Below are positions 1 through 64,000 of a stretch of 64,000 nt of DNA, piece after piece. This stretch comes from Propioniciclava sinopodophylli. GTDB lineage: Bacteria; Actinomycetota; Actinomycetes; Propionibacteriales; Propionibacteriaceae. A program made the translations under genes and the position numbers. Every line of letters begins with the position of its first letter. Position 1 is the first letter of the stretch. The DNA lies in contig NZ_SDMQ01000007.1 of NCBI RefSeq assembly GCF_004324755.1, positions 1-64,000 on the forward strand, in the 5' to 3' direction. The notes beneath the pieces are model-generated. The model was not told where the DNA came from and searched no databases. It worked only from the letters and a program-made list of their open reading frames with translations.

Positions 1-196
1 CAGCAGCCTTGGCCCGATCAGCCTCGGCGATCAACACCACCCGCAAAGCCTCCACCTGACGCCCCAGCGCGACGACCTCGCTCACCAACCCAAGCCGCAC
101 CTCGGCGTCCAACCGACGGCGACCAGCATGGTCGATACTCGCCAGCAGCGAACGCGCACCAGCCAACGCCGTAGCGGTGGGGGTCAGCTGGTCCAT
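1..196 (-). CDS. DUF222 (13E12 repeat) protein, 5' part only
   Basis: This reading frame starts at ATG (196) and stays open to the left edge, so only about 65 N-terminal residues are visible. They read MDQLTPTATALAGARSLLAS and then a charged helical stretch (RRRLDAEVRLGLVSEVVAL, followed by EALRVVLIAEADRA). This is the usual start of DUF222/13E12-family proteins, which normally carry an HNH endonuclease motif at the C-terminus; that part is outside the window. These proteins are often multicopy in actinobacterial genomes and their role is not settled. The family call rests on pattern recognition of the N-terminus only. Confidence 0.6.
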   Translation of the reverse strand, partial: MDQLTPTATALAGARSLLASIDHAGRRRLDAEVRLGLVSEVVALGRQVEALRVVLIAEADRAKAA

Positions 197-301
197 GCAC
201 CCAACGCTAAACACCACCACCGACAATCAGAACAACACATTCGAACCTGTGGAGAACTCGGCCAACCTATCCACAGTCCTCTGAACCCCTTGACAACGCA
301 G

Positions 302-333
302 GACGCCGCCCGCCCGGGTGGGCGGACGGCGTC
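302..333 (-). terminator. hairpin downstream of the sugar kinase
   Basis: The arms 302-308 (gacgccg) and 327-333 (cggcgtc) pair perfectly, and 310-315 (ccgccc) pairs with 320-325 (gggcgg) around a GGGT loop, with one mismatch between the two stems. It lies 23 bp past the stop of the kinase gene at 356. There is no clear T-run on the minus strand, so termination activity is inferred. Confidence 0.5.
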
Positions 334-355
334 GGGGGGTCATTCGACCCGTCGG

Positions 356-1429
356 TCAGCGCTGGACGCGCGCGTTGCCCTCCCAGAGGTCCCAGACCTG
401 CTTTTCGTCGGCGGCCATGCCGTAGTCGTACAGCGACGTCGCGGCGAGCGCGCCGGTGGCCCAGCCGAACTGGGCGCACTTCTCGACGTCCCAGCCCTGC
501 AGGATGCCGTAGAGCACGCCGCCGACGGAGCCGTCGCCGCCGCCGATGCGGTCCATGACGTCGATGTGGCGGAGCGGGGCGAGGTAGAACTCGCCGTCGT
601 TCCACAGCAGGATGCCCCACTCGTGCGCGTTGGCCGACTTGACCTCTCGCAGCGAGGTGCCGATCCAGTGGGCGTCCGGGTAGGTCTCCTTGATCCGGCC
701 GATCATCTTCTTGAACTCGTCGATCTTGTCGTCGATCGACTCGCCGCCGGCTTCGGGGCCCTCGATGCCGAGGCAGAGCTGGAAGTCCTCCTCGTTGCCG
801 TAGAGGATGTCGCAGTTCTTGGCGATCTCGTCGAAGGCGGCGGAGAGCTCCTCCTCGCGGCCCTTCCAGAAAGTGGCGCGGTAGTTGAGGTCCATCGCCA
901 CGAGCGTGCCGTTGGCGCGGGCCTTCTTGGCGAGCTCGACGCAGAACTTCGAGGTGGACGGGCTGAGGGCGGCGATGAGACCGGACAGGTGCAGGATCTT
1001 GACGCCCTCGGTGACGAAAAGCTTCTCGAGGTCGAACTGGGAGACGTCCAGCTCGCGGCCGACCTCGCCTGCGCGGTCGTTCCACACGCGCGGCGCGCGA
1101 CCACCGAAGCCCGAGTCGGCGATGTTGAACTGGTGGCGCAGGCCCCAGGCGTCGCCCTGAGGCAGGTCCGGGCCCTCGTAACTCATATTGCGCTTGCGCA
1201 GGTCTGCCTTGATCATCGCCGAGATCGGGGAGCCCTCGACGAAGGCGGTCAACACCTTGGTGGGCTCACCCAGGTACGACACGACGGTGGCGACGTTGGT
1301 CTCGGCGCTGGTGGCCTGCAGGAAGAAGCGGTCCGAGGCGTGCACGGGGGAGCGGTTCTCCGGGGTGATCCGGACGCCCATCGACGTGGGGACAACAAGG
1401 GCCCACTGGGCATCTTCGCGGATTGGCAT
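356..1429 (-). CDS. PfkB-family sugar kinase, probably 2-dehydro-3-deoxygluconate kinase
   Basis: The 357-residue product has the ribokinase/PfkB fold pattern. There is a substrate-binding N-terminal half, a DLNYR motif near residue 180, and the C-terminal anion-hole and catalytic segment DRIGGGDGSVGGVLYGIL near residue 295, whose Asp would be the general base. The spacing and the DLNYR/DRIGGGD pair resemble KdgK, which phosphorylates KDG to KDPG. Most KdgK proteins read GGGDSF or GGGDAF at the active site, whereas this one reads GGGDGS, so the substrate is uncertain. The ATG start at 1429 gives the family's usual length. It lies 74 bp after the VanZ-like gene on the same strand and could be its last cotranscribed gene or a separate unit. 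Confidence 0.7.
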   Translation of the reverse strand: MPIREDAQWALVVPTSMGVRITPENRSPVHASDRFFLQATSAETNVATVVSYLGEPTKVLTAFVEGSPISAMIKADLRKRNMSYEGPDLPQGDAWGLRHQFNIADSGFGGRAPRVWNDRAGEVGRELDVSQFDLEKLFVTEGVKILHLSGLIAALSPSTSKFCVELAKKARANGTLVAMDLNYRATFWKGREEELSAAFDEIAKNCDILYGNEEDFQLCLGIEGPEAGGESIDDKIDEFKKMIGRIKETYPDAHWIGTSLREVKSANAHEWGILLWNDGEFYLAPLRHIDVMDRIGGGDGSVGGVLYGILQGWDVEKCAQFGWATGALAATSLYDYGMAADEKQVWDLWEGNARVQR

Positions 1430-1503
1430 GGACAGACCTCTCTTGCGCTGTGAAACTGGCTTTTGGCCAGCTTAGGCAAGGGGTCTCGCCCGCGCCGGGG
1501 GAT

Positions 1504-1896
1504 TCACTCAGTTGCCTCCACGTCACCCAGGACGGGGTCGGTGCGCACCGCCGTCCACCAACCGACGGCGATGCCGACGATGTCGGCCAGGGCGTCCAGC
1601 CACTCGCCGCCCCGCGTGCCCGACAGGACCGTCGCCTGCACGATCTCGCTGACCGGCACGTGAACCAGCATGGGAACCACGGCCATCCAGGCCTTCGGCA
1701 CGACCTTCACCAGCGCCCACGTGGGCACGGCGAACAGGACGACGTGGGCGAGCTTGTCCAGGCCCGGGAACGACAACGCCCCCGCGTCCGGCGGGCTCGG
1801 GGTGTAGAGGCCCCAGAAGTGCACGCCGAAGGCGAGCACGACCAGGATCCACGGCACCCACGCGCGCGCCTGCGGGTCGCGCGGCTCCCCGATCAC
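1504..1896 (-). CDS. VanZ-like small membrane protein
   Basis: The product is a 130-residue protein with about four hydrophobic segments and the short conserved pattern of VanZ-like proteins ([17 protein letters not shown], then [20 protein letters not shown] near the end). The GTG start at 1896 overlaps the gatB stop by four bases (GTGA), so translation is probably coupled to gatB. VanZ-like proteins are integral membrane proteins, some linked to glycopeptide resistance. In actinobacteria they are often small housekeeping neighbours of unknown function. No specific role can be assigned here. Confidence 0.7.
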
Positions 1897-3380
1897 GCCA
1901 GCTTCTCCAGCAAGATGGCGCGGACGCGGGCGGCGTCCGCCTTGCCCCGCATCGCCTTCATGACCTGCCCAATGAGCGCGCCCGCGGCCTGCACCTTGCC
2001 GTCGCGGATCTTCTGGGCCACGTCCGGGTTGGCGGCGATGGCCGCGTCGACGGCGGCCCCCAGCGCTCCGTCGTCGGAGACGACCGCCAGGCCACGGCCT
2101 TCGACCACCTCGGCGGGCGAGCCCTCGCCTGCGAGCACGCCGTCGAAGACCTGGCGGGCCAGCTTGTCGTTGACCGTGCCGGCGTCCACGAGCGCCTGGA
2201 CGTCCGCGACCTGCGCAGGCGTCACGCCGAGACCGGACAGGTCCACCCCGGCCTCGTTCGCGCGGCGGGAGAGCTCGCCCAGCCACCACTTGCGGGCGGC
2301 CGCGGGCGTCGCGCCGGCGGCCACCGTGGCGGCGATGAGGTCGAGCGAGCCCTCGTTGCCGACGACGTCGCGCATCTCCAGGTCGGTGAAGCCCCAGGCC
2401 TCCTGCAGGCGGGCGCGGCGCTGGGCCGGCGGCTCGGGCAGGGTGGCGCGCAGCTCCTCAACCCATGCGCGGCTGGGGGCGACGGGGACGAGGTCCGGCT
2501 CGGGGAAGTACCGGTAGTCCTCAGCCTCCTCCTTGGAGCGGCCAGGGCTGGTCCAGCCCTCCTCGTGCCAGTGCCTGGTCTCCTGGTGCACCCGGCCCCC
2601 GCCGGCGAGGATCGCGCCCTGGCGCTGGATCTCGTAGCGCAGCGCACCCTCCACCGAGCGCAGCGAGTTCACGTTCTTGGTCTCGGTGCGGGTGCCCAGT
2701 TCGTCGGAGCCCTTCGGCATGAGCGACACGTTCGCGTCGCAGCGCATGTTGCCGGCCTCCATGCGCGCGTCGGAGACGTCGAGGGCACGCATCAGCTCGC
2801 GCAGGTGCGCCATGTAGGCGCGCCCGACGGCCGGGGCGTGTTCTCCCAGCCCGCGGATGGGCTTGGTGACGATCTCCATCAGCGGCGTGCCCGCGCGGTT
2901 GTAGTCGACGAGGCTGTACTCGGCGCCGTGGATGCGCCCGGTGGAACCGGCGTGGGTCAGCTTGCCGGCGTCCTCCTCCATGTGGACGCGCTCGATCTCG
3001 ATCCGGTACGTCCGGCCGTCGACCTCCAGGTTCAGGTGGCCGTCGAAGCAGATCGGCTCGTCGTACTGCGACGTCTGGAAGTTCTTGGTCATGTCCGGGT
3101 AGAAGTAGTTCTTCCGGGCGAACCGACACCACGGCGCGACCTGGCAGTTCAGCGCCAGCCCGATGCGGATCGCCGACTCCACAGCCTTGCCATTGACCAC
3201 CGGCAGCGACCCCGGCAGGCCCAAGCACACCGGGCAGGTCTTCGTGTTCGGCTCGCCGCCAGGGCTGTTGTCGCAGCCGCAGAACATCTTGGACGCCGTG
3301 TTCAGCTCGACGTGGACCTCCATGCCCAGCACGGGGTCGTAGGCGGCCATGGCGTCGTCGTAGTCCATCAACTCGTCCAT
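1893..3380 (-). CDS. gatB: aspartyl/glutamyl-tRNA amidotransferase subunit B
   Basis: GatB binds mischarged Glu-tRNA(Gln) or Asp-tRNA(Asn) and carries the kinase/transamidase step of the heterotrimeric GatCAB complex. The 495-residue product starts with the typical [10 protein letters not shown], followed by zinc-type cysteines ([16 protein letters not shown]) and then [20 protein letters not shown]-terminal helical YqeY-like tail (about residues 340-495) ends in [20 protein letters not shown]. It lies one base after the gatA stop in the gatC-gatA-gatB order. Its presence means the organism very likely makes Gln-tRNA, and perhaps Asn-tRNA, indirectly. Confidence 0.97.
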
Positions 3381-3381
3381 G

Positions 3382-4889
<1,508 letters not shown>

Positions 4890-4893
<4 letters not shown>

Positions 4894-5186
4894 TGCTCCT
4901 CCCCCAGGATCCGGGGCACGCGGAACCGCTCGTCCTCGACGGCCGGGGCGCCGCCCAGTACCGCTTCGGCGGGCAGGCTCGGGCGCACCAGGTCGGCGCG
5001 GAAGACGTTGGTCAGCGGCAGTGCGTGCGACGTGGGCGGCACGTCCGCGCCAGCCACCTCGGACACCGACGCGACGGCGTCGAGGATGACGTCGAGCTGG
5101 GGCGCGAGGCGCTCCAGGTCGTGGGGTGACAGGTCGATGCGCGCCAACTCGGCGAGCCGGGCGACGTCGGCGGTGGACAGGGCCAC
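4890..5186 (-). CDS. gatC: aspartyl/glutamyl-tRNA amidotransferase subunit C
   Basis: This is the 98-residue GatC, which stabilises GatA folding and its interface with GatB. The N-terminal pattern [19 protein letters not shown] and the C-terminal ERFRVPRIL are typical. The GTG start at 5186 is preceded by a GAGGAG ribosome-binding site. It is the first gene of the minus-strand amidotransferase operon and is divergent from the ACT-domain gene, with 176 bp between them holding both promoters. Confidence 0.95.
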
Positions 5187-5362
5187 GGTGCGACTCCTCG
5201 AGGACGGTTCAGGGACCCGCCCATCCTAGGGGTCGGTCGCCCCGCACCGGCCACGCCCGCACCGCGAGCCCCTGTGACGCGGGTGTTTCAATCGCGCTAC
5301 AGGGCGCCCCCTGCCAGGCCGGGGGCTTGGTCGTCCGCTGCCCATGGGGTATTCAAGGGGGC

Positions 5363-6001
5363 ATGTACCTGCTCCGCGTCGCCCTGCCCGACCGTCCGGG
5401 CTCCCTCGGCGCAGTGGCTTCCGCCCTCGGCGCCGCGCACGCCGACATCAACGCGGTGGAGATCGTCGAGAAGGGAGCCGGGCGCGCCGTCGACGACTTC
5501 ATGCTGACGATCCCCGGCGACGTGCGCCCGGACGCCCTCGTCACGGCCTGCGCACGGGTGCCCGACGTGGAGGTGCTCTGGGTCTCCTTCTATCCTGAGA
5601 ACTGGGGGCTGCACGCCGACCTCGACGTGCTGGACGCCATGGCCGAGCAGCCCGAGCGCGCCGAGGTGCTGCTGACCGACGCCGCCCCCGCGACCTTCCA
5701 CTGCTCCTGGGCGCTGCTGGTCGACCGCGACCACGGGACGGTGCTGCACCGAAGCGCGCTGGCCCCGATCGGGACGCAGGTGCCGCCCGGCGTCTTCGGC
5801 GACCTCGGCACCGCGCACGTGGCCGACCTCCCGGCCGACTGGCACGACGGGTGGGGCGAGGCGGCGATCGCGGTGGCGCCGTGCCGAACCGGGCACAGCA
5901 TCGTGGTCGGACGCCCCGGGCCCGAGTTCCGCAAGGCGGAGCTGGCCCGCCTGCGACACCTGGCCCTGATGGCCAGCGAGCACGAGCCCGCGACTCAGTA
6001 G
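5363..6001 (+). CDS. ACT-domain protein (Rv3013-type)
   Basis: The 212-residue product begins with an ACT domain (MYLLRVALPDRPGSLGAVAS, then ADINAVEIVEKG), the small-ligand, often amino-acid-binding fold. The rest (about 80-212) is a conserved actinobacterial extension with no obvious catalytic motif. The ATG at 5363 was chosen because the ACT fold begins right there. A purine-rich AAGGGGG lies almost against the ATG, too close for an ordinary ribosome site, so a leaderless transcript is possible. In mycobacteria the orthologous position (between gatC and ligA, on the opposite strand) also holds an ACT-domain gene. Its function is unknown; a ligand-sensing role is inferred. The last 7 bp overlap the convergent neighbour. 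Confidence 0.8.
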   Translation: MYLLRVALPDRPGSLGAVASALGAAHADINAVEIVEKGAGRAVDDFMLTIPGDVRPDALVTACARVPDVEVLWVSFYPENWGLHADLDVLDAMAEQPERAEVLLTDAAPATFHCSWALLVDRDHGTVLHRSALAPIGTQVPPGVFGDLGTAHVADLPADWHDGWGEAAIAVAPCRTGHSIVVGRPGPEFRKAELARLRHLALMASEHEPATQ

Positions 6002-6201
6002 CCGCGCAGCATCCGGTAGGCGACATAGCCGAATGCGACGACGGCCACGAGGGCGATCGTAGCGACGGTGATCGTCCACCACCGCTGGTTGCGCTTGGCC
6101 CTCGTGGACGGAACGTCCGCAGGAGCCCACTCGCCCACGCGCGGCTTCACGCGCGGTGATGCGGCCCCGTTCAGGTCCAGGTCGGTGTTCAGTCCCTCCA
6201 C
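5995..6201 (-). CDS. small single-pass membrane protein, function unknown
   Basis: From a GTG at 6201 this frame encodes 68 residues: a polar N-terminus of about 45 residues, a basic patch (TRAKRNQRWW), one hydrophobic helix (TITVATIALVAVVAFGYVAY) and a short MLRGY end. That is a tail-anchored topology with the N-terminus in the cytoplasm. The frame stays open far upstream (to 7323), but that part is a shadow of ligA and the intergenic region, so I begin at the GTG. I do not recognise a family. It overlaps the end of the ACT-domain gene by 7 bp on the other strand. Confidence 0.55.
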   Translation of the reverse strand: MEGLNTDLDLNGAASPRVKPRVGEWAPADVPSTRAKRNQRWWTITVATIALVAVVAFGYVAYRMLRGY

Positions 6202-6277
6202 GGGCCCCAGCGTACGCGTCTCACGATGCGGCGCACCGAGGTGCGCGGGCGGTGTGGTTCCCCGTAGGGTTGCGCCC

Positions 6278-6355
6278 ATGGCCACGACCGCACGCACCCA
6301 CGCGCTGCCGTCGTTCACCGTGCCCGCGGGCTGTTGTCCGTGTTGTCGCGCCTGA
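6278..6355 (+). CDS. cysteine-rich leader peptide (putative attenuator uORF)
   Basis: A 25-codon ORF starts with ATG at 6278 and ends AGCCPCCRA-stop. The four cysteine codons are all TGT, although the surrounding GC-rich genes almost always use TGC. An AGGG lies about 8 bases upstream of the ATG. The ORF is followed by a hairpin containing its stop codon and, 75 bases further on, by a NIL-domain gene. Cysteine-rich upstream ORFs that control downstream translation by ribosome stalling when cysteine is short are known in mycobacteria. A similar role is inferred here. Its small size makes a chance ORF possible, but the clustered rare codons and hairpin argue against that. Confidence 0.5.
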   Translation: MATTARTHALPSFTVPAGCCPCCRA

Positions 6356-6383
6356 CTCCCTGACGCCGTCGTGCTCGGGAGTC
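6354..6383 (+). promoter_or_regulatory. hairpin embedding the leader-peptide stop codon
   Basis: GACTCCC (6354-6360) is perfectly complementary to GGGAGTC (6377-6383), leaving a 16-base loop. The last two bases of the TGA stop of the leader ORF form the base of the stem. A ribosome paused on the preceding cysteine codons, or terminating at this stop, would change whether the stem can form. No T-run follows, so translational control is more likely than transcription termination. This is inference from geometry only. Confidence 0.45.
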
Positions 6384-6430
6384 TCGCACCGCAACCTCCC
6401 GACGATACGCACAGCCCCTGGAGACCAGCC

Positions 6431-6661
6431 ATGACCCTCGACCTCATCTTCGTCGGCGCCGATTCCGGTCGCGCCACCCTCGCCCAGCTCGCCGCCGAGC
6501 TCGGCATCACCGTCCGCACCCTGGCCGACCGGGTGACGACGATGGAGATCTTCCCCGTGCACGTCGTCACCGTCCAGGTGGACGCCGACGCCCCCGGCCA
6601 GGACGCCGCCGCGTCGTGGTTCGCGCGCCGCGGCATCCACCGTCTGCCCGCCGCCGCGTGA
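6431..6661 (+). CDS. stand-alone NIL-domain protein
   Basis: The 76-residue product reads LDLIFVGADSGRATLAQLAA, then ELGITVRTLADRVTTME and a C-terminal WFARRGIHRLP. This matches the NIL-domain pattern (F-x-G, then R/A-ELG-V-x-V-x-IL, then a final L-x-x-x-GV segment). The same domain forms the regulatory tail of the methionine transporter ATPase MetN and occurs next to sulfur-metabolism genes. It is thought to bind methionine or cysteine. The ATG at 6431 has a GGAG 9 bases upstream. It is preceded by a cysteine-rich leader ORF, which supports a role in sulfur amino-acid sensing. The family call is from pattern matching by eye. Confidence 0.6.
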   Translation: MTLDLIFVGADSGRATLAQLAAELGITVRTLADRVTTMEIFPVHVVTVQVDADAPGQDAAASWFARRGIHRLPAAA

Positions 6662-6673
6662 GCCCCGGCGGCC

Positions 6674-6697
6674 GGGCAGGCCAGTACGGCCTTGCCC
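6674..6697. terminator. convergent terminator hairpin between the NIL gene and ligA
   Basis: GGGCAGGCC (6674-6682) pairs with GGCCTTGCCC (6688-6697) with one bulged T, around a short AGTAC loop. It lies between two convergent genes and could serve both strands. Confidence 0.45.
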
Positions 6698-6797
6698 CCG
6701 CCCGCAGACTGAACCGACGGACACAGCCTCCTCTTCCTCGGCTTCGCCGCGGCCATACCTCGCCCTGCTCGTGAGGGGCTCCAGGATCGCAACGACC

Positions 6798-10318
<3,521 letters not shown>

Positions 10319-10334
10319 CGCCGCACTGTACTGC

Positions 10335-11306
10335 TCAGCCGGCCCCGAGCTCGCCGCCGACCCGCTCTGCCGTGGTCGCGAGCGCGCGCAACAGCGCCGA
10401 GACCTGCGACGCCGGCCAGCCGGCCAGCCCGCAGGCCGGCGTCAGCACCACCCGCTCGGCCAGTACCGGGCCGAGGTCGAGCGGTCGCAGCGCCCCCAGC
10501 ACGCGGCGGGTCAGGGCGTCCGCCGTCGGCGCCACGCCGGACGCCGTGCTTGCGGCCCCCAGCCACAGCTCGCGCCCGTCCTCCAGCAGCGGGCCCAGCG
10601 CGTCCCAGTCGGCGCGGTTCATGAGGTCCTGGTCCAGGGACACGCCGGTGAAACCGGCGCCGTGGCGTCCGACGGCCAGCTCGACGTCGAGGCCGGGCGC
10701 GCAGCAGTGCAGCAGGTCGCCGCCCAGCTCGCGCAGCAGCTCGACCGCCTCGGGGCGGTCGACGGACCGGTGCCGGAAGTAGCCGCCCTCGGTGGGCACG
10801 CCGCCGGCCAGCACCGACGGCAGCGAAGGCTCGTCGACCTGCAGGAGCACCTCCACGCCGGGCAGGCGCCGCTCGACGTCGGCCACCAGCCCCCGCACGC
10901 CGGACGCGAGCGACTGGGCCAGGTCGCGGCGCGCGCCGCGGTCGCCCAGCACCCGCCCCCCGAGGGGACGGAGGACGGCCGAGGCCAGCGTCCACGGGCC
11001 GGTCACGGCGACCTTGAGCGGGCCGGCGAGCCCCTGGGCGTTCTCCTCGAGCACGTCGAGGTCGTCGCGCAGGGCGGCCTTGGCGCGGCGCTGGTCGAGG
11101 CCCGGCACGGCGGCCAGCCGCCACTCGCCGGCCGACAGCTCGGCCCCCAGCCCGTCCAGCAGGCCGAGGGCGCGTCCGACCATGCCGGCCCACGGCCCGC
11201 GGGCGGGGAACTCGGGCAGCCAGGGCACCGAGACGGCCTCCAGCGCCAGCCGGACGCCCGCGCCCAGGTCGGTGCCCGGCAGCGAGCCCAGCGCCGACGT
11301 CCTCAT
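10335..11306 (-). CDS. methionine-synthase-like (UROD/MetE-fold) protein, Rv3015c-type
   Basis: The 323-residue product resembles the C-terminal catalytic barrel of cobalamin-independent methionine synthase. It has a GSLPGTD start, [11 protein letters not shown], an [15 protein letters not shown] strand and [11 protein letters not shown] near the C-terminus, with HCCAPG around residue 225. The His/Cys/Glu zinc ligands of MetE are only partly visible, and it lacks the N-terminal half of true MetE, so methionine synthesis is doubtful. The ATG overlaps the mnmA stop (ATGA at 11303-11306). Mycobacteria keep a homologue at the same place between mnmA and ligA. The coupling to a tRNA thiolase is suggestive, but the function is unknown. 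Confidence 0.7.
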
Positions 11307-12376
11307 GCGGCGCCCGCGATCGTGGACGCCCCGACGACGAGGTCCCCGTCGTAGGTGACCGCCGCCTGCCCGGGGGCGATGCCGAAGGCGGGCTCGTCCA
11401 GCGTGATGCGGACGCCCGCGGCGTCCGCCTCGATCGTGGCCGGCAGGGGCGCCCCGTGGGCGCGCACCTGGAGGAGGCCGCGCCAGGTGCCGTACCGGGG
11501 GTCGGCGACCGCCCACGTGGGCCGGATGCCCGCGATCTCGGTCACCGCGAGGCCCGCGTGGGGCCCTACGGTGACGGTGTTGGTCACCGGCTCGATGGCC
11601 AGGACGTAGCGGGGCTGTCCGTCGATGGCGGGGACACCCAGGCGCAGGCCGCGGCGCTGCCCCACGGTGAACCGGTGGGTGCCGGCGTGCTCGCCCACGA
11701 CCGCCCCTTCGGTGTCGACGATCGCGCCGGGGCGCTCGCCGAGGGCGCGGGTGAGGAAGCCGGCCGTGTCGCCGTCGGAGATGAAGCAGATGTCGTGGGA
11801 GTCGGGCTTGGACGCCACGCGTAGCCCGAGCGCCTCGGCCTCGGCCCGCACGTCGGCCTTGACCGTCCCGTACAAGGGGAACAGCGACCGGCGCAGCTGC
11901 TCCTGGGTGAGGACGCCGAGCACGTAGCTCTGGTCCTTGGCGGCGTCGGCCGCTCGGTGCAGCAGGGCCTCGTCGCCGGAGCGCTCCAGCCGGGCGTAGT
12001 GGCCTGTGGCGACGGCGTCGAAGCCCAGGGCGACCCCGCGTTCGAGCACCGCGGCGAACTTGATCTTCTCGTTGCAGCGCAGGCAGGGGTTGGGCGTCCG
12101 GCCGGCGGCGTACTCGGCGACGAAGTTGGTGACGACGTCGTCGTGGAAGCGGTCGGAGAAGTCCCACACGTAGAAGGGGATGCCCAGGGTGTCGGCGACG
12201 CGGCGGGCGTCGTGGGAGTCCTCCAGCGAGCAGCAGCCGCGCGAGCCCGACCGGTACAGCTCCGGGTTGCGGTTGAGGGCCAGGTGGACGCCGGTCACCT
12301 CGTGCCCGTCGGCTACCAGGCGCGCGGCGGCGACGGAGGAGTCGACTCCCCCTGACATCGCGACCAGCACCTTCAT
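11303..12376 (-). CDS. mnmA: tRNA 2-thiouridylase
   Basis: MnmA makes s2U34 in tRNA(Lys/Glu/Gln), using ATP and persulfide sulfur from a cysteine desulfurase. The 357-residue product opens with the PP-loop [12 protein letters not shown]. It carries the two catalytic cysteines in [12 protein letters not shown] (about residue 100) and [11 protein letters not shown] (about residue 200), and ends in the C-terminal beta-barrel. The ATG at 12376 ([10 protein letters not shown]) was chosen over an ATG six codons upstream because the fold begins there. The cysteine desulfurase gene lies upstream on the same strand, which fits a sulfur-relay operon. Confidence 0.95.
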
Positions 12377-12405
12377 GAGACCCGTTTCCTCCACGAGGGG
12401 CGAGT

Positions 12406-12636
12406 CTACGCGGGCCGCACGGGGAGCTCGTCCGCCAGCACGTCCAGCCAGGGTGCGAGGTCCCAGCCCTGGGCCGCGACCCAGGCATCGTCCAAGTAGG
12501 TGTCGTGGTGACGGTCCGGGTGCGGCTCGCGCTCCAGCTGGGCGAGGATCGACTCGGCGATGTTGTTGTGGCCGCGCCAGTCGTCGGGGTCGAGGCGGTC
12601 GACGTCGGCGATGCCGCCGAGCAGGTCAGGTCGCAC
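12406..12636 (-). CDS. conserved small protein of unknown function between iscS and mnmA
   Basis: The 76-residue acidic, Trp/His-rich product ([40 protein letters not shown]) has no signal peptide, membrane helix or motif that I recognise. The GTG start at 12636 overlaps the end of the cysteine desulfurase gene by 11 bases, and mnmA follows 29 bases after the stop. The overlap and codon use support a real gene. Its position suggests a link to tRNA thiolation or sulfur transfer, but this is only contextual. Confidence 0.6.
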
Positions 12637-13786
12637 GGGTCTCTCCTGGGTCGGGCTGGGTGGGCCGGGCGCCGCGGGCGCGGGCGACGACGTCGGGCCA
12701 CGCGGCGAGCAACGCGTCGACGTCGGCGGCGGTGGTGGTGTGGCCGAGCGAGAACCGCACCGAGGCGGTGGCGGCCTCCTCCCCCAGCCCCATGGCGAGC
12801 ACGACCTCGCTGGGCTGGTGGACGCCGGCGGTGCAGGCCGAGCCGGTGGAGCAGTCGATGCCCGCGGCGTCCAGCAGCAGGAGGACGTCGTCGGCGCGCG
12901 TGCCGTCCACGGTGACGTGGCAGATGGCGGGGCTGGTGTGCGCGCCGCCGTTGACGCGGACCCCCCCGACGGCGGTCAGCCCGTCGACCAGCCGCTGCCG
13001 CAGCCCCGCCCACCGAGGCGCCTGGGCGGCGAGCTCGGCGACGGACGCCGCGGCCGCGGCGGCGAACCCGGCGGCCAGCGCGACCGGCACGGTGCCCGAG
13101 CGCAGCCGGCGCTCCTGCCCGCCGCCGTGGCTGACCACGGCCAGCGGGGCGTTCCGGCGCACCACAAGCGCCCCCACGCCGACGGGCCCGCCGAGCTTGT
13201 GGGCGGACAGGCTGAGGGCGTCCAGGCGGGAGGCGGTGAACGAGCAGCGCACGTGGCCGAGCGCCTGGACGGCGTCGCTGTGGGCACGGACGCCCGCGCG
13301 GCGGCAGGCCTCGACGAAGCCGTCGATCGGCTGGATCGCCCCGGTCTCGTTGTTGACCCACATCACCGAGGCCCAGCCGACGTCAGGGGGCAGCTGGGCC
13401 AAGCCTTCGCCGTGAACGACGCCGTCGGAGTCCACGGGCAGGCGGACGCCGGCCCCGCCCAGAGCCTGGACGGCGTGGGCCACGGCGGGGTGCTCGACGG
13501 CCGAGGCTGCCACGCGCGGGCGCCCGTGCTCGGCGCCCCACGCGGCGGCGCCGGAGATGACGAGGTGGTCGGCCTCGGTCCCCCCGCTGGTGAAGACGAC
13601 TTCGCCCGGGTGGGCGTCGACGGCGTCGGCGAGCTGCTCGCGGGCGTCCTCGAGGAGCGACCGCGCACGGCGTCCGCTGCCGTGCAGCGAGCTGGGGTTC
13701 CCGGTCAGTTCCCAGGCGGCCAGCATCGCCTCGCGTGCCTCGTCGCGCAACGGCGAGGACGCCGCGTGGTCGAGGTAGTGCCGCAC
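12626..13786 (-). CDS. cysteine desulfurase (IscS/NifS family)
   Basis: This PLP enzyme takes sulfur from cysteine as an enzyme-bound persulfide for Fe-S clusters and tRNA thiolation. The 386-residue product shows the N-terminal YLDHAASSP, GGTEADHLVI, the His/Asn segment MWVNNETGAIQPI, the PLP lysine in SLSAHKLGGPVGVG (about residue 200) and the mobile-loop catalytic cysteine in STGSACTAGVHQPS (about residue 320). The order desulfurase, small ORF, mnmA makes MnmA the likely sulfur acceptor; general IscS duties are also possible. The GTG start follows an unusually perfect ribosome-binding site. Confidence 0.93.
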   Translation of the reverse strand: MRHYLDHAASSPLRDEAREAMLAAWELTGNPSSLHGSGRRARSLLEDAREQLADAVDAHPGEVVFTSGGTEADHLVISGAAAWGAEHGRPRVAASAVEHPAVAHAVQALGGAGVRLPVDSDGVVHGEGLAQLPPDVGWASVMWVNNETGAIQPIDGFVEACRRAGVRAHSDAVQALGHVRCSFTASRLDALSLSAHKLGGPVGVGALVVRRNAPLAVVSHGGGQERRLRSGTVPVALAAGFAAAAAASVAELAAQAPRWAGLRQRLVDGLTAVGGVRVNGGAHTSPAICHVTVDGTRADDVLLLLDAAGIDCSTGSACTAGVHQPSEVVLAMGLGEEAATASVRFSLGHTTTAADVDALLAAWPDVVARARGARPTQPDPGETRAT

Positions 13787-13790
13787 CGAC

Positions 13791-13804
13791 GATCACCTCC
13801 TCCT
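13791..13804 (-). promoter_or_regulatory. near-perfect Shine-Dalgarno site for the cysteine desulfurase
   Basis: On the minus strand the sequence AGGAGGAGGTGATC precedes the GTG at 13786. Its AGGAGGTGATC part is fully complementary to the 3' end of 16S rRNA, and the GGAGG core is 9 bases from the start. It fixes the start codon and suggests strong translation despite GTG. Confidence 0.75.
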
Positions 13805-13930
13805 GTTCCCGCATTCTAGGTGGTGGGGAATGGACCGGTTTGTTCCAATGCGGCAGAATGAAGCGCCCCGGGTGTTCGTCGCCCCCCCCATCACGGCCGG
13901 CCGGGCTCGTCTTCGTGGAAAGTGGTACCC

Positions 13931-16042
<2,112 letters not shown>

Positions 16043-16070
16043 GGCGCGCTGACGGTGCAGGTGCAGTAGC

Positions 16071-18152
16071 GTGAGCGGCGTGACGCAGCGCAACGTGAAC
16101 AAGCCCAAGCCATCGTCCGCCACGGCAACCGGGACGCCCAGCCCGGCCCCCGAGCCGACCCGCATCCCCGTCGACCTGTCGGCGACCACCACCGTCGTGC
16201 GCGGCATCGGCCGCATCCCGGTCACCGGGGTCTCCCCCGTCATCGAGTGCGGCGCCTACGCCGCCAAGGCCACCGTCGGTGAGCTCGTCCCCATCCGCGC
16301 GAAGGTCTTCCGCGAGGGCCACGACGCCGTCAACGCGTCGGTGATCCTCACCGACCCCCACGGCCGCGAGACCCGCCACGACATGACCCCGCTCCAGCCC
16401 CGCGGCCTCGACCCGTGGGAGGTCTGGGTCCGCTTCGACGTCGAGGGACCCTGGACGTTCCGCGTCGAGGGCTGGTCCGACCCCTGGGGCACCTGGCTGC
16501 ACAACGCCGAGGCCAAGCTGCCCGCCGGCGTCGACATCGAGCTCGTCTGCCTCGAGGGCCGCGACCTGTTCGAGCGCACCGCCCGCACGGCCGACGAGGC
16601 CGGCGACCCGGTGGAGGCGTCCATCCTGCGCGCCACCGCCCAGCTGCTCATCCCGCAGCGCCCGGCCGAGGACCTCCTCGACGTGGCCACCGGCAGCGGC
16701 CTGGCGAAGGCCATGCGCAAGTACGGCCCCCGCGAGCTGGTCACCCCCACCGCCGAGTTCCCCGTGTTCGTCGACCGCAAGCGCGCGCTGTTCGCGAGCT
16801 GGTACGAGTTCTTCCCGCGTTCGGAGGGCGCCACCTACGACGAGGCCACCGACACCTGGACGTCGGGCACCTTCGACTCCAGCCACGCGCGCATCGAGGC
16901 CGCCGCGGCCATGGGCTTCGACGTCATCTACTTGCCGCCGATCCACCCGATCGGCACGGCGTTCAAGAAGGGCAAGAACAACACCCTGGACGCGACCGAG
17001 AAGGACCCGGGCTCGCCCTGGGCCGTCGGTTCGAGCGAAGGCGGCCACGACGCCATCCACCCCGAACTCGGCGACTGGGACAGCTTCGACCGCCTGGTGG
17101 CCCGCGCCCAGGAGCTCGGCGTCGAAATCGCGCTCGACTTCGCCTTGCAGGCCAGCCCGGACCACCCGTGGGTCGAGGAGCACCCCGAGTGGTTCACGAC
17201 CCGCCTGGACGGCACCATCGCGTACGCGGAGAACCCGCCGAAGAAGTACCAGGACATCTACCCGATCAACTTCGACAACGACCCCGAGGGCATCTACAAC
17301 GAGGTCCTGCGCGTGCTGCGCCTGTGGATGAGCCACGGCGTCCGCATCTTCCGCGTCGACAACCCGCACACCAAGCCCGTTCAGTTCTGGGCGTGGATCT
17401 TCGCCCAGATCCGCGCCACCGATCCCGACGTGCTGTTCTTCGCCGAGGCGTTCACCAAGCCCGAGATGATGCATACCCTGGGCAAGGTCGGCTTCCACAC
17501 CAGCTACACGTACTTCACGTGGCGCGTCACCAAGGACGAGCTCGTGGAGTACATGCTCGAGCTGTCGCGCGAGACGGACGCCTTCTTCCGGCCGAACTTC
17601 TTCGTCAACACGCCCGACATCAACCCGTTCCACCTGCAGTCGGGCAACCCGGCCATCTTCGCCATCCGGGCGATCCTGGCCTCGATGCTGTCGCCGGCGT
17701 GGGGGGTCTACTCGGGGTTCGAGCTGTTCGAGCACCTGCCGCTGGCCGCGGGGCGGGAGGAGTACCTGAACTCGGAGAAGTACGAGTTCCGCCCCCGCGA
17801 CTACACGGCGCAGCCCAATCTGAACATGCTGATGGGCACGCTGAACAGCATTCGCCGCCAGCACCCCGCGCTCCAGCAACTGCGCCGCATCGACTTCCAC
17901 ACCGCCCCGCACGAGCAGGTGCTCGCGTTCTCCAAGGACGACGGCGCCGACCGCGTGCTGGTCATCGTCTCGCTGGACCCGGACAACACCGTGGAGTCCG
18001 AGGTGCACCTGGACATGTCCAAGCTGGGGCTCGCGCAGGACGCGCCGCTGCGCGTCCGCGACGAGCTCACGGGGGCGGAGTTCACGTGGGGGGCGCGCAA
18101 CTTCGTCCGGCTCACGCCGGCCCAGCCGGCCCACATCCTGGCGGTGCTCTGA
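16071..18152 (+). CDS. glgE: alpha-1,4-glucan:maltose-1-phosphate maltosyltransferase
   Basis: GlgE extends linear alpha-1,4-glucan by two glucose units from maltose-1-phosphate (GH13_3). The 693-residue product has an N-terminal immunoglobulin-like domain after a Pro/Ser-rich lead, then the barrel. Family marks are YEFFPRSEGA, DVIYLPPIHPIG and ENPPKKYQDIYPINFDN. The nucleophile Asp lies in IFRVDNPHTKP (about residue 429) and the acid/base Glu in VLFFAEAFTKPEMM (about 457). GTGs at 16071 and 16080 are both possible starts. The maltokinase that makes its substrate follows after 4 bases, so substrate supply and use are coupled. Confidence 0.95.
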   Translation: MSGVTQRNVNKPKPSSATATGTPSPAPEPTRIPVDLSATTTVVRGIGRIPVTGVSPVIECGAYAAKATVGELVPIRAKVFREGHDAVNASVILTDPHGRETRHDMTPLQPRGLDPWEVWVRFDVEGPWTFRVEGWSDPWGTWLHNAEAKLPAGVDIELVCLEGRDLFERTARTADEAGDPVEASILRATAQLLIPQRPAEDLLDVATGSGLAKAMRKYGPRELVTPTAEFPVFVDRKRALFASWYEFFPRSEGATYDEATDTWTSGTFDSSHARIEAAAAMGFDVIYLPPIHPIGTAFKKGKNNTLDATEKDPGSPWAVGSSEGGHDAIHPELGDWDSFDRLVARAQELGVEIALDFALQASPDHPWVEEHPEWFTTRLDGTIAYAENPPKKYQDIYPINFDNDPEGIYNEVLRVLRLWMSHGVRIFRVDNPHTKPVQFWAWIFAQIRATDPDVLFFAEAFTKPEMMHTLGKVGFHTSYTYFTWRVTKDELVEYMLELSRETDAFFRPNFFVNTPDINPFHLQSGNPAIFAIRAILASMLSPAWGVYSGFELFEHLPLAAGREEYLNSEKYEFRPRDYTAQPNLNMLMGTLNSIRRQHPALQQLRRIDFHTAPHEQVLAFSKDDGADRVLVIVSLDPDNTVESEVHLDMSKLGLAQDAPLRVRDELTGAEFTWGARNFVRLTPAQPAHILAVL

Positions 18153-18156
18153 TCCT

Positions 18157-19461
18157 GTGACGAGCACCGAGCTGAACGGCGCCTGGCTGCGCCACATGGA
18201 GACCGTCCGCTGGTTCGGCGGTAAGGGGGCCGGCGCGCGCCTCGTCGGCCGCGAACCGCTGCCCCCGTACACCGCCCCCGGCGCGACGCCCGCGTTGCGC
18301 AGCGAGGTGGCCGAGCTGTCCTACCCCGACGGGCACACCGAGCACTACCACTTGCTGGTGGCCCACTACCCGGTGGGTGCGGCCGTGCCCGGCACCGTGG
18401 TCGGCACCGACGAGGTGGATGGTCGGGCCGTCCAGGTCGTCGACGCCACCACCGACCCGGACGCGCTGGCGGCGTTCGTGGCCGCCACCCAGCCGGCGTT
18501 CGCCGACCGCCCCGTGAAGCTCTGGGCGGGCGAGCAGTCGAACACGACCCTCACGCTGGGCTCCGGGGACCTGTACAAGCTGTTCCGCCGCATCGAGCCC
18601 GGCCCGAACCTGGACGCCGAGGTGCTCATCGCGCTCGGCGGCGCCGGCGTCCCCGAGGTGCGCGGGCGCCTTCAGTGCGCGTGGCCGGCGGGGGCGTCCA
18701 CCGACCTCGGCATGGTCATCGCGCGCGTGCCGGATGCCACCGACGGCTGGGACCTGGCGACCGCCGCCTGCATCGCAGGCGAGGACTTCACCGAGCGCGC
18801 CCGCGCGCTGGGCGTGGCCCTGGCCGACGTCCACGCCCGGCTCGCGGAGGCCTTCGGCACCGGCACCGTCGCGGGCGACGAGGTGGCCGACACCATGGGT
18901 GCCCGGCTGGTCGCCGCCGTTGCGGCTGCCGGCGAGCTTGCACCGTACGCGGACGCCCTGCGTGGCGCCTTCGACGTGCTGCGCGGCCGCGAACTCGCGG
19001 TGCAGCGCGTGCACGGCGACTTCCACCTCGGCCAGACGCTCCACAGCCCTTCGACAGGCTCAGGGAACGCGACAGGGTCAGGGACCGGTGTCTGGACGAT
19101 CATCGACTTCGAGGGTGAGCCCGCGAAGACCGCCGCGGAGCGGCGCGCGCCCGACTCGCCGTGGCGTGACGTGGCCGGCATGGTGCGCTCGTTCGACTAC
19201 GTCCGCAGCGCCCACCCCTCCCCCGATTCCGAAGCCGCCACCAACTGGGCGGATGCGGCTCGGGATGCCTTCCTGATTGGCTACTGTGGGGTGACCAACG
19301 GGGACGCCGTGCTCCCCGGGTACGTCATCGACAAGGCCGTGTACGAAGTGTTGTACGAACTGCGCAACCGTCCCGACTGGGTGGAGATCCCCATGCGGGC
19401 CATCCGGGCGGCGGCGACGCACGGGGACAACCCACCTGAGACCCTCACCGAGAAGGAGTAA
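18157..19461 (+). CDS. mak: maltokinase (Mak/Pep2)
   Basis: Maltokinase phosphorylates maltose with ATP to give maltose-1-phosphate for GlgE. The 434-residue product has an N-terminal cap domain (RWFGGKGAGARLV) and a kinase-like C-lobe with the catalytic VQRVHGDFHLGQTL (Asp about residue 288) and metal-binding TIIDFEGEPAKTAAER (about 310), the usual Mak motifs. Between these two motifs lies a Ser/Gly/Thr-rich insertion of about 14 residues (HSPSTGSGNATGSGTG) encoded by a repetitive DNA element, which most maltokinases lack. In many actinobacteria Mak is fused to or beside TreS; no TreS is present in this window. The start is GTG at 18157. Confidence 0.92.
   Translation: MTSTELNGAWLRHMETVRWFGGKGAGARLVGREPLPPYTAPGATPALRSEVAELSYPDGHTEHYHLLVAHYPVGAAVPGTVVGTDEVDGRAVQVVDATTDPDALAAFVAATQPAFADRPVKLWAGEQSNTTLTLGSGDLYKLFRRIEPGPNLDAEVLIALGGAGVPEVRGRLQCAWPAGASTDLGMVIARVPDATDGWDLATAACIAGEDFTERARALGVALADVHARLAEAFGTGTVAGDEVADTMGARLVAAVAAAGELAPYADALRGAFDVLRGRELAVQRVHGDFHLGQTLHSPSTGSGNATGSGTGVWTIIDFEGEPAKTAAERRAPDSPWRDVAGMVRSFDYVRSAHPSPDSEAATNWADAARDAFLIGYCGVTNGDAVLPGYVIDKAVYEVLYELRNRPDWVEIPMRAIRAAATHGDNPPETLTEKE
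19048..19084 (+). repeat. dispersed-type repeat inserted in the maltokinase gene
   Basis: The segment starts CCTTCGACAGGCTCAGGGA and contains an imperfect direct repeat with an 18-bp period: GACAGGCTCAGGGA (19053-19066) and GACAGGGTCAGGGA (19071-19084), 13 of 14 identical. The CCCTTCGACAGGCTCAGGG core resembles short dispersed repeats seen in many copies in actinobacterial genomes. Here it sits in frame inside a coding region, in a surface loop between the HGD and DFEGEP motifs. Confidence 0.6.
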
Positions 19462-19463
19462 CG

Positions 19464-21512
19464 ATGGCACACGATTCGTTCGGAGGCTTGAACGGTTGGG
19501 ACCTGGAGGGATTCCACAACGGTGGCGACACCGAGCTCTGGAAGCGGCTCGGCGCGCATGTCGTGACGATCCACGACGAGGAGCGCGGGGAGGTCACCGG
19601 CACACGCTTCGCCGTGTGGGCGCCCAACGCCCGTGAGGTGCGCATCAACGCCGACTTCAACTGGTGGACCGGCGACGCCATGCAGCTCGTGCCGGGCTCG
19701 GGCGTCTGGGCCCTGTTCGTCGAGGGCGTGGGCGACGGGACGCTGTACAAGTACAACATCCTCGGCGCGGACGGCGTCTGGCGCGAGAAGGTCGACCCGA
19801 TGGCCTTCTTCGCCGAGCAGGCGCCCGCGAACAGCTCCATCGTCTACACCAGCAAGATGGGCTGGGGCGACGACGAGTGGATGGAGGCGCGCAAGACCAA
19901 GAACTACCAGAACGAGCCGATGAGCATCTACGAGGTGCACCTGGGCAGCTGGCGCAAGGGCAAGACCTACCTGGAGCTCGCCGACGAACTCGTCGAGTAC
20001 GTGACCTGGCAGGGCTACACCCACGTCGAGTTCATGCCGATCACCGAGCACCCGTTCGAGCCGAGCTGGGGCTACCAGGTCACCAACTACTTCGCGCCGC
20101 AGAGCCGCCTGGGCAAGCCCGACGAACTGCGCTACCTGATCGACCGCCTGCACCAGGCCGGCATCGGCGTCATCCTGGACTGGGTCCCGGGACACTTCCC
20201 CAAGGACGAGTGGGCCCTGGGGCGCTTCGACGGCACCGCCCTGTACGAGCACGCCGACCCGCGCCAGGGCGAGCACACCGACTGGGGCACCTACATCTTC
20301 AACTACGGCCGCAACGAGGTGAAGAGTTTCCTGGTCTCCAACGCCCTGTACTGGGTGCAGGAGTTCCACTTCGACGCGTTGCGCATCGACGCCGTCGCCT
20401 CGATGCTCTACCTCGACTACAGCCGCGAGCCGGGGCAGTGGGTGCCGAACGAGTTCGGCGGCAACCACAACCTCGAGGCCATCGATTTCCTGCGCTACGT
20501 GAACCGCCACCTGTACGAGCGGGTGCCCGGCGTGACGATGATCGCCGAGGAGTCCACCAGCTTCGGCGGCGTCACCCAGCCGACCAACCTCGGCGGCCTC
20601 GGGTTCGGCTTCAAGTGGAACATGGGCTGGATGAACGACTCGCTGCGTTACCTGGCGCTCGAGCCCATCTACCGCCAGTGGCACCACCACGAGATGACGT
20701 TCGCGATGGTCTACCAGTACAGCGAGAATTTCATCCTGCCGATCAGCCACGACGAGGTCGTGCACGGCAAGGGCTCGATGATCAACAAGATCCCGCAAGA
20801 TGCGTGGCGCCAGTTCGCCACCCTGCGCGCGTTCTACTCGTTCATGTGGGCCTTCCCGGGCAAGCAGCTGCTGTTCATGGGCCAGGAGTTCGGCCAGCGG
20901 TCGGAGTTCAACGAGGCCGTCAGCCTCGAATGGTGGGTCAGCGACCTGTGGGGCCACCACGGCCTGCAGCGCATGATCAAGGACCTCAACGAGCTCTACG
21001 TCGCGCACCCGGCCCTCTGGAAGCTCGACAACGACCCGCACGGGTTCCAGTGGATCAACGCTGACGACGCTCCCCGCAACGCCTACAGCTGGGTTCGCCG
21101 TGACGGCGACGGGCAGCAAGTCGCCGTGGTCGTGAACTTCAGCTCCGAGCCCTGGTACGACTACGAGATCGGCCTGCCCGAGGTCGGCCGCTGGACGGAG
21201 GTCTTCAACTCCGACGCGACCGCCTACGACGGCTCCGGCATCGGCAACTTCGGTGGCGTGGACGCCGTCGAGGGTCAGTGGGGCGGCTACCCGGCGCGCG
21301 CCACCGTGCAGGTGCCGCCGCTGGGCGCGGTGTTCTTCCGCTACGACGGCGGCGAGCAGGCCGGTGACGACGCGGTCGAGCCGCGCCGCGCGATCATCGA
21401 CGGCGAGGCAAGCCCCGACGGTGGCGTCGTCTCCGACGTCGTCGAGGTGGACGAGGCGGCGATCGACACGACCGCCCCGGCCGCCGCCGAGGACGTCGAG
21501 GCGTCCGAGTAG
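19464..21512 (+). CDS. glgB: 1,4-alpha-glucan branching enzyme
   Basis: GlgB introduces alpha-1,6 branches into glucan made by GlgE or GlgA. The 682-residue product has a CBM48 domain (TGTRFAVWAPNAREVRI), then the GH13 barrel with SWGYQVTNYFAP, the nucleophile Asp in FDALRIDAVASMLYLDY (about residue 310), the acid/base Glu in VTMIAEESTSFGGVT (about 360) and LPISHDEVVHGKGSM. The catalytic end is GAVFFRYDGG. After that comes an acidic, low-complexity tail of about 45 residues (EVDEAAIDTTAPAAAEDVEA) that branching enzymes do not need. The ATG lies two bases after the maltokinase stop, and the next gene starts directly at its stop, so the cluster is one operon. Confidence 0.95.
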   Translation: MAHDSFGGLNGWDLEGFHNGGDTELWKRLGAHVVTIHDEERGEVTGTRFAVWAPNAREVRINADFNWWTGDAMQLVPGSGVWALFVEGVGDGTLYKYNILGADGVWREKVDPMAFFAEQAPANSSIVYTSKMGWGDDEWMEARKTKNYQNEPMSIYEVHLGSWRKGKTYLELADELVEYVTWQGYTHVEFMPITEHPFEPSWGYQVTNYFAPQSRLGKPDELRYLIDRLHQAGIGVILDWVPGHFPKDEWALGRFDGTALYEHADPRQGEHTDWGTYIFNYGRNEVKSFLVSNALYWVQEFHFDALRIDAVASMLYLDYSREPGQWVPNEFGGNHNLEAIDFLRYVNRHLYERVPGVTMIAEESTSFGGVTQPTNLGGLGFGFKWNMGWMNDSLRYLALEPIYRQWHHHEMTFAMVYQYSENFILPISHDEVVHGKGSMINKIPQDAWRQFATLRAFYSFMWAFPGKQLLFMGQEFGQRSEFNEAVSLEWWVSDLWGHHGLQRMIKDLNELYVAHPALWKLDNDPHGFQWINADDAPRNAYSWVRRDGDGQQVAVVVNFSSEPWYDYEIGLPEVGRWTEVFNSDATAYDGSGIGNFGGVDAVEGQWGGYPARATVQVPPLGAVFFRYDGGEQAGDDAVEPRRAIIDGEASPDGGVVSDVVEVDEAAIDTTAPAAAEDVEASE

Positions 21513-22247
21513 GTGCCTTTGCACGTCGACCCGGTGTCCGGGATCCTCTCCTACGAGGGGATCCCGGACCCGTCTGCGCTCAAGGCCATCGCGGCGTCCG
21601 CCTTCGACTCCGGCCTGGCCCGCGTCGAGGCGTGGGTGCCGGTGTCGCCCGAGACCCTGTCCGTCCGCCGCGCCTTCTACCGGGCGGGGTTCCGCCGCGA
21701 GGGCGTGCGGCGCGGCGAGGCCATAGGCGTCTTCTCCCTGCTCGTCACCGACACCGGCGACGATCAGCACACCTTCACCGCGGTGATGAACTCCGTCACG
21801 CCCCGCAAGCGCCTCATCGCGCACGCAGTGCTGATGGACGCCGCGGGGCGCCTCGCGCTGTGCGAGACGTCGTTCAAGAGTGACTTCGAGCTGCCCGGAG
21901 GCATCGTGGAGCCCGGCGAGTCGCCGCGGGTCGGGTGCGAGCGGGAAATCGTCGAGGAGATGTCCATCGACGTCACCCTCGACCGGGTGCTGGCGATCGA
22001 CTGGCTCCTCCCCCACCTCGGGTGGGAGGACGCCACGGAGATGGTCTTCGGCGCCCCGCCCCTCACGGACGCCCAGGTGGCAGCCGTACGGCCCGACGGG
22101 CAGGAGATCCTCGCGATCCACTGGCTCACGCCCGAGGAGGCCGAGCCACGCCTGGCCCCCTTCGCCGTCGGACGCCTCCGCGGCGCGCTGGCGGCGCTGG
22201 CCGACGGGCGCACCCGCTACCTGGAGGGCGGCTCCCCCGTCGCCTGA
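21513..22247 (+). CDS. fusion of a partial GNAT acetyltransferase fold and a Nudix hydrolase
   Basis: Residues about 20-75 look like the C-terminal half of a RimJ/RimL-type GNAT protein ([20 protein letters not shown], then [15 protein letters not shown]). The first half and acetyl-CoA loop are missing. Residues about 95-240 form a Nudix domain with the box [20 protein letters not shown] followed by EMSI. All catalytic glutamates are present, but the usual Gly of the final xGU is Ser. Nudix proteins cleave nucleoside-diphosphate-linked substrates; the specific substrate is unknown. The GTG start touches the glgB stop with no gap, so it is surely cotranscribed and might act on a nucleotide sugar, but this is only context. 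Confidence 0.75.
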
Positions 22248-22296
22248 GTCCCGAGACGGTTCGGTGCGGCCCCCGGCTTCTGACAGGGTGGACGCC

Positions 22297-25077
22297 GTGA
22301 CGCACCTACCCGACGACAGCACCGCCATCGACCCCGAGCTCCGCTCTGACGTCCGCCGCGTGGCGACGCTGCTGGGCGAGAGCCTCGTCCGCCAGGGCGG
22401 GCCCGGTCTCCTCGAGCTCGTGGAGCGGGTGCGACGACAGGTGAAACGGGCCCGCACGGAGGCGTCCGACGACGCCGCCGCGGCCGCACGGGAGACCCTC
22501 ACCGGGCTGGAGGCCGACGACGCCACCGCCCTGGTGCGCGCCTTCGCCACGTACTTCCAGCTGGCCAACACCGCCGAGCAGGTCCACCGCGTCCGGGCGA
22601 TCGACGCCGCCGACGCCGAGAGCGGGTGGCTGGACCGGGCCGTCGCCGCCATCGTGGCCGAGGGCGGCCCCGAGCTGCTGGCGGACACGATCGCCGCAAC
22701 CGACCTGCGCCCGGTCTTCACCGCGCACCCCACGGAGGCCTCCCGGCGCTCGGTGCTGCTCAAGCTCAAGGACGTGGCGGACGTGCTCGCCACCCCGACC
22801 GTCGAGGGCTCCGCAGCCCGCCGCCGCCAGGACGCGCACCTGGCCGAGACGATCGACCTGCTCTGGCAGACCGACGAGCTGCGGCTGGACGCCCCCACCC
22901 CCGTGGACGAGGCCCGCAACGCCCTGTACTACCTGAACACCGTCACCGCGAACGCCCTCCCGGCTGTCCTGGACGACCTCGCCGCCCTGGGCGTCGAGCA
23001 CGGGGTGCGCCTGGAGGCGTCCAGCACCCCGATCAGGTTCGGCTCGTGGATCGGCGGCGACCGCGACGGCAACCCGTTCGTCACCCCCGAGGTCACCCGT
23101 GAGGTGCTGCAGCTGCAGCACGAGCACGCGATCACCCACGCGCTCGCCGTGATCGACCGCCTCACCACCGACCTGTCGGTCTCCACCCGGCACGCCGGCG
23201 TCAGCGCGGAGCTGGAGGCGTCCCTGCGCGCCGACCTCGACGCGCTCCCCGGGCTGGAGCGGCGCGTCCTGCAAATCAACGCCGAGGAGCCCTACCGACT
23301 CAAGCTGACCTGCATCCGCGCCAAGCTGCTGAACACGCGCGCCCGCACGCGCACCGGGGCTGTCCACGAGCCGGGGCGCGACTACGCCGACGCCGAGGGG
23401 CTGCGCGCCGACCTCGCGCTCGTCGCCGACTCGCTCGCCACTCACCACGCCGCGCTGGCCGCGCACGGACGCGTCCGCTCGGCCGCCCAGGCCATCGCGG
23501 CCACCGGCCTGCACCTGGCCACCCTCGACGTCCGTGAGCACGCCGAGGCGCACCACGAGGCCGTCGGCGCGCTCATCGACCACGTGGGCGACGTGGCGGT
23601 CCCCTACGCCGACCTCACCCGCGAACAGCGCCGACGCGTGCTGGCAGCCGAACTCGGGTCGCGGCGTCCGCTGGCCGGCCCCAACCCGCCCCTGGCCGGC
23701 CGCGAGCGCCGGACGTTCGACGTGTTCGCCGCGATCGGTGAGGCGCAGGAGCGCTACGGCCGCGCGGTCATCGAGACCTACATCGTGTCGATGACGCAGG
23801 GGGTCGACGACATCCTCGCCGCGGCGATCCTGGCCCGGGAAGCCGGCCTGGTCGACCTGCACGGCGGCACGGATGGGGCCACGGCGCACGCCGACATCGG
23901 CTTCGTGCCCCTGCTGGAGACGGTGGCGGAGCTGCGCGCCTCGGCCGAGCTCATCGACGGCCTGCTGTCGGACGCCTCGTTCCGCCGGCTGGTGGAGCTG
24001 CGGGGCAACCGCCTGGAGGTCATGCTCGGCTACTCCGACTCGAACAAGCAGGCCGGCGTGCTGACCAGCCAGTGGGAGATCCACCAGACCCAGCGCAAGC
24101 TGCGCGACGTGACCCGTCGCCACGGCGTCCAGCTGCGGCTGTTCCACGGCCGCGGCGGCTCGGTGGGCCGGGGTGGCGGCCCGACCTACGACGCCATCCT
24201 GGCCCAGCCGTACGGCGTGCTGGACGGCACCATCAAGTTCACCGAGCAGGGCGAGGTGATCTCCGACAAGTACGCGCTCCCGGCGCTTGCCCGCGACAAC
24301 CTCGCGTTGGCCCTGGCCGCGGTCCTGGAGAGCACCGCGCTGCACCGCGGGCCCCGGCAGTCGGACGACGCGCTGGCGCGCTGGGACGCCGTCCTCGAGC
24401 TCGCCTCGGACGCCGCCTTCGACGCCTACCGCCGCCTCGTCGACGACCCCGACCTGCCCGCGTACTTCCTGGCCAGCACCCCGGTCGACCAGCTGGGCGC
24501 GCTCAAGATCGGCTCGCGGCCGGCCAAGCGCCCGGACTCGGGCGGCGGCATCGAGGGCCTGCGGGCGATCCCGTGGGTTTTCGGGTGGACGCAATCGCGC
24601 CAGATCGTCCCGGGCTGGTTCGGCATCGGGTCCGGCCTGCGGGCCGCGCGCGAGGCCGGGCACGCCGACGATCTCGCGGAGATGCTCCAGCAGTGGCACT
24701 TCTTCGCCACCGTCATCTCGAACGTGTCGATGACCCTGGCCAAGACCGACCTCGCCGTCGCGGGCCACTACGTCGACACCCTCGTCCCGGACGAGCTGCG
24801 CCACGTGTTCGACCTGATCCGGGCCGAGCACGACCTCACCGTCGCCGAGGTGACCCGCCTGACCGGCGAGGAGGTGCTGCTCGACAGCCAGCCGCGCCTG
24901 CAGCGCACGCTCGCGGTGCGGGACCAGTACCTCGATCCGATCAGCTACCTCCAGGTCGAGTTGCTGCGGCGCGTGCGGGCGCTGGACGCCGAAGGTGCCG
25001 ACGTGCCGGACTCGCTCCAGCGGGCCCTGCTGGTCACCGTCAACGGCGTCGCCGCCGGCCTGAGGAACACGGGCTAG
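22297..25077 (+). CDS. ppc: phosphoenolpyruvate carboxylase
   Basis: This enzyme makes oxaloacetate from PEP and bicarbonate, an anaplerotic reaction. The 926-residue product carries the catalytic His motif [13 protein letters not shown] (about residue 145), [15 protein letters not shown], the PEP-binding [19 protein letters not shown] (about 578) and the glycine-rich [14 protein letters not shown] (about 616). It also has [15 protein letters not shown] and the typical C-terminal AAGLRNTG. The GTG at 22297 has AGGGTGG upstream; a GTG at 22288 is also possible. It follows the Nudix gene by 49 bp on the same strand and may have its own promoter. Confidence 0.96.
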
Positions 25078-25094
25078 GAAACCCGCGACGCGGA

Positions 25095-25137
25095 TCCTCC
25101 CTCGCAACGCGGAAGGGATCAGCGTGACGAGGGAGGA
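25095..25137. terminator. convergent terminator between ppc and ybbN
   Basis: TCCTCCCTCG (25095-25104) pairs perfectly with CGAGGGAGGA (25128-25137); inside, ACGC pairs with GCGT. It lies between two convergent genes and probably ends transcription from both sides. Confidence 0.65.
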
Positions 25138-25159
25138 AGGGCGTTGGGAGCCGGTCCGA

Positions 25160-26047
25160 TCAGAACAGCGCGCTCATCAGGTCGCGGCGGGCCGACAGGA
25201 CCGCGGGCTCGGCGGCACCGACGGTCTCGAAGAGCTCCAGCAGACGGGTGCGGGCCTTCTCCCGCTCCGGGCCGCTGGTGAGCCGGACGGCCTCGACCAG
25301 CCGCGCGAAGGCCGGCTCGAGGCGTCCGTTGGCGACTTCCAGGTCGGCCATGGCGAGCTGGGCGTCCACGTCGGCGGGATCGGCCGCGGCTGCGGCCTGC
25401 GTGGCGGCGGCGTCCAGACCCTGGAGGCGCACCATGAGGCTGGCCTGCGCCTTCCCGGCGGACGCCTCGGCGTCGGCCGGGTTGGCCGCGAGGAGCTTCT
25501 CGAACTCGGCAACCGCGCCCGCGAAGTCGCCCTGCTCGAGGGCCGCGTCGGCGGCCTCGAACCGGGGGTCGGGCCCCGCAGCCGCCTCGGCACCCTCCGG
25601 GACGACAGGCTGGGCGCGGCCGCCCATGCCGTTGGAGTTGGCGAGCATGACGAGTTGGTCGATCACGGCCTTGGCCTGCGCCTTGTCGGTGGTGCCCTGG
25701 AACATCGGCGCGAGCTGCCCGCCCACCACGCCGACCACCATCGGCACCGCACTGACCTGCAGCGCCTGCGCGATGGCCGGGGCCTCGTCCACGTTCACCC
25801 GGACCAGGAGGAAGGCGCCCGCGGCCTCGTTGGCGAGTTCTTTGAGGTCGGCGGACATCCGGGCGGCGTTGGGCGCGCGCGGGGACCAGAACTCGACGAC
25901 CAGCGGGTGTTGCATCGACAGGGCGAGGTGGGACTCGAACGTCCGGTCGTCCGCCTCCACCCACCAGACGGCACCCGCCGGGGCGGGCGGCGCGGGCTTG
26001 AGCGCAGACAGGTCGATGGCTCCACCACGGAACGGCACAGAAGTCAT
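25160..26047 (-). CDS. thioredoxin-like co-chaperone (YbbN/CnoX type) lacking the CxxC motif
   Basis: The 295-residue product has a thioredoxin fold (about residues 35-135: [20 protein letters not shown], then [15 protein letters not shown] with the cis-Pro) and then TPR-like helices (about 165-295). The redox CxxC position reads APNA, so dithiol chemistry is not possible. This architecture is that of YbbN/CnoX, a holdase that works with GroEL or DnaK. The ATG at 26047 was chosen because the family start lies there and a short divergent promoter region follows. In mycobacteria a homologue lies near glgB, as here. Confidence 0.85.
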
Positions 26048-26122
26048 GCCGACCATTGTTCCACCGCCGGGCAATCGCCCAGAACCCTGCCCGCCGCCCC
26101 CGGGAACGGGCAAGATGGAGCC

Positions 26123-27748
<1,626 letters not shown>

Positions 27749-27750
27749 TC

Positions 27751-27776
27751 CGCCGACAGCCCCGGGGCGGTCGGCG
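27751..27776. terminator. convergent terminator between pgm and the PH-domain gene
   Basis: CGCCGAC (27751-27757) is the perfect complement of GTCGGCG (27770-27776), and CCCC/GGGG pairs inside. It fills the whole gap between the two convergent stop codons. Confidence 0.55.
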
Positions 27777-28316
27777 TCAGACGCCGTCGAACTCCTCCAC
27801 GGGTTCCATCCGGGCGCGCAGGCCGGCGCGCTGGATGACCCGCTGGATGGTCAGGTCGCGGCGCTCGATGTCGGGAACGAAGTTGATCTGCTTGAGGCCC
27901 TGGTCCTGGGCCGCCGACTCGAAGACGAAGTGCCCGTACCCGAGCAGCTGGCCCAGGAGGGTCTGCCGCACCGAGATGTCGAGGATGCGCGCGATCGGCA
28001 TGGTCGCCATGTGCTGGTCGACCACGCCGTGCACCCGGAAAACCCGCATGTTGGTGATGACGAAGCGGTCCATGAACTCCACGTGGATCCGGTAGAACCC
28101 CCACGCGCCCAGACCGAGGCCGAGCAGCAACCCGACCCACCAGCCGGCGCCCAGCCACGGCATGGCGGCGAAGCACAGCATGCCGCCGACGACGATGAGC
28201 ACGGGCACCACGCGTGTCACCCAGTGGCGCGACACCTCGTCGACGATGAACTCGCCCTCGTCCACGAGCATCCGGCGCGACGCCTCCGGGTGGAGGAATC
28301 GCGACAGGCCGGCCAC
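27777..28316 (-). CDS. bacterial PH-domain membrane protein (DUF304 type)
   Basis: The 179-residue product has two adjacent membrane helices (about residues 35-75: VVPVLIVVGGMLCFAAMPWL; WWVGLLLGLGLGAWGFY), then a PH-like beta domain with DRFVITNMRVFRVHGVVDQH, MPIARILDISVRQTLLGQLL and YGHFVFESA. This is the conserved layout of membrane-anchored bPH_2 proteins. Their function is unknown. The GTG start at 28316 follows the stop of a 52-codon membrane gene by one base, so the two form a tight pair. Confidence 0.8.
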   Translation of the reverse strand: MAGLSRFLHPEASRRMLVDEGEFIVDEVSRHWVTRVVPVLIVVGGMLCFAAMPWLGAGWWVGLLLGLGLGAWGFYRIHVEFMDRFVITNMRVFRVHGVVDQHMATMPIARILDISVRQTLLGQLLGYGHFVFESAAQDQGLKQINFVPDIERRDLTIQRVIQRAGLRARMEPVEEFDGV

Positions 28317-28317
28317 G

Positions 28318-28476
28318 TCAGCCTCGGGCCAGCGAGTCGAAGAAGCGGCCGATCGAGTCGAATGTGCCGAGGATGAACTTCACGAATTCCGCTGCCGCCT
28401 CCGGGCGTGTGTACAGGTAGAAGATCGCGAACATGACGAGAAGGGCGAGCAGGATCGTGCGGATCCATTTACCCAT
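28318..28476 (-). CDS. 52-residue single-pass membrane protein
   Basis: From ATG at 28476 the minus strand codes MGKWIRTILLALLVMFAIFY, then LYTRPEAAAEFVKFILGTFD and SIGRFFDSLARG. A basic N-terminus is followed by one strongly hydrophobic helix and an amphipathic tail rich in Phe. A purine-rich AGGCCGCC precedes the start. The stop is one base before the PH-domain gene. Clean coding statistics and the tight spacing make it a genuine small gene, probably a partner of the PH-domain protein. I do not know a characterised family. Confidence 0.7.
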   Translation of the reverse strand: MGKWIRTILLALLVMFAIFYLYTRPEAAAEFVKFILGTFDSIGRFFDSLARG

Positions 28477-28586
28477 GGCGGCCTCCAGGGGGAAGTCTGG
28501 TTGAACGGCGGTTACCGGAACAGTTTGCCGTACCGACGGGGCTGGCGGCCGTGCGGCGCGCCGCCGGGAGGTGGGACAATGACCCC

Positions 28587-29039
28587 ATGGACAACACTGA
28601 CCTGTTTGTGTGCATCGACCACGTCGGCCTCGCCGTCCCCAACCTCGACGAGGCCATCAAGCTCCACACCGAGGTCTTCGGGTGGCGCGTGCTCCACCGC
28701 GAGAGCAACGAGGAGCAGGGTGTCGAGGAGGCGATGCTGGGCACGGGTGACCAGCACGTCGAGAACGCCCAGATCCAGCTGCTCGCCCCTCTGTCGGAGA
28801 ACTCCACCATCGGCAAGTGGCTGGCGAAGAACGGTGGACGCGGCGGCATTCAGCAGCTGGCCTACCGCGTTCGCGACATCGACGCGGTGTGCGCCACCCT
28901 GCGCGAGCGCGGCGTGACGCTGCTCTACGACGAGCCGAAGATCGGCACCGGCGGCTCCCGCATCCAGTTCGCCCACCCCAAGAGCACCGGTGGGGTGCTG
29001 CTCGAGCTGGTGGAGCCCGCGGCAAGCGCCTCGCACTGA
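28587..29039 (+). CDS. mce: methylmalonyl-CoA epimerase
   Basis: This enzyme converts (S)- and (R)-methylmalonyl-CoA, linking propionyl-CoA to the B12-dependent mutase. The 150-residue vicinal-oxygen-chelate protein shows CIDHVGLAVPNLDEAIKLHT, IQLLAPLSENSTIGKWLAKN, GIQQLAYRVRDIDA and FAHPKSTGGVLLELVEP. The His, Gln/His and final Glu would be the metal ligands. The ATG at 28587 fits the family start. Together with the adenosyltransferase at 34158 it indicates an active methylmalonyl pathway (Wood-Werkman type in propionibacteria). Confidence 0.93.
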   Translation: MDNTDLFVCIDHVGLAVPNLDEAIKLHTEVFGWRVLHRESNEEQGVEEAMLGTGDQHVENAQIQLLAPLSENSTIGKWLAKNGGRGGIQQLAYRVRDIDAVCATLRERGVTLLYDEPKIGTGGSRIQFAHPKSTGGVLLELVEPAASASH

Positions 29040-29049
29040 CGTCGACGGC

Positions 29050-29090
29050 CGCGACAGGCCCGCACACCGCGTGCAAGAGGGCCTGTCGCG
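29050..29090 (+). terminator. strong hairpin after the epimerase gene
   Basis: CGCGACAGGCCC (29050-29061) pairs over 12 bp with GGGCCTGTCGCG (29079-29090), with an inner GCAC/GTGC stem. It begins 11 bp past the stop. No T-run is obvious, but the stem is long. Confidence 0.65.
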
Positions 29091-29156
29091 ACCCCGAACT
29101 CACCTTCCCCGGGTAGCATCGAGGCACTCCACGTCGGAGCTTGAGAGGACGCACCG

Positions 29157-30332
29157 GTGACGAACGAGCAAGACCAGCACGGGCTCGACCTGTTCGACCA
29201 GAACGCCAGCGCGGTACGCGGCTTCCCCAACGCCATGCTCGGGTACGAGAAGAAGGCCGTGGACGACTACATCCGCGACCTCGAGCGGCAGCTGTCGGTC
29301 GCCAAACACCAGATGCGTGAGGTCCAGCGCGAGCTGACCGCCGCGAACCTGCGCGTCGACGACACCGACTTCAGCAAGCTGGGCGCCCACACCGCGAACC
29401 TGCTCAAGGTCGCCGAGGCCCAGGCCGGCGAGCTGCTCCAGAGGGCCCAGTCCCGGGCCCAGGCGATGCTGTCGGACGCCGAGGCCGAGGTCGAGCGCAC
29501 GCGCGCCCAGGCCGCCCAGACCATCGAGTCGGCGCGTCAGGAGGGCATCGCCTCCATCAAGGTGCTGCGCGACGACCTGGAGCGCCAGACCACCCACGAG
29601 CTCGACGCCGCGCGCACCGAGGCCCAGGGCCTCCGCGAGGCTGCCGACAACCACCACGCCACCGTCCTGGCCGATGCCGAGCAGCAGGTCGCCGCCCTCC
29701 TGGAGGGCGCGCGCCGCGAGGCGGACGCCATCCGCGAGGCCGCCACCCGCGAGGCCGCCGAGGCCCGCGCCGAGTTCGCGAGCGAGCGGGAGCAGGCGCT
29801 GGCCGCCCTCCAGGCCGAGCAAGTCGCCCTGACCGAGAAGATGACGGCGGCCACCGCTGAGGCGCGCAGCCGCTCCGAGGAACTCCTCGCCGCCCTGACC
29901 AAGGCCAGCGAGGACCTTCGCAGCCGCCAGCAGGCCGCCTACACCGAGGCCGAGGGCATCAAGACCGACGCCATCAACGAGGCCGCGGCCATCATCGACC
30001 GCGCGCGGGCCGACGCCCAGGTGAAGCTCGCCGAGACCGACGCCGAGCTGGTGGCCCGCAACGACCAGCTCAAGCGCGAGAACCGGCACCTCCGCCAGCG
30101 CAAGCAGGCCCTGCTCACCCAGCTGGCCCAGCTGTCGAGCTTCGCCACAGAGACGGCGAGCGAGTTCCCCGAGGACGAGATGACCGGCCCGATCATGGCT
30201 GCGCTCGCCGAGGAGCCCGGTGCCGGGGCCGACCCGGCGGTCGACGGGCCCGCCGAGGACGCCCCCGTACAGACCGAGCACGCCGAGGCCATCACCACCG
30301 ATGACGAGCCCGAGGGTCAGGAAGGTCGGTGA
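29157..30332 (+). CDS. DivIVA-domain coiled-coil protein
   Basis: Residues 20-60 (NAMLGYEKKAVDDYIRDLER) match the membrane-curvature-binding N-terminus of DivIVA-like proteins. Residues about 60-335 are almost continuous alanine/glutamate/arginine-rich coiled coil, and the tail (about 340-391) is acidic and disordered. This resembles the polar-growth or cell-division scaffolds of actinobacteria (Wag31 relatives, Scy/FilP-like) but is not Wag31 itself. The GTG start at 29157 is placed by the domain. Its last four bases overlap the start of the AI-2E-family permease, so the two are cotranslated. Confidence 0.75.
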   Translation: MTNEQDQHGLDLFDQNASAVRGFPNAMLGYEKKAVDDYIRDLERQLSVAKHQMREVQRELTAANLRVDDTDFSKLGAHTANLLKVAEAQAGELLQRAQSRAQAMLSDAEAEVERTRAQAAQTIESARQEGIASIKVLRDDLERQTTHELDAARTEAQGLREAADNHHATVLADAEQQVAALLEGARREADAIREAATREAAEARAEFASEREQALAALQAEQVALTEKMTAATAEARSRSEELLAALTKASEDLRSRQQAAYTEAEGIKTDAINEAAAIIDRARADAQVKLAETDAELVARNDQLKRENRHLRQRKQALLTQLAQLSSFATETASEFPEDEMTGPIMAALAEEPGAGADPAVDGPAEDAPVQTEHAEAITTDDEPEGQEGR

Positions 30333-31615
30333 CGCAGGCCGCCCTTCCGGAGTCGGCGGAGCCGCCGGAGGCGGCCCGGAGCGACCCCCCTGAGGCCCCG
30401 AGCAGCGAGACCACAGCACCGGCGCCGGAAACGTCCGGGGCCGCGCAGGCGCCCTTCCCCGCAGGTCCCGCCACGGCCCCGGCCGCCCGGCCCTGGTGGC
30501 GGCGCCTGCGCCGCACGAGTCAGCTGACCCCGCCCGACCCGGACCGGGAGCTGGCCCTCGCCGCCGCGGCGTCCGGCCCCACCAGCCTGTTGTACCGCTC
30601 ACCGTTCCAGATCGGCTTCCTGCTGACCCTGGGTGGCCTGGTGGCCTTCGGACTGCTGGGCATCGTCGTGGCGCTGCAGAGCGTGCTGATCCTCGTCGTC
30701 CTGTCTCTGTTCCTGGCGCTGGGCCTGAACCCGCTGGTGGAGAAGCTGCACCGCAGCGGCGCCCCGCGCGGCCTGGCGGTCACGATCGTGGCGCTGGCCC
30801 TGGTCGTGTTGATGATCCTCGGCGCGTGGGCGGTGCTGCCACTGCTGACAGATCAGGCCAACATCCTCATCCAGAACGCGCCGGGCTACCTGCAGGGCCT
30901 GCGCGAGAACCCGCAGGTGGCCGAGTTCGACGGCCAGTACGACGTCATCAACCGGGTGAGCCAGATGCTGACCTCCGGCGCGTGGGTCGAGTGGATGTTC
31001 GGCGGCATCATGGGCGCGGGCGCGGCCATCGCCAACGTGGTGTTCAGCCTCGTGGTGACGCTGGTGCTGACCCTGTGGTTCCTGGCCTCGCTGCCGTCGA
31101 TCAAGGAGACGATCTACCAGCTCGCCCCCGCCTCGCGGCGCCCGCGGGTGAAATACCTGGCCGGCGAGATGTTCCGCCGCATCGGCGGCTACATGTCGGG
31201 GCTGTTCACCATCGTCCTGCTGGCGACGGGGTCGGCGTTCGTGTTCCTGAACGCCGTCGGCCTCGGCTCGCTGTCCCTGGCGCTCGCCGTCGTGGTCGCC
31301 GTGTTCGCGTTCATCCCGCTGGTGGGGCCGACGATCTCGATGCTGACCGTCTCGCTGGTCGCGTTCTCGAACAACACCACGACCGGCATCATCACGCTGG
31401 TGTTCTTCCTGCTCTACCAGCAGGTCGACGCCTACCTGCTCCAGCCGCGAATCTTTTCGAAGTCGGTCAACGTCCCCGGCCCCCTCATCGTGCTGGCGGC
31501 CATCTCCGGCGGCATCCTGTTCGGCATCGCCGGCGCCCTGCTGGCCATCCCGACGGTCGCCTCCCTGCTGCTGATCTACCGCGAGGTGCTGGTGCCCGCC
31601 CTCGACCGCGCCTGA
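30329..31615 (+). CDS. AI-2E/PerM-family membrane transporter
   Basis: The 428-residue product has a long Pro/Ala/Glu-rich cytoplasmic N-terminus (about 90 residues) and then seven to eight hydrophobic segments with the family pattern. Visible parts are LVVLSLFLALGLNPLVEKLH, a large central loop, FAFIPLVGPTISM, and LYQQVDAYLLQPRIFSKSVN then PGPLIVLAAISGGILFGIAG. Members export small molecules or act as Na+/H+ antiporters; the substrate cannot be told here. The GTG start overlaps the stop of the DivIVA-like gene (GTGA), suggesting a role at a scaffolded membrane site. Confidence 0.85.
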   Translation: MTQAALPESAEPPEAARSDPPEAPSSETTAPAPETSGAAQAPFPAGPATAPAARPWWRRLRRTSQLTPPDPDRELALAAAASGPTSLLYRSPFQIGFLLTLGGLVAFGLLGIVVALQSVLILVVLSLFLALGLNPLVEKLHRSGAPRGLAVTIVALALVVLMILGAWAVLPLLTDQANILIQNAPGYLQGLRENPQVAEFDGQYDVINRVSQMLTSGAWVEWMFGGIMGAGAAIANVVFSLVVTLVLTLWFLASLPSIKETIYQLAPASRRPRVKYLAGEMFRRIGGYMSGLFTIVLLATGSAFVFLNAVGLGSLSLALAVVVAVFAFIPLVGPTISMLTVSLVAFSNNTTTGIITLVFFLLYQQVDAYLLQPRIFSKSVNVPGPLIVLAAISGGILFGIAGALLAIPTVASLLLIYREVLVPALDRA

Positions 31616-31628
31616 GGCGTCCGGCACC

Positions 31629-32324
31629 TCAGAACAGGCGGTCCTCGGCGTCGTCGAGCCCGCGCAGTGCGTCGTAGTCGACGATCACGCAGCTGATGCC
31701 GCGGGCGGCGGCCACGACTTTGGCCTGCGGCTTGATCTGCTGGGCGGCGAACACGCCCTGGACCGGACGCAGGTGCGGGTCGGCGTTCAGCAGCTCGAGG
31801 TAGCGGGACAGCTGCTCCACCCCGTCGATCTCGCCGCGGCGCTTCACCTCGACGGCCACGTGCGTCCCGTCCGCGTCGCGGAACAGGATGTCGACCGGTC
31901 CGATGGCGGTCATGTGCTCGCGCCGCACCAGCGTCCAGCCCTCCCCGAAGGTGCCGGGGTTGTCGGCCAGCAGGGCTTGCAGGTGGGCCTCCACGCCGTC
32001 CTTGACCAGGCCGGGGTCGACGCCCAGCTCGTGGCTGGTGTCGTGCAGCACCTCGGCGATCGAGATGATCAGCCGGTCCGCGTCCTTGTTCTGCACCTCC
32101 CACACCTGCTCCAGGGCCGCTTCCTCCTCCACGTCGGGGTCGGCGTCGCGCTTGACCAGGGTGCAGGGCGGGTTCATCCAGTTCAGCGGCTTGTAGGCCC
32201 GGTCGTCGGCGTGGATCGAGATCGACCCGTCCGCCTTGAGCAGGATGAGCCGCTTGGCCATCGGCAGGTGCGCCGACAGGCGGCCGGCGTAGTCGACCTG
32301 GCAGCGGGCAATCATGAGGCGCAC
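31629..32324 (-). CDS. nucS: mismatch-specific endonuclease NucS (EndoMS)
   Basis: NucS cleaves DNA at mismatches and replaces MutS/MutL mismatch repair in actinobacteria. The 231-residue product shows the N-terminal dimerisation domain ([38 protein letters not shown]) and a PD-(D/E)XK-type nuclease domain with [32 protein letters not shown] and [16 protein letters not shown]. The catalytic Asp, Glu and Lys are all present. The C-terminal DDAEDRLF resembles the beta-clamp-contacting tail. The gene stands alone between two plus-strand genes. Confidence 0.96.
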
Positions 32325-32354
32325 CCGGCGAGCCTACCGTCTACGATCGGGCGC

Positions 32355-32627
32355 ATGGCCCGACGTCCCAGCAAGCACCTGCGCCCCGCGCGGCCGCTGT
32401 CCACGTCGCTGGCCCGTGCCGAGACCAAGCGGGACGGCGCCTGGGTGGTGCAGGCCATGGTCGGCGGCCGGTCGACCAAGCAATACACCTGCCCCGACTG
32501 CCACCGCTCCATCCCTGCCGGCGCCGCCCACGTCGTCGCCTGGCCACGGACGCCGCACGTGGGCGCGGCGTCCGCGGTGGACGACCGCAGGCACTGGCAC
32601 ACCGCCTGTTGGAACCGGAGGGGATGA
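32355..32627 (+). CDS. small zinc-ribbon-like protein
   Basis: The 90-residue product has a basic N-terminus (MARRPSKHLRPARPLSTSLA) and a ribbon with QYTCPDCHRSIPAGAAHVVA and a C-terminal HWHTACWNRRG, giving CxxC plus H and C as probable metal ligands. Similar short proteins next to an alpha/beta hydrolase are common in actinobacteria. Their role is unknown. The stop codon is followed directly by the GTG of the hydrolase gene, so the two are coupled. The frame is open upstream, but the ATG at 32355 lies in the divergent gap after nucS and is the sensible start. Confidence 0.75.
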   Translation: MARRPSKHLRPARPLSTSLARAETKRDGAWVVQAMVGGRSTKQYTCPDCHRSIPAGAAHVVAWPRTPHVGAASAVDDRRHWHTACWNRRG

Positions 32628-33431
32628 GTGGACCTGCACACCACGTCCATCGGTGGGGGGACTCCGCGGGTGGCCTACCTGCACGGCCTGCTGGGCCAGG
32701 GCAAGAACCTCGCCACCATCGCGAAGATGGTCGCCGAGACCGACCCGGGCCTCCTCTACGACCTGCCCAACCACGGCCGCAGCCCGTGGGACGACGACTT
32801 CGGCTACGCCTCGATGGCGGACGCTGTGGCCGCCGACCTGCGCGACCGGCTGGGGCGGTCCGCGGCCGTGACCGTCGTCGGGCACTCGATGGGCGGCAAG
32901 ACCGCGATGGCGATGGCGCTGCGCCACCCCTCCCTCGTGCGCGGCCTCGTGGTGCTCGACATCGCCCCGGACGACTCCTCGCACGGCTACGGCTTCCACC
33001 GGCTCATCGGCGCCCTGAAGGGCCTGGACCTCACCGCCTTCGAGACGCGGGCGGACGCCGACGCCGCCCTCGCCGAGCAGGTGCGGGAGGAGGGCGTCCG
33101 GTCGTTCCTGCTGCAGAACCTGCACCGCGCGCCCGGCGGCGGCTGGCGCTGGCTGGCCAACCTCGACCTGTTGGAACGGGCGCTCCCCCTGATCAGCGGC
33201 TGGCCCGCGGGCATCCGGGGCACCTACGACGGGCCCGTGCTGTGGCTGCGCGGGGGCGACTCGGGCTACGTCACCGAAGAGCACGTGCCCACGATGAAGG
33301 CCCTGTTCCCCCGCGCGCGGCTGGTCACCATCAAGAACGCCGGCCACTGGCTGCACGCCGAGCAGCCGCAGGCCGTCGGCAAGTCGCTGGCGATGTTCCT
33401 GGCCAGCCTGCGCCCCGAACTGGGGCGCTGA
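32628..33431 (+). CDS. alpha/beta-fold hydrolase (YbfF/PHYHD-like)
   Basis: The 267-residue product has the oxyanion HG (YLHGLLGQGKN), the NHGRS turn (LPNHGRSPWDDDF), the nucleophile elbow VVGHSMGGKTAMAM (Ser about residue 88), an acid in the LWLRGGDSGYV strand and the catalytic His in KNAGHWLHAEQP (about 243). The pattern is that of small acyl-CoA/ester hydrolases such as YbfF; the substrate is not known. The GTG start at 32628 abuts the zinc-ribbon gene. Confidence 0.85.
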   Translation: MDLHTTSIGGGTPRVAYLHGLLGQGKNLATIAKMVAETDPGLLYDLPNHGRSPWDDDFGYASMADAVAADLRDRLGRSAAVTVVGHSMGGKTAMAMALRHPSLVRGLVVLDIAPDDSSHGYGFHRLIGALKGLDLTAFETRADADAALAEQVREEGVRSFLLQNLHRAPGGGWRWLANLDLLERALPLISGWPAGIRGTYDGPVLWLRGGDSGYVTEEHVPTMKALFPRARLVTIKNAGHWLHAEQPQAVGKSLAMFLASLRPELGR

Positions 33432-33434
33432 GCC

Positions 33435-34130
33435 TCAGCCGGCGGTGATCGACCGGATCACAGTCGGCAGGTTCGGACGCCCGGTGCCGTCGCCGTTGCT
33501 GGAGTCGTGGCCCTGGAAGGCCCGGTCAGCGATCACCTGGTTGCCCGCCTCGTCCAGCTTGCCGAAGACCGTGTAGTTGGGCTGGAGGCGGGTGTCGTCG
33601 TAGACGAAGAAGAACTGCGACCCGTTGGTGTCGGGGCCCGAATTGGCCATGGCCAGCACGCCGGCCGGGTAGCCGGTGGTGTGCTCGAGCTCGTCGTCGA
33701 AGCTGTAGCCCGGGCGTCCGGTGCCGGTGCCCGTCGGGTCGCCGCACTGCAGGATGAACATGCCCTGGGTCGAGAGGCGGTGGCACTCCGTGTCGTTGTA
33801 GTAGCCCTGCGCCACGAGGCTCTCGAACGAGTGCACGGTGCAGGGGGCGGCGGCCCGGTCCAGCTCGACGTCGACCTTGGCGTCGCCGAGGTCGATCACC
33901 ATCGAGACGGTGCCCGTGGCGGGCACGTCGGTGCCGTCGGGGGCGTCGACCGGCTTCGCGGGCGTTCCGCCGGGGCGGTACTCGCAGGTGACGGTGCCGG
34001 GCGCAGCCGCGCGGGTCGTGGCGGCGGCCGAGGCCGCGGGCGCCCGGGTGCTCTGCGGGGCGACGGCGCAGCCGGCGGTGGCGAGGACGAGGAGGGCCGC
34101 GGACGTTGCGGCCAGGGCACGGGAAGTCAC
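33435..34130 (-). CDS. cyclophilin-type peptidyl-prolyl isomerase lipoprotein
   Basis: The 231-residue product has a signal peptide ending in the lipobox LATAGC (Cys about residue 21), an Ala/Thr-rich linker and a cyclophilin domain (about 75-231: FESLVAQGYYNDTECHRLST, VLAMANSGPDTNGSQFFFVY, YTVFGKLDEAGNQV). It would be anchored outside the membrane and help fold secreted proteins. The GTG at 34130 was chosen because the signal peptide begins there. It is convergent with the hydrolase gene (3 bp gap) and divergent from the adenosyltransferase. Confidence 0.9.
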   Translation of the reverse strand: MTSRALAATSAALLVLATAGCAVAPQSTRAPAASAAATTRAAAPGTVTCEYRPGGTPAKPVDAPDGTDVPATGTVSMVIDLGDAKVDVELDRAAAPCTVHSFESLVAQGYYNDTECHRLSTQGMFILQCGDPTGTGTGRPGYSFDDELEHTTGYPAGVLAMANSGPDTNGSQFFFVYDDTRLQPNYTVFGKLDEAGNQVIADRAFQGHDSSNGDGTGRPNLPTVIRSITAG

Positions 34131-34157
34131 CCGCCCAACTTCACATAGGGTAGGTGC

Positions 34158-34835
34158 ATGGTCAACTTGACGCGCATCTACACGCGCACCGGCGACGCCG
34201 GCAGCACTCGGCTCTCGGACATGTCCGAGACGCGGAAGACGGACCTGCGGGTCGAGGCGTACGGGCAGGTGGACGAGGCGAACGCCGTCCTCGGCCTGGC
34301 GACGACGCTGGGTGGCCTGCCGGACGCCGTGGTCGCGGCCCTGCGCGAGGTGCAGAACGAGCTGTTCGATCTGGGCGCCGACCTGTCCAACCCGGTTGTC
34401 GCCGAGCCGAAGTGGGAGCCGTTGCGCATCGACCAGTCCAGCATCGACCGCCTGGAGGCGTGGTGCGACGCGTTCGGCGACCCGCTGCCCGACCTGGTCA
34501 GCTTCATCCTGCCCGGCGGCACGCCGGGTGCGGCCTATCTTCACCTGGCCCGCACGGTCGTCCGCCGGGCCGAGCGCGCGGCCTGGGCCGCCGCCGAACA
34601 GTACGGCTTCGAGGTGGGCACCGGTGACGCGCCCGGCGGTGTCAACCCGCTCGCGATCACCTACCTGAACCGGCTCTCGGACCTGCTGTTCATCCTGGGC
34701 CGGGTCGCCAATGTCGACGAGGGTGATGTGCTGTGGGTGCCGGGCAAGGACCGCGCGCCGGTCGGCGAGCGGGCGCAGCGCCAGCGCGAGAAGATCGAGG
34801 CGGCCCAAGCCGACCTGGACTCCCGTCAGCGGTAG
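34158..34835 (+). CDS. cob(I)alamin adenosyltransferase, PduO type
   Basis: This enzyme converts cob(I)alamin plus ATP to adenosylcobalamin, the cofactor of methylmalonyl-CoA mutase. The 225-residue product has RIYTRTGDAGSTRLSD (ATP-binding N-terminus), RVEAYGQVDEANAVLGLA, FILPGGTPGAAYLHLARTVV with the RRAERAA helix, and LAITYLNRLSDLLFILGRVAN. It is longer than the usual ~190 residues because of a charged C-terminal extension (QRQREKIEAAQADLDSRQR). Mycobacteria also carry this gene near the atp operon. Confidence 0.93.
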   Translation: MVNLTRIYTRTGDAGSTRLSDMSETRKTDLRVEAYGQVDEANAVLGLATTLGGLPDAVVAALREVQNELFDLGADLSNPVVAEPKWEPLRIDQSSIDRLEAWCDAFGDPLPDLVSFILPGGTPGAAYLHLARTVVRRAERAAWAAAEQYGFEVGTGDAPGGVNPLAITYLNRLSDLLFILGRVANVDEGDVLWVPGKDRAPVGERAQRQREKIEAAQADLDSRQR

Positions 34836-35266
34836 GTGCTCTTCTCGGGGCCGCCCGGGGCGCCCGCCTCGGTCCAGCTGGAGAAGGCGGTGAGGTCGGG
34901 GCGCGCCATGGCCAGCAGGTAGCCGGCGTTGCGCCCGCCCAACTCGGTCACGACGTGCCCGTCGTACAGTTCTGCGGCCTCGTCGGGTTCCGGGGGCCGG
35001 ACGCGCACGACGCTGGTCTCGTGCCGGTGGAAGGTGATGCGGGGACGCAGGGACAGCGCGAAGACGCGGTACCACTCCAGGTCCTCATCGCGGAAGCGCG
35101 CGACGCCGAGCGTCCACCCCGCGCCCGGGCGCTTGAGGGAGCACTCGAAGACCCTCCCCCGGCCCGCCAGCCAGCGCCGCCGGGCGATGAGCCAAAAGAC
35201 GGGGATGAGGGCGCACACGACCAGCAGGCCGACCACCGTAGCGGTCCAACTCCACCAGTCAGGCAC
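34826..35266 (-). CDS. DUF2550 membrane protein
   Basis: The 146-residue product has one N-terminal helix (WTATVVGLLVVCALIPVFWL), then RRRWLAGRGRVFECSLKRPG and a soluble domain with DLEWYRVFALSLRPR. This is the actinobacterial DUF2550 family, normally found just downstream of atpC (Rv1312-type), exactly as here. Its function is unknown; the constant link to ATP synthase suggests a membrane-energetic or assembly role. The last 10 bp overlap the convergent adenosyltransferase gene. Confidence 0.85.
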   Translation of the reverse strand: MPDWWSWTATVVGLLVVCALIPVFWLIARRRWLAGRGRVFECSLKRPGAGWTLGVARFRDEDLEWYRVFALSLRPRITFHRHETSVVRVRPPEPDEAAELYDGHVVTELGGRNAGYLLAMARPDLTAFSSWTEAGAPGGPEKSTYR

Positions 35267-35286
35267 CCCCAGCCCCGTTCACGTGT

Positions 35287-35706
35287 TCAGTGCCGGCCGG
35301 CCGCCTTCGCGGCCGCCCGTACCTGCGCGCTGGCGCGATGGTAGGACTGCATCGTCTCGGTGCTGACGTCCCCCTTCTCAAGCGCTAGCTGAGCCTGGTT
35401 GAGCTGGCGCTCCGCCTCCGCCTGGTCGATCTCGCCCGCCAGCCGCGCATACGCGTTCAGCAGCGAGACACGGTTCTCGGCCACGGAGAGGAAGCCTCCG
35501 TCCACCGCGATGATCTCGCGGTTTCCGTCGCTCGTGATGACCTCGACGGCTGAGGGCACCAGGACGCCGAAGAACGGCTCGTGGTGGGACAGGATGCCGA
35601 TGTCACCCTCCGTCGTCCGCGCGATGACCTGGTCGGCGTCGCCTTCCCAGATGAGCCCGTCGGCGCTGACCACCTCGACCCGGAGCGGGCTGGAGTCGAA
35701 CGCCAT
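35287..35706 (-). CDS. atpC: ATP synthase epsilon subunit
   Basis: This is the 139-residue epsilon subunit of F1, part of the rotor and an inhibitor of ATP hydrolysis. It shows LRVEVVSADGLIWEGDADQV, GDIGILSHHEPFFGVL and the usual beta-barrel then C-terminal helices. It is longer at the C-terminus than the shortest actinobacterial forms, with both helices present. It is the last atp gene, 2 bp after atpD. Confidence 0.95.
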   Translation of the reverse strand: MAFDSSPLRVEVVSADGLIWEGDADQVIARTTEGDIGILSHHEPFFGVLVPSAVEVITSDGNREIIAVDGGFLSVAENRVSLLNAYARLAGEIDQAEAERQLNQAQLALEKGDVSTETMQSYHRASAQVRAAAKAAGRH

Positions 35707-35708
35707 GC

Positions 35709-38079
<2,371 letters not shown>

Positions 38080-38081
38080 GC

Positions 38082-39719
38082 TCAGCCCTTCTTGATCACG
38101 ATCTTCTCGGCATCGACCTCGTCGTCACCGAGCGCCTTGGCGCCGGGCTGGTCGGCTGCCGGGGCGGCCTTGTCAGAGGCGCGGAAGCCCTCCTTGACCT
38201 TCTTGATCTCGGCGACCACCGCGTTGGCGGTGTCGTCGTCCCACTTCTTCGTCTCGGCGATGGTCGCCAGGATCGGCGTGTTGTGGCGCAGGTGCTCCAG
38301 CAGCTCGCTCTCGAAGCGGAGGACGTCCTCGACGGCGATGTCGTCGAAGTGGCCGTTGGTGCCGGCCCACACGGAGACGACCTGGTCCTCGACCGGGTAC
38401 GGCTGGTACTGGCCCTGGCGCAACAACTCGGTGAGGCGTGCGCCCCGGTCCAGCTGGCGGCGGGAGGCGGCGTCCAGGTCGGACGCGAACATCGCGAACG
38501 CCTGCATGTCGCGGTACTGGGCCAGCGAGATCTTGAGAGTGCCAGCGACACCCTTCATGGCCTTGACCTGGGCGGCACCACCGACGCGGGACACCGAGAT
38601 GCCGACGTCGATCGCGGGGCGCTGGTTGGCGTTGAAGAGGTCGGACTGCAGGAAGATCTGGCCGTCGGTGATCGAGATCACGTTGGTCGGGATGTACGCC
38701 GAGACGTCGTTGGCCTTGGTCTCGATGATCGGCAGGCCGGTCATCGAACCGCCACCCAGCTCGTCGCTCAGCTTGGCGCAGCGCTCCAGCAGGCGGGAGT
38801 GGAGATAGAAGACGTCACCGGGGTACGCCTCGCGGCCCGGGGGACGACGCAGCAGCAGCGACATGGCGCGGTAGGCCTCGGCCTGCTTGGTGAGGTCGTC
38901 GAAGATGATCAGGACGTGCTTTCCCTGGTACATCCAGTGCTGGCCGATCGCAGAGCCCGCGTAAGGCGCGATGTACTTGAAGCCGGCGGGGTCGGACGCC
39001 GGGGCGTGCACGATGGTGGTGTAGTCCATCGCACCGGCCTCCTCCAGCGTCTTGCGCAGGGCCGCGATCGTGGAGCCCTTCTGGCCGATCGCGACGTAGA
39101 TGCAGCGGACCTGCTGCGTCGGGTCACCGGTGGCCCAGTTGGCCTTCTGGTTGATGATCGCGTCGACCGCGATGGCGGTCTTGCCCGTCTTGCGGTCGCC
39201 GATGATGAGCTGGCGCTGGCCGCGGCCGATCGGGATCATGGCGTCGATGGCCTTGATGCCGGTCTGGAGCGGCTCGCGGACCTCCTGGCGGTCCATGACG
39301 CCGGCGGCCTGGAGCTCGAGCGTGCGGCGGTCGGTCACACCTGCCAGCTCGCCGAGGCCGTCGATGGGGTTGCCCATCGCGTCCACGGTGCGGCCGAGGT
39401 AGCCGTCACCCACGGGCACGGAGAGCACCTCGCCGGTGCGGCGCACCTGCGAGCCCTCCTCGATGCCCTCGGATTCGCCCAGCACGACGACACCGATCTC
39501 GCGGACGTCGAGGTTCAGCGCGATGCCGAGCGTGCCGTTGGAGAACTCCAGCAGCTCGTTCGCCATGGCCGAGGGCAGTCCCTCGACGCGCGCGATGCCG
39601 TCACCCGACGTCACGACGGTGCCGACCTCCTCACGGGTGGAGGTGTCCGGCGTGTAGTTGGAAACAAACCGGTCGAGGGCATCCCGAATCTCGTCGGGAC
39701 GAATGGTCAGATCCGCCAT
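38082..39719 (-). CDS. atpA: ATP synthase alpha subunit
   Basis: This is the non-catalytic nucleotide-binding F1 subunit. The 545-residue product shows [15 protein letters not shown] (Walker A, about residue 172), [17 protein letters not shown] (Walker B) and the signature region [20 protein letters not shown]. Its C-terminus ([20 protein letters not shown]) is an Ala/Asp/Lys-rich extension typical of actinobacterial alpha subunits, where it is linked to low ATP hydrolysis in mycobacteria. Confidence 0.98.
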
Positions 39720-39778
39720 GTCGAATGCGTTCCTTCGCTTGCGTCGCTGCTTGCTTGTGATCAGGTCTGGGTTGGCCG

Positions 39779-40573
39779 TCAGGCCAGCTTGCGCTGTGCG
39801 TCGGTCAGACGCCCAGCCACGGTTCCCTCGATGACCTCGTCACCCAGGGTCACGTGCACACCGCCGATGACACCCGGGTCGAGGACGACTCGCAGGTTCA
39901 CGTCACGGCCAGTTTGGCGGGAGAGTGCGGCCTTGATGCGGGCCTGCTGCTCCTCGGTGAGGGGTCGGGCCACCGTCACGGTCGCCACCGCGCGCTCGCG
40001 CAACTCGGCGGCGGACTTCAGGTAGTCCTCGACGGTGAGGTCGAAGGTGCGCTTCCGTGCGGCCACCGCCCGGCGGGCGAGGCTCGCGACGGTCGGGAGC
40101 ACCCGGCCCTCGATCAGGTCGCCGAGAAGGGCCTGGCGGGCCTCGATCGGCGTCCGACGATCACCGAGCGTGCGGCGCAGCTCGGGGTTGGCGTCCACCA
40201 GGCGCTCGACCTTGAAGAGCTGGTCCTCCAGCTCGTCGAGCTGCCCGGCCTCCTGGGCGACGCGGAGCAGGGCGCGGACGCCCTGGCGCTCCAGCGCCGT
40301 GATGAAGGACCCGGCGGTGCCCCAGCGGACACGCGCGGCCTCCGACAGCACCGCCACCGTGGCCCCGCTGACGCGGTCCCCGAACAGCGACTGCGTGAGC
40401 TGGGACCGCACGGCGTCCGGCGTGGACGGGTCTGTCAGCGCACGGCGGAGGGTGGGCTGGGCGCCCAGTGCCTCCACGACGGCGAACAGCTCGTCGGCCA
40501 GGACCTCGGAAGCAGGTTGCGCGTCCAGGACGGCGTCCAAGGCCTTCAGTCGGGACTCGGCGGCTGCGCTCAT
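39779..40573 (-). CDS. atpH: ATP synthase delta subunit
   Basis: This is the 264-residue peripheral-stalk subunit that joins F1 to b. It is longer than the ~180 residues of E. coli, as usual in actinobacteria, but it is not fused to b as in mycobacteria. The C-terminal family pattern is [20 protein letters not shown] then [15 protein letters not shown]. The ATG overlaps the atpF stop (ATGA at 40570-40573). Confidence 0.94.
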
Positions 40574-41109
40574 GCCTGCTCCACCGACTGGGTCTCGAGG
40601 TCGGCGATGAAGCGGTCCACCGTGCGGCGGGCGCGCTCGTCGTCATCCAGTGACTCACCGACGATGCGGCCGGCCAGCGTGATCGCGAGACCACCGATCT
40701 CGGAGCGGAGCGAGTTCACGGCTGCAGCACGCTCGGCCTCGATCTGGGCCTTGGCATTGGCGAGCAGGCGGCTGCTCTCCTCGGTGGCCTGCTGGCGCAT
40801 GTCGGCCACGATCGCAGCACCTTGGGTCTTGGCCTCCTCGCGGATGCGCGAGGCCTCCTCACGGGCGCTGGACAGCTGGGCCTTGTACTCCTCGAGCGCG
40901 GCGGCGGCTTCGGCCTGGGCGGCCTCGGCCTTCTGGATGCCGCCCTGGATGGCGGCCGTGCGCTCGGCGTACGTCTTCTCGAACATCGGCACGACCACCT
41001 TCCACATCACCGCGAGGATGATCAGGAAGAGGACGATGCCGACGTAGAGCTCCTCGGGGTGCTCCGGGAGGAGCGGGCCCAGAGGAGATTCTCCGGCGAG
41101 GGGCAGCAT
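40570..41109 (-). CDS. atpF: ATP synthase b subunit
   Basis: The 179-residue product has one N-terminal membrane helix (LYVGIVLFLIILAVMWKVVV), then FEKTYAERTAAIQGGIQKAE and a long charged coiled coil, as in b subunits. The ATG at 41109 is preceded by TGAGG with 6-base spacing; a GTG at 41121 is possible too. A single atpF gene is present; no b' is seen. Confidence 0.94.
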   Translation of the reverse strand: MLPLAGESPLGPLLPEHPEELYVGIVLFLIILAVMWKVVVPMFEKTYAERTAAIQGGIQKAEAAQAEAAAALEEYKAQLSSAREEASRIREEAKTQGAAIVADMRQQATEESSRLLANAKAQIEAERAAAVNSLRSEIGGLAITLAGRIVGESLDDDERARRTVDRFIADLETQSVEQA

Positions 41110-41122
41110 GGAGGGCCTCACA

Positions 41123-41350
41123 TCAGCTGAGGACGAAGGCGAGGGCGATGCCGATGATGGCGAGCGCCTCGACCACGGCGAAGCCGATCCACGCGGTGCC
41201 CATCATGGCGCCACGGGCCTCGGGCTGACGCGCGGTGCCGTTGATGACCGACGCGAAGATCCAGGCCACACCGAGGGCCGGGCCGAGGGTCGCCAGCGCG
41301 TAGCCGATCATGTTGATCGAGCCGTTGATCTCCAGGAGGGAGAGGAGCAT
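41123..41350 (-). CDS. atpE: ATP synthase c subunit
   Basis: This is the 75-residue rotor-ring subunit with two helices ([40 protein letters not shown]) and a polar loop containing [10 protein letters not shown]. The essential ion-binding Glu is the E of AVVEALAI. The ATG at 41350 has AAAGGAA upstream. No extra polar ligands for Na+ are obvious in the second helix, so H+ is the likely coupling ion (inference). Confidence 0.95.
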
Positions 41351-41396
41351 GGTTCGTTCCTTTCGGATGGTTTCTTTCTGACGAAAGCTCGTGGGT

Positions 41397-42221
41397 TTAG
41401 TGGTCTTCGGCGATCGCCGAGGACACGTACTGGGCGGTGAGGACGGTGAAGATGTAGGCCTGGATGGAGCCGACCAGCAGCTCCAGGGCAAAGATCGCGA
41501 AGCTGAACAGGATCGACACGACACCGGCGACGTTCAGCAGCGGCACCGGGAAGGCGGTGCCCATCTGGTCGGCCGTGCTCAGCAGCATCGTGCCACCGAC
41601 GACGAACACCACGATGACGAGGTGGCCGGCGAACAGGTTGGCGAACAGACGCAGGCCGAGCGTCAGCGGCCGGACGATGATGTTGGAAAGGAACTCCAGG
41701 GGGATGATCAGCGGCCACAGGAACTTCGGGACGCCTGCGGGGAGCGTCGCGTGCTTGAGGTAGCCGAAGAGGCCGTGCTTCTTGATGCCCGCACCGTTGT
41801 AGACGAGCCACGCCACCAGGGCCAGGCCCCAGGCGAAGCCGATCTTGGAGAAGGTCGGGAACATGAACAGCGCGAACTGGCCGAACAGGTTGTTCACCAG
41901 GATGAAGGAGAACAGCGTCAGCAGCAGCGGCAGATACTTGCGGAACTCAGGGCCCAGGATGTCGCGGGCGATGCCGTTGCGCACGAAGTCGTACGCGAGC
42001 TCACCGAAGGTCTGCTTCTTGCCCGGGACGACCGACTGGCCGCGCGCCATCCACAACCAGAACAGGATCACCAGGACGGCACCGATGACGGCCTGGGCGA
42101 CGTGGTTGTTCACCCAGTCCGGGAGAACTCCCGGGAACAGGGGACGAGAGGCGAAGCTGTGCTCGCCCGGGGGCCATGCGCCGCCCTCCAGCGGAAGGAT
42201 CAGCCCATCAAGCCCACCCAT
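41397..42221 (-). CDS. atpB: ATP synthase a subunit
   Basis: This is the 274-residue membrane subunit that forms the ion half-channels. It has several helices, including the conserved [20 protein letters not shown] segment with the essential Arg, then [14 protein letters not shown], and a C-terminal [20 protein letters not shown]. The ATG at 42221 is preceded by AAGGAGG at good distance, so I prefer it to the upstream in-frame starts at 42308 and 42233. Confidence 0.95.
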
Positions 42222-42347
42222 TGCGCCTCCTTGCATTTCCTTCGCCCGGACAGTCCCCCGGAGCAGGCGCTTGGCGCTCACGACCGGGTGCGTGGAGGAC
42301 TCTAGCAACGGCCCGGGCGCCGAGTCACATTGATGACACCCTGAGAA

Positions 42348-42794
42348 TTACGACGGATCGTCGTAGACGGGCACCCTCATGCGCGAATAGACGAACAGTT
42401 CCAGGACCAGCCAGCCGAGCACCGTGCCCACCACGGCAACGAACAGGGCGACCGGGTCGAGCCACGCCCAGCGCTCTGCGTTCGCCAGCACGGCGGCCAG
42501 GCAGACGCCCAGCAGGCTCACCCGGGTGACGTAGGAGGCGAACCACGCGAACAGGACCACCTTGGGCGAGGCGTCCGCCACCGCCATCTGAACGCCGAGC
42601 GCGATCGTGTAGAAGACGATCGTCACCGCCGCGCCGATGGCGGCCGTGGCGCCGGCGTTCGGGCCGCCGAGGGCGAGGAACAGCCCGACGATGGTCAGCG
42701 CGGCGACGTGTCCCCCGACCAGGCCCGCCTGCAGCAGCTGCTGGGCGCGGCGGACGTGCGGACTGAGCGGACGGCGCCGCCCGGGCTCAGTCAT
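42348..42794 (-). CDS. AtpI-like small membrane protein
   Basis: The 148-residue product has a polar N-terminus (RRPLSPHVRRAQQLLQAG) and four hydrophobic helices, the last pair followed by a short tail. In this position, before atpB, actinobacteria carry AtpI-like proteins that help assemble the c ring or handle Mg2+. Sequence conservation in the family is weak, so the call rests on topology and place. Its ATG overlaps the end of the wecA-like gene by 8 bp. Confidence 0.65.
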   Translation of the reverse strand: MTEPGRRRPLSPHVRRAQQLLQAGLVGGHVAALTIVGLFLALGGPNAGATAAIGAAVTIVFYTIALGVQMAVADASPKVVLFAWFASYVTRVSLLGVCLAAVLANAERWAWLDPVALFVAVVGTVLGWLVLELFVYSRMRVPVYDDPS

Positions 42795-43887
42795 GGAGGG
42801 TCCTCCTGCGGGGGCGGAACGTGAGGAGGGCGGCCACCGTCAGGCCGACCGGCAGGACGAGCGCCGACCACCAGGCGTCCGCGACGCCGATCAGCACGAC
42901 GCCGAACGCGATGACCGCCGACCACAGCCACAGCAGGGCGACGGCCATGCGGTGGGAGTGCCCCAGCTCGAGCATGCGGTGGTGGAGGTGCTGCTTGTCG
43001 GCCTGGTACCACAGGCGCCCGGCCGCGGTGCGCCGGATGTAGGCGGTGACCAGGTCGAGGAACGGCAACGCCATCACGGCGATCGGCAGCAGCAGCGGCA
43101 GGTAGGACGAGATGAGGACGCCTCCGCTCGGGTTCACCCGCGAGGGGTCCAGCTGGCCGGTGAGGCTGATCATCGACGTGGCGAGCAGGAAGCCCAGCAG
43201 CATCGAGCCGGAGTCCCCCATGAACATGCGCGCTCGGTGGATGTTGTGCGGCAGGAAGCCCAGGCACACCCCGACCACGGCGACGGTGAGCAGCGAGCTC
43301 GTCGTGGCGCGGACCAGGTCCTGCTCGTAGCTGAGCAGGTAGGCATACACGAAGAACGCCCCGGCCCCGATGCCGACCACGCCGGCGGCCAGGCCGTCGA
43401 GGCCGTCCATGAGGTTGATGGCGTTCACGCACACCAGGATGACAAAGACGGCCACCGCGATGGAGGCGACGTTGTCGAGGGCGATGATGCGGTCCGGCAG
43501 CGGGATCCAGTAGAACTTCACGCCGTTGAGCACGACGATCCCCGCGGCGAGGGTCTGGCCGGCCAGCTTGGCAATCGCGCCCAACTCGAACAGGTCGTCG
43601 GCCACGCCCACGGTGCAGATCAGCAGCGCCGCCCAGAACACGGCCCAGGCGTCGCGCTGGACCAGCTCGAAGCGGCCCAGCCACGGCAGGTTGGTCGCGA
43701 GGATGAGCGCGGCGGTGGTGCCCGCCAGCATCGCGATCCCGCCGAAGTACGGGATGGGTGTGGTGTGCACGTCGCGGTCGCGCACGAGCGCCACCGCGTT
43801 CCAGCGGAACGCCAACCGCCGCGCCAGGCTCGCCCCGACGTACGTGACGCCGGCGGCGACCAGGAGCACCAGGAGGTATTCGCGCAC
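42787..43887 (-). CDS. polyprenyl-phosphate GlcNAc-1-phosphate transferase (WecA/Rfe type)
   Basis: The 366-residue integral membrane protein (about 10-11 helices) shows the MraY/WecA-family motifs. These are DRDVHTTPIPYFGGIAML near the N-terminus, the acidic DDLFELGAIAKLAGQ, and NAINLMDGLDGLAAGVVGIG. The C-terminal cytosolic loop reads HLHHRMLELGHSHR. It starts synthesis of polyprenyl-linked cell-wall glycans, in mycobacteria the arabinogalactan linker. The same gene lies between sua5 and atp there. GTG start; overlaps the AtpI-like gene. Confidence 0.9.
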   Translation of the reverse strand: MREYLLVLLVAAGVTYVGASLARRLAFRWNAVALVRDRDVHTTPIPYFGGIAMLAGTTAALILATNLPWLGRFELVQRDAWAVFWAALLICTVGVADDLFELGAIAKLAGQTLAAGIVVLNGVKFYWIPLPDRIIALDNVASIAVAVFVILVCVNAINLMDGLDGLAAGVVGIGAGAFFVYAYLLSYEQDLVRATTSSLLTVAVVGVCLGFLPHNIHRARMFMGDSGSMLLGFLLATSMISLTGQLDPSRVNPSGGVLISSYLPLLLPIAVMALPFLDLVTAYIRRTAAGRLWYQADKQHLHHRMLELGHSHRMAVALLWLWSAVIAFGVVLIGVADAWWSALVLPVGLTVAALLTFRPRRRTLHD

Positions 43888-43888
43888 C

Positions 43889-44548
43889 TCAGCCCTCGTG
43901 CGATTCCTCGCTCTGCTCGACCAGGCCGGGGACGGCCTCGTTGAGCTCCTGGACGGTGATGCGGCCGGCGCGCAGGACGCGGGCCCTCGGCCCGGTCAGG
44001 TCGACGATGGTGGACGGCACCGGGCCCGCCATCTCCCCCGCGTCCAGGTACACCGAGCACGCGTCGCCGAGCTGGGCGACGGCGTCCGCGATCGTGAGTG
44101 CGGCGTCGTTCCCGTGCACGTTGGCGCTGCTCACGGCCAGCGGGCCGGTGCGGCGCAGCAGCTCGCGGGTGAACGCGTGGTCGGGCACGCGGACGGCGAT
44201 GGTGTCGCCCCGGTCCCCCAAATCCATGCGCAGGGCGTCGCGAGCGCGCAGGACGACGGTGAGCGCCCCGGGCCAGAACGCCTCGGCCAGCCCGTGCAGG
44301 CGGTCGTCGAGGTCCGTCGCCAGCGCGCGCACCATCGCCACCTCCGCCACGAGCACCGGCGGGGGCAGGTCGCGGCCCCGCTGCTTGGCGTCGAGCAGGC
44401 GCTGCACGGCGGCCCCCGAGGTGGCCTGCGCGCCGACGCCGTAGACGGTGTCGGTCGGCAGCACGATCACCTCGCCGCGGGCCACGGCCTCGGCCGCCGC
44501 CGTGTGGGCCGCCTCGGCGTCCGTGATGTCAAGGACGATGTGGGTCAC
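43889..44548 (-). CDS. threonylcarbamoyl-AMP synthase (Sua5/YwlC/TsaC)
   Basis: This enzyme makes threonylcarbamoyl-AMP from Thr, bicarbonate and ATP for tRNA t6A37. The 219-residue product has GEVIVLPTDTVYGVGAQATS, RDLPPPVLVAEVAMV, FWPGALTVVLRARD, DTIAVRVPDHAFTRELL and PLAVSSANVHGNDAAL. The usual KxR becomes KQRGRDLPPPV. It lacks the long C-terminal Sua5 domain. The GTG at 44548 overlaps the prmC stop (GTGA). Confidence 0.93.
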   Translation of the reverse strand: MTHIVLDITDAEAAHTAAAEAVARGEVIVLPTDTVYGVGAQATSGAAVQRLLDAKQRGRDLPPPVLVAEVAMVRALATDLDDRLHGLAEAFWPGALTVVLRARDALRMDLGDRGDTIAVRVPDHAFTRELLRRTGPLAVSSANVHGNDAALTIADAVAQLGDACSVYLDAGEMAGPVPSTIVDLTGPRARVLRAGRITVQELNEAVPGLVEQSEESHEG

Positions 44549-45390
44549 GGAGCCATCCTGCCACCCCGCCGGGCTGTCACGAACCGTGCCCGCTCGGTGA
44601 AGTCGGGATGGTCGGAGACGGCCGTGAACGATCCCTGGCGCACGAACACCCCCGGCGCCGACTCCTCCTGCACCTCGGCGTGTTCGGCGGCCACCCAGCC
44701 GCCGGGCCGCAGCAGGCGGGCGGCGACGTCGGCGACCACGCGCATGGCGTCCAGCCCGTCGGCGCCCGACACCAGGGCGAGCGTGGGGTCGAAGTCGCGC
44801 ACCTCGGCGGGTACGTCCGCCCAGTGCTCGAGCGGGACGTAGGGGGGGTTGGCCACGACGAAGTCGACGGTGCCGTCCAGGTCGCCGAAGGAGTCGGCCA
44901 TGTCGCCGAGGCGCACGTCGACGTCCAGGCCGGCGAGGTTGCGGACCAGGTAGGCGTGCGCGTCCGGGGAGAGCTCGACGCAGTGGTAGGCGGCGTCCGG
45001 GAACTCCGTCGCGAGCGCCTTGGTGATCGCGCCCGACCCGGCGCACAGCTCGACGACGACGGGGCGGGCCGCCCCTGCCAAGCGCTCCAACACCCAGCCG
45101 GTCATCACCTCGGTCTCCGGGCGCGGGATGAACACGCCGGGGCCGACCTCGAGCTCGACGGTGCGGAACGGCGCCAGGCCGGTCAGGTGCTGCAGCGGCT
45201 CCCCCGCGACGCGCCGCTCGACGAGGGCGTCCAGCCGGGCGCGCTGCGCCTCGTCGGGGGCGCCGGCCAGCAGGAGGCGGCTGGGCTCGGTGCCGAGGAC
45301 GTGTGCCAGCAGGATGCGCGCCTCGTGGGCCGGGACCCGGCGGGACAGCCGCGCGACGAGGGTCGAGGCCGACTCAGGCACCGGCAGCAC
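44545..45390 (-). CDS. prmC: release-factor glutamine methyltransferase
   Basis: PrmC methylates the Gln of the GGQ motif in RF1 and RF2 using SAM. The 281-residue product has an N-terminal helical domain ([20 protein letters not shown]), the linker [15 protein letters not shown] motif [17 protein letters not shown] (usual DLCTGSG varied to ELCAGSG) and the catalytic NPPYVP. It overlaps the end of prfA, its substrate gene, by 17 bp. Confidence 0.95.
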
Positions 45391-46450
45391 CGAGACGCTC
45401 GGCCAGGTCTGCGGCCTGCAGGGCCTCGATCACTCCAGACATGTCGCCGCCCAGCACCGCGTCCAGGTTGTGCGCCTTGTAACCGATGCGGTGGTCAGCG
45501 ATGCGGTTCTCGGGGAAGTTGTACGTGCGGATGCGCTCGGAGCGGTCTACCGTGCGCACCTGCGACCTGCGCGCGCTGGACGCCTCGGCCGCGGCCTGCT
45601 CCTCGGCCAGGGCGGCCAGGCGCGCCTTGAGGATGCGCAGCGCGGACGCCTTGTTCTGCAGCTGGCTGCGCTCGTTCTGGCAGGTCACCACCAGGCCGGT
45701 AGGCAGGTGGGTGAGGCGGACGGCCGAATCGGTGGTGTTGACGCCCTGGCCGCCCTTGCCCGAACTGCGGTAGACGTCGACGCGCAGGTCGTCCTCGGAG
45801 ACGTCGAGGTCGGAGTCGTCCTCGACGTCGGGCATGACGAGCACGCCGGCCGCCGAGGTGTGGATGCGCCCCTGCGCTTCTGTCACCGGCACCCGCTGCA
45901 CGCGGTGCACGCCGCCCTCGAACTTCAGCACCCCGTACGGCGAGGCGTCCGGGCCGGCGCTGGCCGGGCCCTTCACCGCCATCGTGAGCGACTTGATGCC
46001 GCCGAGGTCGGACTCGGTGGAGTCGAGCACCTCGACCCTCCACCCACGCGCCTCGGCGTACCTGCTGTACATGCGGAAGAGGTCGCCGGCGAACAGGGCC
46101 GACTCCTCGCCGCCCTCGCCCGACTTGATCTCGACGAGCGCGTCGAGGGAGTCGTGCGGGTCGCGGGGCGCCAGCAGCTGGGCCAGGCGCTCCGACGCCG
46201 TCGCCAGTCGCTCCTCGAGCGATTGCGCCTCCTCGGCGAAGTCGGGGTCGTCGGCCGCGAGCTCACGTGCCGCCGCCAGGTCCTCGGTGAGGGCGTCGTG
46301 CTCGTTCAGGGCCCGGACGACGCCGGTCAGCTCGGAGTAGCGGCGTCCGACCTTGCGGGACAGCGCCGTGTCGGCATGCGTGGCCGGGTCGGCCATCCGC
46401 TGCTCGAGCTCGGCGTACTCGGCGCGCAGCGCGTCCGCGTTGGTCAACAC
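45374..46450 (-). CDS. prfA: peptide chain release factor 1
   Basis: RF1 reads UAA and UAG stops. The 358-residue product carries the peptidyl-hydrolase motif [20 protein letters not shown] (about residue 230) and the RF1-type C-terminal half ([20 protein letters not shown]). The GTG at 46450 has GGAGGGGA upstream, giving the usual family length; the upstream open frame over rpmE is a shadow. Confidence 0.97.
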
Positions 46451-46480
46451 CTGGTCTCCCCTCCTTGGGAACGAAAACAA

Positions 46481-46513
46481 CGCCGGGTGCCAGCGTGATG
46501 CTGGCACCCGGCG
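46481..46513 (-). terminator. intrinsic terminator of rpmE
   Basis: CGCCGGGTGCCAGC (46481-46494) and GCTGGCACCCGGCG (46500-46513) form a perfect 14-bp stem with a GTGAT loop. On the minus strand it is followed by TTGTTTTCGTT, a T-rich tract. It separates rpmE from prfA, so prfA needs its own promoter or read-through. Confidence 0.9.
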
Positions 46514-46523
46514 TGCGAAGAAG

Positions 46524-46739
46524 TCAGTTGCCCTTCTTGGCGCCGTAGCGCTTCTCGAAGCGGGCGACGCGGCCGCCGGTGTCGAGGATCTTCTGCTTGC
46601 CGGTGTAGAAGGGGTGGCAGGCCGCGCAGACCTCGGCGCGGATGGTGCCGCCCTTGGCGGTGGAGAAGGTGGTGAACGTGTTGCCACAGGTGCAGCTGAC
46701 CTGGGTCTCCACGTAGTCCGGGTGGATGCCCTGCTTCAT
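46524..46739 (-). CDS. rpmE: 50S ribosomal protein L31 (zinc-binding form)
   Basis: This is the 71-residue bL31 with [20 protein letters not shown], then [20 protein letters not shown] and [10 protein letters not shown]. The four cysteines (CTC and CAAC) mark the zinc-containing C+ type, so a zinc-free paralogue may exist elsewhere under Zur control. The ATG at 46739 is the family start, preceded by AAGGAGA. Confidence 0.97.
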
Positions 46740-46836
46740 GAAAGTCTCCTTGCGATGGTGTCGTGCCGGGTCGCCGAACGAACAGGGTGGGCCATGGGGC
46801 CCGGGCGTGAACCGGCACCGAGGGTCCATGGTAGTC

Positions 46837-46872
46837 GCACGGGCGCCCCGATCCCAAACCGGGACGCCGTGC
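46837..46872 (-). terminator. hairpin after rho
   Basis: GCACGG (46837-46842) pairs with CCGTGC (46867-46872), and the inner GCGCCCCG/CGGGACGC pair with one mismatch. It lies 9 bp past the rho stop on the minus strand and has no clear T-run, so activity is uncertain. Confidence 0.5.
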
Positions 46873-46880
46873 GCGCGGAG

Positions 46881-48677
46881 TCAGTCGTTCGTGGGCGTCG
46901 TGCGGCTGATGACGTGCAGGAACTCGAGGTTGGTCTGCGTCTTCTTCAGGCGGTTGATCAGCATCTCGAGGGCGGCCTGGTCGTCGAGGCCGGACAGCAC
47001 GCGGCGGAGCTTCCACATGATGGCGAGCTCCTCGCGGGTCATCAGCTGCTCCTCGCGGCGCGTGCCGGACGCGACGGCGTCGATGGCCGGGAAGATGCGC
47101 TTGTCGGCCATCTCGCGTCGCAGGCGCAGCTCCATGTTGCCGGTGCCCTTGAACTCCTCGAAGATCACCTCGTCCATCTTCGAGCCGGTCTCGATCAGGG
47201 CCGTGGCCAGGATCGTCAGCGAGCCGCCGTTCTCGACGTTGCGCGCGGCGCCGAAGAACTTCTTCGGCGGGTACAGCGCGGCCGAGTCGACACCGCCGGA
47301 CAGGATGCGGCCGGACGCCGGTGCCGCCAGGTTGTAGGCGCGCGAGAGGCGCGTGATGCCGTCCAGCAGCACGACCACGTCGTGGCCCAGCTCGACCAGG
47401 CGCTTGGCGCGCTCGATCGCCAGTTCAGCGACGGTGGTGTGGTCGTCGGCGGGGCGGTCGAAGGTGGACGCGATGACCTCGCCCTTGACCGAACGCTGGA
47501 AGTCGGTGACCTCCTCGGGGCGCTCGTCCACGAGCACGACCATGAGGTGCACTTCGGGGTTGTTGGCGACGATCGCGTTCGCGATCGACTGCATCACCAT
47601 CGTCTTGCCGGCCTTCGGCGGGGACACGATCAGGCCGCGCTGGCCCTTGCCGATGGGCGCGACCAGGTCGATGATGCGCCCGGTCATGTTGGTCGGGGTC
47701 GTCTCCAGGCGGAAGCGCTCCTGCGGGTAGAGCGGAGTCAGCTTGTTGAACTCGGGGCGGCCCTTGGCCTGCTCGGGGTCGGTGCCGTTGATCGTCTCGA
47801 CGCGGACGAGCGGGTTGTACTTCTGCCGCTCCCCCTCGCGCTGGGAGCGCATCACGCCGGTGACGATGTCGCCCTTGCGGAGGTTCCACTTCTTGACCAT
47901 CGACAGGGACACGTAGGCGTCGCCGGGGCCCGGCAGGTAGCCGCCGGTGCGGACGAACGCGTAGCTGTCCAGCACGTCGAGGATGCCCTGGATCGGGGTG
48001 AGGACGTCGTCCTCGGAGACGGTCGGCTCGGCCTCCATGCGGCTGAGGTCGGGGCCCTGGCCGCGGTTGTTCCGCTGGCGGTTGTTGCTGGTGCTGTTGC
48101 GGTCACGGTTGCGGCGGCGGCGGTTGCGTCGCCCGCCCTGGCCGTCGTCGTCGTAGTCGTTGCGGGACTGGTTGTTCTGGCCCCCCTGGTTCTGGTTCTG
48201 CTGCGGGGGGCGCTGCTCGGCCTCGGACGCGGCGGACTCGCCCTGGCCCTCGGCCTGGGCGCCACCCTCGCCCCCGACGTCGCGGTTGCGGTTCCGGTTG
48301 CGGCTGCGGCGGCCCGGCTCGGCGGCGAGCGCCTCCAGGCGTGACGCGACGTCGTCCTGGCCGATGGGGGCCTCCGACCGGGACTCCTCTTGGTGGGGCT
48401 CCTCGCGGCGCGCCTCGGCCTGCTGCTCGGGCCGGGCGGTGGGGGCCGCCTCGGGGGCGCCTTCGGGACGGCCGGCGCGACGGCGCGTGCGTGGGGCACC
48501 CTCGGCCTGGGCGGGGGCCTGCGCGGCTTCCGCGGTCGCCCGCGCCGGGGCGCTGCCGCCCTGGGCGGACCGAATGGCTGCGACGAGATCCGCCTTGCGC
48601 AGGCCGGCGGACTTCACGCCGAGCGAGCTGGCGACCTTCTTCAGGTCGGGCAGGAGCATCGAGTCGATGTTGGTCAC
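46881..48677 (-). CDS. rho: transcription termination factor Rho
   Basis: Rho is the RNA-dependent ATPase that terminates transcription. The product from the GTG at 48677 is 598 residues. It has an N-terminal Rho_N helix domain (MLLPDLKKVASSLGVKSAGL), then a low-complexity insertion of about 150 residues rich in Arg, Asn, Gln and Glu. This is followed by the RNA-binding OB fold (ILDVLDSYAFVRTGGYLPGP) and the ATPase core with Walker A SPPKAGKTMVMQ. Such insertions are typical of actinobacterial Rho and add RNA binding. GAGAGGA precedes the GTG; an upstream start at 48710 is also open. Confidence 0.95.
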   Translation of the reverse strand: MTNIDSMLLPDLKKVASSLGVKSAGLRKADLVAAIRSAQGGSAPARATAEAAQAPAQAEGAPRTRRRAGRPEGAPEAAPTARPEQQAEARREEPHQEESRSEAPIGQDDVASRLEALAAEPGRRSRNRNRNRDVGGEGGAQAEGQGESAASEAEQRPPQQNQNQGGQNNQSRNDYDDDGQGGRRNRRRRNRDRNSTSNNRQRNNRGQGPDLSRMEAEPTVSEDDVLTPIQGILDVLDSYAFVRTGGYLPGPGDAYVSLSMVKKWNLRKGDIVTGVMRSQREGERQKYNPLVRVETINGTDPEQAKGRPEFNKLTPLYPQERFRLETTPTNMTGRIIDLVAPIGKGQRGLIVSPPKAGKTMVMQSIANAIVANNPEVHLMVVLVDERPEEVTDFQRSVKGEVIASTFDRPADDHTTVAELAIERAKRLVELGHDVVVLLDGITRLSRAYNLAAPASGRILSGGVDSAALYPPKKFFGAARNVENGGSLTILATALIETGSKMDEVIFEEFKGTGNMELRLRREMADKRIFPAIDAVASGTRREEQLMTREELAIMWKLRRVLSGLDDQAALEMLINRLKKTQTNLEFLHVISRTTPTND

Positions 48678-48838
48678 GAAGGTCCTCTCGTGTTCCCCGC
48701 GCGGCACCATGCCGGTCGAGGTGTGCGGCGCAGCGCGAGCCCGAGGCCCGGCAAGCGCCGTAGGTTCAAGGGACAGGTCATCGCCGAATTAACCGGCCGC
48801 CCGACCTGTGCAGGCGATCACACGCTCACGTGCGGTGT

Positions 48839-50071
48839 TTAGCGTAGCACGCCGTCCCCGGCAGCCCGACCCGCCCTGACGCGGCGCGCAGCGACGACGC
48901 CGCTGGCCAGCACGAGCACCAGGCCCGCCGCAACGCCGAGGTTGACCACCACCTGCTGGCCAACGTTGTAGGTGGCCTCGACGCCGTCGCCGCCCGGGAG
49001 CTGCTTGAAGGGCGCCGCCACGACCCAGATCACGTAGAGGAGGCCGAAGACGCGCAGCCCCCGGGCCAGGTGACGGTCCTGGAGCAGGACGACTGCCAGC
49101 GGCACGATCCACACGTAGTGGTGGGACCAGCTGATCGGGGAGGCCAGCAGGCTGGTGATGCCGGCGACGCAGATGGCCAGGCGCTGCTCACCCGACCTGT
49201 ACACCACCGCGGCAGACCAGATGCCCAGCACCGCCACGAGTGCGCTCAGCACCAGACCGCCCCGGCTGAGCTCGCCGAACAGGCGCGCCCAAGCGCCCAT
49301 GATCGACTGGTTGGTGTGGAAGATGATGCCCGCGTTGATGCCCGAGTCGCCCGAGGCCAGGCCGCTCCAGTAGTGCATGCTCTCGCGCGGCAGCAGCAGG
49401 AACCCGAGACCGGTCGCGGCGACGAACGTGAAGAAGGCGACAAGGCCGGGGCGCGGGCGTCTGGCGAAGAAGAGGGTGGCCGCGACGGTGGCCGGGGTCA
49501 GCTTGACCGCAGTGGCCACGCCCACGAGGGCGCCCTCGGGCAGGAACCGCTGGGGCAGGAGGCGGCGTCCGGGCATCGAGTCGAGGACGGCGGCGGCTAC
49601 CAGGAGCACCCCCAACTGGCCGAAGCCCAGCGTCTCCCGGACGGGCTCGACGAGCCAGACGGCGGCGGTGGCCGCCAGGGACAGCACCCAGCCGGAGAGC
49701 CCGAGCCGGTACAGGATGGCCATCAGGAGCAGGATGGTCACGGTGATCCACGCCACCTCGGCGGCGGCGAGCGGGATGATCGCCAGCGGCACGGTCAACA
49801 GCGCCGCGAACGGGGGGTAGATCCACGGCAGGCCCTCGGCGACGTAGAAGTCCTGGCCCTGCAGGAGCATGCTGCCGGTGCGGCGGTAGACGTCGAGGTC
49901 GATCATCGCCGGCTCCCACGGCACGAAGCTGCCGCCGGGGATGGTGACCGCCGCGATGTGCAGGCCGGAGACCAGCGGAGGCAGGAGCAGGAGCAGCCCC
50001 CACAGCACCGAGCGGACGGTCAGGGGGGCGCGCTCGGCGTCGACGCGTGTCGGGTCAGCCTGCGGCGACAC
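48839..50071 (-). CDS. GT87 (DUF2029) polyprenyl-linked glycosyltransferase
   Basis: The 410-residue product has about ten membrane helices and the GT-C motif after the first helix (PAMIDLDVYRRTGSMLLQGQ, GLPWIYPPFAALLTVPL), with FGQLGVLLVAAAVLD and ISWSHHYVWIVPLAVVL later. This matches the alpha-mannosyltransferases that build mycobacterial lipomannan. Donor and acceptor are inferred from the family. The GTG at 50071 overlaps the end of thrH by 17 bp, so it belongs to the lysA-hom-thrH run. Confidence 0.8.
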   Translation of the reverse strand: MSPQADPTRVDAERAPLTVRSVLWGLLLLLPPLVSGLHIAAVTIPGGSFVPWEPAMIDLDVYRRTGSMLLQGQDFYVAEGLPWIYPPFAALLTVPLAIIPLAAAEVAWITVTILLLMAILYRLGLSGWVLSLAATAAVWLVEPVRETLGFGQLGVLLVAAAVLDSMPGRRLLPQRFLPEGALVGVATAVKLTPATVAATLFFARRPRPGLVAFFTFVAATGLGFLLLPRESMHYWSGLASGDSGINAGIIFHTNQSIMGAWARLFGELSRGGLVLSALVAVLGIWSAAVVYRSGEQRLAICVAGITSLLASPISWSHHYVWIVPLAVVLLQDRHLARGLRVFGLLYVIWVVAAPFKQLPGGDGVEATYNVGQQVVVNLGVAAGLVLVLASGVVAARRVRAGRAAGDGVLR

Positions 50072-50669
50072 GCTCGGCCGCCCGGAGGAACTCGGCGCGC
50101 AGTTCGTCGTAGTCGCGGGCGACGGGGTACTGCGGGAACTCGGCCACGACGTTGTCCGGCGGGCTGAACAGGATGCCGGCCTCGGCCTGGCCCAGCATGC
50201 CGGTGTCGTTGTAGCTGTCACCGGTGGCGACGACCTGCAGGTTCAGCGACTGAAAGGCCGCCACCGCCTTGGTCTTCTGGTCGGCCTGGCGAAGGTGGTA
50301 GGCGACGATGCGGTCGTCGGCGACCTCGAGGTTGTGGCACAGCAGCGTCGGGTGTCCCAGCTGCGCCATCAGCGGCATGCCGAACTGGTAGAAGGTGTCC
50401 GACAGGATCACGACCTGGAACCGCTCGCGCAGCCAGTCGAGGAACTCGGCCGCGCCGGGCAGCGGCCCGAGGCCCCCGATGACCTCCTGGATCTGCGACA
50501 GGGTGATGCCGTGCTCGTCGAGCACGCGCAGGCGGTGGGTCATCAGCTCGTCGTAGTCGGCGATGTCGCGCGTCGTGAGCCGCAGCGCGTCGACGCCGGT
50601 GCGCTCGGCGACGTTGATCCAGATCTCCGGGACGAGGACGCCTTCGAGGTCGAGGCAGGCCACCAGCAC
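50055..50669 (-). CDS. thrH: bifunctional phosphoserine phosphatase / homoserine phosphotransferase ThrH
   Basis: The 204-residue HAD protein matches ThrH along its whole length: ACLDLEGVLVPEIWINVAE with the catalytic DxE, TTRDIADYDELMTHRLRVLD, FQVVILSDTFYQFGMPLMAQ, ATGDSYNDTGMLGQAEAGIL and EFPQYPVARDYDEL. In Pseudomonas ThrH dephosphorylates phosphoserine and can transfer the phosphate to homoserine. The GTG at 50669 lies 2 bp after hom, so a homoserine-kinase-like role is plausible here. No conventional thrB or thrC is in the window. Confidence 0.93.
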   Translation of the reverse strand: MLVACLDLEGVLVPEIWINVAERTGVDALRLTTRDIADYDELMTHRLRVLDEHGITLSQIQEVIGGLGPLPGAAEFLDWLRERFQVVILSDTFYQFGMPLMAQLGHPTLLCHNLEVADDRIVAYHLRQADQKTKAVAAFQSLNLQVVATGDSYNDTGMLGQAEAGILFSPPDNVVAEFPQYPVARDYDELRAEFLRAAERVAAG

Positions 50670-50671
50670 GG

Positions 50672-51970
50672 TCAGGCTCCTTCCACGCGCAGGACGCGCA
50701 CATCGCCCAGGACGTCGCCGCCCCCGAGCAGTTCGTCGACGACCGCGCGGACGTTGCCATCGGGGGCGCGGTGGGTGGTGATGCCGAGCCGCGCGCCGCT
50801 CCCGCCGCTGGTCTGCTCCTGGCGGACGGCCGCGATCGAGACGCCGCGACGGGCCATGGCGTCCGCCACGCGCGAGAGCACGCCCGGCTCGTCGCGCACG
50901 GTCATGGCCACGTAGTAGGCCGACACGACCGAGGACGGGTCGGTGATGCCCGGCGTGGAGTAGGCGGACTCGCCGTGGCCGGCCACGCCGCGGACACGGT
51001 TGCGGGCCGCGGTGACCACGTCGCCGAGCACGGCGGACGCCGTGGGTGACCCGCCTGCGCCCGGTCCCATGAACATGAGGCGCCCGGCGTTGACCGACTC
51101 GATGAACACGGCGTTGTAGGCGCCGCGGATGCCGGCGAGCGGGTGCTCCAGCGGCACCATCGTCGGGTGGACGCCCACGGCGACCGTCCCGTCCGGGGAG
51201 ACCGAGCACTGGGCCAGCAGCTTGATGACGCAGCGCAGCGACTCGGCGGCCCGGACGTCGTCCGCGGTCACCGACGAGATGCCCTCGCAGGCCACGTCGT
51301 CGAGGGTGACGCGGGTGTGGAACGCCAGGGAGGCCAGGATGGCGGCCTTCGCGGCGGCGTCGTGGCCCTCGATGTCGGCGGTCGGATCTGCCTCGGCGTA
51401 GCCCAGGCGCTGGGCGTCTGCCAGCGCGTCGGAGAAGGACACCTTGTGGGTGTGCATCTGGTCGAGGATGTAGTTGGTGGTGCCGTTGACGATGCCCTTG
51501 ACGGCGGTGACGGCGTCGCCGACCAGCGACTCGCGCAGGGGCCGGATGATCGGGATGGCGCCCGCGACGGCCGCCTCGTAGTAGACGTCGACGTCGGCGG
51601 CGGCCGCGGCGTCGTAGATCTCGGCGCCGTGCTGGGCCAGCAGCGCCTTGTTGGCGGTGACGACCGACTTGCCGCCCTGGATCGCCGCGAGCAGCAGTTC
51701 GCGGGCCGGGTTGATGCCGCCGATCAGCTCGATGACCAGGTCGACGTCCTCGCGCGCGACGAGCGACGGGACGTCGGTCGTGAACAGCGCTGGGTCGATG
51801 CCCGGGCGATCAGTCGTCCGCCGGACGCCGATGCCGACGAGTTCGAGCGGGCGCCCGACGCGGGCGCGCAGGTCGTCGGCCTGCTCGAGCAGGATGCGGG
51901 CCACCTGCGATCCGACCACGCCGCAGCCCAGCAGGGCCACGCGCACGGGGGCATCACCGAGGGTCATCAT
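50672..51970 (-). CDS. hom: homoserine dehydrogenase
   Basis: This enzyme reduces aspartate semialdehyde to homoserine with NAD(P)H. The 432-residue product has the Rossmann start VRVALLGCGVVGSQVARILL, VVTANKALLAQHG, the catalytic-domain pattern AAVAGAIPIIRPLRESLVGD and GIVNGTTNYILDQM, and a C-terminal ACT domain (about 350-432) for threonine feedback. The ATG follows lysA by 6 bp. Confidence 0.96.
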   Translation of the reverse strand: MMTLGDAPVRVALLGCGVVGSQVARILLEQADDLRARVGRPLELVGIGVRRTTDRPGIDPALFTTDVPSLVAREDVDLVIELIGGINPARELLLAAIQGGKSVVTANKALLAQHGAEIYDAAAAADVDVYYEAAVAGAIPIIRPLRESLVGDAVTAVKGIVNGTTNYILDQMHTHKVSFSDALADAQRLGYAEADPTADIEGHDAAAKAAILASLAFHTRVTLDDVACEGISSVTADDVRAAESLRCVIKLLAQCSVSPDGTVAVGVHPTMVPLEHPLAGIRGAYNAVFIESVNAGRLMFMGPGAGGSPTASAVLGDVVTAARNRVRGVAGHGESAYSTPGITDPSSVVSAYYVAMTVRDEPGVLSRVADAMARRGVSIAAVRQEQTSGGSGARLGITTHRAPDGNVRAVVDELLGGGDVLGDVRVLRVEGA

Positions 51971-51976
51971 GGAAGT

Positions 51977-53401
51977 TCAGTCCTCACCAAAGCTGTCGTC
52001 GAGGCCGGCGTCGAGCGCCAGCAGGTCGTCCAGGGTCTCCCGCCGGATCAACGTCGTGATCCTACCGTCCCGGACGGACACCACCGGCGGGCGCGGGGTG
52101 TGGTTGTAGTTGCTCGCCATGGAGCGGCTGTAGGCGCCCGAGGCAGGCACGGCGAGGATGTCGCCGATGCCGGTGTCGGACGGCAGGAACACGTCGCGGA
52201 CGAGGATGTCGCCGCCCTCGCAGTGCAGGCCCACGACGCGGGAGAGCACCGGCGACTCCGGGCTGACCCGGTTGGCCAGCACCGCCGAGTACTCGGCCGC
52301 GTACAGCGCCGGACGGATGTTGTCGCTCATGCCGCCGTCGACCGAGACGTAGCGGCGCTGCTGTCCCCCGCCAAGCTCGACGTTCTTCGTCGTGCCCACG
52401 GTGTAGAGCGCGGTGCCCGCGGGCCCGGAGATCGAACGGCCTGGCTCCACCGAGAGGATCGGCTTGTCGAGGCCGAACGCGCGGCACTCGTGCTCGATGA
52501 TCTCGTCCAGCCCGCGGGCCAGGTCCTGGGCCGTGGCCGGCGAGTCGTCGATCGTGTAGGCGATACCGAAGCCGCCGCCCAGGTTCAGCTCGGGCAGCGT
52601 GACGCCGGTGGCCTCCTTGAACTGGCTCATCAGGCGCAGCGTGCGCCGGGCGGCCACCTCGAAGCCGTTCGTGTCGAAGATCTGGCTGCCGATGTGGGAG
52701 TGGATGCCCCGCAGGTCGAGGTTGGGGCTGCCGAAACAGCGCACCAGGGCCACCAGGGCCTGCCCGCCGGCGATCGAGAACCCGAACTTCTGGTCCTCGT
52801 GGGCGGTGGCGATGTACTCGTGCGTGTGCGCCTCGACGCCCGTGGTGACGCGGATCTGCACCGCGGCCCGCACCCCCAGCTCGGCGGTCAGTCGCTCCAG
52901 GCGCGCGATCTCGTCCGGTGAGTCCACCACGATGCGGCCCACCCCCTGGGTGAGCGCGACCCGCAGGAGGGCGTCCGACTTGTTGTTGCCGTGCAGGCCG
53001 ATGCGGGCGGGGTCGAACCCGGCGCGCAGCGCGACCGTGAGCTCGCCCATGCTGGCGACGTCGAGGTTGAGGCCGGCGTCGTGGATCCAGCGGGCGACGG
53101 TGGAGCACAGGAAGCTCTTGGAGGCGTAGTAGACCTTCCAGTCCTCGAATGCCTGGCGCCACGTCAGGGCGCGGCCACGGAAGTCGACCTCGTCGATGAC
53201 GTAGGCGGGCGTCCCGACCTGCTCGATGATCTCGTTGACCGTCAGGCCGCCGATGCGGATGGCCCCCTCGTCGCCGCGCGCGACGGTGCCGCTCCACAGG
53301 CCGTCGACCAGGGTGTTCGCGTCGGTGGGCTTGACGAGCCAGTTCGGGGCGGCGGACACCGCGTCCGCGTGGATCGAGCCGGCGACGTGCATGTGGGTCA
53401 T
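51977..53401 (-). CDS. lysA: diaminopimelate decarboxylase
   Basis: LysA decarboxylates meso-DAP to lysine. The 474-residue PLP enzyme shows VYYASKSFLCSTVARWI with the PLP lysine (about residue 90), HIGSQIFDTNGFEVAARR, LPELNLGGGFGIAY, and the C-terminal GLHCEGGDILVRDV with the conserved Cys-Glu that completes the active site across the dimer. It is first in the lysA-hom-thrH-GT87 run. Confidence 0.96.
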   Translation of the reverse strand: MTHMHVAGSIHADAVSAAPNWLVKPTDANTLVDGLWSGTVARGDEGAIRIGGLTVNEIIEQVGTPAYVIDEVDFRGRALTWRQAFEDWKVYYASKSFLCSTVARWIHDAGLNLDVASMGELTVALRAGFDPARIGLHGNNKSDALLRVALTQGVGRIVVDSPDEIARLERLTAELGVRAAVQIRVTTGVEAHTHEYIATAHEDQKFGFSIAGGQALVALVRCFGSPNLDLRGIHSHIGSQIFDTNGFEVAARRTLRLMSQFKEATGVTLPELNLGGGFGIAYTIDDSPATAQDLARGLDEIIEHECRAFGLDKPILSVEPGRSISGPAGTALYTVGTTKNVELGGGQQRRYVSVDGGMSDNIRPALYAAEYSAVLANRVSPESPVLSRVVGLHCEGGDILVRDVFLPSDTGIGDILAVPASGAYSRSMASNYNHTPRPPVVSVRDGRITTLIRRETLDDLLALDAGLDDSFGED

Positions 53402-53503
53402 GGCCGTCAGTTTCCCAGACCCGCCGGGGCCGCCCGGACGCCCGCCAGCGCTCGGACGCCCGCGCCACCGTGCTACAGTCGTCGTCGGCCCATTCGGGCC
53501 AGG

Positions 53504-53575
53504 GCCCCCTTAGCTCAGGGGATAGAGCACCGCCCTCCGGAGGCGGGAGCGCAGGTTCGAATCCTGCAGGGGGCG
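53504..53575 (+). tRNA. tRNA-Arg (anticodon CCG)
   Basis: The sequence folds as a tRNA. The acceptor GCCCCCT (53504-53510) pairs with AGGGGGC (53568-53574), and the D-stem is GCTC/GAGC. The anticodon stem CCGCC/GGCGG has loop CTCCGGA with anticodon CCG at 53537-53539, and the T-arm is GCAGG-TTCGAAT-CCTGC. The discriminator is G, and the CCA end is not encoded. It reads CGG arginine codons. A TACAGT about 25 bases upstream could be its -10 box. Confidence 0.97.
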
Positions 53576-53593
53576 CCCTTTCTCTTCAACCAC

Positions 53594-54535
53594 TCAGCGC
53601 GGGACGCGCATCGCGTACTCGTTCGCGACACGGGCCACGTCCGCGAGGTACTGCTCCGAACGGTTGTAGCCGATCACCGCATTGCGCCAGCCGCCGGCGT
53701 TCCCCATGCCTCCCGAGGCGCACAGGTAGCGCCCGGCCGCCAGGGCCGCGTCGTCGATGTTGTGGGGGTCCTTCGCACCGTCGCCGTTGCCGTCCGCGCC
53801 GTAGGAGCGCCACGTCGAGGGGATGAACTGCATCGGGCCGACCGCCCTGTCCCAGGTGGCGTCGCCGTCGAGGGCGCCCTTGTCCGTGTCGGGGATGGAC
53901 GCGAACCCCTCCCCGTTCAGCGCCGGACCGATGATGCGCGGGTTCGTGCTGCCGTCGGCGGCCAGCCTCGCCCCGCCGTAGGACCCGTGCCGCGACTCGA
54001 TCTGCCCGATGGCGGCCAGGGTGTTCCAGCCGAGCGAGCACGACGCCTTCTCGCGCTGCAGGGTGAGCGTGGCGGTGGCGTAGGCCTCCAGGGCGCGGCG
54101 CGGCACGCCGGTGGCGTCCGCAACCTGGCTGAGCCACGTCGGGTCGGGGCGACTGCCCGGCGGCGGCACCCGCGTCGGCGCGGTGGTGCGGGCCGGTGCC
54201 TGCGTCGTCGGCGCGGCGGACGCCGTGTGCGCGGCCGGGGTGGTCGGCGCGGGTTGCGGCACCGGGGTGGGGGTCGGCGTCGAGAGGTCCACCGGGCTGG
54301 GCAGCGGCGAGGGCTCGGGCGTGATCAGGACAGGGTCGGCCGGCTCGACCGGAGCCGCCGGCGAGACCGCGGGCGGCTCGGGTGCGGACACGGTCGGCGC
54401 AGGGGGCTGCTGCGTCGCCAGCACGCCCCCGATGATGCCGCCGACCACGACGACGACGAGGGCCCCTCCGGCCGCCGCCAGCAGACCCGGGGACCGCGTC
54501 GGCGCGGGCCGGAGGTCGGGGGCGTCGGGCTCCAT
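53594..54535 (-). CDS. membrane-anchored lytic murein transglycosylase (SLT-like)
   Basis: The 313-residue product has a short cytoplasmic start, one helix (LLAAAGGALVVVVVGGIIGG), a Pro/Thr/Ala-rich cell-wall linker of about 85 residues and a catalytic domain (about 130-313). The domain carries NTLAAIGQIESRHGSYGG (the catalytic Glu), AVGPMQFIPSTWRSYGADGN and DAALAAGRYLCASGGM. It would cut peptidoglycan glycan strands to 1,6-anhydro ends. I use the ATG at 54535; a GTG at 54586 is open but adds a weak N-terminus. It is convergent with the tRNA gene. Confidence 0.88.
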   Translation of the reverse strand: MEPDAPDLRPAPTRSPGLLAAAGGALVVVVVGGIIGGVLATQQPPAPTVSAPEPPAVSPAAPVEPADPVLITPEPSPLPSPVDLSTPTPTPVPQPAPTTPAAHTASAAPTTQAPARTTAPTRVPPPGSRPDPTWLSQVADATGVPRRALEAYATATLTLQREKASCSLGWNTLAAIGQIESRHGSYGGARLAADGSTNPRIIGPALNGEGFASIPDTDKGALDGDATWDRAVGPMQFIPSTWRSYGADGNGDGAKDPHNIDDAALAAGRYLCASGGMGNAGGWRNAVIGYNRSEQYLADVARVANEYAMRVPR

Positions 54536-54712
54536 GCCCCCAGTGTGCGCCAGAACACGCGCCGCCGCGAAGTTTCGTCCGGGCACCGGACCTCACCAGC
54601 GTTTCCGCCACGCGGCACGGGGAGTTATGGGTCACCGGGAATCCTCGGTACCATCGCGAGCGGGGCGATGTCGACGGGTCGCCTCTGTGCGATCTGATGG
54701 AAGAAGGCGATT

Positions 54713-57700
54713 GTGGCGACGGCGCCCGGCAACAACTCCAACGACGACCTCTCGAACTTCGGGGCCAACGACTGGCTCATCGAAGAGATGTTCGAGGCCT
54801 ACACGAAGGATCCCAACGCGGTGGATCAGTCCTGGCGCGAGTTCTTCGCCAGTCGTGCCGGGCAGTCCACCCCCGCCCCCGCGGCGGCCCAGCCTGCGTC
54901 CGCTCCCCCGGCCCCCGCCAGGAAGGAGGCGCCGCAGCAGGCCGCCCCCGCGGCGCCCGCGCCTGCCCCCAAGGCCGCCGAGGCTGCGCCGCAGAAGCCC
55001 GCGACGGAGCCCCAGGCGTCCGCCCCGGCGCCGACGACCACCAGCCCGGCCCCGCAGCCGCGCACCGAGACGAACACGCGCCCGAAGAACCCCGGCTCCG
55101 CCGGCGGTCTTTCGGCCAACCGTCCGTCCGCGGTCCGCAAGATCGAGACGTCCGCCGAGCCGACCCGCACCGTGATGCGCGGCGCCCCGATGCGCACGGC
55201 CAAGAACATGGATCTGTCGCTGTCCATCCCGACGGCGACCTCGGTCCGCCACGTGCCGATGAAGCTGATCATCGAGCAGCGTGACGTCATCAACAAGCAC
55301 CTCGCGCGCACCACCGGCGGCAAGGTGTCGTTCACCCACCTGCTCGGCTACGCCATGGTCAAGGCCATCACGATGGTCTCGGACATGAACGTCGCCTACG
55401 ACGAGGAGAACGGCAAGCCCGTCCAGGTCACCAACCACCAGATCAACCTCGGCTTGGCGATCGACATGCCGAAGCCGGACGGCACGCGCACCCTGATCGT
55501 CCCGAACATCAAGGCCGCCGACCAGATGAACTTCCGCGAGTTCTGGCAGGCCTACGAGGCGATGGTCAAGAAGGCTCGCAACAACGAACTCACCGTCGAC
55601 GACTTCGCCGGCACCACGGCGTCCCTGACCAACCCCGGCGGCATCGGCACGTCGCACTCGGTGCCCCGCCTCATGCCCGGCCAGGGCCTCATCCTGGGCG
55701 TCGGCTCGATCGACTACCCGCCGGAGTTCCAGGCGGCGTCCGACCAGCGCATCAAGGAGCTGGGCGTCAGCAAGATCACCACGCTGACCAGCACCTACGA
55801 CCACCGCGTCATCCAGGGCGCCACCTCGGGTGAGTTCCTGAAGGTGATGCACGAACTGATCATCGGCGACCACGACTTCTATGACGAGGTCTACCTGTCG
55901 CTGCGCGTGCCGTACCTGCCGCTGCGCTGGGCGTCCGACGACTCGGCGCACCGCTCTTACGAGCTGGCCAAGGGCACCCGCGTCCTCCAGCTGATCAACG
56001 CGTACCGCAGCTGGGGCCACCTGATGGCCGACATCGACCCGCTGGAGTACCAGCAGCGCAGCCACCCCGAGCTCGAGCTCGAGGCGCACGGCCTCTCCAT
56101 CTGGGACCTCGAGCGCGAGTTCCCCGTGGGCGTCTTCGGCGGCCACGAGAAGGAGACCATGAGGCTGAAGGACGTGCTGGCCCAGCTCCGCACGGCCTAC
56201 TGCGGCCACGTCGGCGTCGAGTACATGCACATCGCCGACACCGGCCAGCGCCGCTGGGTCGAGTCGTACTTCGAGAGCCCGATCATCCGCTGGGGTCGCG
56301 ACGAGCACCTCCGCATCCTCGACAAGCTGAACGAGGCGGAGATCTTCGAGACCTTCCTGCAGACCAAGTTCGTCGGCCAGAAGCGCTTCTCGCTCGAGGG
56401 CGCCGAGTCCACCATCGTCCTGCTGGACGAGATCTGCGACAGGGCCGCCAACGAGGGCCTTGAGGAGGTCACGATCGGCATGCCGCACCGCGGCCGCCTG
56501 AACGTGCTGGCCAACATCGTCGGCAAGAGCTACGGCCAGATCTTCCGCGAGTTCGAGGGCTCCATCGACCCGAACCAGGTCATGGGCACCGGCGACGTCA
56601 AATACCACCTGGGCGCCGAGGGCCAGTTCACCTCACTCGCCGGCCGGACGGTCAAGACGTCGGTGGCCGCCAACCCGAGCCACCTCGAGGCCGTCAACCC
56701 GGTCGTCGAGGGCATCGCGCGCGCCAAGATGGACGCCGCGGGCACGCTCGAGGACGGCGCAGTCCTGCCCGTGCTGCTGCACGGCGACGCCTCGTTCTCC
56801 GGCCAGGGCATCGTCTACGAGACCCTTCAGATGAGCCAGCTGCGCGGTTACAAGACCGGCGGCACGATCCACATCGTGGTCAACAACCAGGTCGGCTTCA
56901 CCACCGCCCCGTCGGAGTCCCGCTCGTCCATGTACTGCACGGACGTCGGCAAGGCCATCGGCGCCCCGATCTTCCACGTGAACGGTGACGACCCCGAGGC
57001 GGTCGCGCGGGTCGGGCGTCTCGCGTTCGAGTACCGCCAGAAGTTCAACGCGGACGTCATCATCGACCTGATCGCGTACCGCCGCCGCGGCCACAACGAG
57101 GGCGACGACCCGAGCTTCACGCAGCCGAAGATGTACGACCTCATCGAGCAGAAGCGCTCCGTGCGCCGCCTGTACACCGAGGCGCTCATCGGCCGTGGCG
57201 ACATCTCCACCGACGACGCTGAGGGCGTGATGGAGAAGTTCCGCGCCCGCCTCGAGGGTGTGTTCAAGGAGGTCAAGTCCGCCGGCGAGGAGGACGACTC
57301 CTACCGCAAGGTGCCGTTCTACCCGGCGAAGCTCGGCAAGGAACAGGGCACGTCGATCACCAAGGAGACGATGCAGCGCATCGCCGACGCCCAGGTGACC
57401 TATCCCGAAGGCTTCGCGGTGCACCCGAAGGTGCTGCCGCAGATGCAGCGCCGCGCGGAGTCCATCGTGTCCGGCCCGATCGACTGGGCCACGGCCGAAC
57501 TGCTCGCGTTAGGTTCGCTGCTCATGGAGGGCCGCACCGTCCGCCTCACCGGCCAGGACAGCCGCCGCGGCACGTTCTCCCAGCGGTTCGCCGCGGTCGT
57601 CGACCGTGTGACCAACGAGGAGTACATCCCGCTGAAGCACCTGACCGAGGATCAGGGCCAGTTCCACGTCTTCGACTCTCTGCTGAGCGAATACGCGGCG

Positions 57701-58528
57701 ATGGGCTTCGAGTACGGCTACTCGGTGGCCTCGCCGCAGTCGCTGGTGCTGTGGGAGGGCCAGTTCGGTGACTTCGCCAACGGCGCCCAGACCATCGCCG
57801 ACGAGTTCATCTCCTCCGGCGATGCCAAGTGGACCCAGAAGTCCGGCGTCACGCTGCTGCTGCCGCACGGCTACGAGGGCCAGGGGCCGGACCACAGCTC
57901 GGCGCGCATCGAGCGTTGGCTGCAGCTGTGCTCCGAGGGTGCGCTGGCAGTCTGCCAGCCGTCCACGCCGGCGTCCCACTTCCACCTGCTGCGCACGCAC
58001 ACCTATGTGAACTGGCACCGCCCGCTGGTGATCATGACCCCGAAGTCGATGCTGCGCTCCAAGGCCGCGGCCTCGCCGGTCGAGGAGTTCACCGACGGCA
58101 AGTGGCGTCCGGCCATCGGCGACGCGTCGATCACCGACCCGTCGGCCGTGCAGACGGTCATCCTCTGCTCTGGCAAGATCCGATGGGAGCTCGTCGCCCA
58201 GCGCGCCAAGCGGGGTCTGGAGGGGAAGGTGGCCATCGTCGCGCTGGAGCGCCTCTACCCGCTGCCGACCGACGACCTGGTCGCGGAGCTGGAGCGCTAC
58301 CCGCACGTGACCGACATCCGGTTCGTGCAGGACGAGCCCGTCAACCAGGGCCCGTGGCCGTTCATGGCCCTGCACCTGCCCGAGGCACTGTCGAAGGGCC
58401 TGGGGGGCCGCGAGATCAAGCTCCGCCCGAGCGCTCGTCCCGAGGCGTCCTCGCCGTCGGTGGGCCTGCTCAAAGTGCACCAGGCGCAGGAGAAGGTGCT
58501 CCTGGACCAGGCGTTCGAGGGGATCTGA
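54713..58528 (+). CDS. kgd: multifunctional 2-oxoglutarate dehydrogenase/decarboxylase (Kgd)
   Basis: The 1271-residue product fuses E1-N, E2-type acyltransferase and E1 parts, as in the mycobacterial/corynebacterial 2-oxoglutarate enzyme. Residues 12-47 are the E1 N-terminal segment (NDWLIEEMFEAYTKDPNAVD), about 50-120 an Ala/Pro linker, and about 125-385 the E2 catalytic domain with STYDHRVIQGATSGEFLK. From about 410 the ThDP-dependent E1 part follows (GMPHRGRLNVLANIVGKSYG; HGDASFSGQGIVYETLQ; NNQVGFTTAP). There is no lipoyl domain, so it needs an external lipoylated E2. The GTG start is 54713. DUF6104 and galK follow on the same strand. Confidence 0.96.
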   Translation: MATAPGNNSNDDLSNFGANDWLIEEMFEAYTKDPNAVDQSWREFFASRAGQSTPAPAAAQPASAPPAPARKEAPQQAAPAAPAPAPKAAEAAPQKPATEPQASAPAPTTTSPAPQPRTETNTRPKNPGSAGGLSANRPSAVRKIETSAEPTRTVMRGAPMRTAKNMDLSLSIPTATSVRHVPMKLIIEQRDVINKHLARTTGGKVSFTHLLGYAMVKAITMVSDMNVAYDEENGKPVQVTNHQINLGLAIDMPKPDGTRTLIVPNIKAADQMNFREFWQAYEAMVKKARNNELTVDDFAGTTASLTNPGGIGTSHSVPRLMPGQGLILGVGSIDYPPEFQAASDQRIKELGVSKITTLTSTYDHRVIQGATSGEFLKVMHELIIGDHDFYDEVYLSLRVPYLPLRWASDDSAHRSYELAKGTRVLQLINAYRSWGHLMADIDPLEYQQRSHPELELEAHGLSIWDLEREFPVGVFGGHEKETMRLKDVLAQLRTAYCGHVGVEYMHIADTGQRRWVESYFESPIIRWGRDEHLRILDKLNEAEIFETFLQTKFVGQKRFSLEGAESTIVLLDEICDRAANEGLEEVTIGMPHRGRLNVLANIVGKSYGQIFREFEGSIDPNQVMGTGDVKYHLGAEGQFTSLAGRTVKTSVAANPSHLEAVNPVVEGIARAKMDAAGTLEDGAVLPVLLHGDASFSGQGIVYETLQMSQLRGYKTGGTIHIVVNNQVGFTTAPSESRSSMYCTDVGKAIGAPIFHVNGDDPEAVARVGRLAFEYRQKFNADVIIDLIAYRRRGHNEGDDPSFTQPKMYDLIEQKRSVRRLYTEALIGRGDISTDDAEGVMEKFRARLEGVFKEVKSAGEEDDSYRKVPFYPAKLGKEQGTSITKETMQRIADAQVTYPEGFAVHPKVLPQMQRRAESIVSGPIDWATAELLALGSLLMEGRTVRLTGQDSRRGTFSQRFAAVVDRVTNEEYIPLKHLTEDQGQFHVFDSLLSEYAAMGFEYGYSVASPQSLVLWEGQFGDFANGAQTIADEFISSGDAKWTQKSGVTLLLPHGYEGQGPDHSSARIERWLQLCSEGALAVCQPSTPASHFHLLRTHTYVNWHRPLVIMTPKSMLRSKAAASPVEEFTDGKWRPAIGDASITDPSAVQTVILCSGKIRWELVAQRAKRGLEGKVAIVALERLYPLPTDDLVAELERYPHVTDIRFVQDEPVNQGPWPFMALHLPEALSKGLGGREIKLRPSARPEASSPSVGLLKVHQAQEKVLLDQAFEGI

Positions 58529-58535
58529 TCCAGCG

Positions 58536-58721
58536 GTGTACTTCACCGACCGCGGCATCGAGGAGCTCGAGGCCAGGCGGGGCGCCGACGAGGTGTCCCT
58601 CGCCTGGGTTGCCGAGCAGTTGCGCACGTTCGTCGACCTGAACCCCGAGTTCGAGGTGCCCGTGGAGCGGCTGGCCACCTGGCTGGCCCGCCTCGACGAC
58701 GATGACGAGTTCGATGAGTGA
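58536..58721 (+). CDS. DUF6104 small protein
   Basis: The 61-residue acidic product (MYFTDRGIEELEARRGADEV, VSLAWVAEQLRTFVDLNPEF, ending LDDDDEFDE) is a member of the small actinobacterial family found downstream of kgd. It has no membrane helix and no known function. The GTG start lies 7 bp after the kgd stop, and its end overlaps the galK start by 8 bp, so it is part of the kgd transcript and may be an accessory of the 2-oxoglutarate complex (inference). Confidence 0.75.
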   Translation: MYFTDRGIEELEARRGADEVSLAWVAEQLRTFVDLNPEFEVPVERLATWLARLDDDDEFDE

Positions 58722-59811
58722 GTCCTCGATCGGCGTCTCCCCGGGCCGGGTGAACCTGATCGGGGAGCACACCGACTACAACGAGGGCTTCGTCCTACCC
58801 ATTGCGCTCGGCCACGTGGCGACGGTCACCGCGACCGCCGGCGGCACGGGCGTCCGGGTGGGGTCGGCGCAGCTCGGCGAGTCCGTGGACCTGGACGAGC
58901 TGTCCCCCGGCCCCCGGGCCTGGTGGGGGTACGTCGCCGGCGTGGTGTGGGCGCTGCGCGAACGCGGACACTCCATCGGCCCCGTCACCCTCGACATCGA
59001 CAGCGCCGTGCCCCTGGGCGGGGGCCTGTCGAGCTCAGCCGCCATCGAGTGCGCCACCGCCTTGGCGCTCGACGGGCTCGCCGGCCTCGGCCTCGACGCC
59101 CAGGAGCTCGCCGCGGTCGCCCAAGCAGCGGAGAACGGCTTCATGGGCGTCCCCACCGGCCCGATGGACCAGCGGGCCAGCCTGTGGTGCACCACCGACC
59201 ACGCCCTGCTGCTCGACTGCCGCACGCTGACCACCGAGCAGGTGCCGTTCGCCCTGCCCGACGACCTCGTCCTGGCGCTCGTGGACACCCGCAGCCCGCA
59301 CGTGCTGGCCGACGGCCACTACGCCGAGCGCCGCGCGGCCTGTGCGCGCGCGGCGGACGCCCTCGGCGTCCGGGCCCTGCGCGACGTCACCGAGGCCGAC
59401 CTGCCTGCCGCGCTGGCCCGGCTCGGTGACGAGGTGCTGGTGCGGCGGACGCGCCACGTCGTCACCGAGAACGCCCGCGTCCTGGCCGCCGTAGAGGGGC
59501 TGGGGGCCGGGGACTGGGCGGTCTTCGGGTCGCTGCTCACCGCCTCGCACGCGTCGATGCGCGACGAGTACGAGATCACCGTGCCCACCGTCGACCTGGC
59601 GGTCGAGGTCGCGCTGGCGTCCGGTGCCCTGGGCGCACGGATGACCGGCGGCGGCTTCGGGGGGACGGTCATCGCCCTCCTGCCGGCCGGCCGGCTCGCG
59701 GCGTTCACGGCCGCGCTGCAGGACGCCTACGCCCGGCGGGGCTTCGACCTGCCCGCGGTCAGCACGACCCGCGCCGGCGCTGGTGGGATGGAACTCAGCT
59801 CCCGCGCGTGA
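58714..59811 (+). CDS. galK: galactokinase
   Basis: GalK phosphorylates galactose to galactose-1-phosphate. The 365-residue GHMP kinase shows the galactokinase signature GRVNLIGEHTDYNEGFVLP near the start, the ATP loop PLGGGLSSSAAIECATAL (about residue 100), GPMDQRASLW and the C-terminal ARMTGGGFGGTVIALLP. I start at the ATG at 58714; the ATG at 58702 is an alternative. No galT or galE is adjacent, which is unusual, so galactose use depends on genes elsewhere. Confidence 0.93.
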   Translation: MSESSIGVSPGRVNLIGEHTDYNEGFVLPIALGHVATVTATAGGTGVRVGSAQLGESVDLDELSPGPRAWWGYVAGVVWALRERGHSIGPVTLDIDSAVPLGGGLSSSAAIECATALALDGLAGLGLDAQELAAVAQAAENGFMGVPTGPMDQRASLWCTTDHALLLDCRTLTTEQVPFALPDDLVLALVDTRSPHVLADGHYAERRAACARAADALGVRALRDVTEADLPAALARLGDEVLVRRTRHVVTENARVLAAVEGLGAGDWAVFGSLLTASHASMRDEYEITVPTVDLAVEVALASGALGARMTGGGFGGTVIALLPAGRLAAFTAALQDAYARRGFDLPAVSTTRAGAGGMELSSRA

Positions 59812-60166
59812 ACCACCCGGTGCTGGCGGGCAGCACCAGGCCGACCACGGCGGCCACCCCCGCGGCGGCGCCGAGCCAGGCCAGCGGCGCGTTGTTGAGC
59901 GCGAACTGCCCGAAGGCGAACGCGTGCAGCAGGCCCGCCGCGATGACGGGGCCCCGCGCCCAGCGTGCGCCGCGCAGCAGCAGCACCGACCCGGCCCCCA
60001 CGAGCACGCCCCACAGCATCAGCGCCAGGGCCACGCCCCCGCTGAACGCGCCGTGGCCCTCGGCGAACGACAGGACCGCCATCACCAGGGTGAACAGGGC
60101 CAGGCCCAGGGTGGCGAAGGCGGACAGCAGGACGCCGGGCGGGAGGGCGCGGGTGGACTGGGGCAC
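59795..60166 (-). CDS. small four-helix membrane protein
   Basis: The 123-residue product is almost wholly hydrophobic, with about four helices (LLSAFATLGLALFTLVMAVL; GGVALALMLWGVLVGAGSVL; RGPVIAAGLLHAFAFGQFAL; GAAAGVAAVVGLVLPASTG). I recognise no family; similar short multi-pass proteins are common in actinobacteria. It overlaps the end of galK by 17 bp on the opposite strand and is divergent from whiB1. Confidence 0.65.
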   Translation of the reverse strand: MPQSTRALPPGVLLSAFATLGLALFTLVMAVLSFAEGHGAFSGGVALALMLWGVLVGAGSVLLLRGARWARGPVIAAGLLHAFAFGQFALNNAPLAWLGAAAGVAAVVGLVLPASTGWFTRGS

Positions 60167-60326
60167 CAGCAGATTCTATGTCCACCGGTCGGACATCCCC
60201 GATCAGCATCGGCCGTGCCCTCTTGTTTTCGCGCCGACAAGTTGGCAAGGTAGTAAGGCGTGCCCGAATACCCCCGCGGGCACGCGACGTCCGTTTCACC
60301 TTCCCATCACGAGGAGTGGTTGCCGC

Positions 60327-60575
60327 ATGGACTGGCGCCATCAGGCTGCATGCCTGACAGAGGACCCGGAGTTGTTCTTCCCCGTGGGGAACACGGGTCC
60401 GGCCATCATGCAGATCGCTGAGGCCAAGAAGGTCTGCGCGCGCTGCGACGTGCGGACCGAATGCCTTCAGTGGGCCCTCGACGCAGGGCAGGACCACGGC
60501 GTGTGGGGTGGGCTGTCGGAGGACGAGCGCCGCGCGATGAAGCGACGCAACGCCCGCGCCCGCGTCCGCACCTGA
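60327..60575 (+). CDS. whiB1: WhiB1-type iron-sulfur transcription factor
   Basis: The 82-residue protein has the Wbl layout: Cys9 in MDWRHQAACLTEDPELFFPV, then CARC and EC (cysteines about 37, 40, 46) as [4Fe-4S] ligands, the GVWGGLSEDERR turn and a basic AMKRRNARARVR tail for DNA. Its sequence follows WhiB1, an essential NO-sensitive regulator that binds the primary sigma factor in mycobacteria. The ATG has GAGGAG about 11 bp upstream. In mycobacteria whiB1 lies near pdtaS, as here. Confidence 0.93.
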   Translation: MDWRHQAACLTEDPELFFPVGNTGPAIMQIAEAKKVCARCDVRTECLQWALDAGQDHGVWGGLSEDERRAMKRRNARARVRT

Positions 60576-60624
60576 CGCGACGTACCCGCCCCTGAGAGCG
60601 GGCGGCGAAAGGGGATGATGGGGC

Positions 60625-61746
60625 ATGGCCTCCCAGCGTTGGGCCCTCGACCCGACCAGCCAGCGCGTCGCGCTGACCGTGCTGCGGCGTGGCCCCATCT
60701 CCCGGACCGACCTCGGTCGTGACCTCGGTCTGAGTTCCGCCAGCGTCACCCGCCTGACGCGCCCGATGGTGCAGGCCCGCCTGCTGGTCGAGTGCCAGCC
60801 CAAGGGCCGCAGGACCGGCCGCCCGGCCCTGCCCCTGGACATCGCCGCCGAGAGCGCGACCTTCGTGGGCCTCAAGATCTCGCACGAGGGGCTGCACGCC
60901 GTCCTCACGGACCTGCGCGGCACGATCCTGACCTCGGCGTCCTGCCGCGGCGATCGCCTCTCCCCCGCCGACGTCACCGCGGCCGTGTGCACGTTGGTCG
61001 ACGAGCTCGCCGAGGGCCGCCCCCGGCCGGACGCGCTGGGCGCATCGCTCGGGGCCACCGTCGGGCCGGACGGCCTCGTGCGCGGCGCGCGCTTCCTCGG
61101 CTGGGACGCCCCCGTCGACCTGGCCGCGCTGCTGGAGGCGGAGACGGGCCTGCCCACGACCATCGACAACGACGTGAACGCCTTCACCGTCGCCGAGCAC
61201 TGGTTCGGCGCGGGCCGCGACACCGACGACTTCGTCGTGGTGACCATCGGCGCCGGTGTCGGCGTCGGGCTGGTCGCCCGCGACGAACTGGTGACCGGGC
61301 GTCAGGGCGCGGCCGGCATGGTCGGCCCGGTGCTCGTGCTGGACGGCCGCAAGGCGGAGGACGTGCTCACCGGCGTCATCCTCATCGAGCGGATCTCCGC
61401 GGCCCTGGGGCGTCCGCTCACGATGGAGGACCTACCCTCGCTGCCCGACCTGGCCGAGGACGACCCCACCTTGGCCGCACTGCTCGACGAGGTCGCGGAC
61501 GCCGTGGGTCAACTCGCCGGCACCGTGGCCGCGATCACCGCCCCCGAGGTCGTCCTGGTGGCCGGCGAGGGCGCGCCACTCCTGGGCGGCCGTGAGGGGC
61601 GCGTCCGCACCGAGGTGGCCCGCATGTGCCCCGACCACCTGCCGGCCCCCGAGGTCGTCGTGGATGTCGTCGGCGACGACGAGTGGGCACGCGGCGCCGC
61701 GGCGCTGGCGATCCGCGCCCACATGGGCGTGGGCCCCGACGCCTGA
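60625..61746 (+). CDS. ROK-family regulator without the zinc motif
   Basis: The 373-residue product has an N-terminal winged-helix domain (about 10-75: PISRTDLGRDLGLSSASVTR) and a ROK fold (ASLGATVGPDGLVRGARFLG, TTIDNDVNAFTVAEHWFG, VVVTIGAGVGVGLVARDELV). The normal AGExGH and CxCGxxGC zinc-binding motifs are absent: the sequence reads AAGMVGPVLVLDGRK instead. It is therefore likely a sugar-responsive repressor (NagC/XylR-like) rather than a kinase, and may bind its ligand differently. Neighbours do not reveal its regulon. Confidence 0.8.
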   Translation: MASQRWALDPTSQRVALTVLRRGPISRTDLGRDLGLSSASVTRLTRPMVQARLLVECQPKGRRTGRPALPLDIAAESATFVGLKISHEGLHAVLTDLRGTILTSASCRGDRLSPADVTAAVCTLVDELAEGRPRPDALGASLGATVGPDGLVRGARFLGWDAPVDLAALLEAETGLPTTIDNDVNAFTVAEHWFGAGRDTDDFVVVTIGAGVGVGLVARDELVTGRQGAAGMVGPVLVLDGRKAEDVLTGVILIERISAALGRPLTMEDLPSLPDLAEDDPTLAALLDEVADAVGQLAGTVAAITAPEVVLVAGEGAPLLGGREGRVRTEVARMCPDHLPAPEVVVDVVGDDEWARGAAALAIRAHMGVGPDA

Positions 61747-61764
61747 GCGGGGCCCCGCGTCAGG
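61742..61764. terminator. palindromic hairpin at the end of the ROK and pdtaS genes
   Basis: CCTGA (61742-61746) pairs with TCAGG (61760-61764) outside the palindrome GCGGGGCCCCGC (61747-61758). It overlaps both convergent stop regions and may end both transcripts. Confidence 0.4.
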
Positions 61765-63241
61765 CCGTGCGCTCCCGTGCCCGCTCGAGCGGGATGACGA
61801 TCCGCGCGCGCGTCCCCTCCGCGCCGGGGCGGCTGACCACCTCGAACGTCCCGTCGAGGTCGGCCACGAGCGTGGTCACGATCGACAGGCCGAGCGAGCG
61901 CGAGGATTCCAGCGAGAAGTCATCCGGCAGCGGGGCCCCGTCGTTCTCGACGTCCACGCGGAGCTGACCGTCGCTCTGGGAGGGGCGCACGATGACCTCG
62001 CCCGGGGCGTCCCCCAGGCCGTGCTCGAGGGCGTTCTGGATGACCTCGGTGAAGACCAGCGAGAGGTTGGTCGCGACATCGGCGGGCATGCAGCCGAAGC
62101 TGCCCACGCGCGTCATCGCCACCTTGCTGCGGGAGGACGCCACGTCGCGCACCATCGTCATGAGGCGGTCGGCCACCTCGTCGAAGCAGACGACCTCGTC
62201 GAACCCCTTGGACAGGATCTCGTGGACGACCGCGATGGCCGCGACCCGCTTCTGGGCGTCGGTCAGGGCGCTGGACGCCTCGGGCGAGGTGGTGCGGCGG
62301 GCCTGCAGGCGGAGCAGGGCCGCCACCGTCTGGAGGTTGTTCTTCACCCGGTGGTGGATCTCGCGGATCGTGGCGTCCTTGGTGACGAGCTCGCGCTCGC
62401 GGTTGCGCAGGTCGGTCACGTCGCGGCAGGTCACGAACCAGCCCACGTTGCGGTTCTCCAGCAGCAGCGGCTGGGCCCGCAGGCGGAGCGCGCCCCCCCG
62501 GGTCTCGACCTCCTGCTCGCGGACGCGCTGCGCCACGAGCAGGGGCGCAGCCACCTGCTCGACCGGCTCGCGGCTGCCTCCGGCCAACTCGGCCGCCATG
62601 ACGCGCAGGTCGTCACCGAGGAGGTCGCCGCCCCAGCCGAGCCGGCGGAAGCCGCTCATCGCATTGGGGCTGGCGAAGGTGACGATGCCGTTGCGGTCCA
62701 GGCGCAACGACCCGTCGCCCACGCGGGGGGTCTCCCACGGGACGGGCTTGTCGCCGGCGGTCGGGAACGCAGCCGACCTCAGCATGTCCATGAGGATCTG
62801 GGCGGTCTCGAGGTACGTGTCCTCCAACGCGCCCGGCGCGCGGACGCCCATTCGGTTGGTGTGCAGCTCGACGACCGCGATGACCCGCTCGCCGCGGATG
62901 ATCGGGACGGCGTGCACATCCACGGGGATGCCCGCGTGGAGCTTGTTGCCGCTGGTCGCGCAGATCTCCTGCGACAGGTAGGCCTCGGTGACGAGGCTCT
63001 CCGGGTCGTAGGCGATCTCCTCGCCCACCACGTCGTCCTCGAGCGCGGTGGGGCCCGTCGTCGGGCGGCACTGGGCCCCGGCCCAGAACACGTTGGGGTC
63101 CTCGTCGGGGATCCACAGGATGAGGTCGCTGAACGACAGGTCGGCCAGGACGTCCCACTGGTCGATCAACCCCGAGAGCCACAGCGTCTCCTCCGCCGTC
63201 AGGTCGCTGTGTTGGGCAACGACCTCGGTCAACGTGAGCAT
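61760..63241 (-). CDS. pdtaS: PdtaS-type sensor histidine kinase
   Basis: This is a soluble sensor kinase of the ANTAR-linked two-component system PdtaS-PdtaR. The 493-residue product has an N-terminal GAF domain (about 1-155), a PAS domain (about 170-285: LRLDRNGIVTFASPNAMSGF), the HisKA_2 phospho-site in IREIHHRVKNNLQTVAALLR (about residue 303) and an HATPase domain (VFTEVIQNALEHGL; ESSRSLGLSIVTTLVADLDG). No membrane helix is present. I start at the ATG at 63241. The upstream open frame crosses a tandem-repeat block and is not real. Its PdtaR partner is not in the window. Confidence 0.92.
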   Translation of the reverse strand: MLTLTEVVAQHSDLTAEETLWLSGLIDQWDVLADLSFSDLILWIPDEDPNVFWAGAQCRPTTGPTALEDDVVGEEIAYDPESLVTEAYLSQEICATSGNKLHAGIPVDVHAVPIIRGERVIAVVELHTNRMGVRAPGALEDTYLETAQILMDMLRSAAFPTAGDKPVPWETPRVGDGSLRLDRNGIVTFASPNAMSGFRRLGWGGDLLGDDLRVMAAELAGGSREPVEQVAAPLLVAQRVREQEVETRGGALRLRAQPLLLENRNVGWFVTCRDVTDLRNRERELVTKDATIREIHHRVKNNLQTVAALLRLQARRTTSPEASSALTDAQKRVAAIAVVHEILSKGFDEVVCFDEVADRLMTMVRDVASSRSKVAMTRVGSFGCMPADVATNLSLVFTEVIQNALEHGLGDAPGEVIVRPSQSDGQLRVDVENDGAPLPDDFSLESSRSLGLSIVTTLVADLDGTFEVVSRPGAEGTRARIVIPLERARERTA

Positions 63242-63292
63242 GCCGCCATCGTAGGCCGCCCCACCCAGCCCCGCCGCCCGTGCTGCCTTTCC

Positions 63293-63402
63293 GCCGAGGG
63301 CTTGGGTCCAGTCCGCCGAGGGCTTGGGTCCAGTCCGCCGAGGGCTTGGGTCCGGTCCGCCGAGGGCTTGGGTCCGGTCCGCCGAGGGCTTGGGTCCGGT
63401 CC
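63293..63402. repeat. five tandem 22-bp repeats
   Basis: Five back-to-back copies of a 22-bp unit beginning GCCGAGGGCTTGGGTCC. Copies 1-2 (63293-63336) end AGTCC and copies 3-5 (63337-63402) end GGTCC; otherwise they are identical. There are no spacers, so this is not a CRISPR array. A diverged, inverted relative lies at 63647-63698, on the other side of the bL37 gene. Confidence 0.9.
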
Positions 63403-63413
63403 GCACATGCGAA

Positions 63414-63439
63414 GAGCCCCCACCGATCGGTGGAGGCTC
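63414..63439 (-). terminator. terminator hairpin of the bL37 gene
   Basis: GAGCC (63414-63418) pairs with GGCTC (63435-63439), and CCACCGATCGGTGG is self-complementary inside. It lies 21 bp past the bL37 stop on the minus strand, before the tandem repeats. Confidence 0.6.
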
Positions 63440-63460
63440 CCGGTTCTGGTCGGCAAGGAC

Positions 63461-63535
63461 TCAGGCGTTGGGGCGCTTGCCGTGGTTCGCCTTGTTCTTC
63501 TTGCGGGCGCGGCGCTTGCGACCGGTCTTACCCAT
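63461..63535 (-). CDS. ribosomal protein bL37 (24 residues)
   Basis: The 24-codon ORF reads MGKTGRKRRARKKNKANHGK and then RPNA. It is very basic and ends in the KANHGKRPN pattern of bL37, the small large-subunit protein found in mycobacterial ribosomes. A GAGGAGATCC site precedes the ATG, and a hairpin follows. In mycobacteria the gene also lies beside the anti-sigma factor of SigH, as here. It is easily missed because it is so short. Confidence 0.85.
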   Translation of the reverse strand: MGKTGRKRRARKKNKANHGKRPNA

Positions 63536-63646
63536 GATGGATCTCCTCTGCGTCGGGTGCGCCGGGCGGCGCGACGATCCATTCTGCCACGGGTGCGCAC
63601 GCTCGCCCAATCGGGGTACCGGGATCCGACTCGCATGGCGAGCCGC

Positions 63647-63698
63647 AGCCCTCGGCGGGCTGGAGGCAAGCCCTCGGCGGGCTGGAGGCAAGCCCTCG
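63647..63698. repeat. two and a third copies of a related 22-bp repeat
   Basis: AGCCCTCGGCGGGCTGGAGG (plus CA) occurs at 63647-63668 and 63669-63690, with a partial third copy at 63691-63698. The reverse complement of the 63293 unit matches it at 18-19 of 22 positions, so the two arrays are members of one family in opposite orientation. Confidence 0.85.
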
Positions 63699-63702
63699 AC
63701 GG

Positions 63703-63969
63703 TCAGGGCGTACCGGGCCCCTCGACGACGGTGAAGCGGACGGTGTGGATCTGAGTCACCACGCGCAGACGCAGGGTCTCGGGTGCCGGCGGGCAGGCGC
63801 ACGCACGGCGCACGAGCTTGCGCAGGGCGTCGATGAGGTCGGTCTCGTCCAGGCAGTGGGCGCAGGCGTCGATGTGGTGGCGCAGCTCGTCCGCCTCGCG
63901 CTCGGTCAGTTCGCCGTCCAGGAACTGGTGCACGCGCTCCTCGACGAAGCGGCAGTCGACCTCACGCAT
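63703..63969 (-). CDS. zinc-containing anti-sigma factor (RsrA/RshA type)
   Basis: The 88-residue product has the ZAS motif HHIDACAHCLDE (HxxxCxxC, about residues 31-38) with an upstream His in ERVHQFLDGELTEREADELR, and further cysteines in RRACACPP. Such proteins hold a SigR/SigH-type sigma factor and release it on thiol oxidation, when zinc is lost. The ATG at 63969 follows GGGAGG. A sigma gene is expected just upstream, beyond the right edge. bL37 and pdtaS downstream repeat the mycobacterial order. Confidence 0.9.
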   Translation of the reverse strand: MREVDCRFVEERVHQFLDGELTEREADELRHHIDACAHCLDETDLIDALRKLVRRACACPPAPETLRLRVVTQIHTVRFTVVEGPGTP

Positions 63970-64000
63970 CGCTACCTCCCGTCGCGATGCCCAGGGAGGC
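63962..64000 (-). CDS. possible 3' end of the cognate sigma factor gene
   Basis: In one minus-strand frame the last bases read ASLGIATGGSDA-stop, with the TGA (63962-63964) overlapping the anti-sigma ATG by 8 bp, a layout common for sigma/anti-sigma pairs. Another frame ends at a stop 8 bp before that ATG, so the choice is not certain. Only 12 residues are visible. Confidence 0.3.
   Translation of the reverse strand, partial: ASLGIATGGSDA

Follow-up and report, generated by a model that had tools for sequence, protein, structure and literature searches.

Upstream of a gene for a small NIL-like protein, in a 64-kb stretch of Propioniciclava sinopodophylli DNA (the window), lies a short open reading frame (uORF) whose last codons include a cluster of cysteines. 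This leader is real, conserved and of a known kind, and it stands before a target gene for which no description was found. Judged by sequence comparison, the window leader is probably cysteine-responsive, and the NIL-like gene appears to be a new target for a poly-Cys leader. Ribosome-read cysteine control would thereby be extended to a further target and to another actinobacterial family, with a testable RNA logic in which the Cys codons can also serve as one arm of the masking helix. The arrangement also offers a way into the function of a small, uncharacterised protein family, as a cysteine leader accompanies the gene in 16 of 16 genomes. Features of the window unit are collected in Table 1.

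Table 1. Features of the uORF-NIL unit, numbered by window position.
Feature	Position	Strand	Basis or remark
TAGGGT, candidate -10 element of a leaderless promoter	6265..6270	+	Ends 7 nt before the uORF ATG
uORF MATTARTHALPSFTVPAGCCPCCRA, 25 codons	6278..6355	+	Poly-Cys uORF in 16/16 loci; predicted leaderless sensor ORF
Cys-Cys-Pro-Cys-Cys, TGT TGT CCG TGT TGT	6332..6346	+	Predicted stall site
Arm A, overlaps the Cys codons	6328..6348	+	MFE fold of this leader
Arm B of the stop-codon hairpin, GACTCCC	6354..6360	+	Can pair with 6377-6383
Arm C of the stop-codon hairpin, GGGAGTC	6377..6383	+	Can pair with 6354-6360 (7 bp)
Arm D, able to pair with the Cys codons (A:D) or in part with C (C:D)	6395..6417	+	Ends 2 nt before GGAG
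Shine-Dalgarno-like GGAG of the NIL-like gene	6420..6423	+	Sequence read
76-aa free-standing, diverged NIL-type protein	6431..6661	+	Pfam NIL in relatives; aligns lengthwise with MetN C-terminal domains

The polycysteine uORF and its conservation

A preliminary description of this DNA had pointed to a 25-codon uORF with four TGT cysteine codons near its end and to a 76-residue ORF downstream, and both were confirmed from the sequence with computed coordinates. The uORF tail reads Gly-Cys-Cys-Pro-Cys-Cys-Arg-Ala, all four Cys being TGT, and 75 nt separate its TGA stop (6353-6355) from the ATG of the 76-aa ORF. The same description had called TGT a rare codon in this GC-rich window, which is borne out by 9 TGT versus 125 TGC among the Cys codons of 41 window genes called with a simple GC3 rule. 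TGTTGTNNNTGTTGT is present at one place in the 64 kb and in none of 100 shuffles. When the window was scanned for leaders (TAnnnT 5-8 nt before ATG or GTG, 8-50 codons, at least three Cys within 7 residues), a single site was returned, as compared with a mean of 0.07 and a maximum of 1 in 60 dinucleotide shuffles. The region 5900-6800 has no Rfam match with E ≤ 5, and the uORF itself has no match in Pfam at E ≤ 1 or in NCBIfam at E ≤ 10.

Relatives were collected by several searches. A protein search located the NIL-like gene in 11 of 96 related genomes, the genome of the window included. With a profile search of 198 family genomes, 17 genomes were matched and 16 kept, spanning 4 of 29 genera; within the window's genus, 9 of 13 genomes carry the gene. 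The corresponding 16 loci are L001-L011, L048 and L050-L053, among which L005 and L048 are nearly identical. Two rows of that search were dropped for having no free-standing homologue, namely G234, a weak 25-residue match, and the MetN row of G183, whose other match was kept. Scanning genome contigs yielded nine loci, in Propioniciclava soli, other Propioniciclava, Propionibacterium sp. or Propionibacteriaceae. A sample of 394 genomes of the class, with 14 candidates scored per genome, contained no free-standing homologue; 10 further genomes of the 394 gave weak matches, which by eye were MetN, frames of Lrp type or unrelated ones.

In each of the 16 kept loci, a poly-Cys uORF lies 63-98 nt upstream of the NIL-like gene. 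These uORFs encode 23-36 residues, variable apart from three to five clustered Cys near the stop that mostly form GCCPCC or GCCRCC, and their Cys codons are 60 TGT versus 6 TGC. Several have in common an N-terminal TTA block (MATTAR, MLTTAR, MITTAL, VITTAH). A uORF tail of the form R-[MLP]-R-G-A-[HRL]-[SL] occurs in L005, L007, L008, L009, L048, L050, L051 and L053, accompanied by a predicted GC-rich hairpin after the Cys codons; this combination is absent from the window and from L002-L004 and L006.

A TAnnnT hexamer ends 6-7 nt before the uORF start codon in 16 of 16 loci; the script used admitted a start codon only if such a hexamer lay 4-10 nt ahead of it, and every one landed at 6-7. TAnnnT at such a spacing from the start codon fits a leaderless promoter as known from mycobacteria. 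A sigma-70 consensus scan, on the other hand, found no promoter at the window leader. The spacing suggests a leaderless transcript, in which the mRNA of the uORF-NIL unit would begin at the uORF ATG. Overall, the uORF, its Cys codons, the promoter-like spacing and the RNA pairing potential considered below are all kept in relatives, so that the lack of conservation which the preliminary description named as a refutation does not apply.

The genes ligA and gatCAB neighbour the unit in the window and also in five relatives, their arrangement not being the same throughout. Neighbours at other loci, identified by eye, include CobO, ribose or other ABC transporters, era and others; for L048 and L050-L053, flanks of about 1.5 kb per side were read. 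Within the flanks covered, the NIL-like gene has no constant partner other than the uORF. An ACT-domain protein (5363-6001, plus strand; Pfam ACT, 30 bits) adjoins the NIL-like gene in the window and lies near it in five relatives.

RNA pairing and the predicted effect of a ribosome

The 7-bp stem over the stop codon, noted in the preliminary description, is present, but two other helices are possible as well, and in a longer one the Cys codons can pair with the region preceding the Shine-Dalgarno sequence. This A:D pairing would consist of a 10-bp helix with two G-U pairs between 6339-6348 (CGTGTTGTCG, spanning Cys codons 3 and 4) and 6400-6409, and a 7-bp helix between 6328-6334 and 6411-6417. 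In the C:D alternative, CGGGAG (6376-6381) can pair with CTCCCG (6396-6401), giving a short, long-looped stem that lacks a U-run. Arm D further contains a CUCC able to pair with GGAG.

Minimum free energy folds of relatives keep A:D with other bases, for example GTGCTG/CAGCAC in L052, and the fold of L053 has a GGCTCT/AGAGCC pairing that overlaps the Shine-Dalgarno site. The A:D pairing probability of the window leader was reached by 5 of 200 shuffles. Across the family, it was reached by at most 10 of 200 shuffles in just 7 of 16 loci, and L007, L008, L010, L011, L050 and L051 were plainly not above their shuffles (200 each). Swapping A and D arms among 12 loci revealed that own arms pair better (52 of 5,000 permutations as good); the B/C swap gave a weak signal (464 of 5,000), and a C:D figure was dropped because the two stretches overlap. 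RNAalifold, applied to 9 of the 16 leaders, picked A:D and C:D pairs with no covariation bonus (term +0.21; changes on both sides in 2 of 19 pairs).

The consequence of a ribosome on the leader was modelled with a 31-nt mask and expressed as an opening cost, the energy needed to unfold -13 to +13 relative to the NIL-like ATG, a model that includes no kinetics, pseudoknots or proteins. Placing the A site at the first Cys codon (Cys1) lowered the mean opening cost from 11.9 to 8.1 kcal/mol, with a decrease in 14 of 16 loci. Predicted relief was absent in L050 and L052 (+1.9 and +2.2) and small in L011 and L051 (-1.7 and -1.4). The mean Cys1 effect of -3.77 kcal/mol compares with -0.37 (sd 0.42) in leaders shuffled solely from the uORF stop to the start of the gene; none of the 50 shuffled sets was as low, and in 12 of 16 individual loci no more than 2 of 50 shuffles were. 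Sliding the mask along 15 leaders gave the largest mean relief (3.3-3.8) over a stretch that begins 21 nt ahead of Cys1 and runs to 6 nt beyond it, less than 0.7 at 21-27 nt past Cys1, and a second, weaker zone (2.0-2.5) about 60-72 nt past it; the single best position fell outside the Cys codons in 6 of 15 leaders. In 14 of 16 loci, a stalled ribosome left the four Shine-Dalgarno-like bases, taken alone, less accessible, and the mean accessibility of -22 to +3 rose with stalling in just 9 of 16, so that support for the ON direction comes from the total opening cost only.

We consider it likely that the unit is a cysteine-responsive translational attenuator of the type represented by the leaderless poly-Cys sORFs of mycobacteria, with a new target. 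Direct support comes from the conservation, the promoter-like spacing, the pairing potential and the relief predicted when a ribosome occupies the Cys codons, while leaderless transcription, stalling and the direction of the switch are steps that we infer. On a leaderless mRNA beginning at the uORF ATG, ribosomes supplied with plentiful Cys-tRNA would translate the whole uORF and then depart. Arm A, with its Cys codons, would then be free to pair with arm D upstream of the Shine-Dalgarno sequence, with the B:C hairpin nested inside, and this pairing would hinder initiation on the NIL-like gene. If Cys-tRNA were short, a ribosome would stall at the Cys codons and cover arm A, easing the start of the NIL-like gene.

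The uORF might sense cysteine yet exert control through transcription, by intrinsic or Rho-dependent termination in the leader. One study suggests Rho-dependent termination at cys leaders in Mycobacterium and P. acnes (PMC1262725), and competition of C:D with B:C resembles classical attenuators. However, the shape of C:D described above is not that of a terminator with a U-run, 6100-6850 contains no terminator-like site and no hairpin with a U-run, and by the mask and shuffle results the leader is organised around the ribosome-binding site; termination in the leader is in our estimation unlikely. The switch could also operate in the opposite direction, with a ribosome at the uORF stop favouring C:D and freeing the Shine-Dalgarno sequence, such that the gene would be made when cysteine is plentiful. 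The requirement of C:D for an arm C free of B and the lower accessibility of the Shine-Dalgarno-like bases in the stalled state would suit such a reversal, but with the ribosome at the stop the mean opening cost is 10.5 kcal/mol, above that at Cys1, and the Cys1 position is the lower of the two in 13 of 16 loci. We therefore give a reversed switch little credence.

Two further explanations leave the RNA logic aside. The shared TTA block could be taken as a sign that the uORF product is itself functional, as a metal-binding or arrest peptide, but the differing lengths, the variable non-Cys residues and the want of Pfam or NCBIfam matches to the window uORF at the thresholds given make this highly improbable. 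Short ORFs and stems are common in GC-rich DNA, and the uORF and its hairpin could in principle have arisen by chance; conservation in 16 of 16 loci, together with the rarity of leader-scan hits and the absence of the Cys pattern in shuffled windows, reduces that prospect to a negligible one.

A diverged, free-standing NIL-type protein

The NIL pattern attributed earlier to the 76-residue protein is weak in the window protein alone, which scores 16.8 bits (E 0.0063) against Pfam NIL (PF09383), where the curated cut-off is 24. The assignment rests on relatives of the protein that match NIL: 10 of 11 aligned members do so at E ≤ 1 (best E 1.3e-6), with orthologues in G001, G005, G008 and G142 at 25.8-27.5 bits, above the curated cut-off, and four others at 21.4-22.5 bits. 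An HTH AsnC-type identity, slightly favoured over NIL for the window protein itself (E 0.0059), was set aside because HTH_AsnC matches just 3 of the 11 members. The best whole-length matches outside the protein's own family are MetN domains, in an alignment where 3 of 20 MetN rows (L142, L147, L148) are wrongly picked frames. In all 11 aligned members, other residues take the place of the (N/S)-I-L block and the conserved Gly seen in MetN, and 10 of the members have T-x-M-E-[IV]-F in common. A profile search of solved structures returned none at E < 0.02 (OT3 at 0.029, Lrp-type regulators at 0.38, no MetN). On sequence grounds, we read the protein as a diverged NIL-type domain that stands alone and is related to the C-terminal domain of MetN.

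Dependence of the NIL-like gene on MetN is not supported by co-occurrence, because the gene and other NIL matches occur separately: G013, G141 and also G008 (72% complete) have the gene and no other NIL match, and G004, G006 and G011 have a NIL match in a long frame and no NIL-like gene. PAPS reductase does not track the gene, being missing in gene-bearing G007, G012 and G142 and present in gene-less G003.

The unit had initially been read as cysteine-responsive control of a sulfur amino-acid sensor. Comparison supports the control unit; a sensor role is a possibility for a protein that is a diverged domain with its MetN motifs replaced. Its predicted regulation and its kinship suggest that the NIL-like protein is probably a small regulator of sulfur metabolism that would be produced, along with the sulfite-reductase operon and metQNI, when cysteine is limiting. 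A more specific proposal, which we regard as a long shot, is that it acts as a detached regulatory domain, made only at Cys-tRNA shortage, that would bind the NIL domain of MetNI or another sulfur enzyme and lift feedback inhibition. If true, the ribosome's reading of cysteine would be relayed to transport activity.

Other cysteine leaders and comparison with known systems

Two more predicted leaderless Cys leaders were found in the window's genome. VTIWTEPNLVGRAHVDFARVRSSQCCCGC (L128:9756, minus strand, G000:C43; also L132:7459, plus strand) is followed by NIR_SIR, PAPS_reduct and GTPase genes, a sulfite-reductase operon, and MGHIISAANAVWMMPLCCRRMCA precedes metQ, metN and metI. With the NIL-like gene, these operons would form a candidate cysteine-limitation set within one genome, directly testable outside mycobacteria. 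Under relaxed criteria, and with downstream genes identified by eye, a related leader is present in 9 of another 20 NIL-match regions.

The metQNI leader of this genome lies at L129:2254 (plus strand, G000:C9) and belongs to a group of predicted leaderless leaders with both Met and Cys (e.g. MGQIISAANAVMMMPTCCRRMCA). Met/Cys leaders also occur in L133, L134, L136, L138, L139, L141, L142 and L144, with metQNI behind them Pfam-checked in L129 only, and L143 has a Cys-only relative of this leader. The Met/Cys leader is possibly a two-amino-acid sensor of a Met/Cys transporter.

The mask predicts relief at Cys1 in two sulfite-reductase leaders (-3.3 and -2.6). Nine metQ leaders exhibit no mean relief (mean +0.2; L141 alone -2.6), so not every Cys leader here acts via relief of the ribosome-binding site. 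TGC and TGT both occur in the Cys leaders that precede the sulfite-reductase and metQ operons, whereas the uORFs of NIL-like genes strongly prefer TGT, a choice that may reflect pairing with the pre-Shine-Dalgarno sequence.

Pattern searches covered the window's genome and the family. A first own-genome pattern with TGC codons had no matches; the CCxCC pattern had 26, versus 51 for its backwards control, and by eye the window site alone was leader-like. Family-wide, the TGTTGTCSSTGTTGT pattern occurs at 28 places in 26 of 198 genomes, and 12 of these places are NIL-like loci. By eye, 3 of the other 14 distinct loci are leader-like and 11 are not; the three precede cysE, a periplasmic binding protein (both identified by Pfam) and a protein rhodanese-like by eye. 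At L066 (about 1430-1520, plus strand, G027), the CCRCC uORF upstream of the serine acetyltransferase gene has TACGAT 7 nt before an in-frame ATG. The CCPCC uORF of L069, before the periplasmic binding protein, has AGGAG before its ATG and no leaderless-type start. The CCPCC uORF of L078 precedes the rhodanese-like protein, a 69-aa piece of which has no Pfam match.

Among known NIL proteins, the MetN NIL domain resembles the window protein in aligning over its whole length but differs in that the window protein is free-standing and has the (N/S)-I-L block and conserved Gly replaced. A NIL/ferredoxin protein that acts in homocysteine synthesis (PMC5764234) likewise ties a NIL domain to sulfur amino acids; the 76-aa protein, in contrast, has no ferredoxin match.

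On the leader side, the uORFC-8-2 motif upstream of cysS in Rhodobacterales, for which ribosome-mediated attenuation is proposed, shares tandem Cys codons in a uORF, but there UGC dominates and is followed by a U-run consistent with an intrinsic terminator, of which none was found here in 6100-6850 (PMC8632094). Candidate Cys leader peptides of the cys operons of Mycobacterium and Propionibacterium acnes and of Bifidobacterium cbs have runs of Cys codons near the stop, also in actinobacteria and in one case in a propionibacterium. Their target genes are different, and for Mycobacterium the study reports no conserved terminator-capable hairpin, whereas the leader described here can pair with the ribosome-binding region (PMC1262725).

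Searches of the open-licence literature on Cys-rich leader peptides, free-standing NIL proteins and Met/Cys leaders returned, among the matches listed, no description of a NIL gene paired with a Cys leader. Leaderless polycysteine short ORFs of mycobacteria, with a masked downstream ribosome-binding site, were reportedly described by Canestrari et al. in 2020. In three reports, leaderless poly-Cys sORFs are described as acting in M. smegmatis (PMC9031893, PMC13236596, PMC9094748). The predicted leaderless start and the clustered Cys codons of the window uORF correspond to these sORFs, through which ribosome speed sets the downstream gene in mycobacteria. There, a known cysteine-metabolism operon lies behind the sORF; here, in another family and behind other peptides, the position is held by a free-standing NIL-like gene.
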